From Linnemannia hyalina (Eukaryota; Mortierellomycota; Mortierellomycetes; Mortierellales; Mortierellaceae): a DNA stretch of 64,000 nt. The DNA lies in assembly GCA_019671135.1 (NCBI GenBank), contig JAHRHY010000009.1, positions 496,001-560,000 on the forward strand. The letters run 5' to 3'. Position 1 is the first letter of the stretch; the number at the start of each line of letters is the position of its first letter. Position numbers and translations under genes: made by a program. The notes beneath the pieces are model-generated. The model searched no databases, had not been told where the DNA came from, and was given only the letters and a program-made list of their open reading frames with translations. This document shows, in pieces, positions 1 to 64,000 of the stretch.

Positions 1-724
1 TCAAAGGTATGGACATAGGCCTGGCCATGGTGGGTAAGGGCTTTGGCTCATCAAATATAGACCGGGAGGTCTGCGAGAATGTTCTCTCGGCTATTCCTTG
101 TCCCTTTTCACTCTCTCCTTCCTCCTCGTTTGTTGTGCTGCTTGGGACCTGTTGAGGTTGCTCTGTTACTGCTTCTACAGTCGCACTGTCGCTTGGCGAT
201 GATGAGGGAAGGGAAGAGGAGGTTGGAGTGGGTGAGGCTGAGCCGTCACAGGCCAGGAGAGTAACGACCTCGGGTGCATGCTCAGATGTGTCAGTCTGTG
301 CCTCGTGTTGTTGGTTGTTATGGGGGATGATATCCGACGCGGCTCTGGTGGGGATTGCTGCTGTGTCCTGTGCTCGGTCAGAACTGTTGGGGTGATGGTG
401 AGCCGCTGCCACGTCGACGGCAGGGGTGTTGCTTGTGTCAGCCTCGTGCTTATTATTGCTGATATTGCTAATATTGTCGATGGTGGTGGAAGGGAAAGGC
501 TCATGCTTGCAGCTGATATTGTTGTCGGACATGCTGTCGCTAGAGAGCGATGAAGTCTCGCTTTGGCCAGTAGGAAGAAGGCTTTTGCTGTAACTTGTTG
601 GCGGTGAAGAGGGAACGGGTGTTTCAGCTCTTGTCGAGCTTGTGTTCCCGATGGGGGTGTGGATGGTGATAGGGGAGTTCATTTGTGGCAACATTGGGGG
701 CGGACTATTGTTGTCTGCTTTCAT
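1..724 (-). CDS. N-terminal part of a low-complexity protein, runs off the left edge
   Basis: The minus strand is open from an ATG at 722-724 to the window edge, 241 codons without a stop. The first upstream in-frame codon that closes the frame is a TGA at 776-778, and no other ATG lies between, so this start is well defined. The visible protein is rich in Ser, Thr, Pro, Asn and Gln (for example SSLSSDSMSDNN and PTSSSLPSSSPSDS) with a short acidic patch, EEEGESEKGQG, near the end. It looks disordered, as in N-terminal regions of fungal signalling or transcription proteins, but no domain is reached. The sequence upstream of the start is strongly pyrimidine-rich on the coding strand, like the leaders of other genes here. 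Function is unknown; the rest of the gene lies outside the window. Confidence 0.6.
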   Translation of the reverse strand, partial: MKADNNSPPPMLPQMNSPITIHTPIGNTSSTRAETPVPSSPPTSYSKSLLPTGQSETSSLSSDSMSDNNISCKHEPFPSTTIDNISNISNNKHEADTSNTPAVDVAAAHHHPNSSDRAQDTAAIPTRAASDIIPHNNQQHEAQTDTSEHAPEVVTLLACDGSASPTPTSSSLPSSSPSDSATVEAVTEQPQQVPSSTTNEEEGESEKGQGIAERTFSQTSRSIFDEPKPLPTMARPMSIPL

Positions 725-2956
725 ATGAGCGTGCGTAATGTATTCGTGAGCAATTGGCAGGGTTCTGTTTTCCTGTCACTTTGGCCGAGGTTCTGGCTGT
801 TGGTTGTTTCTGTTATTGAAGGGTGAATTGAGAGTGGAGGAAGCTGTCCGCCAGATATCTTGTAGCAGTTGAAAAGAGCGATGGAAGAAGAGGAAGTAGA
901 TGTAAGGGAGGGTTGAATTACGGCTGTTTTCGGGTCGAAAGGGCTGGTTGGGAGAAGAGAAGGAGAAAAGGAGAGAGGCGGAAAGGGAGGCAAAGGGAGG
1001 TCGTGGAGAGAAAGTGAGGAAAGACAGGAGGAGCGCAAAACCGAAGGGAACGAAGAAAGAAAAGGGACGGAGGGGGGTATGAAGGGGTGTGAGAAACGAC
1101 TTAAAGAGGGTGTGTGCAACGAGCGCGAGTTTCTGTTCGGTAGTTGTTTGTTGGCGGTGTTGTGCGACGACAAGAGAAGGGAATGAGAGAGAGTGGGAGA
1201 GAAGGTGAATGAATGAGTTAAGGAAAAGGAGTAGGTGAAGCAGAAAAAGAAGAAAGAAGGAATGAAGAAGTAGGGTGAAGAAAGAATAACGAAGTGAAAA
1301 AAAAAGAGAGGAAAAAGAAGAATAAGTAAAGGGGGGGCGGGCAGGATAAAAGAGCACAAGAAAAAAAAAGACCCAATGGTTCGAACAACAAAGAAGCAAG
1401 CAAAATAACAAGACGAACGAGCAAAATAACGACAGAATAGCATGTGCAAAAACAGGAGTAAGGGAAAAGAAAACTGTGCAAGGTCACTGTGGAGATATGG
1501 ATTGCATGTCCAAACAATGGGCCTAAGAATATACCATTGCTGGCACTCCTATACCATTGGGGCTGCCTCTTTCTTTCCCTCTCTTCTTCTTGCTGCATTC
1601 GGTCACTCCCTCTTCCATCTCTGCTCAATTGGTCATCCAGATCCACCGCAAACGACCCCCTTCTTTCCTCCTCCCTTTCTTCTCACAACCACAGCCGTTG
1701 GTATCCTTCTTCCCTTAGACCAAGCCTAGCCCTTGTACCCTAGGCTGGACTGGCAAAGAAGAAATCGAAACGTAGGAGAGGGCATAAAGTTTCACGGGAA
1801 AAAAGGACAAGCGGGATCAAGGATGGGAAGTCAGGAAAGGAGCATGCTTGCGTTGTTTGTTGTTCTTTACCACAAGAAAAATGAAAAACAAACAAAAACA
1901 TACAACACAAATGCTCGTACCTTTGTACTCTTGAGTCTGGGAAAACAGGCCTTTCGTATCCGAAATGTACAGTACAAGAAACTTCTCTTTCCCGATCATG
2001 GCCCTTGTTTTGCATGACACGTTCATCGTGCCTGTATTGTTTCATGGTGACGAGAGATAGCTAAGGAATGGTAGAAAAGGGGAGAGAAGAAGCTCAAAGA
2101 AAATGGCATGCGGAGAAAAAGACGTCCTAGTCGTAGCTGTTCTACATATCTCGCTGAAGCAAATAAACAACACAACATGAGTCCATAGCAAACATGGATT
2201 GCGCCTCCTCTTTTCTTTGTTTTTTTCCTTCGTTTCCCCCAGCTGCTATGCTCTTTTCCGGTGTTGACATGAAGTAAGAGTACAAGAAAGAGAAAGAAAG
2301 CGTCAATTAAAAGGGGGTAAGTGAGGATCATGACCAACCTCACAACACATCTCGTTTTTCTATTCCTTTTCCTTGTTGCCTTGACCCCTTTGCTACTCTG
2401 TCTACAGTTTATCTTTCTCTCTCTCCCCTTGACACTTTGACCTTTGGCCAAGACCTTGAGCTTGAGGGTGTAGCCATTTTTTGCTTTGATCTGCACAGGA
2501 ACACAAACACATGTTTATGACCCTAGCCCTTTTACTATCCTGTCCTTCTCCCATTTTGCGTTCCGTGCTCGTTTAAGAAAGGTCATTACTCCCTTGAATG
2601 CGTATTTTTTCATTTGTCCGCAACTTGTGCGAGAGCAAAGGCGACCAAAGAGATGGAGAGGAAACCACTCCCGTTGAGCAATTGCGCATGGACGTAAAAA
2701 AGTGAATCTTAATGTGCCTGAAATCAAAAACTAAATGAAAAACGCGCAGACCGCGAGGAAAACATGTTCTACGTTTTCCTCCATCTTCAAGGTTTTAGCC
2801 CTACGGGGCATGGATATGAAGTAGCTATTCGTTTATTTCCCAGCAATAATCGACGCGCCCATAGACATGTTCCAAGAGAAAGAACCTTGCTACAAAATGA
2901 TATGGAGTGTAAAAAAATGAGAGATATGCAAACAGCAAAACTGCCGCAAAATGCAT
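725..2956. other. Intergenic, pyrimidine-rich upstream region
   Basis: No gene is supported here. From about 776 to 1440 the minus strand is mostly C and T, which gives long but compositionally trivial open frames full of Ser, Phe and Leu. It probably holds the promoter and leader of the gene starting at 724. The remainder is AT-richer with no convincing coding signal. Confidence 0.5.
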
Positions 2957-4285
2957 TCAGACTTTGTGCTTGGTGTAAATCTGGGGACAACGCTCGAACT
3001 TCCAGGCGATACCATCAGCAAGGCCGAGATCGTCATGGTACCGTCGAATGCCTCCTTCACGCACCACATCAGCCTCAACAGCTTCCTTTGCAGACTCGAC
3101 CCGCTCCCTTAGCGAAGCACCACCGTCAACGCCAGCATTGGTACCGCTACCTCGACGCCGCCGTCCGTTTCCCCCTCCTACGTTTCCTCGACCCTGCATC
3201 AACATTTCATCAGCACTCTCAGAATCACGTACCTTCTCGAGCACAGACCGCACCACCCTCTTCTCGACCTCGAACACCTCCTTCTGCTTCTTCGTCACAA
3301 GGGTTTTCTCCTTCCAATTCTTGAAGTACACCTCTAACATCCAGATCGAGGTCCGGTCCAGTTCGGAGGCGTGACAAGAGGTAAACCATCTCTTTCAGAG
3401 TTGGGAGACCGTCTTGCTTGGCTGGGAGAATGTCGTCACTGCTTGTGTTGTTGCTGATGATGCTGTAGTATTAGGGTCGCCGTTGTTGATGGTTTCGAAG
3501 TTAGAGGAAGAAGAGGCAGAAGAGATGGGAGTGGAGCTGGTGAACATGTAGGGGAGCATGTCTTGGGCGACGCGTGTAGGCAACTGTTCGTAAAGTCGTG
3601 CGATCCGGCTGAACAAGAGGTCGAGGTATTCGTCGTCAAACACCGTTGCTGCTACTGCCATCCCATATCCATGATCTCCCTCATCACCTTCAACGACATC
3701 GTCAGCAGGGTCATGGTCCTTGGAGATATACTTGATAACTTGCGGCATTTGAACTCTCCCGTAGTCTACAGGGGTATTTTCTCCTTCTTCTTCATGGACC
3801 TCCCTGTCACTACCTGCACAATCATCCTCCACCAGTATGGAGTCATGCCTGGGCGCGGTCGTCTCATGTCCACTGCAGTCGATCTCGCTGACCTCATGAT
3901 ATGCTTTCGGTTCATACTCTTGGTAGATCGCCCTCCGTACGCCTGACGCCTCATCCTCTGTCTCGCAAACCAGAGTATCCTCGTCCAGTAGTGTCACTCC
4001 CTCCTTCTTGCCTTGCTGGCCACCTCGGTAATCTTCAGTCTCCTCCGTCTCCTGAGACTGAACCTCCAACAATGATATCCATTCTCGGGCAGGAGTCGAG
4101 TTGTTGCCCTTGATCTGCTGAACTGGTTGGGGCCCGTCCTGAGTGAGGTCTATGGTGTCGTCTTCTGAGAAGTCAGTGTGACACGGAGTGCGGCCATCGA
4201 AGTGGCAGCCTTCCACGACGGTCTGATATTGGTGTAGGTTGTCAATACTTTTGGCACTGGCAGTTGAGGTGGCGTTTACGTTCAT
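2957..4285 (-). CDS. Acidic protein with SUMO-interaction-like motif; in-frame TGA inside coding sequence
   Basis: The start is taken at the ATG at 4283-4285 (MNVNATSTAS), because upstream sequence in frame looks like leader. Residues 44-48 read TIDLT after acidic residues, the form of a SUMO-interacting motif; SILVEDD near residue 149 is a weaker second candidate. The frame meets TGA at 3395-3397, which would give 296 residues. Directly after it the same frame stays open for about 145 more codons to 2957, with strong G/C preference at third positions and helical, basic sequence (WMLEVYFKNWKEKT). A 48-nt GTGACG...AAG intron at 3392-3439 would remove the stop in phase and give 426 residues, but its splice sites are weak. 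Truncation at 3395 is the alternative. No family was recognised. Three ACGCGT boxes upstream suggest cell-cycle control. Confidence 0.55.
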
Positions 4286-4508
4286 GCTTGACTGTGGGTG
4301 TTTGCTGTTGTTGAGGAGTGTAGATGGAAATAAGCGTGAGTGGTTGAAGAGTTGAAGAGAGAAAGACGTGCGAATGAGAGAAAGAGTGGAAGAGGTAGAC
4401 AAAGGGGAGTAATCGGACCCGACATCATTTCTTGGCTTAGTGATAAAGATATAGACGCGAATTTGGTGATCTTTCGTGTTATTTATCAGTGGCGTGACAA
4501 ATGACACC

Positions 4509-4742
4509 ACGCGTGTGTCTGTACGCGCGCATACGTCCGAGGTAACGTGTCGGTTGGTGTAGCTTATATCTGGACGCGTTTGATTTTCTTTGAAGGCGGG
4601 CGTCGTCACACCAGGTCTAGAAGTGATGGAAACAAAAAGAGTATAAAACAGGGTCGCTCGCTTGTACTTCGTCGCATTCACATAAGGTTAATATACGCGA
4701 CTGTCAGACAGGACGAGGACACATTTCATTGACAGGACGCGT
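4509..4742 (-). promoter_or_regulatory. Cluster of three MluI cell-cycle boxes (ACGCGT)
   Basis: ACGCGT occurs at 4509-4514, 4574-4579 and 4737-4742, about 224 to 457 bases upstream of the start at 4285. This palindrome is the binding core of fungal MBF (Mbp1/Swi6), which drives G1/S genes. Other copies in the window are mostly single and near chance frequency, so the density here is what stands out. Confidence 0.5.
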
Positions 4743-6905
4743 TCGAGACAAGGGGGGAAACAGCTTTTAACCCCTTGGTCGTTGATGAACATCCAGAGAC
4801 GAGCTCGTTTTTATCAATAATCACTAATCATTGATATGACGGCAAACCATTGTCGCTCACCAGGAAGGACAGGTATATGTGCCCCCTCCCACCTCCGCCT
4901 TCTTTCTTTCTTACTATTGCTCCTTACTATAACACACATATGCTTTTCTCACTATCTTACTATCCCCGTTCTCCTGTCCTCTCACACCTCGACCTCCGTG
5001 CGAGCTAGGGCCTTCCATTCCCACCCACACACCCAACATCCGAGTCATCAAGGAAGAAGGCATCCTCACCAACCAACCAACGCCCACAAACATGACCAAC
5101 TCACAAGGAGGAGAGAGAAGAAACGGATGAAGAGATGAGTAGACGATCACCAACGAGGGCGTGAGGAGCGAATACTAGAGAACATGTACATGTCATTTAA
5201 TAAAGAAAAGGTAACTAATGAACGAAGGCGCTGACTATGGTTTGTGATTGTTTCAAGTGATCACAAACACAAAAAAAAACGTCCACCTGGCTTTAGGGTT
5301 CAGTCCGCTGAACACAAAGTCCCAAACTTTTGCGTTTGTTGTTATTGACAGCAAAACAAGAGGCAATGTGGAGAAATGGTGGCATGAGCAAAAATAAAAA
5401 AACTGGGTCATTTGTATCTTTTGGGTTGTGTCGTTGTTTGGTCATTTAGGAATAGCTTGATCGCTGGTTGGTTGTATTGTGTTCATGTTGTCGTCCAATC
5501 GTCCCAAGGAATAAGCCCTTTGTTGTCCCTGAATAAAAAATCGTTTCGGAATCTTTAAAAAAAGTGGAGAGAAGGAAAGCGGGCAAAGTGGAGAGAGAAA
5601 GGGGGAGAAAAGAATGCTAGAAGAAATAAAAAGGTGGAGCCAAATGGGTCACACGCATATCATAATCACTTGTAGGTTTATGGTTCTATCCAATTGTGCG
5701 TCGCCATCGTCGTATTTCTTTGTCTGCTTGTCGATGGAAAAAATATAGGGAGGCCAGGTGTGCTCATCAGCGAAGAGCTTCTCATCAATGGTCTTGTGGT
5801 AGCTGAGTAAGGTCAAGACTGAGAAGTTGCGTTCTTGATGAGTCCTATCCTAAGCTTCGTTTTCGGCAGCTGTTTACTCGCGACATGTGTGGGAAAGTGC
5901 ACAGATACGTAGAAATCATTTTTAGTTAACATGGCACCTGTTTGAGGTGACCAGCCGTTTAAATGTAAACACGGTACAAGATCACACTCAAAATTTCGGC
6001 ACCAGAGATAGACAGAGTCCTTGCTTTCTCTTGAGTGCAAGCAGATAGAGTAGCAATAGAAACGGGGACCGACAAACATATAATGACACACGCATGTGCT
6101 TGTTGTACCCCGGTCGGAGGCGGGTATGGCGGAGTGAGCTTCTTAAGCTTCATATCTTTTTTTGCGTGCGTTCTTCTAATTCCTATCCTTCTTTGTTCTC
6201 CGCCCATCGCGACACGTTTACCCCGTATCGCACCACTTTTAGATACGAAGCACACTTTTGTTCACATATGGGCTTGTCAACAATGGCTGAATGTGAAAAA
6301 ATGACAGGGAGGATGGTACTCAATCCGGAGGGAAATAACCCAAGAAGAAAACGAGCAACGAGCAGGAATCGGGAAGAAATGAAAAATTGGATAACTAGTG
6401 AAGGCTCATTGTTCTCGTTGTTTATGGTATGGTATGCGTGGAAGTTGTTTGTTTTCTTGCAGTAAAAGGTAGATTGCGGGGAGTGTTTGTGGGGAGAAGG
6501 AGAGAAAGGACGAGCCAGACAATGAAGGTGAATGGCAATAAAAAGACACTTTGTTGCCACATGATGATGAGCGGGTGGAGGGTAGACAATTGAGACGCAG
6601 TAAGAGTTGAGCGGCGGAGTGCGAAATGAAACGGTCATTCTTGCCTTCTTGTATGTTTCGCATGGAGATATGGTGCCGATATGAGCAATCCATGATGAGT
6701 CCGAGCAGTGTGCAAGGAACGATTAAGAGAGTGTGAGAGTGTTGATATCGATAGAGGGCGTGGCATGTATCATCCACGTCGTGTATCGTTCGTTGCACGA
6801 TAATTTATCGGGAGGAGGAGGAAAGAAAGCCCGCATTGAAATGGGGTGGACAAAGGCGAAGAAGTTAGGGCAAAGGTGTCGAAGCAGGGACGTGCACATT
6901 GTCCA

Positions 6906-6914
6906 TATAAATAG
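6906..6914 (+). promoter_or_regulatory. TATA box of the CoA diphosphatase gene
   Basis: TATAAATAG lies about 220 bases before the ATG at 7130 and is followed by a C/T-rich leader, the arrangement seen at several genes in this window. Confidence 0.5.
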
Positions 6915-7129
6915 AGTCGTCGCTTCCCGATTCTCTCCCTTTCCTCTCTTGCTCCGTCTAGCTCACAAATTGCCTCTTATTCTCTTTCTTTCAACTACTC
7001 TTCTCGTTCACACTCGTCCTTGTTCCTCACTTCGCTTTCTTCTCTCTCTAAACTCCTTCTCTTCTTCACCTTTCTGCACAATCACCCTCATTCTCACTCT
7101 CCAAACAAAAACACAGACGCAAATCAAAA

Positions 7130-8865
7130 ATGTCCGCCTTCTTGATGCCTGCAGCCTGCCGCTGCCCTCAACGGTCGATGCTCTCCCACTTTGTCACACC
7201 TCAATCAACCACCAGCCCATCCCTTACCTTGACATCCTCCGGATCCAGAACTAGAACCAGAGTCACCACCACCATCACCGCTACACGCACCCGCTCCTCC
7301 CTCGTTTCGTCTCCTCATCAGCAACATCATCAGCAAAAGCGCCAGCAACAGCACCATGCCTCGTCTTCCAACATCTCTGCCGCTGCCTCTGCAGCCGCCG
7401 ACTTTGCATCACAACCATTCCTGTTGAACGGCTCCAGTCAGTCAAAGATCTTTGCACCTCAGTACCAAACCCACTCGCCCCTCCCACTCTTTTATCAATC
7501 TCAATTGCCCTACCAGGCTCCTCCTGTCCCCAAAGTCATGCCTTTTTACCAGTACCCCTCCTCGTCATCATCATATGTACCTTCTTCGTCATCTACACAT
7601 CATACGACGGTATACCCCTCGCACCAGCAAAGAGTCAAACGCCAACCCTCCTTGAAGTATGGCTCGTATGCGTCCAGGACCATCCCCCCTATGATGTCTG
7701 CCCCCGTCATGGAGCAGAGACCAATCCAGTTCGACAGAGCGTTTTTGGACCTTGCCCGGAAACGATTGGAGGAAGGAAAGGAACGCTCTAGTCATCACTT
7801 TGACTATTGCAAAGACAAGCCCTTGCGCGAAGCTGCTGTCTTCATGGTGAGTTCTCCCTCGCTTCTTTTTGTCTTTTCTTACAATGCCAGATTCGATCAG
7901 GACGGTTCAACAACGAACGTATTTCTGTTTGTTTTTGTATCACCAGGAGAGAAGTATTAATATCCTGACATTCCATCTTCTTTTTGTGTGAAATTAGCCA
8001 TTGTGCGTGGTCAAGGGAGTTCCCAGCGTGTTGTTCACCCTCCGGTCGTCAAAGTTGAGGAACCATCGTGGAGAGTGCAGGTAAAGCAAAATCAAATAAT
8101 TGCAATCACCCCTCTGTTAATTTTCACCATGCATTAAAGAAGCATCGAATGATTGGTTCCACTCTTGCTATTCATAGTAGTGAGAGGGAACCACAATTTT
8201 TTTGTTTTGGGCTTATCCATTCAGCTCGAATGGACAGCTCACAACAATGGCAGAGAAATAAATTCGTTTGGGGTGGCGTGTTTCTCATTTTCCCGACCAT
8301 TTTTGTTGCTCATACTCACATTCCTTTTTTAAATTCCTCTTCCAATAGCTTCCCAGGAGGAAAGCGCGACCCAACAGACAAATCCTGCCTCGAGACAGCC
8401 TTGCGGGAAATGGAAGAAGAGGTCTTTATCTCCCGGGACCAAGTCGAGATCCTGGGCGACTTTACACCAATTCCCAACAAGGACTGCACCATGCGCGTTC
8501 AACCCTACATCGGCCTCATCCGTCAACCCATTAACGATATCTCAGAAATTAAATTCAACACTGACGAGGTCTCCAAAGTCTTTACTATCCCTGTGGATGA
8601 GCTGTTGGACCCTGCCAAGCGCAAGAATTTGGTTCGGTTCAGGGACTCGAAATACATGTACCCGATCTACCATGCTGAGGAGGAAGGGTGCACCGTCTGG
8701 GGGTTGACGGCGTTTATTATGGATGGCGTGTTGAGGAGGATGTTGAAGCAAGGACCTGAGGGGGCTATGATCTGTCCAGAGAACGGAACCATTCAGCGGT
8801 ACAAGCCTGCTCCCGTCCTTGCGCCATCTGCTTCTGCACCTGAACCCGTCGCCGTGAGCGCATGA
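7130..8865 (+). CDS. PCD1: Nudix hydrolase, coenzyme A diphosphatase (Pcd1/NUDT7-like)
   Basis: Exons 7130-7846, 7998-8080 and 8349-8865 join in phase into 438 residues; the introns begin GTGAGT and GTAAAG and end TAG. The family splits CoA into 3',5'-ADP and 4'-phosphopantetheine in peroxisomes or mitochondria. The CoA-Nudix signature spans residues about 251-291: LFTLRSSKLRNHRGE, then FPGGK (268-272) and the Nudix helix REMEEEV (286-292) with its metal-binding glutamates. The Gly usual after EExG in Nudix boxes is Phe, a position that also varies in CoA-specific members. The first 200 residues are Ser/Gln/His-rich and unlike the family; the Arg/Ser-rich start could be a mitochondrial presequence. 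There is no C-terminal SKL-like signal. The gene converges on the coiled-coil gene 216 bases downstream. Confidence 0.9.
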
Positions 8866-9081
8866 TTCATGCTTCGTGAATCAAAATAAACGACTTTTCA
8901 CCTTTTCACTCACAAAATTGAAACTGTTGCATGAGGAAATGGGCCAAGTTTCGGAATGATAGAAATCACCATGGTTAACAAAAATCATGCGCACAAGAAG
9001 GGACATGCATTGGTCCGCCTTAGAACTTTAATTGGAGTAAAACAATAAAATAAAACTACCAAAAAGACTCCGAATGAGCTA

Positions 9082-12000
9082 TCAGATCCTGAGGCCCCTG
9101 GGCGCATTGGGTCCCAGCATCTCACTGTACGTTTTAACAGGACCACTGGACCGCGTTCGCGTCGTCTCCTTCATATACCGGCTACTCCTCAGACTCCTCA
9201 GCCTTCTCTTCGCAACCGCTGCAGGCGTGTCCGACGCGCTTCTCTTTCTCGGATTCTCCTTTGCCCGGTCATCTACGTCGTTGAAACTTGACGTGATTGT
9301 CTTCTTGTCGGATATGTTGCTGGTTTCGGTGCTGGGATTAATGTTGACGGCGTTGTTGGCTTGAGAACTTCTCGTGATTCTGGGCAGGAGTGGCAGACGT
9401 GGTTTTGGTGTTGCAGTCGTCGTTGTCTCGTCCTGCCTGTACTCTATCATCGCCTCCTTCTTAATCATTCTTCTGCCCCTCGTGGTCGCCGTGGAGATCG
9501 CGCTGGTGGTGGTAGCAATGCTGTACTGGCGACTACGAAGTACTTTTGTGTTGGGTATCGGCCCCCGCTCAGGCACCCGTTGCTCCTCCTCCTCCTCCTC
9601 CTCCTCTTCCTTGTTTTCCACTTCTTCCTGCTCGTCGCTATTACTCTCGACTCGATCGCCCTCTTCCTCCTCGCTCTCCACTGGTGTCTCCGTCTTCGTC
9701 TCGTCCTTGATCCGTCGTCGCCCTCGCATCAGCCTCAGGGGGGGACCCCGGGCTGCTCCTGCACGTCTTGTGTACGTTCTCCTGATTCTGTTCTTCTGGT
9801 GAACGCTGCCATCATGTCTGAAGGGATCTGCAAAAGCAGAGGTGACCGGAACCTCACTCTCCCCACCAGCATTGTGCCTCCTGCTCCTCCGGACTGAGCG
9901 TGTCTCGTTGGTGATAGTCGACCGCGAATCCAATTTTTCCTTTGCCTCTTCCTCGCCATCGGACGCTCTTGCAGACTCTCCCTCAACCTCGCTATTGTCA
10001 TCAGCGTTCCCTTCCTCCGGCTCTGGTGCAACATAACCCTCGGTCGAATTCGAATGATTCACTACAGCGTCTTTGTCAACAGGTGCTGCCTTGCTTGTAC
10101 CAGGACCATAGTGTACGGATCCTGCGTCGGATGTCGAATCGCCTTGCTGGCTAGAGGTGGCACGCGTCATTCTTCTGGTCCTAATCCGGCTGGGAGGACT
10201 CTGTGGTGTAAAAGTTGTCACCTGCTGTTTGCTAGAAGATGGTTGGAGCAGTACAGGGTCCACTGCTGGCTGTTCTTGAGGTGGGCTCACTTCTGTCGAC
10301 GCTTGCGAAGGCTCCAAGCTCGACTTTGACGATGCTGCCGGAGAGCCGTGGGACTTCTGAAGTTGCGCAAGCTGTTCCTCCAATTCATCAATTCGCTGAA
10401 GGTATTGTGTCGTCCGAGACTTTTGATCGGAATTCAGCTGTCGGACTCGCTGCTTGTGGCCCTGGATAATCTCTTGGTGCTTGGCGAGCTGTTGCTCCAT
10501 CTGCTGCTGCCGCTCCCATTGCCGTCGCTGCTTCTCTGCCTGCCTGTCAAACTCTTGCTTAAGGTGCCGGTATTTCGTCTCCAGTTGATGGTGGTCGACA
10601 ACGAGCTGCTGGACCTTCTTTTGGTCAGGTGATTGTATCGACTTTAGGTGCTGTGAGTTGACAGTCTTGGGTGAGTGTGATGTCGAGACTGGAGCCTGGG
10701 CAGCCTGTTGCTGCCTCTGGAGTTTCTGGAGTCGCTCAAATCGAATTTCGAGACGTTCAAAGTCTCTCCGCTCCACCCAAACTCCCTCCTGGTACAAATC
10801 CCCCCAATCAGTCAATTGTTGTTGTTGCCAGTACAACTGCTCCTGCATATCCACCATCCGCTTGTGCCGATCCTTCTCGGCTTGCTCGTTCTGTTGCACC
10901 CAATCCTGAAACCAGTTGTTCAGCTGTGTCTGCTCTCGACGTTGCGGATCCTGCTTCTGCTCGAGGATTGACAGGCGTTTATGTTGTTGATCGTGCTGGA
11001 GTTGGACAGATTCAAGTTGTTGTTGAAGCTTTTCGATCTGCTGTTGTAGCTGTCGCTGTCCTTGCTCCTGCTGATCCCGTAGAATATCAAGCCGACTGGT
11101 CATTGATCCTTCAGCAGACATTTTTCCGAACGGCAAAGTGGCGGCCATAGGTGTGGGCGGTTCGACGGGCGAGGAATAGTGCGCACTTGGTGTCGAGTCG
11201 TAACCAGGATTGCCAGGCGGCGATGGACAAGGCAACGTCTCAACCTGGTTGTTCAACTCGCCAGCGGAGGAAGGCATTTGGTGTCGCACCTTCGGACTGT
11301 TGACCATAATCACATCTCGTGGCACTGGAACCTCCTCTGGCGAGACGAACCACTCATTCGGGTCGTACAGGCTGTCGTCACTGTGCGTTTCATCAAAAGT
11401 TGGCGGTTCAGGGAGTGGTATCGTTGCCTGGTCTTGAACTTCATCCTCATCGCGCCCCAGACCTCGATCCAAGTCCAAACGCAGTTCTAGTTCCAACTCC
11501 AGCTTCTCTGGTGGGTGAAGATCCAGTCCCAGATCCATTTCCTGCGGCGGAGGTTGGGACATCGTGTGAATGTCCTTCAGCGCAAGGTCCTTGTCTCTCA
11601 AACGGTCCAGCAGTCGTAGGACTTTGCCCACGTTCGTGATGGGCGGAAGGCTTACGACAACATCCTCCGCGCTGGAACTCGAGTCATCCAACATATATTG
11701 CTCCCAACGATCCTGTAATGCCGTCAAAACACGAGTGGCGTCATTATAGCTCTCCGAATCCATGCACCATCCCAATTGAGCGTGTTGTGATGTCAAAAGT
11801 CGTCTGAGGACTCCCTCCCAAAGACTACAGAGTTCCTCAAAAGAGACAATGGTCATAGGAACTAGTTCTCCATGTGAGGGCCAAGGCCTTTCGCCAAATC
11901 CTGGCTCGCCTGGTCTGGTGATGAAGCGCGGAGGTAACGGCGATGGCGAAGGTGGCCGCGACGGTGTGGTAGCTGTTGTGGTAGATGATGATGGTGATAC

Positions 12001-12593
12001 TGCTGTTGAGGGTAGGTCGGAAAGGTCCATGTCGAAGATAAGTTTGTCACACTGTGCGAGATATCCTGTAATTGATAGCACGATGCGCCAACCGTTGGCT
12101 GTACATGATCTATCCGCGCATGACATTAGTTGCGTGAGGTTCTTCACTCTAGATTTTTAGTCCAGAAAGCAAGTGAAAGAAACGAACAACAGAGACATCA
12201 GTGAGCGGCTCAATGCAGGAAACGGATATTGACACTTAAATAATTGGCGCATTCTTTATCAAGCGTGAAATATTCTTACGAGCTCATAAGGGTTTCGGTA
12301 CAGTCATCAAGACGAGGTTCCAGAGCATTAAGGGCATGCTGTTTACTGATATCAAGGACGTCTGGCGAGGATGTACTCAAAATGCGGGCCCAGGCATCCT
12401 CTCCTGAGATTGTCGTTTCAGAGATAATCTTGTGTTGATATGCTACCCATATGTCGTCAAAGGCGTCAAGGAACTGGACTAATTGGTCCAGCGTCACGGG
12501 CGAGCCTATTCGTTGTTCTTTTAATGCCGTAAAGAGTTCGTGGGGCAACTGGTCCTGAAGAAGCTCCTCCTGCTGCTGTCGCGTCGACTCCAT
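9082..12593 (-). CDS. Large Gln-rich coiled-coil protein of unknown function
   Basis: Two exons, 12280-12593 and 9082-12148 on the minus strand, join in phase 2 across a GTAAGA...TAG intron to give 1126 residues. The start MESTRQQQEELL was chosen because upstream in-frame sequence looks like leader; an in-frame ATG at 12743 is possible. The N-terminal 250 residues contain helical segments without a known family. Residues about 470-705 form a Gln/Leu/Arg-rich coiled coil with heptad-like repeats such as QLQQQIEKLQQQLE. The C-terminal third alternates acidic runs (poly-Glu near 958) with basic patches such as MRGRRRIKDE and TRGRRMIKKE, which resemble nuclear targeting or DNA-contact sequences. 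A nuclear scaffold role is a guess from composition only. Confidence 0.75.
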
Positions 12594-13108
12594 TGGTTCG
12601 TGTGTATGGGTGTGTGAAGGTGGGTGTTGAAGACCGTGAGCACTCTGACAAACAAACAGGTCACGCGTTCTCTGGTTAGTATCTGTTGTTTTCATGGATT
12701 GAATCTCGTCGCGAGTCCTGAGCGTTGTTATCAAAGTAGACATACATGTTGCGACGCGAGTTGGTTGGCTTTCTCAAGGGAAGTGACAGCGATGGACGTT
12801 GGAAAGAGTTGTGAATTAGGCTTCTTTTAATGAAAAACGTGGCGAAGATAGAGTTGTTGAGAATGAAGAGAGGCAAGATTACAGGAGACAGAGGAAAGAG
12901 GGGAGGGTATGCTGATGGTGTTATAGAAAGTGCTTGTGAGAGTGAGGATGTGTGGAATGAGTGAAGGTGAGAAGATGTGAACCATAAGAAGTGTAACGAC
13001 AGGTCGTTGTAGGCGCTCGCTGTTCGCTGTGGGAAAATGAGCTTGGCAAGCATGAGGCAATTGGACCACAGTCACGCCCCAAACCAGACGCGCCACCAAA
13101 ACTATAAT
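12594..13108. other. Upstream region of the coiled-coil gene
   Basis: Between the start of the coiled-coil gene (12593, minus) and the stop of the multicopper oxidase (13109, minus). The coding strand is C/T-rich, consistent with a promoter and leader. No gene is seen. Confidence 0.45.
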
Positions 13109-15581
13109 TTAGCTTGCTCGGCACAACTCCCTCACGTCCTGAGGTATCTCGAATGCCTGTAAATGAAGGTTACAGACAACAGAGACGCGCAAGGGTGAGC
13201 ATACATCATTTACTATCAAGAACTCTCAAGTCAAAAAAACTCAACGGCGTATTCTTACCTGGACCTGACTAGGCAACGCCAAGAACTGCATCATCAACCC
13301 CGCCGCCATATGCCAATCAATGTGACAATGAAATGCCCACAGCCCTGGGTTGTCACTGACGAACCTTAGGACCACGTATCCATACGGAGGGATAGTCACC
13401 GTATCGCGTCGGAGGGGGTTCTCGGTATGCAACGCAGATCTTCCAGGCATGTAACTCCCGTCTCCTGTCCCCACCACGTAGAATATATGACCGTGCTAAA
13501 TAAGAAATAACAAAGGACGAGCAGTTAGTTTTACAGAGGCAATGTATGGTTTCATCTGTCATATCAGAGGAAGCACGGTTGAATTGACTCTACCAAGTGA
13601 AAGGGATGTGCTCCTTCATCCAAATCTATAAAGGCGATAGGAAAACAATATGAAAAGACATGTACGACGAGGTCAATTCCTTAACTACCGTAAAAAACAA
13701 AAGCGAAGGTCAAGATGCCGATATGAACGTGTCCAACTTACTGTTGACAACAAGCTCGACAGTTTGGACCGTCTCCAAAGTAACTACCAACTGCGACGCA
13801 TCAAATACTGTGACCGAATTTCCTCCGCCGCCACCACCACCGTCAACAGCCTGCAACAGAGTCGGATTGTTGAGCTGCGGTCTCCAAGACGTCCTGTTCA
13901 CAAACCCCATATTCACACGATCCCTAGTAATCGTCTGGAACGACATCTCCAACACCACCTGGATGTCCGCTTGTGGAGCGACTCTGGCGAAGAATGGTTT
14001 CAGCATCTCGGCCTTCAAGTCGTCACAATGCGGTGACCAAGCGCTTTCCTCCCAGTCCTTAGAGGCCAGTATTTCCTGAGGAACTATCCCTGAAGTCCTG
14101 CTGTTGTTGTTGGTAATGTTGAAAGGGACATGTGATATCGACGGTATTTTATACCGCAGGATCGCCCTGACAGAAGGATCCAAAGACGGGTTCTCAACAT
14201 TAAAACAATTTGTATTCATTTCTGCCCGAATCCAGAACCCCTCACCACCACTTATAGATTGATCCGCGACCAAAAGCACCGAGTATCTCTGTGCGACATG
14301 AATCGGGACCCTCTCAACCTTCACGGGAACCATATCCACCCCATCGGCCTCGATCACCTCCAACTCATGCTCGTCCACTGAAACCTTGAAATCCGCAAAA
14401 CTCCCCGTGTTAATAATACGGATCCTGTAGGTCAGCCCGTGTTCGACTTCCAGGACGGCCCGTGGCGCACCCGAGTAACATCGGTCCTTTCCATATCCTC
14501 CTGAACCCGGTGTTGAAGGGAACAATGCTTCAGCGGCTAGTGAGCAGTCGAAGGAGTTGCGGCCGTTGATGAGGCCATTGTCGGGGACGGGTTCGACACC
14601 CTCACTTGCGGTGCTGAGATACCAAGCGACGAGGGATGCAGAATCAGTGTGATAGTGGTCCGAAACCATCATGATCAGATCCTGGTCGTATTTGTCCAGA
14701 TGGGGCTCGTCTGGGCTGTGGATGATCAACGGTCCTATTTGATCACTAAATTTCACCGATCAGTCTCAACGCACGGACATGTTGATCAATTCTTCGTGAT
14801 AGCTTTTTGTTACTTACCCACGATTCCATCGACGTACTGGGAGGCTGCATGGGCATGCCACCAATAAGTACCCCATTGGCTCGCGACCGTAAAGTTGTAC
14901 GTGAAACTCTGTCCTGGCGGGATCGGACACTGCGTCACTCCTGTCGTCCCATCCATCCAGTTCGTGCCTATTGTCATTCATGAAATGCAGGTTAGGCACC
15001 TTTTTCTCCGTTGCTGTTAAACAGACCTTCAGTCGAAAACAAAGGCAAAGAGGTCCTGTCGTTACCATTCTGGAACATGCCGTGCCAGTGAATGGCCGTG
15101 CCATGGGCCATATCATTCGTTACTTTCACCACAATCCTGTCTCCCGTGTTCGCCTCAACCAACGGTCCGGGAAACATTCCTACCATCGATAAAAATTTGG
15201 ATCCAGTTAGACAACAAGGAAGCTCAAAACCATGTTCCTTTCAAAGCTACAATACTATCAATTACCATTGACAAGGAGCATAGGCCTCTCAAAACCATCA
15301 GGCGCAACAACATGCTGCGAGATCGTCCACTCATAATACCGCGTTGTGGGGACCTTCGAGATCGAGAAATTGTTCCTGCTCAGGTTATACTCCCAAAGAT
15401 CGTCCTTGATGTCGTACGATGAATAGTCCCATAACGAGTTTGGATCCTGAGAGCGAAGCCTGTCGATGAGGAGGAGTGTAAGCGACAGGATCAGCGTTGT
15501 TATCGCCAAGACTGAGGTGATGACTAGGACTCTTCGGTACTTGTATTCTGGCTTCCTGGTGCCCGACCATGGAGTTATCAT
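13109..15581 (-). CDS. Multicopper oxidase with N-terminal membrane anchor (laccase/ferroxidase family)
   Basis: Seven minus-strand exons (15266-15581, 15066-15179, 14818-14967, 13742-14734, 13594-13625, 13259-13495, 13109-13156) join in phase into 629 residues. All four copper motifs are present: HWHG (136-139), HAH (181-183), HPFHLHGH (531-538) and HCHIDWH (591-597), the last followed by Met-Ala-Ala-Gly-Leu. Residues 1-17 are basic and 18-40 are a hydrophobic helix, so the enzyme is probably a type II membrane protein with its oxidase domain outside the cell. There is no C-terminal membrane segment, unlike Fet3 of ascomycetes. The protein ends [12 protein letters not shown], as in many members. 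Four-electron oxidation of Fe(II), phenols or similar substrates is expected. Substrate is not decided by sequence; a ferroxidase role is attractive for a membrane-bound form. Several N-glycosylation sites are present. Confidence 0.92.
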
Positions 15582-16874
15582 CTTGTGAATGGTTTGGGGG
15601 ATGTAGACAATAAAAGAAAGAAAAAGAAGTGAAAGTAGGATCGAGAAAAATAAGGGCGAGAGAGGGGCTTCAAACAAAAAAGAAAGAAAAAAAAGGGGGG
15701 GGTGAGCGAAACACGAAGCAGGGATGAAAAAATGACTTTGAATTTGGCAGGGGAAGGATAGGAGAGTCGCAAGTAGTAGGGAAGGGGAAGACTAGAAAAC
15801 GGCAGTAAAGTGTGCCTCATTGATATCATCCGTGCTGGCATAGCATCGCCCCTTTCAACAAGACAGAAAGAGAGATGAGAGAGGGAGAGGAACAAAGGAT
15901 GTCACAGTGTGAGTAGTAAGTACCGTTTTCCGTTGGCAAAAATAAAGGAATTTCTCTCACTGGTGCGTATGACCCACTCACCTCTGGCTCATGCACGCAG
16001 TCGATTCTTTCTAGGGCAGGCACGGCACGCGACAAATCAAGTACCAGGGTTATCCAGGATCAAGTGCCTTTATTCTACATGTATGCAGAACCTTCTTGAG
16101 CCTGCTAGCAAACCCTCTTCGCACATCAACCATCATCTCTTTCTCAATACAACCTTCTCCTCTCCCTGTACCATGATAGCAGTAATGCTGAAAACACCAC
16201 AAGAGTCCGGACGGATGTTTGTTGTCGTCATTTTTATGGTGCTCTTTCCCCTCTTTTTCGTCTGTCTTAATCTTCGTTGTCTGTCGACCCACCATGCCAT
16301 CAAGGGGAAGTGAAGGGAGACCGGACTTGAGACAAAAATATTCCGATGTTGCAGAACCATGTTAACGGACATAGGCCAACATCCAATGCACCAAGCAAGG
16401 GGGCAGTCAACTACAAAGAAGGGATCCCCTCTTCTCTCTCCCCTTGCGACTAAAAAAGACCCCCGACCTCTTACCCCTTCACTCCGCTGCCCCCTCCATT
16501 CCCCGAACTATCGACAGGCTATGATGATTTCAAACACCAGCCTTCTTCGGTGTTAAAGAAAAAAGGCAACGAGAATGACCCCATCGTTAACGACGTTTCC
16601 TACTGCGTACTTACGCGAAGAACGAGACATTGCCTCTCATCGTTCTCTTTTTTTTCCCCCTCTTCTTTCGTTCTTGTTACTCCACACCCTCTGCATAATT
16701 CTTCTTCCTGCGTCTTCTCTTTTCTAACAAACATAATTGATCCCCCATCTCTTCCCTTTCGCTTCACTCTTTTCTTCTCTTCTTTCCTGCTTCTCCCCTC
16801 CACTCTGGTTTCTTCCTCTTCCCTTTGCACTTTTCCCTTTTTTCTTTGTCATCCCTTCACATACCTATACGGCA
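15582..16874. other. Divergent promoter region, oxidase and phosphoesterase
   Basis: About 1.3 kb separates the starts of the multicopper oxidase (minus) and the phosphoesterase (plus). Both edges carry pyrimidine-rich leaders relative to their gene. I saw no clear GATA-type iron element or phosphate-response element. Confidence 0.45.
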
Positions 16875-18178
16875 ATGATCTTCACACAACTCCTCCAACT
16901 AGCAGCAATGTTTGCCTCATTACTCGCCACCTTCGCCCACGCCGCCAAACCAGACAACCCACCAAATAACCAGCAACAACCACCAAAGGGCAAAGCATTC
17001 GACCATATCTTCATCATCTTTCTCGAAAACACCGTAAGCGCATCCCTTTCAGATAAACGCGCTTTCCGTCTTCCCTTCACTTCTCCCCTATGACCACGCC
17101 CAATTATCTGAAAATGTCCACGCAACTCACACATACTGTTATTCTTCCACCTCTTCCCACCCTTTCCATCAACATTTAGAACTACGCATTAGCAGCTTCA
17201 GACCCATACTTCCAACACCTCTCTCAAACCGGAATCACACTCACAAACTACCACGCCCTCACCCACCCCTCCCAACCAAACTACATCGCATCCATCGGAG
17301 GGAACTACTACGGTATAAACAACGATCTTGAGACCTCCATTCCTGCAAACTACACCACCATTGTCGACCTCCTCGAACCCAAACACCTCACCTGGAAGAC
17401 CTACCAGGAAGACATGCCAGAAGTGTGCTACAAATTCCCAATGACACCAGACGGGTTATATTTCAAGAAACATAACCCGTTTGTGATCCACGAGTCCATC
17501 GCAGGGAACGCGACCCGTTGCAGGAACGTTGTACCGGCGTCACAACTCCCTCTTGACCTCTTCGCCGCCTCTTCTCCAACAATCACTCCTGGAACCCCTC
17601 TCCCGAATTACATGTACTACACACCCAACATGCTAAACGATGGCCACAACACAACAGTCCGCGACGCAACCCACTTCCTCTCCTCTTTCCTACCCTCTCT
17701 CCTTGCCTCCCCTACCTTCTTGCACACCAACACCCTTGTCGTTATAACGTTTGACGAAACAGAAGACTACACCATCAGCGACAACCTCGTCTACACCCTC
17801 CTCCTCGGCTCCAACGATCTCGTCATCCCTCCATCCCTCAAAAACACAACCGACGCAACATTCTACACCCACTACTCCCTCCTCTCGACCGTAGAATCCA
17901 ATTGGGATCTGGGGAACTTGGGCAGGAACGACGCGAATAAGACGTTGGCGAATGTGTTCAAGGTTGTGGCGGATAAGACTGGGTACCAGAATATCGAGGT
18001 CGCAAGTGCAGATGTGGGGGTGTTTAATGAGACGATTCCAGGGTTTTTGACAGGTGTGCCCCATCAGAGGTCGTCTCATGGTCCTGCCTCTTCTCCTTCT
18101 CATGCCAACACTTTTATTCCTTTGTCAACAAGTTGTCTTTTGGTCACCATCGCATTCATTGCCGCTACCATTGTCTAG
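16875..18178 (+). CDS. Secreted, probably GPI-anchored phosphoesterase/acid phosphatase (PF04185 type)
   Basis: Exons 16875-17033 and 17180-18178 join in phase 0 (GTAAGC...TAG) into 385 residues. Residues 1-24 form a signal peptide (MIFTQLLQLAAMFASLLATF) ending near Ala. FDHIFIIFLENT, NYHALTHPSQPNYIAS (about 76-91) and the later VITFDETED motif match the phosphoesterase family that includes fungal acid phosphatases and bacterial phospholipase C-like enzymes; the Asn, His and Asp/Glu residues of these motifs are typical metal and phosphate ligands. The C-terminus is Ser/Pro-rich followed by a hydrophobic tail to the end, as in GPI-anchored proteins, so phosphate release at the cell surface is likely. 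Many Asn-X-Thr sites are present. Exact substrate is not set by sequence. It converges on R1, 155 bases away. Confidence 0.85.
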
Positions 18179-18333
18179 AACATACATAGAAAATAGTGTA
18201 AAATTTCAAGGTTTATTAAGAGCATGTGTAGAGAAAAACGTGGAGCAAAGGTATATGTGCAAGGCATTATGAATATGAACAGTGTAAAGTAAAGCTAATA
18301 AAAATACAAGTGAAGGGGAAAAAAAGCAAGAAC

Positions 18334-21300
18334 TTATCCGCTGCACATAACGCAGGCATCCTTGTTCTCCAACGAACACATGATCGCCTCCAACCTCCTC
18401 TTATCATCCTCGTCCAACTTGGGCGACTCGATCTCAGGGGTGGTCAACCCATTCGCAGATCCAGATCCACCAACACCAGAACCAGTCGTGCTAATAACAG
18501 TCTGCTGCTTGACAGCCTTAGCGACCAAAGCCTGCTTTTTGAGACTCTCGACCAGAGCCTGCTGATCGACCGTGAACTTGATAGCATCGACAGCGGGGCG
18601 CGAGCGCAGATAATACATGCCAGTCTTGAGCCCTTGCTTCCATGCGAAAAAGTGCATCGATGTCATCTTGCTCGCTGTGGGGTCAGACATGAACACGTTA
18701 AGCGACTGCGACTGGTCAATGAAGGGTGCACGGTCGGCTGCCATCTCCAAGAGAGACTTCTGAGGAATCTCCCAGATGGTCCTGTACAGCTTCTTGAACT
18801 CGGGCGTCAACTCGGACAAGCCCTGGATCGATCCGCTTGCTGCAATGATCTGGTTCTTCATCGACTCGTTCCAAAGACCCATCTGCGTCAAGTCGTTCAG
18901 CAAGTGGTGATTCTAATTCACAAATAAAACAAATCGTTAGTTATCACATTCTAATCAAATTCTAATCAAATGCACTGGAAATAAAGTCGAGGCAAAAAAT
19001 CTTGGAGCAAGTCACGTACAACGACTTGGAATTCGCCGGAGAGGACGCGGCGTTGGTAAATGTTGGAGGTGTAGGGCTCAAAGCATTCGTTGTTGCCAAG
19101 GATTTGGCTGGTCGAGGCAGTGGGCATGGGGGCAACCAAAAGCGAGTTGCGGACACCGTGCTTCTTGATGTTCTCCTTCAGACGGGCCCAGTCCCAAAGG
19201 CCACTGGGCTTGACGTTCCACATGTCGTACTGGAGGATACCCTCGCTGACGGGCGATCCCTCATAGGTCTCATAGGGTCCTTCGACCTTGGCAATCTCGC
19301 ACGAGGCCTCCAAGGCGGCGTGGTAGAGCGTCTCAAAGATGTCCTTGTTCAACTGGCGGGCCTCGGGCGAGTCAAAGGCATATCGGAGCATAATAAAGGC
19401 ATCGGCAAGACCCTGGACACCAAGACCAATGGGGCGGTGGCGCTTGTTGCTCTTCTCGGCCTCGGGGACGGGGTAATAGTTGCGATCAATGACCTTGTTC
19501 ATGTTCTTGGTCGCAACCTTGACAACCTCATGCATCTTTTCAAAGTCGAATCGGTTGCTCTTGGCATCGACAAACTTGGGCAGGGCAATGGAAGCCAAGT
19601 TGCAGACAGCGACTTCGTCAGGGGCAGTGTATTCGACGATCTCTGTGCAGAGGTTGGAGCAAGTAATCGTTCCCAAGTTCTTTTGGTTCGACTTTGCATT
19701 GCACGAATCTAGTTGTATTTGAAATTAATTTACATTGTCAGTGGCTGGTCGACTAGAAAGTCATTATAGATACGAATTCAAGAAAGAGGCGAGTGCTCAC
19801 CTTTGTAAAGCATGTAGGGCATGCCGGTTTCGATCTGGGCATCGATGATGGCGAACCAGAGCTTCTGGGCCTTGACGATTTTGCGGTACTTGTGGGCGGC
19901 AACGTACTTGTTGTAGAGGTCAACAAAGTCCTGTCCCCAGACACGGTCAAGTCCTGGGCATTCGCCAGGGCAGAACAAGTGCCAGTCGCCATCGTCCTGG
20001 ACGCACTTCATGAACAAGTCAGGGATCCAGAGACCCAAGAACAAGTCACGGGCACGGAGCTCCTCGTGGCCAGTGTTCTTGCGAAGATCCAAGAACTCGA
20101 ACACATCTGCGTGCCATGGCTCCAAGTACCTATTCAGTGATACAGATGAACGCAACAAGATTCCATGGTGGTTAGCAAACATGTCGAATAGAATCAGAAA
20201 TAGAATATATCGCCATGTGGCACAATGTCGATCAGTGCACAAACTCTCAAAGAAAAGCTTACATGGCGAAGGATCCGTTACGCTTTCCACCACCCTGGTT
20301 GACAAAGCGGGCAGTGTCATTGAAGACACGAAGCATGGGGATGATACCGTTGGAGTTTCCGTTGGTTCCAGCGATATACGAGCCCGAGGCTCGGATCTTT
20401 TGGAAGCTGACACCGACACCGCCAGCCGACTTTGAAATCAACGAGCAAGTCTTCAAGGTGTCGTAGATACCCTCGATACTGTCATCAACCATCTGTACCA
20501 AAAAGCAGCTCGACATCTGGGGGCGAGGGGTTCCGGCATTGAACAAGGTAGGAGTCGCGTGAGTGAAATATTTTTCCGACATGTAGTTGTACGTCTCAAC
20601 GGCAGCCTCAATGTCGCGGCCGTGGATACCGATCGACACACGCATGATCATGTGCTGGGGGCGCTCAACCACAACATCTATCACATGGAAAGATTCGATC
20701 AACGAAGACATAATATTTAGTAACGCGACTTCTCGACAAAGTAGATCGCGACAGAAATGCACAAACCAAAGCAAAAGACGTACCGTTGATGCGCAAGAGA
20801 TAGGACTTTTCGAGGGTCTTGAAGCCGAAAAAGTTATAGCCATAGTCACGGTCGTATATGATGGCCGAGTTGAGACGCTCGGCGTGCTCTGTGACGATCT
20901 CGTAGGTCTCCTGGGAGACGAGGGGGACGTGGCGGTTGAGGGTGGGATGGATGTGGGTATAGAGGTCCTCGATGACGGTTGAGAAGACCTTCTTGGTCTC
21001 CTTGTGGAGGTTGGAGATGGCGATGCGGGCGGCGAGGGTGGCATAGTCCGGGTGGTTGGTGGTCAGGTAGGCGGCGGTCTCGGCGGCCAAGTTGTCGAGT
21101 TCGACCGTTGTGATCCCCTGGTACATGCCTTGCACGACCTAATTGTCGTCCGTGTTGATTGAAGAGATACAGTAGATTAGCAAATACAGTTCAAGGTCGT
21201 GGAGATAAACAAAAGAAAACTCCTACTGGGTATTTTGGGCCAGGTCCGCAACTGTCCTTCACTCTGTCTTCGGGTGATTATTGTCATTGGATCGATGAAG

Positions 21301-21989
21301 TGTTTGTTTTCGTTGACGTTGATAGTGGCGTTTGTCTGTCTGTTGCCACCATAGTATACATGCGCCAAACATAACAAGCATGTTACTCTATCAACAGTAA
21401 CAATTGCTCTCACCCGTCTTCATTGCTCACACACTCTTTCCTTCTCACACAAGGGTAGAAAAGACACCCCAAAAACAATAACGAATAGCAGTAGCGAAAT
21501 GGAAAAGAGGGAACGAGGGGAAGAGAGGGAGGTGGCAGGTATAGAAGGGAACAGGGTAGAAAGGGTAGCGAAAAAACACATGAATAACACACAGCAAAAA
21601 AAAGTATGTTTACCTTTTGGGACACGCGAGGGGGATCAACAAAGTCGGGATTCAGACCATAGCAGAGCTTGGAGATTCTGGAGGTAATCTTGTCAAAGTG
21701 GACCTGTTCATGAGAAAAAGGATCGAGGAATGGAGGAATGATTAGACAACTTGCAATCAATATTGGAGAAGGGGTGCATAAATAATAGAAAGTAGGGTAT
21801 GCAGAGAAGTGTACTTACAGATTCGTGTCTTCCATCTAATGTCATTAGAGAGTGATGCAGTAAACAAGAAGGAAAGAGATGGGTGTCAGAAGGACAGAGG
21901 AGAGCTTGGACCGTTCATTCAAGACAAAACAAGACGAGACAAGAAAACAAGTGTACAAGGGCTGCTTTACCTCGCTTGACGACAAACAT
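18334..21989 (-). CDS. RNR1: Ribonucleoside-diphosphate reductase large subunit (R1)
   Basis: Eight minus-strand exons (21971-21989, 21819-21835, 21614-21703, 20784-21138, 20263-20677, 19801-20129, 19020-19708, 18334-18912) join in phase into 830 residues, a normal size for eukaryotic R1. It reduces NDPs to dNDPs with the R2 subunit. The N-terminus MFVVKRDGRHES opens the ATP-cone; [67 protein letters not shown] and the C-terminal redox motif CVMC are all recognisable. The first two exons have only 19 and 17 nucleotides, yet they reconstruct the conserved N-terminus exactly. The upstream sequence carries two ACGCGT boxes, fitting G1/S-regulated RNR genes. Long open frames on the opposite strand are shadows. 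Confidence 0.97.
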
Positions 21990-22130
21990 GCTTGGGGTGA
22001 GGTAGGGGTGAGTGAAAGAAGGGGTAAGGGTGTGTTTGTATTGCTGTTGTGGTTTTGCTTTTTTGGGATAAATGAAGCAAGATGGATATGCAGGCAATGA
22101 CTGTCCGTGTATGAGGATAGAGAGGGACAG

Positions 22131-22284
22131 ACGCGTGGCAAGGTGGTCGAGAGGATGGATAGGAAAGGGTTCAAACGTGGAAAGGGCAAAGAAGAAGAGG
22201 AGGGAGAAAGAAGAAAAAAGAAGAGGGAAGAAGAGAAGAGCTCGTCAAGAAAAACATTTTATTTGTCAGGGCAAGAAAACGCGT
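22131..22284 (-). promoter_or_regulatory. Two MluI cell-cycle boxes upstream of R1
   Basis: ACGCGT at 22131-22136 and 22279-22284, about 140 and 290 bases upstream of the R1 start at 21989. MBF control of R1 through this box is well established in yeasts; here it is inferred from position and sequence. Confidence 0.55.
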
Positions 22285-22552
22285 CAAGCCAAGTCAAGCC
22301 TCTGACAATTTCATTTATCCCTTCGTCTGTTTTCGACCGCTTTTTGTGGTCGAAATTTATCCCTTCGATTGATTCTGCGAGCAGGGTCCTCTCCATATTT
22401 ACAAAAAAAAACACAGAGAGCACCCACTCCGTCACATAAAAAAAGAGGAACCACCACGAGAGGAACTTCCATATCAACTTATCTTCCTATCACTTTTCCT
22501 TCACTTTTAAACGTCAGCGAGATGGGATAAAATAGTCTCAGAGCCGAGCCTT

Positions 22553-22560
22553 TATAAAAG
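22553..22560 (+). promoter_or_regulatory. TATA-like box before the truncated module
   Basis: TATAAAAG lies 76 bases before the ATG at 22636, so the degenerate gene fragment may still be transcribed. Confidence 0.35.
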
Positions 22561-22635
22561 ATAATGTTGTCAAAACCCTCTGACAATTCAGACGCCTCTC
22601 ACTCAAAATAAGAGAGTTTGAATCAACCTCCATAA

Positions 22636-23167
22636 ATGAAATTGACTCCAAGACAGAAAGGAAAAAAAGAAGAGCGCTGGATCAAGGTGACAGACGGAGT
22701 GAAGAAAGATCAGACCAAGAGATGCGAAGTCAACTTATCATCGATATTTTTTGCGTTGGTGAACGCGCTGAGTTTCCATGAAACGGCGCAGTTCGTTGCA
22801 AAGTCGGCCCGACGTCATATGTCTAACCACGCAACAACATCGACACAGCAGACTTCATCCGGCCCAGAGCGAGCAACCGACGACGATGACGCGGGCATGT
22901 CTACTCACACAACAACATCTACACAGCAGGCTTCATGCAGTCCAAAACGAGCAGTTGACGTCGAGGATGAGGACATCGCCGACACTGCTTCCTCTAAAAA
23001 ACGCCTCCGACCCCTCCAGCTCCGGCTCGTCGACTCTCATTGAAGACATACAGCGATTGCTGGCGACACAACCATCCCAGATTAGGTTCGACGAGAGTCC
23101 TCGTGATCTCCTTATTGCCTCTCCGCCCTCAAGATTCTATCTTGCCTTTCTCTTTATCGTGCTCTAA
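22636..23167 (+). pseudogene. Frameshifted fragment related to the first exon of the XPG-Fanzor gene
   Basis: The first frame gives 135 residues to a stop at 23043. Residues from WIKVTDGV to FFALVNALSFHET align with the first exon of the 27287 gene (WIKEASDG to FFALLNSRAFYGT). That frame ends at about 23040, but homology resumes in another frame as LIEDIQRLLATQPSQIRFD, matching LMTQVQHLLQGGPAQIFLD of the intact gene. The shift falls near an A6 run at about 22997. Homology then ends close to the point where the intact gene has its first intron, and no nuclease domain follows. The middle holds two 26-codon repeats beginning at 22819 and 22897 (both MS.H.TTSTQQ). It is either a decayed copy or a short independent paralogue. 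Confidence 0.6.
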
Positions 23168-23547
23168 AGATAAAAAATCAACGCGTAATGTCTCAACACG
23201 ACGCATCTATTGCCTCTATCGCACTTGATTTTTAGAAATGCTCCGATCTCTCATCACTTTCCCTCAATGCAAGTAATACTTGGATATCGTAGGTAACCAT
23301 AATTTTCTCAGCTCTCATGTTCACTTCCTCTTCCCACTTTCTGCTCTTTCCACCCCTTCAACTGCAACACGGTCAACGATCGCCTCCATTTTGACTATTT
23401 CTATCCACATCCCTTCACGCACCAGTATCACCACCCGAGTCTGTCCCTTCAACGCAATCCCGCTGCTTTAGCCTCACCCCACACATCCTTCACCTCCAGT
23501 CACTGCCACCCCAGCAAAACCATCGCAAGTTACCACCAACACCCACC
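23168..23547. other. Upstream region of the promethin-like gene
   Basis: C/T-rich leader-like sequence directly before the ATG at 23548; no coding signal. Confidence 0.4.
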
Positions 23548-24227
23548 ATGGCCACAACGAACATCGAGCGACAAGTCGACCAAGCCCGAGACGCCACCCA
23601 TGAAGCCCCCCAGATCGTCGCCAGCAAAGCTCAATCGGCACTGGAGTCTGTCAACCAGATGGGTATAGTCCAGCACTATGTTTTCCCTCCCGCGGGATAC
23701 CTCAAGAATCTATATGTCCAAGCTCCCACCAGTGTCAAGATTGGGGTCGTTGGGTTTGGAGTCATATCGGCTTTTCCTCTGGGCTGCTTCATGGGCTTCA
23801 TGGGGTTTGTCACCCTTGGGTCCTTGATCGTTGGAGGGATTGGATTTACCATTGTTGAAGTGAGATATGTTTCTTTGGCACAATGACAATGATGATACGC
23901 ACTCGAATACCAAAGCCTGATAGACGATACTGATCCGAAACTCCCTACCCTAACCCATCATCATCTACATGTGCCAATCATCACCTTATCTCTGTTTAGG
24001 TAGGATTCGCAATTTTCAGCTTGGTTTTCCTGCTCCCAGCCTTGGGAGTCTCGCTGCTGGTTGCCTGCGGCGTCGGGTTGGTCAGCATGGTCGCCTATGT
24101 CGGGTACCTCCTTTCCTGTGCAGTCCTAAGTATGATCTGGGGACATGGTGACTTGCGCAAGGCTAAGCGACAGATCCGGGAGGCCAAGCAGAGGGCTAAT
24201 AAGGGCGGTCGACGAGCCAACGGCTAA
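23548..24227 (+). CDS. Promethin/LDAF1-like lipid-droplet membrane protein
   Basis: Exons 23548-23859 and 24000-24227 join in phase 0 (GTGAGA...TAG) into 179 residues. After a hydrophilic N-terminus of about 60 residues comes one long hydrophobic block with Gly-rich hairpins (residues about 62-152): SAFPLGCFMGFMGFVTLGSL, then VEVGFAIFSLVFLLP and CGVGLVSMVAYVGYL. The order and spacing match human promethin/LDAF1, which has a similar AVPVGFF, ILEGL and CGLGFVSLA pattern, and the fungal Ldo proteins, partners of seipin in lipid-droplet formation at the ER. The C-terminus is basic (RKAKRQIREAKQRANKGGRR). A lipid-droplet role suits an oil-rich fungus, but that link is inference. The last 76 codons form a complete exon with a clear stop. 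Confidence 0.75.
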
Positions 24228-24759
24228 TAGAGTCGAACAATCACGAGGGACCATCGCACTAAACAGTGGAACCAGGCCTCGCTTATGATAAGGACTGATT
24301 GATCTCAACAACCCCTTGAGGAATAGAGAGCGTCTTTTTTTTTTCTTTTTTTCTTGAACTCGCCAACGCTTAAAACACTGTGGACAGTCATTCTTTTTTT
24401 TTTTGGTTTTAGCCTTTTGAAAAGCTCTTTGTCTCCACAAGCATCTTATAATTCTTTCACTTCCTCATAAAGCAAAAAAATAAAAATCAATACACGGACG
24501 CGGTGGTCACAACCAGCCAACGTTCACGGACACCCATCGTTAACTTGCATTATTTTTTATCGAAATGTAGTTCAAAACAAGCCAATCGGTATTGTGGGCG
24601 ATGGGGAAGGGAGGTCGCACGAGTGCGGTTGCAGACAAGCAAGGGTAGCAAATGGCTGAAGGGCCGGGCTCACATAAACCACATCACCAGAAAAAGCAAA
24701 GCAAGACGAAAGGGTCAGCTTTCTGCCATGTAGATATCTCTTCAACGTCTTAGCACGGT
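24228..24759. other. 3' flank of the promethin-like gene
   Basis: AT-rich sequence with several T and A runs (24335-24350, 24393-24402); probably 3' untranslated sequence and spacer. No gene seen. Confidence 0.4.
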
Positions 24760-25204
24760 TCGTATATAACATACCCTTCTGAAGCTGCTGCTTTACGGGC
24801 GCGTAGGTAATCGACTCACCCAATCCTTCCGAAGGCGTGGCCTTGCTCCAATTGACGCCCTTGGTGGAAACGTGCTCGCTGCGCGACCAGGTGGGCATAG
24901 TACTCCGCAGAAACCATAGAGACGGATCGAGTGCATCGAGCATACAGGTAGCATAGTCTGTAGGTTAGAGTCTGGAGACTGTCCGACGTAAATCAGCTCC
25001 CATCGCAGAGAACGTTGTGGAGGGCAGGTCTCGAAGTTCCAATCAGACCCGCTTGCTACTGGAAGTAAAATCAAATTGGAATGGATGAACAATGCCAGTG
25101 TCGACCACAGTTCCGGGCGGACAGTTTCCCGATCGATCGGCCTGGCCCTTCTGCATTAGAAAGAAGAGATTGTGATGGCGCTTCTGGACTACGACAGACG
25201 TGAT

Positions 25205-25209
25205 CTTGG
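25205..25209. repeat. Target-site duplication, left copy
   Basis: CTTGG on the plus strand, repeated exactly at 25618-25622. The two copies bracket the solo LTR; removing the insertion and one copy rejoins the Argonaute frame. Confidence 0.65.
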
Positions 25210-25617
25210 TGCAATGGTCAGACAGGACTTGGAAGAATGTGTATTGCTTTTGTTATATTTTATTATGAAGGAAAAGGAAGGAATACGAAGAGTGTGCAGA
25301 AGTAAGGCAGGGGACAGATGCAAGTGAGTTATTGCAGACTGGGGAACAAGACAGGGGAACAAGGGGTTTATTTATGCTAAGGGCCGAATGAACAGAAGGA
25401 ACCAAGGCGGCGCTTGGACATTGGACGGGGCTTGGATGTTGGACGAGGCTTAGGACATTAGACGGGGCTTGGGGTTTGGGATCTTGAATGCTCAGCTGGC
25501 GAAAGTCACGTGACGAGAAATCAGAAATCCATGGCGCGTTCAACGGAACTAGGACAAAGCCTATTTTCGCATAACCTGGACAACCTGGGGCCTGGCAGCC
25601 TTGGGGCAAAAGTGGCA
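25210..25617. mobile_element. Solo LTR inserted in the Argonaute relic
   Basis: The insertion is 408 bp, begins TG and ends CA on the plus strand (TGCAATGG...AGTGGCA), and is flanked by 5-bp direct repeats CTTGG. These are the hallmarks of a retroviral-type or Ty3/Ty1-type LTR left by recombination. Its minus strand contains CATAAATAAA, which could be a TATA or poly(A) signal, and imperfect short repeats of the form CAAGCCCCGTCCAATGTCC near 25400-25470, as in enhancer repeats of LTR U3 regions. No internal retrotransposon genes are present in the window. Excising it restores continuous PIWI coding sequence from YAPK into ITSVVVQKRHH, which fixes both boundaries. Confidence 0.7.
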
Positions 25618-25622
25618 CTTGG
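25618..25622. repeat. Target-site duplication, right copy
   Basis: CTTGG, identical to 25205-25209; see the solo LTR between them. Confidence 0.65.
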
Positions 25623-26360
25623 GAGCATACATAACTTGTAGCTTCTTGGAAGCCGACCGAATGGCATCCACTTCGACTTGGTGGGCTTGCACAAACTGAC
25701 CCTCCGAGACTCTGTTGAGGTAGAGCAATATCCTCTCAGGCTTTTTCTTGGTCCTGCAAAAGATGCAAAGAATTGCCGAAAGCAGAGGTGAACGGTAGGT
25801 GAGTACGAATTCGTAGCCCATCCAACAGAATTCGACACTTTCTCAGATATACTTACGAAGCAAAGATTGCTCTCGCAAGCTCGACGACCATAAGTGTCCT
25901 CGAGGTCTGCGATAGTTTCTAGGCGCGCTCCTTGGGTTCGGATAGAGGTTGCATACTTGGCGTCGCGGGACGAAGGATGGTTAGTAATGACTAGGGCGGG
26001 CAGAATACGCCCGCTCAGTGCGCCCATCACGTTTGAGCAGCACAATCTGGTTAATGATGGTGACATCTTGATGGTGGATGTTGATGTTGGGGAGTGTTTC
26101 GAGCTCAAAGAAATTTGCGGACGTTGCAGACTTGGCCTAGATTGGCGTCGTGACGAGTTCAGTCAGCTTGATAAAGGCGGATATGGTTGACGCTATTGTT
26201 CCAGGAGAGTGTAGAGTGATGAGTGTGCAAATGTGTGGTTGACTTAAGGTTCGTTATTTGTTTACTGTGTGTACTTTTGTATATGGGCGAGAGATAATAG
26301 GGGCTCAAAGGGCCAACAAGAGAAGCAGAGATACAATGAGAGAGGCAAAACGAGAATATG

Positions 26361-26915
26361 GTTTGCGATGTTGACCATCACCCAAGGTACGAATAAAACA
26401 GGCCTTTTTTTTTGTTTTTTTTGAAGCAAAACCATAGCCCTGCCATTTCCACAATAAACTCTTGGGTTATTGTTTTGGTGACTTCATGCTGCATGGTGTG
26501 GAAACAAAGAGAGAGAGAGAGAGGCAAAAGGAAAAAAGAAAGGGACAATGAGAGAACAAAAGGTGTTTGTGATGGTGACCATCATCCACGGTATGCATGA
26601 AGCAGGTTATTGTGGAAATGGTTTCTTGCTGTATGATATGGAAACAAAGAGGGAGAGAGAGAGAGGCGAAAGGAAAAAAGAAAGGGACAATGAGAGAACC
26701 AAAAAGAGACATGAAAGAGACATGAAAGAGATATGAAAGAGACAAAAGGTGTTTGTGATGGTGACCATCATCCACGGTATGCATGAAGCAGGTTATTGTG
26801 GAAACGGTTTCTTGCTGTATGATATGGATCCACGGTATGCATGAAGCAAGTTATCGTGGAAATGTCAGGTTATTTTTGGGCTTTTATTTTGGCGATTTGT
26901 TCCTGAATGGTATAG
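26361..26915. repeat. Diverged tandem repeat array left of the XPG-Fanzor gene
   Basis: Four related units start near 26361, 26563, 26748 and 26828. The best-kept part is GTTTGTGATGGTGACCATCA followed by CCACGGTATGCATGAAGCAG; most units continue with a TTATTGTGGAAAYGG box and, in the first two, a purine tract of GA repeats. The first unit also has that box in inverted orientation (CCATTTCCACAATAA, 26443-26457; direct copy at 26607-26621). Unit length varies from about 80 to 200 bp. The array may be a decayed terminus or an expanded satellite; its origin is unclear. Confidence 0.6.
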
Positions 26916-26991
26916 ATTATATCGCTTGTGTGTGTTGAGTGATAGTGGTCTCGACATGTAAGCCTTTGTCCTTTCCACTGCCCACTTTTCC

Positions 26992-26999
26992 TATAAAAT
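26992..26999 (+). promoter_or_regulatory. TATA box of the XPG-Fanzor gene
   Basis: TATAAAAT followed by a C/T-rich leader, 288 bases before the ATG at 27287. This is the same promoter style as host genes in this window. Confidence 0.45.
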
Positions 27000-27286
27000 C
27001 CCGCTTCCATTTTCCTTCTTCCCTCTTTCTTTCTTCCTCTCTAACCACACTCTCCTCAGCACACCTCACATCTCACACTCTCCTCCACATCCACCTATTC
27101 CTCCACATCCACCTACATACTACTTTACATATATCTTCGCCACACCCTTTCGAAGCAACCCACAACAGCCATTCTGTAAGGCCGATGCTGGATGTGATTG
27201 CGAACCGTACTCATTATACCCTTTCACAACTTATCAAGCAAGAAGACTCACACTAGCTCTCACACTTTTCTTAACATAGTTCAAGA

Positions 27287-30200
27287 ATGGGAATCAGTGT
27301 CCTTCCTTCATGGATCAAGGAGGCCTCCGACGGAACCGAGGAAGATCTCACCCAAAAAACATGCCATGTGGACTTTCCGGCGATGTTTTTCGCCCTGTTG
27401 AACTCGCGTGCATTTTACGGAACCGTCAGCATCGAAGCCAGGCAGGCCCGACTGCACTACTCACTAAAAACAACTGTCGCTACCAACGTACCAGGCGAAC
27501 AAAAACATCCACATTCGCCATCTGGGTCTGAGGGGACCGAGTCGGGGAGTCCATCCATCAAACATGCTCGCCTCACATTGGGAGCTCCCTCAGGCACAAG
27601 TACATCGACCGGTCCTGCGTTTGTTGCGATCCCTCCTGGCTCGGTTCCGACAAACCTTATGACACAGGTCCAACATCTACTGCAAGGAGGACCAGCTCAG
27701 ATCTTTCTCGACAGCAATGGTACTCTCACAACAACACGTACCGAAAACAAAGGCATTGTAAGTACATTCGATTTTCAAATACAACCGGCAAAGACAAAGC
27801 TGCTGTAAGAAATATACCTAATACTATCTCATCGCTTTGTGTTTTCAATAGGACTATGGCCACATAGGCCAGGTTATTCACGACATCCTCATGAAAAAAG
27901 TCTCACAGGGGCGCACAACAATCCATGCCGACGGTCCCCGTTCGGTCGAGAAAGAGCACGCCCATCAGAAACGGGACCGTGATCTAACAACGCGGATGAG
28001 AAAACTCATGGAGGACTACGACGAAGACAAGATCAAAGGGACGAAACGGCTATACCGGCGTCTAAAGTCTGTTTATCGGGCACCACCCGATGCCGCGAGA
28101 CAAGTGCTGGATGCTCTTCAGAATCTGGGGTGGACAATATGTCGCTGCCCCCACCAAGCCGACTGCTGTATTGCCCGTTGTCTCAATAATGCCGTCAAGC
28201 CGGAGGATGTACGAATCATCACCAAAGACTCTGACCTGTTGGTCTATGAGGCCTCTACATCGATCACTATTCCTGTCGGCAGTCAGTGGAAAACATTCCA
28301 GAAGCAGGACCTTATGGATCGACACCAGCTCCCCACTCCAGCCCACCTTCTTCTTCTTGGTATTTTAACAACAAACGACTATACCGACGGCGTTCCTTAC
28401 TATGGCTTGGTGTCGAACGCTGACATTGTTCGGACGTTTACATTGGACGGACTCGACGGATTGAGCGACCAGGAGCGACTTGGACAATTCAAACACCACG
28501 TCATTCAGTACTTGAAGATTGTATACGACAGCGCCCACAAGCTCCAGGAGATCGCAGAGGAGTCCTACCTCCAATATGGGAAACACATGCAACTGTATAA
28601 GAAACACGCTAAAAGGTCCTTGAACAGGGTCGGGATAACTCAGTACCAGAAGAACGTAAAAGACAGCCAGTTCGATCATGCCCTTCAGGCGTTCGTGATG
28701 TGCACCGAGCATCCTTTACCTATGGGTGGGACCGAAACGACTTCCAGCACACCCGATATCCACAGCCTTGTCACGACTATCATTCAGGAAGTTGAGATGA
28801 AAAAGGCGAAGACCAACTGGGAGCGTTTCTCAAGGAGCCAAACATCACATACAGGACCATCAGCGCCCACACCTATTATCGACCAAGCACCTCCACTCTA
28901 CAAAAAGAGTAGAAAACAAGAAATGCGCCATGGCTCACGCGCCCGGTCAAGGAGAAGGCAGAAATGGCAGAGGACAAAGTAAGTACTTTTTAGCGTCATC
29001 TTCAGTTATATCCAGCCACTTGTATTGACTTCTATTGCTTCTGTACTAATATTATTCTTCATAACATTGGCGCGTTTATTTCTAGATTCCGATCCCGGAC
29101 GGATCAAGCAGATCGATACGTACCCCAAACGGTCAACCTTGAGAACGCCAGCCCCGTCGAGGACGTAGAATTGTCTGGTCTGAAACCATCAACCCCTCGA
29201 CCATACAAGCCAAAGGATCCCGCTACCACCAACGAACAAGCTGCCACTGCCCCTGTAGCCAAGAAAAAGAAGAAGAAGAAGCATCTTGACTATCACCAGG
29301 ACAGGCCTGGTTATGCTGCTCTGAAGAAGTCATTCAAGTCTGTTTTCGCCACTGTCACACTTACCACTGGATCAGTCAAGGGGTGCCTGAAACGAGCTAC
29401 CGATCTCACCCCGGCGAACGTCGACATGGTTGCTCAGAGACTTGATATGGCTGTGTCTATCGTCAATACTGCCAAGCATTTTGTCTACAAGATGCTCGAA
29501 ATGCGGATCCTTGGAGAGCTACTCTCTAGTTCGCCGCCGACGTCCTTTCTGGAGGATATTCTGGATTCAGACTGGGCAGAGATTGTTATTGGGAATCTGT
29601 TGTCGTTTGTTCTCCGAGATTCGACAAAAGCACTAGGACCTACAGCCAACAAGCCAAAGTCGAAGGAAGCACAGGCGGAGGCAGTGTCGATTTTTGCGGC
29701 CTTCAAGGGGTTCCATCCGGGATTCAAGGCTGTTAACCCATCCAGCATACCCCTCGGTGTTGTCATCGATGATCTGGCGCCCAAGATCTGTTTGGCTATG
29801 AAGTTGCATTACAAGAAGCTCCCACAGACTATACGCACAAAGGTACTAATCGCCCAATTCGTTGATGAAGCGCCATTGATAATTGGAGAGAGTGTATTGC
29901 ATATTCTAATACTGTGCCTTTTTTTCTTTTTGCAATAAAATAGATGGAGAAGCTGGAGTTCGATCCCGCCCTACTTCCAAAAGTCGAACAGGAGGATGAA
30001 GACAAACCTGGTGATGACGGCACTACTCTAGACGATGACGGTACTATTCTAGACGATGATGCCGATGATGAGAACCCCAGGAAAAAGTCGAAAAAAATTG
30101 TCTATCAGCCTGGACACATCCGATCATGCTGGAACTATCTCATGGCACTTCCAGCGGCAAACCGACCACGTTTCTGTACCCAGTCCAAGATGGCAGACAG

Positions 30201-31779
30201 CTTTATCGACATTAGGGAGGAGGGACTGATGCGTATCCTTTGGGGAAGAGATGCAGGTCAAGTCGGATTGATTTGGAGCGGCAGCCCTCATAGCCACGAC
30301 TGGGCCAACCTACAAGTCAATACGTCATTCGGGAACCTCATCAAGATGCTTTTCATTGGAGATCGAAATACGGTTCGGCTCGCAAACAAACAACAAACAA
30401 CATACGGGAAACGAAGTGCTACAATGAGTGAACTCAAGGCTGCCCACCCCACCATCTATGACCAAGGACCACTTGCACGACACCTGACAGATCGAATTAA
30501 CTATTACCGAACCCGACACAATGCATCCATCTCGGCCGGATCGTCGTCATCGTCTTCAGCATCTGCAGTGCCGCCGCCTTCCAACCCCCCACTATTGCCG
30601 ACCCCTCCTCACATCCAAGGCGCACAGTCTTCCTTTCGGTATGCATTGAACAATTTCATCCGCACGGACGGCCATCAGCTGCAACTTTTGGCCTATGACC
30701 TCACCAAGAGTCGGCAGGCGCCGGGTCGTAAGGAGTTTCTACGACGTATCGAGAACCAGTACCCAACCCGACAGTCGATAATTGAAGCATTCGGTCAAGA
30801 CTTGGAGTCGGTGGCGGTGATTGGCATCGATCCAGGCGAAGTCGTGAGCGGTGCGTTCTGTGTGCGTCTCGATGACAAAACTGTGGTCAACTTGTTGGTA
30901 AAGCGCGCATCACTGTATCAGCCAACACTCGCCTTCAGAGCATGGGAACAGGAATGGAGGCGACAACACCCAGCAGCCGGTCCCGCAGATAATGTCGACG
31001 CGAGCCTTTGGACGAGGAAGACGGATGACAAGAACAGGGCAACTTTTCTACCTTCGATGCATGATCTTGAGAATGCGCTCCATTCAACAAAATACGACTC
31101 AGAGGATGCCCTCAAATCCGCGCAACGGCAGTATTTCGAGTTGGAACCGATCATTCATGGATTCTACTCATCGTCGGACTGGAAGAAGGCCGTATACCAA
31201 CATAGAATGGCAAAGTTGTCAGAGATGGACATGGCGGTGGCAGGCGTGCTCCGACTTGTGAAAGAAGCATTGAAGAGTAACCCAATGGGAGGGCGTAGGG
31301 TCCTCTTCGCGTTGGGAAACGCGACTTTTCGGACAGGGTTCAACCTTACATCGGTCCACACGACGTTCTTGCGCAGACTACAGCAGAAGGTAATAATGAG
31401 AATGGAGAGAGTAGAAAGAAGATGTACGGGTGGTCGTATCTACTAGTATCGTATGTCCCTTCAATACCATGGCGATCTGGATACACAAGTATATTAATTC
31501 ATTTGTCCTTTTTAAAATTGATAGAGCTTGGCCCTTGGGTACAAGGTAGCGTTAGTGGATGAATATCTTACATCTACAATGTGCCCAACCTGCGTTTCCA
31601 TGGGTGAGACGACAAGACTTGCTAAGCCCTCGATGAGAACCTGTGCGTGTGTGAAATGCAGGCGGTGGATTCACCGAGACTTGGTGGGTGCGCACAACAT
31701 TGCTATCATCGGCAAGCATTACCTTAAGCATCTCGGACGCCCCCCTTCCCTTGCAAGACCGTCGCCGCAAAGCTCATAA
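27287..31779 (+). CDS. XPG/FEN1-like nuclease fused to a Fanzor (TnpB-like) RuvC nuclease
   Basis: Exons 27287-27757, 27852-28978, 29086-29842, 29944-31389 and 31525-31779 join in phase into 1351 residues. Residues 1-370 match the XPG/FEN1 PIN fold: MGISVLPSWIKEAS, Asp29 (HVDFPAMFFALL), Asp184 (IHADGPRS), HQADCCIA with Asp261, TKDSDLL with Asp283 and Asp285, and NDYTDG with Asp333. The first Glu of the usual EAEA motif is Gln259. A basic linker and a helical, Lys-rich region follow. The C-terminus is a Fanzor/TnpB catalytic core: GIDPGE (Asp1081), VDEYLTS with Glu1280, a zinc ribbon (CPTC...CVKC) and HRDLVGAHNI (Asp1319). The canonical RuvC-II glutamate position appears lost (ALGNATF), while Glu1280 fits the relocated glutamate described for Fanzors. 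Exon 4 begins with ATG, so a separate 566-residue Fanzor transcript is an alternative. Confidence 0.8.
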
Positions 31780-31782
31780 CCT

Positions 31783-31920
31783 CTATAGATTGAAACTATA
31801 GTTTATTTATCCTAGTCTGTCAATGACTAATGACGGACGAAGGGATATCCAAAAAAACAAACAAAAAAACCGGACGCGTCTCGATTCTACGTGCAGTCAC
31901 GTACGACTGGTTAGCTTAAC
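31783..31920 (+). other. Stem-loop cluster after the Fanzor stop, candidate guide-RNA region
   Basis: Four short inverted repeats follow the stop codon at 31777-31779: CTATAG/CTATAG (31783-31801, 7-nt loop); GTCTGTCA/TGACGGAC (31815-31838, 8-nt loop, one G-U pair); TACGTG/CACGTA (31888-31903, 4-nt loop); GTTA/TAAC (31910-31920). TnpB and Fanzor elements usually encode their guide RNA at or beyond the 3' end of the nuclease gene, so this is the expected place. Expression and the element end are not shown by sequence. Confidence 0.35.
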
Positions 31921-34022
31921 TTTTTTTCTTCATTTAGTTAAATGAACCTGTTTTCTTCTCGCCGCGCGCGCGGTACAGTACAACACCCTCGACACGAGAC
32001 ACAACAAACACGCTCCCCATTTTCTATTATTATCACTCCAAGTTATAACACTTTGCAAGTCATCATCCTCATCCATATGAACTTGTAATTGTAATTAGGC
32101 AACTGAACCGGGGTATTTTTAATAGCAAAATGTGGTATTTTTGTGTGTGTTTTTCTTGTTACATAAATGAGCGACAGGAAAGCAAAGAACAAGCAAGTAA
32201 GAGACGACAACTAGGTACAGAAAAATGTTAAACTACGACTACGACTAACAAGAACAAACGGAAAGAGAAAGAGAAAGAGAAAGAGAAAGAAAATACCAGA
32301 CTCGTGGGAAAAGAAAGAAGTAAATGGTGCATGGAAACCATTGATGAACCAAGGCAACAAGAAAATACATGTACAGATGAAAGCATTGTAGTGGTGGAAC
32401 TGGAAGGGGTAGGGAATGTGGGAAAAGAACTATACAGGAAAGTCGGAAGAAAGGAAAGGACAGCAAGCAAACGAGCAAAGGGAAAGCAATCTAGCAAACG
32501 ACAACTGAAAGGAGAAGAAAAAGAGAAAGGAAAGAACAGCATACAGAAGGAGAGGACTTGATGAGAGTGAGAGCGTCCCTTGATGGCAAGGACACTCGTC
32601 GTGCCTCGATGGCAAAGGAAGGGACCGAAACAGAGAGACAGACTTGTAGGGCCAAGGAGGGACAGAAAGAGACGATCAGAGGGCAGATTCAGGAACAGAG
32701 ATCACCCGTAGGCAAATGGTCTCATATCACCAGCCAATCCGCGACCAGATATCGACAGACGCGTCATGGACATCTGGATTGGGGTGGGACACAACCAGAT
32801 AGTGGACGGATGGACGCAAAGGGTAGGATACTAAGAGCAAGGAAGACTCGACAGGATGAACAAACGCAGAAACCGCGTGTATTGTAATGTATGTGTGTAA
32901 TGCGTGTCTAAGTGTTGTGGTTTTCGTTTCCTTTCTAAACCCTTTTTTTTTTTCCTTTTTTGTTGTTTTCTTCGCGACTGTGTAAAAGTTGGAAAAAAGT
33001 CAAGTACAAAAGGACAAAAATGCAGGGAGGATCGGTAGGAAGCCACACACATAAACACGCAGAACAGAACAACAGCTGCATAATTGTCGACTTGACCGCG
33101 CCGGGGGACTGGCAGGAAAGGCAGGACAGAAAGGCAGGAGAGGAAGTAAAGGGGTGTTTGCGGATGGATCGCTCGGGAACACCAATGAGACAGACAGGCA
33201 GGCAGAGGGAAGGGGGTGAAGAGGGGCGCAAGGGCACCAAACGATGGCGACATCGCCCAATAACGCAGTCGACCGCCCTATGATTCGCTGGGGTTTGTTT
33301 GTTTGTTTGCTGCTGTTGTTGCTGATGTTGTTGTCGTCCTTAAGAGCGAGAAACAAAAATGACAGGAGAGGGATCATCCCAAGGCAGTATTAGGTAAATA
33401 AGGTGGGAAGGTAAGGAGGGTTGCGAGAAAAAGAGAAGGTGACTCATGCTACGATGGGGAAAAGGGGATAATATTCTTGTCGCTGGATAAATAGGAAAGG
33501 GAGCGCTTGCAGTTGTTTGCTGAACCGATGCAGGCATTAGGAAGGGAAGAACAATAAAGAAGAAAGAAAGCACTGCATGGCGAATATACAAAGGTAACGA
33601 CAAAAGGCAGAAGACAAAAAAGTGAATGGGAAGGGGAAAAAGGGACAGGGAAAAGGATAAAAGTGAAGAAAGGAGGAAGGAAGACGGGGAGCAAACAAAA
33701 GGAACACTTCAATGTGTCCAAAAGAAGACTGCAGGAGAAGCGAAAGGAGGTGGATGGGAGTGGTCCTGCAGTCCTTTTCGTGTACGTTGCGTGTTGTCTG
33801 TAGTGTGTGTGTGTCTCCAGTTTTTTCATGGGTACCTGGCCAGATATCAAGTAGCCCATGATCTTCGGTACGGGAACGGGAAAGGAGATACGCTCAAAAT
33901 ACACACACCCACACGTCCCTCGAGTTCCTTGGTGTTGTCGTCGTAAAATATAAGAAAGAGAAATAAATAGCCCTCGATGTCGCTTCAAGTAAGGGGAGAG
34001 GAAGGAAGGACGGAGACGGACA
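31921..34022. other. Gene-free flank with purine-rich tracts
   Basis: About 2.1 kb without a supported gene. It includes GAAA/GAGA repeats near 32259-32291, a T-rich stretch at 32943-32960, and sequence that is probably the 3' side of the Ecl1-like gene on the minus strand. Open frames have compositional bias only. Confidence 0.45.
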
Positions 34023-34562
34023 TTATTGTTGTGGTCCTGAGGGTGAGGCTGGGCGGAAGGCGCTGAGTGCCGCATGAAAGAGTGGGTACTGGGACGCATT
34101 GGCGCCTGTCTGTGTGGTACTGACATAGTGGACCCCTGAGGTTGGCGGTGCGAGTTCGTTATGGTTCTGGTGTTGTTTGGAATGTTGTTGCTGTTGTTGT
34201 TGGAGGAGGAGGTGGTGACTGAGTGCCGAGGCAGCGTTCCCGCCGGTGGTGAACATGAGCGAGGCGGGTGGGTTGGGGTTGGAGGTGCATTGGGCGTACA
34301 GGTTGGGTATACTTGTTCGCTGCTTGCGGACAAAGGGCATGGAATAGTTGTCGTGGAGGGACGAGGAGGAGGTGGTGGTGAGCGAGAGAGATGAGTCGGA
34401 TGGACTGCTAAAGCAGGCCGATCCGGCGGAGCTCGAAGAGGACGAGGACGATGCTGAGGACGACATCAGGTCGGTCAGACGGCACTCTTCTGAACAGTAG
34501 GTCTCCCCTTCAGCGGTATGCTTCTCGCAGACCAGGCACCAGTCGCAGTCAACGCCGTCCAT
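34023..34562 (-). CDS. Ecl1-like zinc-binding regulator
   Basis: A single-exon gene of 179 residues, starting at the ATG at 34560-34562; longer in-frame extension is leader-like. The N-terminus DWCLVCEKHTAEGETYCSEEC carries four cysteines in a CxxC...YCSxxC arrangement followed by Arg, as in the Ecl1/2/3 family (life-span regulatory factor, PF12855), small nuclear-acting proteins that extend chronological lifespan and respond to stress or starvation in fission yeast. After the motif the protein is low-complexity: poly-Ser (residues about 34-45), Ser/Thr-rich sequence and a Gln/His run near residue 126. It is longer than the roughly 80-150 residues usual for the family. A C/T-rich leader precedes it on the minus strand. 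The call rests on the zinc motif at the very start and nothing else. Confidence 0.55.
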   Translation of the reverse strand: MDGVDCDWCLVCEKHTAEGETYCSEECRLTDLMSSSASSSSSSSSAGSACFSSPSDSSLSLTTTSSSSLHDNYSMPFVRKQRTSIPNLYAQCTSNPNPPASLMFTTGGNAASALSHHLLLQQQQQQHSKQHQNHNELAPPTSGVHYVSTTQTGANASQYPLFHAALSAFRPASPSGPQQ

Positions 34563-37500
34563 GGTTTGTATATTCAACGAAACGAGGGTGAAAGTGAAAG
34601 GAGGGGGTGGTTGTTGTGTTTGTCGAAAAAAACGAAGGACTGAGAAGATGTGGTGCACTGTCGGTTTTTTGCGGTTGTTGTGGACCGGGGGAGTGCAAGG
34701 TGGGCAAAGTGGGAGGTTGAAAGTAGGAAGCAATTGAACACGGGCCAATGATGAAAAGAGAGTAGCGGTGGAGTAGCGGAGTATGTTTAGGCAAGGAGGT
34801 TGTTTGTGTAAGGTGAAGAAGAAAGTGAAGCGAAAATGGTTGTTGCAGCTGTTGAATAAATAAGTGTCTTTTTTAAAGTGTTTCTAAATAGTGTTCCGTG
34901 ATGGAATAAAGAAGAATACGTAGAAGAGGGTATGAAGGAATGACCGACTGAATGAAACGCGATGAACGAATGGAACAGCGAAAAGAGAGAGTGCAGGCAG
35001 GGTGTTTTGCGAGTGGATGACCTGTTTGTTGTTGCAGGACAATGATGGTGGGTTGAAGTGGAATACTGGCGGGAATAAAGAGAGCGAGTAGCGGGAGTGA
35101 GAAAGGTAGTGTTGGCAGTGAAGGTAGAAGTGTGTTGGACAAGGTTAAGGAAGAGTAGAAAGAGAAATTGTTGGGTGAAGAGGAGAAGAAGGAGGAAGAA
35201 AGAAGGAGGAAAGAAAGAAGGAAAGAAAGAAAGGAGAAGAGAGAGAAGAAAGAAGAAAAGAAGAAGAAAGAAGGAGGGCCAATGGGTCAATGGATAATGG
35301 TCCTTATTCAATCCATTACAATGAATAACGAACAAGCCAAGAAAGAGTCAACCCTCTTCCTAGGAGAAAGGGAAGGGAGAAGAGGGTCGATGCGCATGAG
35401 TCAACTCCAGAGCCTGTGTATCTTTCTCCCTCTCACACTCGTTCAGGAATAGAAATATGGCATAAACCTACATAAACCCATTATTGCAATGCTGTATTAT
35501 GAAGAGTGCCACTCTTGTTCAGAATGGCGTGCAAAGTGCAATTGACACAGCTCCTCCAGCTCCTGTTCTTGCTCTCTCTTGCTCCCTTGCTCCTTCTCTT
35601 GCTCTTGTCCCCCATATCCATCCATATCCAAGCAAGTTCAGGGACAGACAAAAAGTCAGGGACACATCAACACACAGCCAGAAATGTTACTATCAACGAC
35701 TCTGCTTTTGCCACAATATACTACCAAGATACTGACGATGACGATGACTCTACTTACCACCTCCACTTTGCTACTACAGCCAGGTTATGCTACCGCCACG
35801 AATTGAACATTCGTAAGTCTACTACTGTTTGCGAAGGAGCCCTGACGAAGAGACAGGACCCATGGGTCCCCCTTTTTTTTTATCCCGCGGTATTCTCTTA
35901 CAAAAATGATTGCATGATGATGCCACTCTCATAAATGACTGCGTTCCCGAAACGCAGACAAAAAAACGAGAGCAACAATAGCAAATAGCAGGATGGGACA
36001 AGCGCAAATCCCCTGGAATAGAGGAATGGAAAGAGAACCATGAACAAAAAAAAAGGGCTCTCTTTCCTTTTCACTCTATCAACTTTGTCTCTTTTGTTTC
36101 CTTCTTCCTCTTCCTCCTCCACATAATTGCCCATTGCCAACAACCTTGTGTGTCCACTTTTTTTTTTTTTTTTTGTACAGCCGTTGAAAGACAAGAAGAA
36201 CAATGCATACATAAGAAGAGGATTACACAACACAACACTGCCTTCTAGTCAATGCAAAAACAGGGCTGACTAGAGAGTTAAGTGTGGGATGACAGAGCAA
36301 AGCAAGGGACATCACATCCAACCATCTAGTCATTTACTCTGTACAAGCGTTTTGCATATTGCTAGTCAATTGCCATTACGAATTCAACCCGCGCAATATG
36401 ACATTTGAATGAATGCGAATGTATGTCCGTCCCTTGTCCATGTCTTGAGCACGTAGTCATTAGTAGTCGTATTGGATCAAAAATAACAACAAAAAAGGCC
36501 TCAAAAAATGAGAATTGAGCGCAAAATGATGGTCCTAGGACTAAGAGGAAGGAAGACCCATGTCCAGCCAGGTGCTTGCTTGCCAATCCAATCCAATATC
36601 CGCGCAAAGCAAAGCAGCAATGCAAACCACAAGCAAAAACAATAATCCCTCTTTTTTTTATCTCCCGTGCCATTTCCCTCATTTCCCTCCCTTTCTGATC
36701 GTGTTCATTTCTGATGGTGATAATCGGAGCGTAGATGATGAATTGTTTGTGTTCAGAGGTCTGCTGGCTGGGGCGCTACGCCTACTTTGTTTACACCACT
36801 CGGTTGGCGCAATGCCTGCCTGCAACAATTAACTCAATCCTCATTCTTCGTACAAACGTTTTCCTTTCCATCCTTATCCTTTGTCCCTCTCTTCCTTTCA
36901 TCCTTCGCCGTCTGATCCCTTCCTTCCCCAGAAATTAAGAGAGTGAGAGTGAGAACAATAAAATTGGGAAAAAAGGTTGGGAAATGATTTACCATCCAAC
37001 CATTCTGGCGCATTGCCCAGCCACTCGCCATCATCATCTATGCCCCTCCCTTCCCTTTGTTCCCATTGTTCACTTCCGTGTGTGTATATTTTTAGTTCAG
37101 AGAAAATGAAGGTTTGCGCAGGAATCAAAGGCAAGGCAGAGAGAGATGACATACGCACTGTCAGTGTTGCAGATGTTGCACGATCAATAGCCAGGATAAT
37201 CAATCGAAGAGACGATGTTCATTTTCTTTTTCTTTTTGATCCATTAAAAGCTACCTTAGTTATAGGGTCCTAACCCCCTTTATTGAATAGAAATGTGAAT
37301 GCGGTGAATTAGCCCAGGTAGCCAGGTGTTTGTCTTGTCCTATGCGCTCTGTACGTGTATCAAGCAAAGGAGCAGCAAACAATTCGAATGCAAAGTACAG
37401 ATTAGCAAGTGCAGTTTGCAATCATGAAACGCCACTTCCTTTGGCCTTGTAGCACGTTGTTCACTAAACTCCTAAAGATGGTACCCATGAGGTCCAAGAA

Positions 37501-38963
37501 TTGGCTACCATGCTTACAACACAAAAAAAGAGCAAATAAAGAAAAAGAAACACAGCCAGGATATGAAAACACAAAGTGAATCCGTTCATATTGCATGCAT
37601 CCGACTCCTAAGAATAAAACACGAGCCTTTTCCCCCTTTCTTCTTTGCTGTTCGGGTTCGACTTTGGCTTCTGTTTCGTCTGTTGTTGAACTTTTTTTGT
37701 CGATCCGAAGTTGCCTCCTTTGTTCCCTTGTTCTTTATCTTCTTTTATTTCAAAAACACGTATAAACAAACGGTCGCAGGCACGGAGGGAGGAAAAGGAG
37801 TACGGGAGCAGCGAAACGCCTCAGCATCACCGCCATCCGCCGCACGTTTGTCCCAAAAGTTCAATTTTTTAAGGACACTATGGAATTCAACAGGCCAGAT
37901 ACCTAAAAATATCGATGACACGCAAAGGGCTGGTTGAATGGATGGTTGAAATGAAGGGAGGCAGGACTGCAGGTCGTTCAGTTACGTGTCATGCACATTA
38001 CACTCACCATAGAGCACCAATATATAAATGAAAAAAGAGCAAGGGGAAGAAGCATTGGATCGAGAACTCTGTCCTTCCCAACCCCAATAATACAAAAATG
38101 CAAACAGCCAGGGGTGAAGACATATACACCACGCTCTTTTGTTTGTTCAAAGGTTGCGCCTGGCCTGCTCAAGATACCAGAAACAGCGCATTAATGGGCC
38201 TCCAATGTATATATGTTTTGCATAATCCTGGACGAAATTCGGAAGTGAAGAAAAAGGGCTGAAGGTCGGAACGGATTAAAGAGGGGAGGGAACTGCTTTG
38301 TCTCCAGGCCATGCAATTTTTTTTGTTGTTGTCTTGTCAACAGATGGGTTGGTGCATGGCCTTCTTGTGATTCCTGCATGATGCTTACCGAAGAGACAGC
38401 GTGGAGAAAAAAAGAAAACAAAAGCGTAAAATAAGGATCAAATAAATATTGCTTCTTCGCGCTCCGTGATCGAGGTGTTGACGAAGAACGCTGTTTTGTG
38501 CTATGCTGGATGACCAATCTCAGGGAACAAACGAAAGGAAACGGCGAAAAGGGAAAGAGGCCAGGTGGCTGGGTCATGACAAGGAATAAAGGCGTGTAAA
38601 AAACGCATATACAATAACCTTGTTCATTCCTTTCCCTCAAAGTCAGAGCACGGATGTCACACGCTCATGGAAGGCAGGTACAATAGAAAGCTGTCAATGG
38701 TAAGGACAAGGTTGCCGTCGCATTCTTTTCCTCATCCCTTGTCTCTTTTCCTGTCCGTCTATCCTCACTCTCATTTTCGTCTGTCAAACACGCCTCTCTC
38801 TCTCAACTAATGAGTAACGGTAGATCATCTCTTTTTTTCTCGTTCATGCCTCACACCCTATCCCCTCACGCCATCTTCAGAAAGATAGTAGCAAAAACCC
38901 CATCTATCTTCATATGATATCAATGAAAAGCTTAAAAACTTTAGTGTGAGAGAAAGAGACAGC
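34563..38963. other. Gene-poor region
   Basis: About 4.4 kb. The first 700 bases are a purine-rich plus strand (pyrimidine-rich leader of the Ecl1-like gene), including GAAGAAAGAAGG-type repeats at 35180-35275. A T16 run lies at 36159-36174. Beyond the candidate exon at 35524-35812 no coding is supported; other open frames look random. Confidence 0.45.
35524..35812 (+). CDS. Possible first exon of a secreted protein
   Basis: From the ATG at 35524 the frame encodes a basic start, a long Leu-rich hydrophobic segment (LLQLLFLLSLAPLLLLLLL) and then hydrophilic sequence with NVTINDSAF and an Asp run (DTDDDDDSTYHLHF), the profile of a signal peptide plus mature domain. A GTAAGT at 35813 would end the exon in phase 1. 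No matching downstream exon was identified, so the gene is either partial, very short or absent. No family was recognised. Confidence 0.25.
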
Positions 38964-39990
38964 CTAAACCACTGGGCGCCTGAACTGCTTCCAAAAGTCA
39001 TCATGGTAGCCCTTCTGCAGCGATGGCCAGTGCTTTTTGACCCATGCATGATACCCCACACATTCCAAAAACCCACATTACTCGAGATCAGTCAGAGCAA
39101 CACGGCGGAGCATTAGGTCCTGAAGAAGACCCAGTCCGCTCGCAAGGTTCTTCTCGTGGCTGGAACGAGAACGGTAATCGGCGCCAAAGGCAGGCCTGTA
39201 CTGCGATCCAGTTCTGCAGAAGCAAACCCCAGTGCTTACAGTACGAAAGGTCGTCATCGTCAATGTCCCCGATAATGACATCCTTGAACTTCGCAAGATG
39301 TCCTGATTGGCGGTAGAGTAGTCGTTGTTCCTGAAGACCTTGGTTGAACCTGGTCCTATCCAAGGCGGAAAAAGAGTTGAATGCCTTCCCTTCCAAACGC
39401 GGGTTGCTCGTGGCGTCTCGTCGCGTTAAAGTGAACACGAAAGACTTCCAGACCCTTGCAAACCTACTTAGTCTCAGAAACAGTGCTTGAATTCAAATGT
39501 GATCGAGTGTAGGAGCGCTGATGATAACGACGCGCTTCATTTTCGGGGCAGAGCGACCAAATTCGTCATTTACCTTGAATCCTTCTGGAAAGAGGGTTTC
39601 GAGTGTATCGACATGCTGGAACAGTGCTGGAATCACCAAGTGATGGAGATAACTATAATAAGAAATCGTCGTCGCAGTGGTTCTCCAACCTCGAAGACTG
39701 AGCGCAGAGAGCAGCGCGCAGGTTGAATCGGTCAACTTACGTCAAATAGGATGACAGCTGGAGGCAGTGGGCCAGAAGTGACCGAGCAAAATCGACACAT
39801 TGATGAACGTTCGAATTGAAGAAAGTCAAGTTCGAGGGCTGGAAACCATGGGACCAATCGGCCGATGACTGCCTGGTCAATGCACAAGCGGTCGAAAATC
39901 AGCTTCTTGAGGTTGGGAAGGCAATCGAGTCATGTGGGTCCATCAGACAACGCGTGGTCGATGAAGATGCTGAAGATGCGATGTCCAATG
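38964..39990 (-). pseudogene. Decayed leucine-rich-repeat (F-box/LRR-like) gene
   Basis: Pieces of one protein appear in different minus-strand frames. About 39750-39945 gives LDCLPNLKKLIFDRLCIDQA and VPWFPALELDFLQF, with an LRR pattern, followed by a GTAAGT at 39735-39740. About 39300-39360 gives FNQGLQEQRLLYRQSGHLAKF. About 39080-39200 gives NLASGLGLLQDLMLRRVALT. After an in-frame TAA at 39078-39080 the same frame continues as HAWVKKHWPSLQKGYHDDFW to a stop at 38964-38966. Frame changes and stop codons show decay. The pattern resembles the large F-box/LRR families of Mortierella-type fungi, but no F-box is visible, so the family assignment is tentative. Confidence 0.45.
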
Positions 39991-40251
39991 CTGGTGCAAA
40001 GTATTGAGTAGCAGCTCTTCTCTTGTCCTGATATTGGCGCTTTTGCCTGTCCATCATATTGTCATTACATGGAACAAAAGCGACTTGTTCCATTGTCCAC
40101 CGTTGTAGCCATCGACAGAAAATAGACAAAAGAAACAAATGAACCATTTTCTGTGTTTTTTTTCTTTCTTTGCGTCGTTGCCACCATTTCGTATTTTTTA
40201 TGGGTCAGAAACAACTACCAATGCACGCCAACACTCCAATGAATGCTCCAC

Positions 40252-40293
<42 letters not shown>

Positions 40294-41867
40294 ATACATC
40301 AACTGTCGCAATGGTGGTTTAATGTTCACTTAGCTAGGGTGTGAAGTAAACGAGTAGGAGACAATGACGATGCTTGAGCTGCAGGATGGCGAGCGTTGCT
40401 GCTGCCATCACCGTTACTTAGTTGTTTTTGGTGCCGATGTACAACGACTTGGATGAATAGAGAGTTAGAGAATGGGCGAATGACAAGAGAGTATATTCCA
40501 CGAGCTTTTATTTCTTGTCGCCTTTACAACTGTCGTCAGCCCAGCACAGTGCAGGCAGGATAACGTCTCATGTCAACATCACCCTCACTTTCACCTCTAC
40601 CACCTGAACGCATGACGGGCGAAGTCAAGTCTCTCGTATTCGGTCTTGTTGTGAGAATCTCTAATTGAGCAGTCTCTTATTACACACGCAAATCCAGCTC
40701 ACTTCCAGACCATGGACTTTTCTAAGAGACAATGAGATGACTAAATATCCCCCATTTCCCTTTGCTCGAGGCTTTTTAGCCGAGGCATGTATGCCATGAA
40801 TAATTCACCAACTCCTAAACCCGTCCTCATATTCGTACGACAATAGTAAATTAGGTGTTTGTGTAGATGCGAATGTGCATGCGCCACCCACGCCCAAAAC
40901 AGATTTTATTCTACCCTCTCCGTGCCATGCCCGTGCCTTTGTGGATTATCATGTGGAGTAGGAATGAGGTGTTGAGATTATTAGCTTAGTGGCCCTACTT
41001 TATGAAGGCGTTATTTTAGCGCGCAAGAGCCGCGGTCACCCTTTCCTTTTCCCCTTGGGTGGCAATGGGTGCTAAGACAAAGAGCGGCTAAACACTACAG
41101 TAAACAGAAAACAAAGGAAGAGAAAGAGCCCTTGGCCAATGCCTCACCTTCCCTCCTCCTTCCTCTCCCTGCTGTCTACAGAAAGCATCTGGTTCGCTAA
41201 TTCGTTCCGTTCCTTTCTCCACTTCTCCAATTCTCTCTTTAACGGACAATTTGTCCCTTGCGTTGATGGATAAATGATGAGGTGGGTGAACAAAGTGGGC
41301 TGTGGTCAAAAGCAAGGTTGTCAGATGCATGTGCAAATAAGCCATGGCCCCCCGACTCTCTCTCACAGTGGTCCTCCTCTACAGTTGCACGAATACATAC
41401 CTGTCTACTCTCTACAACACCTCAACTGGGCCGCTTATCGCATTAGCGTTGCAGTCCCGCAACGCAAAGAAATTGCTCTCAACTTTTTATATTTTCACCT
41501 CACGCCCTTCCCCCTTCTCCGTTCTTTCTCCCTTGTGAATGGAGAGTAGAGTTCCAATCGTCCGTTAGGCCAGTTGGTTGTTCTTTGTCAGGTTCTTTCC
41601 TCTCCCTCTCCAATGCTCATGCTCCATTGCCTGATCGAACGAGTAAAGTGAGTGAAGGCTCAGCTTTCGGCGGGGCCTTATTTTCCGTCCCTTCTCTTTT
41701 TATGCCCTCTTCTTTTCTTCTTTTTCTCTTTTTTCTTTTCTTCTCCACACTTCACTGTCCAACTCCACTTCAACCCTACCCTCTCTCAACTCCTACTCCT
41801 CCTACCTCATAACCCAATCTCACACTCTCCGACTTCTACCCTTCTCCACAACCATACAAACAACAAA
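39991..41867. other. Intergenic, upstream of the GPI-type protein
   Basis: No gene supported. It holds the A35 tract (40256-40290), and the last 200 bases are C/T-rich leader before the ATG at 41868. Confidence 0.45.
40256..40290. repeat. A35 homopolymer
   Basis: An uninterrupted run of 35 A residues. No retrocopy body is recognisable directly upstream on the plus strand, so it is recorded only as a simple repeat. Confidence 0.85.
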
Positions 41868-42263
41868 ATGATGTTCAAATCCTCCGTCACGACCTTCCTC
41901 CTCCTCGCAACCCTCGCGATCGTCTCCACCGCCCAAGAGGTCGCCCCAGTCCCTACCCCTACCACCGAGACCACCACCACCACCACCGCTGCCCCCACCG
42001 GAACCATCTCGGGCACCCCCACAATCACGACCGCACCCGCCACCCTTCCTACCAACAACATGACTGCAGTTCCCGACTTTTCGTCCCTAGCAAGTGTCAT
42101 CGCCTCTGTTGCGACCGCTCGGTCTCTCAACCCTGGCTCCTCGCCTACCCCCGCGGCTGGTGCCAAAAACTCTGCCTCAAGGATGGGTGGTGATGTCTTG
42201 ACTGGAATGGCGTTTGTTGTATTGTCGGCTGTTGTTGCCGGCGCTGGTACTCTTGCTCTTTAA
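41868..42263 (+). CDS. Small Thr/Pro-rich GPI-anchored cell-wall protein
   Basis: A single exon of 131 residues. Residues 1-22 are a signal peptide (FKSSVTTFLLLATLAIVSTA, cleavage after Ala-Gln likely). The mature part is dominated by Thr, Pro and Ala (TETTTTTTAAPTGTISGTP), which suits heavy O-glycosylation, with one NMT N-glycosylation site. The end is a hydrophobic tail (VLTGMAFVVLSAVVAGAGTL) preceded by small residues GAKNSAS, the form of a GPI attachment signal. The ATG at 41868 was preferred to that at 41871 because it is first. A C/T-rich leader precedes it. No catalytic domain is present; a structural or adhesive wall role is likely but not specific. Confidence 0.75.
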   Translation: MMFKSSVTTFLLLATLAIVSTAQEVAPVPTPTTETTTTTTAAPTGTISGTPTITTAPATLPTNNMTAVPDFSSLASVIASVATARSLNPGSSPTPAAGAKNSASRMGGDVLTGMAFVVLSAVVAGAGTLAL

Positions 42264-43117
42264 AGAAGAATTATCGTACAAAAAGGGAAGGAAAAAAAAA
42301 AAAAGTATTAAAGTATTAATAAATTGCGATCGAGTTCTGTATGGAGCGAGTTCACTCTTGTTTACAACACCACTTTACAAAAAAAAAAAAAAAAAAAAGA
42401 TGAACGCTTTACTGCCTTGTTTATGTTCATTCACTTGGCTGACTAGATGGATGGCCCAAGAACCGCCATTAGTCCAATTTTTTTTTACTTCTCGACGCTC
42501 AGTCACCTTTCTGACTTAAATGCATGAACAATGGTCTTTGAACAAGATCCGACTGTTCTCCTTTGAAGTATGAGAAAGAAGAGTGCAGAGGAAAGAAACG
42601 AGTAAGCGAAACAAGCTGAGTCTCGATTTACCCTCTCAGCAAGTTACTGGGTTCCGTGTGCGTGCGTGTGCCTGAAACGGACCTGAACATGAATTAGTGT
42701 TTGCTTCTTTGTTCTCACTCCTCGTGAAAAAAGGGCGTAAAGTCATATTTCGCGAACAGGACGCAAATGATAGCTCCAGCGTCCATTTCTGCTCTCTTTG
42801 CCAATGCTTTTTCCATTCTGGGTTGTGACCACCACCACCACCACCACCACCACCACCACCACCACCACCACAACAACAACAACAACAAAACAAGATAGCT
42901 ATCATCGTCATTTCCTGATCGTCAGCAACAATACCACCAGCGGCAACATTCAAAAGATGAGAACCATAATGTCATGCGGTCGATGATGAAAAAAAATATT
43001 TCTATGTAATATGGTCAAAGGGAAGGATATGAAACAGAGGACAGGGCAACTAGAAGAAAGAAATGGTTGCCTGCTACATGATGGAGGAAGTAGAGAGGGA
43101 AAAAGAAGGAAGAATAT
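42264..43117. other. Convergent 3' flanks with microsatellite
   Basis: Spacer between the stop of the GPI-type gene (plus) and the stop of fumarase (minus), with A-rich runs at about 42287-42304 and 42380-42398 and the ACC/CAA microsatellite. No gene. Confidence 0.5.
42828..42888. repeat. (ACC)n-(CAA)n microsatellite
   Basis: About 14 ACC units (42828-42870) followed by about six ACA/CAA units. The His/Thr or Gly-run open frames over it are artefacts. Confidence 0.85.
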
Positions 43118-44583
43118 TTACTTGGCCTTGGTGGGTCCCAACATGAGCTCGGGGCGGACCCACTCCTTAAACTGCTGGTCGTTCAAGAGACCGAGGGAGA
43201 TGGCAGCCTCCTTCAAGGTGGTGCCCTCCTTGTGGGCCTTCTTGGCGCACTTGGCGGCGTTGTCGTAACCAATGTAAGGGTTAAGAGCAGTGACCAACAT
43301 CAACGACTCGTTCATGATGGCGTTGATCTTCTTCTCGTTGGCCTCAATACCGACAACACAGTTCTTGGTGAACGAGACGCAGGCATCGGAAAGGAGACGG
43401 ATCGACTGGATGGTGTTCTTGACCATCACAGGCTTGAAGACGTTCAACTCGAAGTGACCGTTCGAGCCAGCGATAGAGACGGTGGTGTTGTTACCCATGA
43501 CTTGGGAGCAGACCATGGTCATGGCCTCGCACTGGGTAGGGTTGACCTTGCCGGGCATGATCGACGAACCGGGCTCGTTCTCGGGCAAGTTCAACTCGCC
43601 GAGACCGCAGCGGGGACCAGAGCCCAAGAAGCGGATATCGTTGGCAATCTTCATCAACGAGACAGCCAAGACGTTCAAGGCACCGTGGGCCTCAACAATG
43701 GCATCGTGGGCAGCAAGAGCCTCGAACTTGTTGGGGGCAGTCTTGAAGGGGAGCTTAGTGATGCTCGAGATGGCATCAGCAACCTTGACATCGAAACCCT
43801 CGCGGGTGTTCAAGCCCTACATATGTACGGAAGCATCAAAAGATATCATCGCATTAGTTCCAGAGTCACTCCCTTTCTACGTCTCTCTCTCTCTCGTGTA
43901 CTTTAACTTCGTGTTTTCTGCTCTTATTCTCACGTTCTCGTCTCTTTGTTGTCTCGCTTTCTTTTTTCCTCTCCTTGTCAACTCCACTTCTGACATCTTC
44001 CGATGCGTGAGAGTTTCCTTGTTTTTCAATTGCTCCAGTGCGCGTCCAATGTGCGTCTAATATGCGACAATGATGTCCAAGTGTCCTCGTTGTTGTTGTT
44101 GTCCTGCGTAAAACATTGCCCCCTAATCACACCGTCATTTTTCTTCTCCACACAGTCAACTTTTCCCACGTGCAATAAAGGTGTCCACAAAAACAAGGTC
44201 AAAAGACATACAGTTCCGACGGCGGTACCGCCCTGGGCGAGGTTGTAGAGATGGGGAAGGGTGCTCTGGACACGCTCGAGACCGTAGGTGAGCTGCTGGG
44301 AGTAGCCAGAGAATTCTTGTCCGAGAGTCAAGGGGGTAGCATCCTGCAAGTGGGTACGACCAATCTTGATGATGTGCTTGAACTCGTCCGACTTAGCCTG
44401 GATGGCATCGCGGAGGAGGGTGACGGCGGGGATGAGGCGCTGGTTGATCTCGATGGCGGTAGCGACGTGCATGGCGGTGGGGAAGGTGTCGTTGGAGGAC
44501 TGGGACATGTTGACGTGGTCGTTGGGGTGGACGGGCTTCTTGGAACCGAGCTCACCTCCGAGGAGCTCAATGGCACGGTTGGA

Positions 44584-44620
<37 letters not shown>

Positions 44621-45850
44621 GAACCGGTCTGCCAGACGACCAAAGGGAAGTGCTCGAGGAGCTTACCCTCAATGACCTCGTCGGAGGCCCTGACGATAGC
44701 ATCACCGACCTTGGCATCGAGACCGTAGGTCATGTTGACCTGGGCAGCGGCGCGCTTCAAGACACCAAAGGCCTTGATAAGAGGCTCGGGCATGCGCTCG
44801 GTGGGTCCACCAATGTCGAAGTTTTGAAGCGAACTATTGATGATCAAAGTTGACGAGGTCAAGGAATGAGTTCATGCATTCATTTACTTTCCTTCTTTCT
44901 CACGTTCTTTTCATCATTTTCTTTGTCCGCTCCTTTGCTTTCTTTCTTCGTTTCTTATGACTACAAGGACATCTTGTCATATTTCTTCTCTTTCTTGTTA
45001 CGACTAGAGTGACAACCTTTTTCAGTCGTTCATAAAGTAAAAGAACCAGGCAAATCAGTATGCTTACCGCTGAGTCTGGGCACCCCAGTATCTGTCGGCG
45101 GGGACCTGGAGGTCACCAAAGGTATCGGCCTCCTGACGGAACTTTTGGGCCTTTGGACCGAGGACAGGGAAGATGGACGACATGTTAGTTTTGTGTGTAT
45201 TGTACGGTGCAAGAGCAGAAGTGGATATAAAAGTCAAAAGGTGGGGAAATAGGGAAGAAGGGTGGGGGTGAAAGAAAGGGGTTCAGAGAACTGGTTTTTA
45301 TAGCAAGTAAAACAGAGGAAAGAGAGGAGGGAGAGGACGGTGCGTGTAATTGAACGCGAGAGACATGCGAGAGTGATGGAGGTTTCATTGACTTGTTTAG
45401 AGGGGTTGGAGAAGAGCCGGGTTGGGTCACACATAATAAGACATGGGCGGGTTGTCTTTGCCCAGTCTTGTCCCGCTTCTATCCCATGGTTGTTTGTTGT
45501 TTGTAGAAAGAAAAAAGAGAGACGCGGTCAAAGCGTAGGACTTACCCAGGCAGCAGTGGAGCTGAGCGAGCGAAGCTGCTGGCGCAAGACCTATTGATGT
45601 GGCATTAATATCAAGGGAGAAGTAAGAGAAGAAGACGGTAAGTGAGAAATTCTCTGGGTGTGATGTCAAGAGGAAGAAGGGTGATCTGATCCGATCCGGG
45701 TAGAACGTGAATGTAATTTTTTTTTGTTGGGTGGTGTGTGTATATGTGTGTATGTGTGCAACGTGCAGCATGCCAAGTCGTAATTGAATGAGAAGAGAAG
45801 AGTGAACCTACGGGAGTGGCCCTGGTGGCGTTCAACTTCAAGATGTTCAT
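43118..45850 (-). CDS. FUM1: Fumarate hydratase, class II, with two alternative first exons
   Basis: Core exons on the minus strand are 45068-45150, 44212-44833 and 43118-43816; upstream exons 45546-45590 and 45812-45850 add a basic start ([13 protein letters not shown], then [15 protein letters not shown]) typical of a mitochondrial presequence, total about 495 residues. Alternatively, the third exon extends upstream to an ATG at 45181-45183 ([11 protein letters not shown]), giving a 478-residue form without a presequence. The enzyme converts fumarate and malate. The fumarate-lyase signature [25 protein letters not shown] and [16 protein letters not shown] are clear. The exact acceptor in the mitochondrial form is uncertain: CCAAAG at 45151, CAAAAG at 45142 and CAG at 45133 are all in phase. 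In yeast one translation product is shared between compartments; here alternative promoters are suggested. Confidence 0.95.
45184..45330 (-). promoter_or_regulatory. Possible internal promoter for cytosolic fumarase
   Basis: Directly upstream of the ATG at 45183 the coding strand is strongly C/T-rich and includes TTTTATATCC about 45 bases upstream, like leaders of other genes here. It contains no AG acceptor, so it is unlikely to be joined by splicing to the upstream presequence exons. Confidence 0.4.
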
Positions 45851-47081
45851 GGTTGAGGATGAGTGGTGTGAAGAAGGAAAGATGGTTAAAGTCTGAGAAT
45901 TGCGGGGAAAGGGCGACTTTTTATTCACCACTGTCGTCTCTCTCTGAACGTTCGCCCCTCTTGCCTTGCCTAGACTTGCAATCATTTGTGCGTAGTGTGT
46001 GCCTGAGTGGAAACTGATTCGATTTCGAGAAGGGAAAAGTCGGGTACAAGCCACCCGCTGTTGGTTGATTGGTTGGGGGAGAGGAAGAAGAGTACTCGAT
46101 CGCGATTGCTTCACTTTTGGTGGCAAGGTGGATGATTAGACTCAGCTAGAAGACAAAGTTCTCTATGTGAACATGAACATGTATGTTGAAGTGTGTGCGT
46201 TGTGGATATAAATATGATTATGGATGTGGATATGAATGCGAGGTGTAATGCGAGGTGTGCATGTGCCCTGATAAAGTGGAACAAAGGCGAAAAGAGGCAG
46301 GTTCTACTCTCATTCAGCATGGTCGAAAAGGAGAGCGCACAAAAGAAAAGAAGAAGAAAAAGATGGAAGCAAAGGAAATCAAACAGATGGGACAGGCACA
46401 AGAGAACAAGAGCGACGACACGACGACGCACGCGATAGAAAGGTAGGAGACAGATGTGGGATTACACCATGCTCCTAGAAGTAAACAGCGAAAAATAAGA
46501 GCAAAAAAACGAGTTGCGAAGTGAGCACCTGGAAAATAGGACCGACTGACCAACAGGGGAGGGATAAACTCAAGGTCCACGTTTTCTTTCTCTAGAATGC
46601 ATCATGCCTTTCATGCCTTTGGCTATGCAAGGAAACAAGAAGAGAGGAAGAGCGTAAGAGAGAGCATAAGGGAATGAATGAGGAATGCTACAGGCATATT
46701 TTTCTTCAGGATGTGTGATGATATTCGATGTTCACAAGAAGCACATGTAGGCTAAAACACTTGCTGCCTCAAGCGAAGGGAACAATTTCCATCTCCCTAT
46801 CTCCCTTGCAGGGAGACGGGTGACTCGTGCCCACCTTCAACTCTTTTCCATATCCCGCCCTTTTTTTGTTCCTCTCTCTCTCTCTCTTTCTCTCTTCCTC
46901 TCTTCTTTTCTTCTTCTCCCCTCCTTCTGTCATCATCCTCGCCAGCATCCACCACTCCCCCTCCTTCCCTTTCTATTATTTTTTCCTTATTTTTTGTATT
47001 CCTTTGTCATTTTGCTCTGTGACATTCACCTCGCATCGAAACATCATCCTCTTTACATCTCTATTTTAACGCACATCAGCC
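45851..47081. other. Divergent promoter region, fumarase and SAPS gene
   Basis: About 1.2 kb between the two starts, with a C/T-rich stretch 46850-46990 ahead of the SAPS gene. No gene supported. Confidence 0.45.
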
Positions 47082-48185
47082 ATGTACTGGAGATTCGGAC
47101 ACCAAAACACATCCGTCATCGAACACCTCCTCGAGTCTGGAAACGTCTCTCTCGAGGAGCTCCTCGAACAGGATGATCTTATTCAGGAATGCAAGGCACA
47201 GAACCCAAGGCTTATCGAATAGTAAATACCTCCTCACTTTGTTGCTACTTCGCTTCTGTACACGCTTCTACACCCAAACAACCGAGCAAACCGTAAAGAT
47301 TGGCACGACGAGCTTGCTTTCATGCCAGGCTCTTTTTTTGCCTTGTCCTGGGAGTTTGTCGGCACGACTTTACTCACAGGGACGAAACCTGATGGAGAAA
47401 ACAAAAGAAGCTCGGGGTGTAGTCGAGACTGGAAGGAAAAGCTTACGACCCACCAACTCACGGACAAGGAGGAGAGAGTGTGGATGGGCACACCATATCC
47501 AGGAGTTTTCGTTGGACAGGGGAAGACATAGTGACCTTCCACCGCACCACTTACACTCGCGAACGATTCATTCGACCAGAATCGACTCTTCGTCAACTTG
47601 ACTTCGCAGCTGGATCGCTTTCACATTGGCTCTGTTCGACTGCTCATCAGAAAAAGACGAATGGACCTTGGCAAAAAAACATCGCCGCCATCTTGTCAAC
47701 CTCTTTCTTTACCAGAGTTGTTGTTCTCACTCTCTCACACGAGCAAGAATAATAAAGACGCCCCTGACCTGACACAGTTTTTTTCCTTTTTGCTTTTTGT
47801 ATTGTCAATAGCCTGCGCGAACCCAATGTTCTTCGACAGCTGCTGGGTTATATCATCAGCGACGACCTCGAAGACCGTGCACGGTTCAAGTAAGTCAGTC
47901 GAGCAAAAAGGATGGATCGATGGCATGACAGGACATAAGGCACGCTTGTTTTTTTTTACTGCGACAGCTTACGTGGGCTGGCATTACCAGTGTTGGAATA
48001 TCAACAAGGAGACAGTCGACACAGAACCAACCCGAGCCAATGTTTACAGAGATCCGCTACCTCTCACCAGGCCTCGGCACTGTCAACTCGATTGAACAAG
48101 GATCCGGCTCTAGACCTCTTTTTCTTTGCTTTTCTATTTGGTCGCACCAGTTTACTTGGCGATCACAAGATGCACACAGATTACG

Positions 48186-48217
<32 letters not shown>

Positions 48218-51200
48218 ACACGATGCACATGGACGAACAGGACAATAGAAAAGTTGAAGCAGGATTATTCCCAGAGGGGTAGGCGTGTGGGTGGGCGAAC
48301 AAGACTGGATCAGGAGCCTATATAAGAAGGGTGGGGCTGTTAAAGTGCGAGCAAAGCTGAATTAGACTTCCTTGTTCAAGGATGAGTGGCTGAGCGAGAG
48401 GCGAGCAGGCGTCATTTTCCACGCCAAGAAGGAGACTAACATGTTGCTATGACCGCTTTTACTTTCTCTTGGTGGAATAGATACCCATTTATCGCCTGTG
48501 AGGTCATTGCTTGTGAGGTCTGGGGAATCTTTGAATCTGCGTTGTCGAATATTGATATGCTCGAAAAGTTTTGGGAGTTTCTCGACCGCCCTCCTCCTTT
48601 GAACCCCGTGCAGGCTAGCTACTTTGCCAAAGTCATCGGCGTCTTTTTGATGAAGAAAACTGGAGATGTAAGCCCTACAGGAACTTTTGGCTGCCTCGGT
48701 ACGCCTGGAGCTCTGCGAGAGTATACAACAAGAAAGAAGAGGTGTCAGATCTGACCTAAACCTACTTTTCCCCATTCTAGATGCTTCAATTTATCAAATC
48801 ACGACCTGAAGTGGTTCCCAAGTTGTTGCTTCATATGTCGACTTCGTCCATCATGGATCTCTTGCTCAAGATCATCAGCATGGAGGAGTCACCCGAGGGC
48901 AAAGGAACAGTTCAGGTACACTTTTCAGATTGTCATCAGGAACAGGTTCTTGACACGAAATCGGCATGTCTGATCTCAATACTGATCTCTCTTTTGCTTT
49001 CTTTTGTCGATTGTAATAGTGGTTGAGCGAGCAAGGATTGATGCCATGGCTTGTCAACCGTCTCGACCCCAACTTTGATGCGGAGGTAATTATTTTTTGG
49101 AGCACTTTACTGTGGCCATGCAGCAGATGTCAGTCATTCAACTCGCAATCATACTGAATAATTTTCATTAATTGATACATAGGTTCATTCCGTTGCGTCG
49201 CAAGTTTTGCTGGACATTATTGCAATCTCACAATCGTCTCACCCTGAGCAGCCTTCCATTGGAACCAATGTTTTGATTGACGAGCTGAAGAGTGAGGTCA
49301 TAGTAACAAAGCTGGTTGGATTCATGCTGGATAGAACTGCTCCTCACTCGACGTCGACACTTATCAACGGTGTCACCATTTTTATCGAACTGATCCGCAG
49401 AAACAACAGGTACAAGAGAATTGCCACTGCCTTTGGCGTTTCATCACTACACGACGTCCATGAACTAATATAGCACTGCGCTTGCACTTCACCCTGCTAG
49501 TGATTATGATGTTGAGCCGCTTCCCCCAAATTCGAACGAGACTATCCGCGAAGCTGTGGATTTGAGCGACCTGTTGAAGGTTTTGGCTGCCAGGATCGAG
49601 GATTTCAAGGACCTTCTTGTCGTTCCAAGATCAGTTGTAGGTGGTTTCAACAGGACGCTATGGATGCAACTACACCAACTAATACTATGAGACACGTGCT
49701 AATCAATGTACGTCTTGTCCAACAATCATAGACTGGTCCTATTGCCACATCCATCGGAAACCAGACTCCCTTGGGATTCGAGCGTCTCAAGATTTGCGAG
49801 ATGTTTGCTGAACTTCTCCACTGCTCTAACATGGCTGTTTTGAACTCGCGCCCCATCATCTCTGTCTCTCCCGACGGCACTGTCAGGGTACCGACAGTCA
49901 CGGCCGAGCAGTCGTTCCTTCACCAGTCTCAACACGTCAAGGAGGAGGTGGAGGCTGCCAGGGCTGCAAATGGAGCCGAATCGAACAAGGAGAGCGAGGA
50001 CGAGTCCAAGGAGACAAAGGTGGCTGATGAGGCGCCAAAGGAGGCGCCAGCTTCTGAGGAGAAGAAACCCGAGGAGACTAAGACTGAGGAAACTAAGGTT
50101 GAGGAGACCAAGACTGAGGGCACTAAGACTGAGGAGACTAAGACTGAGGCAGTTGCTGAGACTAAAGGCGACGCAGAGTTATCCGAGGATGATGCCGCTG
50201 CTTTGGCTGTAGACGATCAGGCTACTCCCAGAGCATCCCCCCCACCAGGCGCTTCTTCGACCCTCACCAGCTCTAGTGCGGCCACCCTTGGATCCTCTCA
50301 CCCACTGGAAAACGAAGTCATGATTCCCGTTGGCGACTTCTTGAAGATGCAGTTTGTCGATCACCGCATCATTCCCACCTGCTTTGACCTCTTTTTCCAG
50401 TTCCCATGGAACAACTTCCTTCACACTGTTGTGTACGACATGGTCCATCAGGTGTTCCACCGCCCCATGGGTGACATTGGACGTCCTGATATGAACGGAA
50501 CCTACATTCCTCCCAAGGCGGACCAAGGTATCAAGGAGGGCTGGAACAGGCGTTTGACGATTTCCATCTTCAAGGACGGACAGCTCACCAAGCGCATCAC
50601 CGACGCCCAGCGCCTCTGTGACTACGAGTGGTAAGCTACTGCCTATTGACATTCTTGTTTCATGTTCTCTTCATCTGTATTGAAACTGACTGGTTACTCT
50701 TGTTTTGTGATTGAAAATAGTGCTCAGCCAAAGGGTGTTCGTCTGGGATACATGGGACACTTGACATACATTGCGGACGAAACTGTCAAGTTACTGGAGC
50801 TCTACTCGCAGACGTCCTTGCTGCCCATGCTCTACGAGTTTATCGATCTCGAGGACTGGTGGAACTATGTTTCCAAGGTGTTGAAGGAGACCAAGGAGCG
50901 TGATGCACAGGTTTTGGGAGGATCGCGCCCCAATATCATTGAGTCTCATCCATCTGGCATGGACGATGGCAACGATGACGACTTTTTGGACGATGGTGGA
51001 GATAACTATGGCAGCAACAACAGCTTCCTCGGTGGAGATGGAGGTGGCGGACAAGAAGGCGATGTCGGCAGCGATCAGGTAACGGCTCGTCACATAATTT
51101 GAAGGCATTTGAGCTGTGCTCGTAATGGCGGCGACTACGTTTTCTAACAGGTCTCTTCATTTCCTTTTCAACTCTCTACTAGTTTGCGCGTTATTTGAGC

Positions 51201-52275
51201 CAGCAGATTACGAACAACCTCCCTGACAAGTTTGGATCATCGGACGAGGATGAAGATGACGAGGAGGGCAACTGGATCGGAGAGTACGGCGCTGATAGCG
51301 ACTTTGAGCGTCGCCGTGCTGCAGCTGCTGCCAACACACTTGAGGATCCCTTTGGCAACCACCATGCTATGGACTTTGACGACAGCGACGATGACGAAGG
51401 TGTCGACGAGGAAGCATGGAACTCTCCCGTAAGTTTTGATTTGATGTCTCTGTTGCTCATATGCGTAACATTGGTATGGTGAACAGAAGGGACTCTATAC
51501 TGACCCTATCTTTTCTTTCCCTGATCGAAAAAAGTGGCCCAACTCGTTCGGTGATGCCAAGGTGTCTGAGCTTGGTGCGACTCAGTTCAGTGCCACGCTG
51601 ACGGACTGGTCTGAGGATTTCCAGGATGGCTTCACAGAGTTCAAGACTGGAGATTCAAGTGGTGATGGCAAGGATGAGTTTGATTTCCCACCGTTCAGCG
51701 TAGACACCCAGGGCGCGACTATAGCTACTACTACAACAACAAACACTGATACCCCTGCCTCTGGAGACGCCGATCCTTTTGGCGATGAGACGGCAGACCC
51801 ATTTACGACCGTTGCCGCTCCTACATCAACAACTACAACAGAGTCAGCACCTGTTCAGGAGAGCAAGGAATTCGAGGCGAAGGATCAGAAGAAGGTTGAG
51901 ATGGAGGCCGTAAAACTTGCACCCAAGGTTCATGAAACGCCCGTTATTGAGTCTCAGGAGGAGCCTACAATGAAGAAGACAACGGAGGAGAAGAAGGAAG
52001 ACAAGAAGGACGAGGAGGAGAAGGGAATGACCGCACCTGAGGTGGAGATGGAGCCTGTGCCGTTGTTGGATTCATCAGCACCCAAGCTGGAGACGACGGT
52101 GTCTTCCGATGATTCTGATCTTCCCAAGGCCTCTTCTACATCCCCAGCAGCGGCGACGACCACAACCACAGCTACTCCATCTACTACGGTCAAGACAAGT
52201 GAAAGTGCAAAGGAAGATGTGGCTTCGAGCGAGCTGGCGAAGAAGGTTGAGGGATTGGAGCTGAATGATAAGTGA
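47082..52275 (+). CDS. SAPS-family phosphatase regulatory subunit (Sit4/PP6-associated)
   Basis: Eleven exons (47082-47221, 47812-47889, 48481-48667, 48781-48915, 49020-49085, 49183-49409, 49501-49636, 49732-50630, 50721-51078, 51183-51428, 51535-52275) join in phase into 1070 residues. SAPS proteins bind the catalytic subunit Sit4/PP6 and direct it in G1 progression and nutrient signalling. The N-terminus MYWRFGHQNTSVIEHLLE and the helical repeats LREPNVLRQLLGYII, YPFIACEVIACEVWGIF and LVNRLDPNFDAEVHSVASQV are characteristic. A low-complexity KTEETK insertion (residues about 415-450) interrupts the domain before the conserved DYECAQPKGVRLGYMGHLT. The C-terminal third is acidic and Thr/Lys-rich, probably disordered. 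Exon 6 to 7 was placed at the acceptor CTGCTAG to restore the conserved NNSDYDVEP. Intron 2 holds a (CA)n repeat. Confidence 0.93.
48186..48210. repeat. (CA)n microsatellite in intron 2 of the SAPS gene
   Basis: About 12 CA units, followed by GCACACAACAC; entirely within the second intron. Confidence 0.8.
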
Positions 52276-52932
52276 ACACCACTCCAAAAGAAAGCGCGCA
52301 GCGAGGAGAATATAATCATAGATGACCATTGAATAAATATATAAAGCTAAAGGGATGACAGCTATCAGAAGGAGATGATTGGTGGAAACTCTATCTCTTC
52401 GGAAGATATCACGTGTTGTCTGTGGCTGCGGGTGCGCTTGAAGGGTGCGAAAGGATGCTTTTGTTCTGGGCAATAGTGAAGTGGCAAGAGGGGATGAGGT
52501 TAAAGAAAAGGTTTCAAGCAACAATAAGGTCAATGGTCCAATGGTCATGGGATATTAAGGATAGATGAAGAAAGGAAGGTGGTGGACGAAGCAAAGGGAG
52601 GATCCGGAAGGGATGTACGGCAGGGAGACACTGTAGGAAGTAACGTTTTGTCGGCCAAGCAGGAAAGTAGGACCTTCAGATAAGCCCGCTAATGTGAGTA
52701 AGAAGGGTATTTATCAGCACCGAAAAAGACCGACTTTTTTTCTTTTTTTTTTGGCTCTTCCACATTCACAACGCATTGCGATCTCTTTTTTTCTTTCTTC
52801 CCTTCACATCCACACATCCTCCTTCCACTCCTCCCTTTTTTGTTCTCTTTCCATACTCGGCACCGAACGACAACGACACTACCACCACCAACACTCTCTC
52901 TTCACACTCTCCCCTCTCTTCAATTTACAGCC
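52276..52932. other. Spacer before Dre2
   Basis: 3' flank of the SAPS gene, then a C/T-rich leader from about 52735 up to the ATG at 52933. No gene. Confidence 0.5.
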
Positions 52933-54553
52933 ATGGCCCCAGTTGCTACATCTGCTCTCGTCAGTCAAGGTCACAAGGTCCTCCTCGTCGGAACTGCCTC
53001 CGCCTCTCCTTCGGACCTGACCCAAGCCAGAGACTCTATCATCTCTACTGTCGGCACCCAGGGCTCCGTCAATTTTGAACAGTTCGACCGCCTCGCCACC
53101 AGTACGCCCCCTTCTTTTTTTGCTTCTCTTTGCTTTGTTGTTTATGCTGTTTGCTGGCCAATACCAATAGCTCGCCTCCGCACTTCTCGTTGAACCCATT
53201 TATTTATTCCCTCGACCTTTATTTTATTACTTCACAAATAGTCCCCTTGCCCGCTTCCACATACAACACCATTGTCACAGGAGGAATCGCCCCCTCGGCA
53301 TATCAACACTCGTCCGCAGTTTTGGCGGCCCTCGCAAAGACTCTCTTGCCTGGCGGTGGATTGTCGCTCACAGAACCCGTATTCTCCGCGACAGCTAGAG
53401 CCTCGGGTAGTTTGCCCGCTTCGTTGACGCAGGTGTTGGAGAGGTCGGTAGCGGATTTGGTTTCGACGTTGAAGATCTCGGGATTTGTTGAGGTCACGGT
53501 TGTGGGCCAGAGACAGGCTTCTGAAAAGGAGGTTGAGGGTTTGCTCAAGGTTTGGGGTGTTGAGGGTGTTTCTGTTGCTGCGCTTGATGGACAGATCGAG
53601 CTGGTCGAGGTAAGGAAAATTGTAGAACTTTGCGCATACGCACACTTATGATATACACAGAAAGAGGGCGTAAAAGGGGGAGGATACGAAGCAGATGGAG
53701 GGAAAAGGGAGATGAGAGAAAAAGGAAAGAGGATGCCGAGGTCATAAGTGAGATTAATTGTGTCAGCAATTTTTTTTACTTTGGTGCTCGGTGGCAATGC
53801 TATGTAGTCATTTGTTGTTTTGTCTGCGCTTTTTTCCTGTTTGATCTGTGTGGTTCGATCTACTATGACGAGAGAAGGAGACTAACAAACAACCATCTAC
53901 TTTATGTCTTGTCGGATCGTGAAAAATTCATCTTTCTTTTTTCTCACCATCTTTAGATCTCGGCAAAGAAGCCTGCATACGAATTAGGCGCTGCTGCTGC
54001 ATTGCCTTGGGCTCGCAAGAAGGCCGCCCCTGCTCCCGCTGCAAAGCCTGCCGTCCCTGCCCCTTCAGTCAAGAAAACTGCTGTCTGGACCATCTCTGCC
54101 AACGACGACGATGACGAGGATGCAGAACTTGAGGACGAGGACGATCTCTTGGATGCCATAGATCTTGTCAAGCCCACCAAGGAACAGCTCGCAGCACCCG
54201 AGTGTGGACCCAACAGTCTCAAGAAGAAGAAGTGCAAGAACTGCAGCTGTGGCATGGAAGAAGAGGAAGAAGAGGAGGTGGAAGTTACATCAGCCGCCAT
54301 GGATGTGGATACATCATCAGCAGGACCTGTCCCTCAGGAGGCGATTGTTTCATCGAACGCCAACCGGTGGAAGGAGTCTGCGATCACAGAGGTTGTCCCA
54401 AAGGCACTGCAGCCCAAGTCGTCGTGTGGAAACTGTTATCTTGGAGATGCATTCCGATGCGGCTCTTGCCCCTACACTGGAATGCCTGCTTTCCAGCCCG
54501 GTGAGAAGGTTCAGCTCGGCGGCAGCATGCTCAAGGACGACATTGACTTTTAA
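52933..54553 (+). CDS. DRE2: Dre2/anamorsin (CIAPIN1), cytosolic Fe-S assembly factor
   Basis: Exons 52933-53101, 53242-53609 and 53957-54553 join in phase into 377 residues. Dre2 receives electrons from Tah18 and passes them to the cytosolic iron-sulfur assembly machinery. The N-terminal domain (residues 1-150) is the degenerate methyltransferase-like fold, then comes an acidic linker ([14 protein letters not shown]). The C-terminus has both cluster motifs: Cys262, Cys272, Cys275 and Cys277 ([16 protein letters not shown]), and the twin CX2C at Cys336/Cys339 and Cys347/Cys350 ([15 protein letters not shown]), followed by [14 protein letters not shown]. Both introns are GT-AG; the second is 347 nt. 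The gene lies in the same orientation as the SAPS gene, 658 bases downstream of it. Confidence 0.97.
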
Positions 54554-55690
54554 GCGACATGAGTCGATTCGATGACTTTCTTGTCCAGTTCACGCTCTTT
54601 TTCTTTTTTTTTCCTACTATGTACACCACAATACTCCTGCAACAACAACAAACGCCAGCCAAATAAATAACTAAACTATATGGCCAAAGAACATTCATTT
54701 GATTGAAGGGTGAACACGTCAGGCTTTTCCCACTCAACGGACAGGACCTCTTCTGGAGAGTCTGTCCAACAATCTACTATCTAGCGAGAAGAATATACGC
54801 GTCCAAAACATACATGCACCCTTATTCTTTTATCTAGGGCTACTACTCTCTCTCTCTCTTTCTCTCTCTCCTTGTCGCCCCACGAAGCGAGGATGACCCA
54901 TCAAATCAAGCTTTGGAACCCCCCTTCCCAATCTTCATACCCAATGTACACCTCACCCACACCTTTCATACATCTTCAGAACCCCTTTGCTACTTCCCCT
55001 GCATGTTTCAAGTAAGAAAAAAAAGTGGAGCCGGTTCGGTTGATGCTTGATGAGGGAGGACACGAAAAATAACTGTCCCTGTAACGATGTATCTTTTTTT
55101 TTCAGTCAACAGTCCTACATGTAGCTCTGCGGATGGTATATCGAGCTACATTATCAATTTCTCGGTAGCGCCCCCCGCCCCCTGCGTTGTTCCATGCCTG
55201 CATGAACTTGGGGGGAAAAAAACTAGGAGGTGTGGCAGCGAGGTGTTACTTTACTGAACCCATGAGCTACATGTACGACAATCGTATACATTGCAATTGG
55301 TGATTTAATTTCACTCGATCCGATGTGTGCAAAAGCGATGCCTGGTAAAACACTCTATTGCCGGGTAACTGGTATCCCAGCTTTGTTGTCCCCCCTCCTC
55401 CTCCTCTTCCTCCTCCCCTTACCTAGCCTCGCATTTTTTTTTCGTGTTTTGTTGGTCGGCACCTTGCATTCGAACCTGGATCTGGTATAAAAAAGGTCGA
55501 TCCTCGCCCTAATTTTTTGTCACTCATCGCCTCTCTCTCTCTCATCTTCTCTCTCACACACACATATAAACAAACAGACATACATCCACAAACACATTCA
55601 CTCTTTACACTCACCTTCAACACCCTGTCATAGCTTTCTCTTCATCCAAAAAAAAAAAAAAAGCAACAACAGCAATCCCGTATCCAAGTC
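54554..55690. other. Spacer before the first CAP gene
   Basis: Non-coding. Contains CATGTAGCTC at 55118-55127 and its reverse complement GAGCTACATG at 55264-55273, a CT-repeat (54847-54870), and a C/T-rich leader after the TATA box. Confidence 0.5.
55486..55495 (+). promoter_or_regulatory. TATA box of the first CAP gene
   Basis: TATAAAAAAG, 205 bases before the ATG at 55691; the other two CAP genes have TATA boxes 187 and 208 bases before their starts. Confidence 0.6.
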
Positions 55691-57219
55691 ATGGTCAAGT
55701 TCATGTCCTTATTCGTCGCAACCGCGATAGTCCTTGCCGCCTCAGCCTCAGCCCAGACCAGTGCTCCTCCTCTCAAGTTCTCGGCGCTCGATTTCCCTAA
55801 CGATGACCAGCCCTCTGACGGCGGCGACTGGGATGGTGGTGACGGCCAGCCTGAGTGGCCTGGTGGCGACGATGGCAATGGAGATGGAGGAGAACAGCCT
55901 GAATGGCCTGGTGAAGACGATGGTGAAGATGAAGGAGGAGTGCAACCTGGGTGGCCTGGTGACAACGGTGGAAACGGAGGGCAGCCGAATTGGCCTGGTC
56001 AACCTGGTGGTGATGACGGTAGTGGTGGCGATGGAGGAGGGTGGCCTGGTCAGCCCGGTGGTGGCGATGATGGTGATGACGGCGGTCAACCTGACTGGCC
56101 GGGTCAGCCTGGGGATGGCGATGAAGGTGGCGATGGTGGTGGCGATGCTGGTGATGATGACGGTCTACCGGACTGGCCTGATCAACCAGGAGATGGCGAT
56201 GAAGGTGGCGACGGTGGCGACGATGGTGGCGATGGTGGCGACGATGGTGGCGATGGTGGCGATGGTGGTGATGATGGTGGTGATGATGACGGTCTACCAG
56301 ACTGGCCTGGTCAACCTGGAGATGGCGATGAAGGTGGAGATGACGGCGGTGATGACGGTGGTCAGCCAGACCAACCTGGAGATGGCGATGAAGGTGGAGA
56401 TGATGGCGGTGATGACGGTGGTAAGCCAGACCAACCTGGCGGTGGCGATGGTGGTGATGATGACGGTCTACCGGACTGGCCTGATCAACCAGGAGATGGC
56501 GACGATGGTGGCGATGGTGGCGACGATGGTGGTGATGATGGCAGTCAGCCAGATCAACCTGGAGATGGCGATGAAGGTGGCGATGGTGGCGATGGTGGCG
56601 ACGATGGTGGTGATGGTGGCGGTCAACCAGATCAACCCGGTGGCGGCGACGGTGGAGATGGTGGCGATGGCAGCGGTGACCAGCAATCGATCCTGCAAAC
56701 CCACAATGACTACCGCGCTCGCCATGGTGCTTCTCCTCTTACCTGGGACAATACCCTTGCGCAGTTTGGAAGCAACTGGCTCCAGCAGCGGTGTCAGATG
56801 CAACACAGCGGCGGCAAGGTACGACATCCTCGATATGTGAACGAATGTTCTCCTTAATACTACACAATTGTGTTTGAAACCAATGAGCTAACCTTCCTCT
56901 CTTTTTTTACACGCAATCTCCCTATCGAATATAGTACGGAGAGAACTTGGCGGCCGGCTACAAGGACTTCAAGACCGGTATTGACGCTTGGTACAACGAA
57001 GCCAGCAAGTACAACTATGGCAGCGGAGGTTTTTCGAGCGCCACTGGCCATTTCACGCAGGTCGTCTGGAAGGGGACGAAAAGAGTTGGGTGTGCGAAGA
57101 GGTTCTGCCCTGGATCCAATTGGACGGTTTATATCTGCAACTATGATCCTCCTGGTAATGTGCAGGGCCAGTACCAGGAGAACGTGTCGCCTCCCTCCGG
57201 CGGTCGTGGTCGCAAATAA
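55691..57219 (+). CDS. Secreted CAP/PR-1 protein with long Gly/Asp-rich repeat domain
   Basis: Exons 55691-56818 and 56935-57219 join in phase 0 into 470 residues. Residues 1-21 are a signal peptide (MVKFMSLFVATAIVLAASAS). Residues about 38-330 are repeats rich in Gly, Asp, Gln and Pro, with units such as QPDQPGDGDEGGDGG and GLPDWPDQPGD. The CAP domain follows: HNDYRARHGASPLTWDNT, then in exon 2 YGENLAAGYKDF, the signature GHFTQVVWK with VGCAKRFC, and YICNYDPPGN. CAP proteins (yeast Pry1, plant PR-1) bind sterols and fatty acids outside the cell. The His and Glu of the cavity are present. The exon boundary is at the same point (GGK/YGEN) as in its two neighbours. The acidic repeat region, absent from them, could bind cations or act as a spacer in the wall. 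Confidence 0.9.
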
Positions 57220-58764
57220 GGAGAGAGGGATGTTGTGGAGACGAGGGGCGTGAGGGATAGTACAGAGAATGCTTTCCTTTTTTTTTTGTATTCTTCTCCT
57301 TTCATAGTTGTTGAATGATTGCTACGCGGGCGAAGCACCATCACAATTCAACAACACATTTGTTTGCAAATAAAAATTATATCTGTGAAAAGGGAGTTAC
57401 TTTTACCCTAATCTCCAACATCTGCTCTTGGAAACAAATGTTCTCTATTTTTTATTGGAGCGAAGTAATGATCCTTCCATCCCATGAAGGTAGGGGGAAA
57501 AGTGGAGTCATTCATCAGGGGAAGGTAAATGGCACCATTGTCGAAGGTACATTTGAGTTGATTGAAGGTTGCTCATTTTACTCTTAATTATTGCTCTGAA
57601 ATCAGAAAAAAGGGAGCCCCTACCTGATTCACCGTTCGATCATGATGCACTCTCTCGAGCCCCCCTCACCCCTTTATTTGACTTCGTTGTTGTTTTGTGG
57701 TCGCGTCCTGACGAAGCACCCATCAAAGCAAAAAGGGTCCCATAGAACCAATACGCCCCTCAAAGTTGACAAGAAAACCGTCATCGACATGGCGTCAGGG
57801 ATAGTAATATAAAAATAAATAACAAACGGACCATCAAACGCATCATCTAGGAGCAGCATGTACGCTCCAAAGACGTACATGGCGCCCCTCGTTTTTTTTT
57901 TTTTTTTTTTTTTTTTTTTTCAGGGGTGCATTCATTTCAACTCTCTCTCCTACTCGACATTAACATCCGTAGGTCCCATTGGATCGGAGAAAAGACCCTG
58001 TCACTCATATCGTACATCTGCGCATCAAATTGCCTACTAGCTCCTTTTCTTTTAGGTGACCATGAGAGCTACATGTCGGTAAATTGAACAAATCCTTTCC
58101 TTTCAGGATGTACCACTTCTTTCACAAATCAATGCAGACATTTTCCCTTCAAATTACTATTATCCTCGTGGTCATGTAGCTCTTGCTTTTGTTCGCCATG
58201 TTCGCAGCCTAGATGTGGCCATAGTTGAAAGTGGACTTTCTTTTTAGGCCACAACTTTAATTGCGTTCATCTCAACTGAACCCCGCGCACCGGATACGAA
58301 AAACGTTGTACATTGCATATTGGGGCAAGTTTGTCTAGAGTCGATAGGTTGAGCTCCATTCCCTTACAGGCGGTAGGTTTGTTTGTGTTTCGTCAGAGAT
58401 AGTGTACAACGCTGAAAAGGTAGGCTGTCATGTTGTTTGTTTTGTCGCGCTCGGCGAATGAAAGATAAGAGCTTGTTCCGGGAATCTTGGTTGTCACCCA
58501 TTATCGCCGTCTCTCGCCTATGTCTTCCGCTTGATGGTAGCTCATGAAGGGTGTTGGGATATATGTATTGAAACTTGTATAAAAAGATCGACCACTGCCA
58601 GATTATTATTTTCTCTATCGCCACTCACTTTCACAACTTCCCTCTCTTTCAAGACCCTCTACAGCTTTCTACAAGCACAAAAAACAACAAACTCTCCCTG
58701 CTACGCAACCCTCCCCTCCCCTCTACAGCAAACCCCACACCAAACCATCCCATCGCACTCCACC
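57220..58764. other. Spacer between first and second CAP genes
   Basis: Non-coding. Holds a T29 run (57892-57920), GAGCTACATG at 58066-58075 and its reverse complement CATGTAGCTC at 58173-58182, and a leader after the TATA box at 58578. Confidence 0.5.
58578..58586 (+). promoter_or_regulatory. TATA box of the second CAP gene
   Basis: TATAAAAAG, 187 bases before the ATG at 58765. Confidence 0.6.
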
Positions 58765-59464
58765 ATGGTCAAGTTCACCTCCATCATCGTCGCCACCGTC
58801 GCGTTCTTTGCCGCCACGGCATCCGCCCAGATTAGCACCGCACCCCTCGAGGTCACCGCTAGACAACTCGAGCGTCGTAATGTTGGCCCCGGCTCCATTG
58901 TCAAACGTAACGACGTTTCTACCGCCGAACAAAAGATCATCCTCGATACTCATAACAAGTACCGCGCCCGCCACGGTGCTCCCCCGTTGACTTGGAACGC
59001 CCAGGCTGCCGCCTTTGGAAACAACTGGATCCAGGCCTGTCAGTTCAAGCACAGCGGTGGCAAGGTATGAATTTCTTTTTCACGTTGTACAAAAGGTGAT
59101 TTCTATCGAGGTAGTAACATTTGCATCTAAGCAACCAGTGAACTGACTTCGTGATCTCCTTTCTTCTCTCCATTCTGTTTATATTCTCTCCCAATAGTAC
59201 GGAGAGAACTTGGCCGCAGGTTACAAGGACTTCAAGACTGGCATTGACGCCTGGTACAACGAGGTCAGCAAGTACAACTACAAGAACCCCGGTTTCTCCA
59301 TGACCACTGGTCACTTCACCCAGGTCGTCTGGAAGGACACCACGTCTGTCGGATGCGCCAAGAAGTTCTGCCCTGGATCCAACTGGACTATCTACATCTG
59401 CAACTATGACCCCCCAGGCAACTACGAGGGCGAGTACGAGCAGAACGTCTTGCCTGCCAAGTAA
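58765..59464 (+). CDS. Secreted CAP/PR-1 protein
   Basis: Exons 58765-59064 and 59198-59464 join in phase 0 into 188 residues, a compact CAP protein. A signal peptide (MVKFTSIIVATVAFFAATAS) is followed by a short pro-segment with dibasic sites (LERRN, IVKRND) that suit Kex2 cleavage just before the CAP domain. The domain reads HNKYRARHGAPPLTWNAQ, YGENLAAGYKDFKTG, GHFTQVVWKDTTSVGCAK and YICNYDPPGNYEGEY. Exon 2 is nearly identical in protein sequence to that of the third gene, including the ICNYDPPGNY end, which points to recent duplication. It probably acts outside the cell in lipid binding, as for yeast Pry proteins; whether it has a role in interaction with other organisms cannot be told from sequence. 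Confidence 0.93.
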
Positions 59465-62322
59465 ATGGCGAGTAGTGGGGCGTTTTCTTTGGATAGTGAA
59501 TGGTAACAGAAGAAAACTCGAATGGAGCGACAAGCTGGTCTTGCGTTCTTGTTTTGGCACAAAAAAAACACTTCATCCTCAATATTCCCTTGCTTTACAT
59601 TCCCTTCTGTACTTTACAACATTCTCGACTCTGGCAAAGCAGTACCCTTCCCTTTAAAACACACAGACACAAACAAAAAGTACACACGCATCCAATAAAA
59701 AACATCATTGATACCCTACGCACATAACGACTTGGGTGAAGAAAGTTATGAATAGGGCGTACATTTGCTTGCTGTATACTAGAAAATGAACGACGATGAA
59801 CTCCAATGCGTCGCCGATGCGTTACTCGACCCATAGACGCGTCCAATTTTTTTGGTGTCGATGAGGGAACCATTTCTGAAATGCGTCCCAGATCCATGTA
59901 AATGGAGAGAAGAATGATATTCGAATCTGAGACATTCATGTACCCTTGATTCTAGGGCCGGCGCCGTCACCCCTCGATCTCCGCATGAACAATGATCCCG
60001 CCGATCACTTGAAACCTAACCCTATGAGCCTGGTGTGCTTGCGTCTTTATGCTGCTCCATTTAATGGCATCTTTATAACTTTGCTCGCGTTGCGGTCCGA
60101 AGGAACGTAAAAAGACAATACTTTCATAGCGCGCAATGTAACCAGGCGATGGAACTGCATCTAGTCTGCCTTTGTCATAGCACTTTCCTGGCATCACCCT
60201 TTTTTTACAAAACGCTTTTGTTATCTGATCGAGAATTGAGCGAGGTCCCTTTCCTCCTCCCCTCTCCCCCGATAACACACACATACATACGACTCAATAA
60301 ACGCGCCCTTGAAAAAAAGGCTTGCACATTGTTGGAGAAGCACGCCAGGTGGTCAACGAAAATGAGTCCAAGAAACTTTAGACCCTTCGTTCCTGAATAT
60401 TAGTGGCAAACGTCGGTTTGTGACAAGGACATTTTTTTCTTCTGAAGGGCCTGACCTCACACATCCAATCTCCAACACAACCATCGGAGGTTAGAAAGGA
60501 AGGTTCAGTTTTTCTCTCAAGACACACATTCAATGTGTTGGCGCCCATCATTGTGTGCTCCCGTCGTTATAGATTACAGTTCCTCCCTTTATTTTCATTT
60601 TCTCACCCCCCATGGCACCAGTGCTCATGTAAAAAAAGTGGGGCCAACATTAGCAAACGAATGAAGGATACCATCGTGGATGGTACCCTTGTCTCATTTC
60701 GACACCCCTAATCCGTCCTATGCGATGAGAAGATGTCCATGCCATGTACTTCCCACAACAGCGTGTCTGGGCGATCGATCTTGTTCCATCAATCGGTCGC
60801 GACTCGCGACAGAATACTTTCCCTCCTCCTCTCAACACATTCTCTGGTTGTAGTCCGGTAATGGTGGAGACAAAAGAAACCACTCCGCGTCCCACTGCCC
60901 TCCTTTTTGATTAATTTTTTTTCAACCATCAAAAACTCCTATTTTACCGCATTAGCTCTCTCTTTCATATCCGCATTTTGTGGAAGATGGGCAAGGAGGA
61001 CGGCGACGGTGGCCGGCGGGACCTGTTGTTAGAAGAAAAAAGCAAACGTACAGGTACAACGAAGGATATATTGCAATTGAACAGCTTCTTTGTGTTTGTT
61101 CAAGTTCAAGACCAAATGCAGGTTTGTACGACCGTACTAATGCAACTAGTGCAATATTACATGATGGGAGTAAAATTGTTTCTTCATCAACGGAACACGC
61201 CATTCGTGGTGCAACGTTTGACAGGTACAGGTCGGGACTTGGGTTAGAGTGTGGAGAGAATGGAGAGATTGAGGGTAGTAGGGAGGGATTAAAAAGGGCT
61301 ACCTCCCTTGGGATTGCTTTGTTTATGTTTTCGCCCCATGTTGTGAGTATGGTGCTCACTGAGAAATGTCGTTGGAAATGGGTTAATAACTACCGCGTGA
61401 GACAGGGGGAATAACGAATGCTCTTACGAAAACAAAAATGGACTGTGAGAAAAAGGAGCAGAAGTGGAATGGACATGCATACAGTGGTATCCATTGTTTC
61501 GAATCATGTCGGCGCCCACTTTCATTGTTTAGAGAAAAATAGGAGCCGTCTTCTTTTCTCACACAGTCTCCGACCCTTGTTTGTATTGGAGGTGGATACC
61601 CACATGAGAGAGAGAGAGGGGAGGGTCGCCCACGCATGATAAGCATACAAAAATGGGGAATGACAGAAAATATTTGAACGCATTAAAGGGTCTGTGATTC
61701 CCAGGGGAAAAGTGTTGTCGAACGTCGTTTCTTTTTGTCATTCCCGCAACGTGCGTCCAGACTCTCTCTCTCTGCAAGGGATACTTTTCAGGAACGTAAA
61801 GAAGAATGAGAAGATAGGGGAGAGAACCCAATTTGGCGACCAAATAAGGCCTCGTATATTGTAATTTCACACTTGCTGCTCTCAACTTGTTTTTCAATTG
61901 TGTTTGGAAAGAAAAAAAAGGTACCTTTTTTGCTTCACAACAGCGGGCAGACGCCTTAATGAGAGGGATAGAGTTCTGTCTGTCTGTCTGTCTGTCTGTT
62001 TTCCTGTTATCTGTCTATTCTGTGTCTATCTCACAGCAACCCCACTGGCTACCCCTCTTCTTTTCCCGTCCTTGTGATTCCCTCCGTTCCCTTGCAGGCG
62101 TTTGATTTTTGTTGTATAAAAGACAAAGCCCCTGCCCACTTTTTTTTGTTCTTCATCCCCTCCTTCTCTCTTTCTCACTCACCCCTCACAGCTTTCTACA
62201 AGCACCCAATAACAAATACCCTTTCTCCTTCTCGCTCTCTCCCGCCACTAAAACAAACAACAATCTCTCCTCCCTCTTTTACGAACAACCCTCACCCTCA
62301 CCCACACCAACAAACAACAATC
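59465..62322. other. Spacer between second and third CAP genes
   Basis: About 2.9 kb with no supported gene. It includes a CTGT tetranucleotide repeat at about 61976-61999 and a leader after the TATA box at 62115. Open frames on both strands (for example 59967-60284 minus) lack introns, neighbours or recognised motifs. Confidence 0.45.
62115..62122 (+). promoter_or_regulatory. TATA box of the third CAP gene
   Basis: TATAAAAG, 208 bases before the ATG at 62323. Confidence 0.6.
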
Positions 62323-63089
62323 ATGGTCAAGTTCACTACCCTCCTTGTCGCCACCGTTGCGATCTTTGCCGCCTCAGCCTCGGCCCAGGTCAGCACCCCT
62401 CCCCGCGAGTTTAACGCCGCTTCCCTCCCCTTTGACGAGTCCGAGGGCAACTACACCATCTCTGGCAACGATATCCACCTCGAGAAGCGTGCCGCCAAGA
62501 CCAACGTTCTCTCTGCTGCCGAGCAAAAGAGTATCCTCGATACCCACAACAAGTACCGCGCCCGCCACGGTGCCAAGCCCTTGAAGTGGAACACCAAGGC
62601 TGCTGCCTTTGGCGATAACTGGATCCAGGCTTGTCAGTTCAAGCACAGCGGTGGCAAGGTGTGTACATGATCCTTTGGCATAATTATGTGCTCTTGTCTC
62701 TCTCTCTCCTTCTGCTTTATCCATCTTCTTCGCTGCGATCGATTGCATTGCAACTATCGACCAATGGGCTCATCTTTTTCACTCCCCTCACATTTATTTT
62801 TCCCTCCACAAATTAATAGTACGGAGAGAACTTGGCTGCCGGCTACAAGAACTTCAAGACCGGTATCGACGCCTGGTACAACGAGGTCAGCAAGTACAAC
62901 TACAAGAACCCTGGGTTCTCCATGGCCACCGGTCACTTCACCCAGGTCGTCTGGAAGGGCTCCAAGACTGTCGGATGCGCCAAGAAGTTCTGCCCTGGAT
63001 CCAACTGGACTATCTACATCTGCAACTATGACCCCCCAGGCAACTACCAGGGCGAGTTCAAGAAGAACGTCTTGCCTCGCAAGAAGTAA
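62323..63089 (+). CDS. Secreted CAP/PR-1 protein
   Basis: Exons 62323-62658 and 62820-63089 join in phase 0 into 201 residues. A signal peptide (MVKFTTLLVATVAIFAASAS) is followed by a pro-segment with an NYT glycosylation site and a Kex2-type site, HLEKR/AAKT. The CAP domain reads HNKYRARHGAKPLKWNTK, CQFKHSGGK, YGENLAAGYKNF, GHFTQVVWKGSKTVGCAK and YICNYDPPGNYQGEF, ending in a basic tail LPRKK. The intron sits at the same codon as in the other two genes. Compared with the second gene most changes lie in the pro-segment, with the catalytic-like cavity residues unchanged. Its promoter has the same TATA spacing as its paralogues, so shared regulation is plausible. Confidence 0.93.
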
Positions 63090-64000
63090 AAACATTTCTC
63101 TTCTAGCTTGCCTTTACCATGAAAAATATATGGAGAAGATGGGAGGCGGTTTTTGGTTGAATGAGGAAGGAACTCGGCTGGTTCGAGTTTCTTCTGTTTA
63201 ATACGAAAAATAAATCGATCTTCATATATCTCCTATCTTTCAAATTGTGATGTGCAACGACTGATGGAAGGACTCGGGCGAAGCAAACGGACAGCATTCT
63301 GATATCACCTCACCCTTCCAAATGATTAAAACCAAAAGACTGGAATAGTGGACGCGTTCTGTAGCTGGGAAGCATGTGATGGAGTCAGAGAACGAGCCCC
63401 GAAGATATCGTCGATCTTATATCTCTTGGAGTACTCTTTTTTCCTTCTCATGACAGAGCGAGGGAGGATAGGATAACAACAAAGGAGCGTCCTTTAGCAA
63501 ACCAATCTAAACACGCTTTGCCTTGTCGAGGTATCCATTTACCTTCGACATAGTCTGTCATTCACTGAAAGATGATCTCCCAGCATGCATGTAGGCCTCA
63601 CTCCTCCATTTCCTACCCTCTCGCCATCAACATGTTTCTGAGAAATAGTGGCACCTCAATTGTGGCTTATCTCCTCTAGCCATCAAATTGAGGCTTATCA
63701 TCTCCAATGCAAGGGAGGCGAGGCTTCGCAAACATCTGTCCTTCTTGCTTTTCTAATTGGTTGAGTTGAGTTTATGCGTATCCCAGCCCCATGTGTCGCA
63801 TGTCGATCGCGCACACGTTGTTCCTTTCAGTGCCACTACTGTACCTCCATCACACCCACCTGTCCGCTTAAACAAATGGCACTATATTTACGCGGTCTAA
63901 TACAACGTAGAGGGGTGAAGGAGGAATACGAGAAGATAAGCATCATCGAGCATACCATACCATGCCGCACCAACATCTTCCTCCACGGTCTTTCCTATTT
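63090..64000. other. 3' flank at the right edge
   Basis: No gene is supported; open frames are short and of random composition. Confidence 0.45.

Follow-up and report, generated by a model that had tools for sequence, protein, structure and literature searches.

The window analysed here, a stretch of 64,000 nucleotides from the soil fungus Linnemannia hyalina, carries on its forward strand a gene of five exons with GT-AG borders which, once spliced, gives 1351 codons free of internal stops, as expected from the single intron-bearing frame proposed in the preliminary description. Exon 1 (27287..27757) encodes the start of the XPG domain (MGISVLPSWIK; D29) and exon 2 (27852..28978) its remainder (D184, K191, R198, Q259, D261, D283, D285, D333) together with a basic linker. 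Exon 3 (29086..29842) contributes the end of the linker and the N-terminal part of the Fanzor, probably WED/REC-like, exon 4 (29944..31389) the middle part of the Fanzor and RuvC, with D1081 within GIDPGE, and exon 5 (31525..31779) the displaced glutamate E1280, the C4 zinc ribbon, D1319 of HRD and the stop codon. The XPG/FEN/EXO1-like domain, delimited by a profile search of solved structures and a structure model, comprises residues 1-485 across intron 1 (27287..28835, forward strand), and the Fanzor1 domain, placed by Pfam, motif and sequence comparison, extends across introns 3 and 4 from an approximate start at about residue 596 to residue 1351 (29273..31776, forward strand). The preliminary description had assigned D29, D184, D261, D283, D285 and D333 to an XPG/FEN1 metal site and GIDPGE (D1081), VDEYLTS (E1280), a zinc ribbon and HRD (D1319) to a Fanzor core, and all of these are found at those positions; both sites are thus present, but the 750 residues said to lie between them are no gap, the Fanzor beginning already at about residue 596.

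The XPG half was recognized only weakly by Pfam alone (XPG_I_2, E 0.092, below cut-off), whereas in the profile search of solved structures the 13 best of 18 matches belong to the XPG/FEN1/EXO1 (Rad2) family (best E 8.6e-5), which establishes the relationship by profile. In a distant fused locus (L076), XPG_I reaches E 8.1e-5, just under its cut-off. The structure model of this half matches the catalytic-core fold of the Rad2 family across about 281 residues, with EXO1 crystal structures as best match. Six of the seven acidic ligands are kept in all four families compared (A, B, C, and F; the letters denote identity bands assigned in this analysis, "E" being a rearranged B). The remaining ligand, the Glu that opens the ExE pair, is replaced by Gln259 in these four families, which counts against the main reading; three distant loci (L076, L078, L079) show Glu there by eye. 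K191 and R198, located 7 and 14 residues after the second Asp, are invariant in the four families and presumably correspond to the active-site K93 and R100 of FEN1. The NDYxxGVP motif of the window protein aligns with the H3TH stretch of XPG. Unlike EXO1, FEN1, and XPG, the domain is joined to a Fanzor and transposon-borne, and its sequence identity to them is only about 15%.

The Fanzor half is recognized by profile, the TNB domain PF07282 scoring E 1.7e-10, above the Pfam cut-off. Written as a regular expression, the published Fanzor/TnpB motif D-X(125,275)-[TS][TS]XX-C4-X(5,50)-RD (Bao and Jurka, 2013; PMC3627910) matches the window protein and none of 2000 shuffles of it; the first fit starts from D1027, and D1081, 202 residues before T1283, fits too. 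The zinc ribbon is formed by C1287, C1290, C1309, and C1312, with C1307 also present. DPG and the displaced Glu are signatures of a Fanzor-type RuvC (PMC10711439), and families A, B, C, and F all keep D1081-P-G and E1280. For the whole Fanzor fold (REC, WED, RuvC, TNB), the structure model of this half is poor (mean pLDDT 52.6; best Foldseek E 5.9e-3), and a profile search of solved structures with the Fanzor alignment returned no Fanzor chain and only an XPG (6vbh); both points count against the main reading. Every match in an NCBIfam search fell below cut-off. The TNB/zinc ribbon, DPG, displaced Glu, and RD motifs are shared with the Fanzor1 proteins SpuFz1, GtFz1, and PpFz1 (PMC10432273; PMC11423790), as is the position of the gene at the right end of an element with terminal inverted repeats. 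Most Fz1 are said to measure 600-700 aa (PMC11423790); the window protein differs by its additional N-terminal 485-aa XPG domain and basic linker of about 110 aa.

That one gene joins an XPG/FEN1-type nuclease to a Fanzor, as the preliminary description had predicted, is supported at the level of sequence and model by the solved-structure profile search, the structure model, intron positions shared by four families, and annotated homologues with both domains. In the L. hyalina genome, 63 of 97 TNB matches have an XPG match upstream on the same strand within 5.5 kb, vs. a mean of 0.58 pairs in position-shift controls (n = 200), so that homologues do carry both domains together; the other 34 have no upstream XPG match, which counts against the main reading. 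An earlier pairing count left 10 of 68 XPG pieces without a downstream TNB match (two of the ten being one split match) and 39 TNB matches unpaired; among the latter two were inspected, L078 with XPG motifs upstream and L077 a bare last exon. Annotated homologues in other genera also span both domains, and P0002 and P0008 are continuous through them, including the XPG active-site stretch; the Entomortierella models P0003 and P0007, which lack the stretch bearing D261, D283, and D285, count against the main reading. Protein searches with about 8,000 candidates scored yielded one new protein with query A1 and, with the XPG half of P0008, only the query itself, and a scan of virus contigs with Fanzor alignment A4 gave 70 pattern matches, of which 0 were confirmed.

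It could be argued that two adjoining genes, one XPG-like and one Fanzor, have been fused only by a wrong splice model, since exon 4 begins with an in-frame ATG (29944), and the NCBI model of the window gene (P0001) starts at residue 125 and omits the last exon. However, exons 3 and 4 each encode Fanzor sequence, and it is the phase-2 intron 2 that connects the XPG linker to the Fanzor, at the same alignment column in 4/4 families, whose intron positions are all identical. With these conserved positions, the frequent XPG matches upstream of TNB and the fused homologues, the two-gene reading is rejected as having a negligible probability. A triple PiggyBac-XPG-Fanzor fusion, as modeled by NCBI in P0005 and P0006, was also set aside because these models skip the start (MGITNLTGWIK) that exon 1 of family B has of its own.

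The window gene is part of a recently multiplied transposable element of family A, about 9.5 kb long (22315..31847, forward strand), whose limits, T-TA-TCCCTTCGTCTG on the left and GACGGACGAAGGGA-TA on the right, are those at which near-identical copies on other contigs end. Copy comparison places the terminal inverted repeats, each with its flanking TA, at 22315..22330 (forward strand) and 31832..31847 (reverse strand); the element also contains, at 22678..23097 on the forward strand, a piece of an XPG-Fanzor gene of family B, from its 5' end (88% DNA identity). The introns and leader, earlier taken as a sign of long residence, are therefore no proof of it, and for the window copy that view was wrong. 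A domesticated host gene was likewise rejected on account of the multiple copies and inverted ends. Ten family-A copies (the window copy and L009-L017) were compared, leaving out the truncated C22:138359 and L018 (C22:102459), which is 97% identical and carries a stop in exon 4, a point that counts against the main reading.

TA flanks both ends in 28/28 compared copies, which were themselves chosen as having both flanks fetched and ends fitting a TA-containing pattern. By XPG loci they represent 7/12 of family A, 11/12 of B, 1/1 of C, 1/1 of D, and 8/9 of F, with none from G or the distant loci; one further B copy, the twelfth, was left out because the end pattern was unmatched in its fetched right piece. 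No TTAA target-site duplication was seen in these 28 copies, where TA flanks occur instead, and this counts against the main reading. A T precedes the left-end TA in 19/20 copies of families A-D (the exception, L031, has an altered terminus), which hints at a TTA motif (TAM). Four insertions were compared with paralogous empty sites, the paralogues being about 79-88% identical: measured against a clean TA duplication, two are short of 2 bases each and a third of 13, which counts against the main reading, and the remaining one (a D copy vs. L086) is unreadable. For families A-D, seven such places were listed and two fetched; in the single interpretable one, TA is preceded by A instead of T and there are 13 additional bases, so that the left-end T may belong to the element itself, and neither a clean target-site duplication nor a TTA TAM is established.

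PiggyBac-type excision is precise. A PF13843 (PiggyBac) transposase match lies upstream of 27/67 XPG pieces in the L. hyalina genome, including 23/23 in families B, C, D, and F. Ends that begin with TCCC inside TA are a further feature shared with the PiggyBac superfamily. No upstream PiggyBac match was found at 25 distant XPG pieces, nor at any of the 12 family-A loci, the window copy included, the latter counting against the main reading; the window element thus differs from the superfamily in having no transposase and in its flanking TA rather than TTAA. Fanzor1 has been described in Mariner, Helitron, IS4-like, Sola2, and MuDr-like transposons (Bao and Jurka, 2013; PMC3627910), similarly as the second gene of a cut-and-paste element and with transposase and Fanzor halves swapped modularly. 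A PiggyBac host element and an XPG fusion are not among the captures described in the available part of that paper.

Directly after the gene, a putative omega-RNA scaffold (31783..31847, forward strand; fold prediction, z -3.7) would consist of two hairpins, 31783-31801 and 31808-31847, the second reaching the flanking TA, and the Fanzor/TnpB layout suggests as guide the flanking DNA right after the right end of the element (31848..31867, forward strand). TnpB and Fanzor right-end RNAs do reach beyond the transposon boundary (PMC10711439), and two right-end hairpins ahead of the guide also recall SpuFz1 and PpFz1 (PMC10432273; PMC11423790). The layout is predicted in families B, C, and F as well, the family-B fold being weak (z -0.9). 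Right flanks vary from copy to copy, and an Rfam search of the right end gave no match.

Set beside the fused frame, the active-site residues conserved in both halves apart from one changed XPG ligand, the element ends and multiplicity, the PiggyBac neighbor of the relatives, and the predicted right-end folds, it can be proposed with middling confidence that the protein of this mobile-element gene, EXO1/FEN1-like XPG and Fanzor1 in one chain, cuts the emptied site by means of a right-end guide RNA and resects the 5' ends, after which repair copies the element in. A PiggyBac-type transposase, acting in trans for family A, would excise the element and the donor site would be rejoined; the right-end RNA, with its two hairpins to the flanking TA and the right flank as guide, would then target the Fanzor to the rejoined site. 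Since SpuFz1, a Fanzor from a fungus, generates 3' overhangs (PMC10432273), the cut would give 5'-recessed ends, the substrate class found in the EXO1 crystal structures that best match the XPG model. Resection by the fused domain would favor homologous repair from the sister copy, whereby a cut-and-paste element would gain one copy. The suggestion in the preliminary description that the fusion processes ends or helps the element copy itself is compatible with these observations. Only tentatively can it be generalized that a cut-and-paste transposon made itself copying by nuclease fusion, the Fanzor re-cutting the rejoined site, the EXO1-like half resecting and repair rewriting the element, and that this is the prevailing form of Fanzor in Mortierellaceae, a natural counterpart of engineered Cas9-EXO1.

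Other roles can be considered for the XPG domain. Rather than resecting, it might be a flap nuclease that trims flaps left by transposase joining or by resolution of the Fanzor R-loop, making excision and insertion sites ready to be ligated without tipping repair toward homology. This is unlikely: the domain goes with the Fanzor rather than with the PiggyBac gene, as the distant pieces illustrate, and the bases missing at empty sites could reflect ordinary divergence of the paralogues. Host enzymes normally repair transposon insertion gaps, so that a private flap nuclease is not obviously needed. A non-catalytic reader of DNA structure, whose Gln259 form would bind 5' ends or junctions and position the Fanzor without cutting, would agree with the Gln found at the E158 place in 4/4 families and with the two Entomortierella models devoid of three active-site Asp; it is nevertheless distinctly unlikely, since families A, B, C, and F never vary in the other six acidic ligands or in the Lys/Arg pair and L076, L078, and L079 keep the Glu as read by eye, none of which a pure binding domain would require. 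It is very improbable that the domain processes RNA, trimming the 5' part of the transcript to a short right-end guide RNA. Right-end RNAs crossing the transposon boundary (PMC10711439) would here presumably have to be excised from a longer transcript, but guide RNAs are also found with normal-sized Fanzors, SpuFz1 among them (PMC10432273), and the best structural relatives among the matches listed act on DNA.

The proposed resection by an EXO1-like domain has man-made parallels in the EXO1-Cas9 "exonuclease editor" (PMC11107001) and the T5exo-Cas12a fusion (PMC8945719), in which a 5' nuclease is coupled to an RNA-guided one so as to steer repair; the window fusion differs in being natural and conserved. 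In 2023 the role of Fanzors in biology was described as unknown (PMC10432273); their conserved joining to a 5' nuclease of the repair type is a direct clue to it, pointing to control of post-cut events. It also allows the cut-and-copy hypothesis to be tested through separate mutation of each half. Should the protein prove active, it would be a guided nuclease of natural origin that unites cutting and end processing in a single chain, relevant to homology-directed editing.

Spliced in silico, the gene at 27287-31779 of the window consists of five exons joined across GT-AG introns, with an uninterrupted frame that encodes a predicted protein of 1351 residues. The preliminary description had proposed a single intron-bearing frame: splicing does open one frame over the full 1351 residues with GT-AG borders throughout, and all XPG and Fanzor residues that it named are found under their numbers. 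Open spliced models were likewise obtained for four families of XPG-Fanzor genes in the L. hyalina genome, i.e., A (the window copy, 1351 residues), B (1397), C (1459), and F (1334), where B, C, and F share about 25-60% identity with the window protein, depending on the exon. Introns fall at alignment columns 219 or 220, 682, 971, and 1487 in all four families, always in phases 0, 2, 0, and 0. For the five pairs of families in which this was calculated, both halves show considerably less non-synonymous than synonymous change, although synonymous sites are saturated. Judged from these comparisons, the XPG half and the Fanzor half form one predicted gene. The public model of the window gene, KI688_001067 (P0001), is devoid of the first 124 residues and of the zinc-ribbon exon, and the family-B models P0005 and P0006 have a PiggyBac fragment spliced onto XPG.

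Genome-wide, 97 matches to the Fanzor zinc-ribbon (TNB) profile PF07282 can be found, 90 of them above the cut-off. With families A and F and the locus L076 as XPG queries, 63 of the 97 matches (62 of the 90) have an XPG match on their own strand at most 5.5 kb upstream, and the fusion is therefore the commonest Fanzor architecture detectable in this genome. The opposite strand gave a single pairing and 200 random shifts a mean of 0.58 (maximum 3). The 34 matches without XPG within 5.5 kb upstream may be XPG-free Fanzors, fragments, or diverged cases; in a first count, 39 were unpaired, and of two inspected one had XPG motifs upstream and the other was a bare last exon. A second, distant XPG-Fanzor clade comprises L076, L079, and 25 XPG pieces with no PiggyBac match nearby; RuvC-I in L076 reads LTLDGGQ, as against GIDPGE.

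A length-restricted search among proteins recovered 14 proteins from Linnemannia, Entomortierella, Dissophora, and Podila, all Mortierellaceae. The alignments of P0002, P0003, and P0008 begin at residue 1 of the window protein and cover 97-100% of it; those of P0007 and P0009 also begin there and extend, each split into two pieces, into the Fanzor part; the remaining proteins align partially. Among the matches listed in the open literature for Fanzor with fungi, Mortierella, XPG/FEN1/flap endonuclease, PiggyBac, exonuclease, or fusion, no XPG-Fanzor fusion was found, and the words XPG and Mortierella are absent from the main texts, as far as available, of PMC3627910, PMC10432273, PMC10711439, and PMC11423790. 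The available text of PMC3627910 does mention a DEDDh nuclease carried by PiggyBac elements, which differs from the XPG of the Linnemannia fusion.

What the XPG half contributes can be approached from its fold, which in the structure model is closest to EXO1 (VIA-align). The best-matching crystal structures are of EXO1 with 5'-recessed ends, the same kind as the overhang ends of SpuFz1, whose cuts leave 3' overhangs according to the available text of PMC10432273. A human EXO1-based Cas9 editor is described, in the accessible part of PMC11107001, as raising homology-directed repair and lowering end joining. Taken together, these three points make the simplest single account one in which the Fanzor half would re-cut the emptied donor site under guidance, the XPG half would provide built-in resection of the cut, and the ensuing repair would restore the element. 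The main rivals are that the XPG domain trims flaps during transposition, or that it is catalytically dead and reads DNA. The stretch with three XPG aspartates (D261, D283, D285) is absent from annotated P0003 and P0007 of Entomortierella parvispora, through either real loss or a mis-spliced model.

A candidate guide RNA lies between the stop codon and the right end, where families A, B, C, and F are each predicted to form two hairpins; the second of these runs up to the flanking TA (fold z -3.7, -0.9, -1.9, and -2.7, respectively). The first stem is common to A and B; the outermost bases of the second, common to all four, are the terminal repeat, and other stem sequences differ. In the guide RNAs described for SpuFz1 and PpFz1, a single stem loop separates SL1 from the guide, giving two stem loops altogether (PMC11423790). 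The base before the left TA is T in 19/20 A-D copies and 2/8 F copies; its mirror-image counterpart, an A just after the right TA, occurs in 5/20 and 5/8, respectively. This one-sided T of A-D copies is reminiscent of the CA in front of the SpuFz1 left repeat; the TAM of SpuFz1 is CATA (PMC10432273). The one readable A-D empty site has A instead of T, plus 13 extra bases, and so argues against the left T as target motif.

In the genome assembly (51.5 Mb, 50 contigs; window, C50:496001-560000), an exon-4 query (481 aa) matched 65 places, ten with 100% identity at rounding. Nine fetched copies share 99.4-99.8% DNA identity with the window gene. Seven of these matches stop at 31847 on the right; the other two run on to 31850 and 31856, where flanking bases agree by chance. 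The left end at 22313-22315 is common to seven other places, and the ends are the inverted repeats TATCCCTTCGTCTG and GACGGACGAAGGGATA. All ten frames (window plus nine copies) keep the full 1351 codons with no coding gaps, their variable simple codons comprising 22 synonymous and 24 non-synonymous ones; an eleventh copy, 97% identical and outside this comparison, has a stop in exon 4. Three of the nine copies are left-truncated (L037-L039 with L015-L017) and adjoin the apparent right end of another element (GACGGAGGAAGGGATA). Element A is a young mobile element.

PiggyBac neighbors were scored as PF13843 matches lying no more than 6 kb upstream of an XPG piece and on its strand. Such a match precedes 12/12 pieces of B, 1/1 of C, 1/1 of D, 9/9 of F, and 4/7 of G, and by the same criterion none of the 12 pieces of A or the 25 of the distant clade; conversely, XPG follows 27 of 38 merged PiggyBac loci. 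Several transposase frames of F type are stop-free. Because element A has ends similar to those of family C (TATCCCTTCGTTTG), which carries PiggyBac, the simplest reading is that family A was moved by a transposase in trans. The elements are flanked by TA, not the TTAA of piggyBac, which makes an assignment to the PiggyBac class tentative. At L060/L061 (C4:122600-131400), a left end of family-C type and an XPG-Fanzor gene with right end of family-F type enclose a stop-free PiggyBac frame, an arrangement that points to swapping of modules, like that of Mariner and Sola2 Fanzor elements in the available text of PMC3627910. Near the left end of element A, window 22678-23097 holds a disrupted fragment from the 5' end of a family-B XPG-Fanzor gene, with 88% identity at the DNA level, and A is therefore itself composite. 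A stretch of about 410 bp within it (25210-25618), which matches about a dozen other genomic places at 77-87% identity, is a further small repeat.
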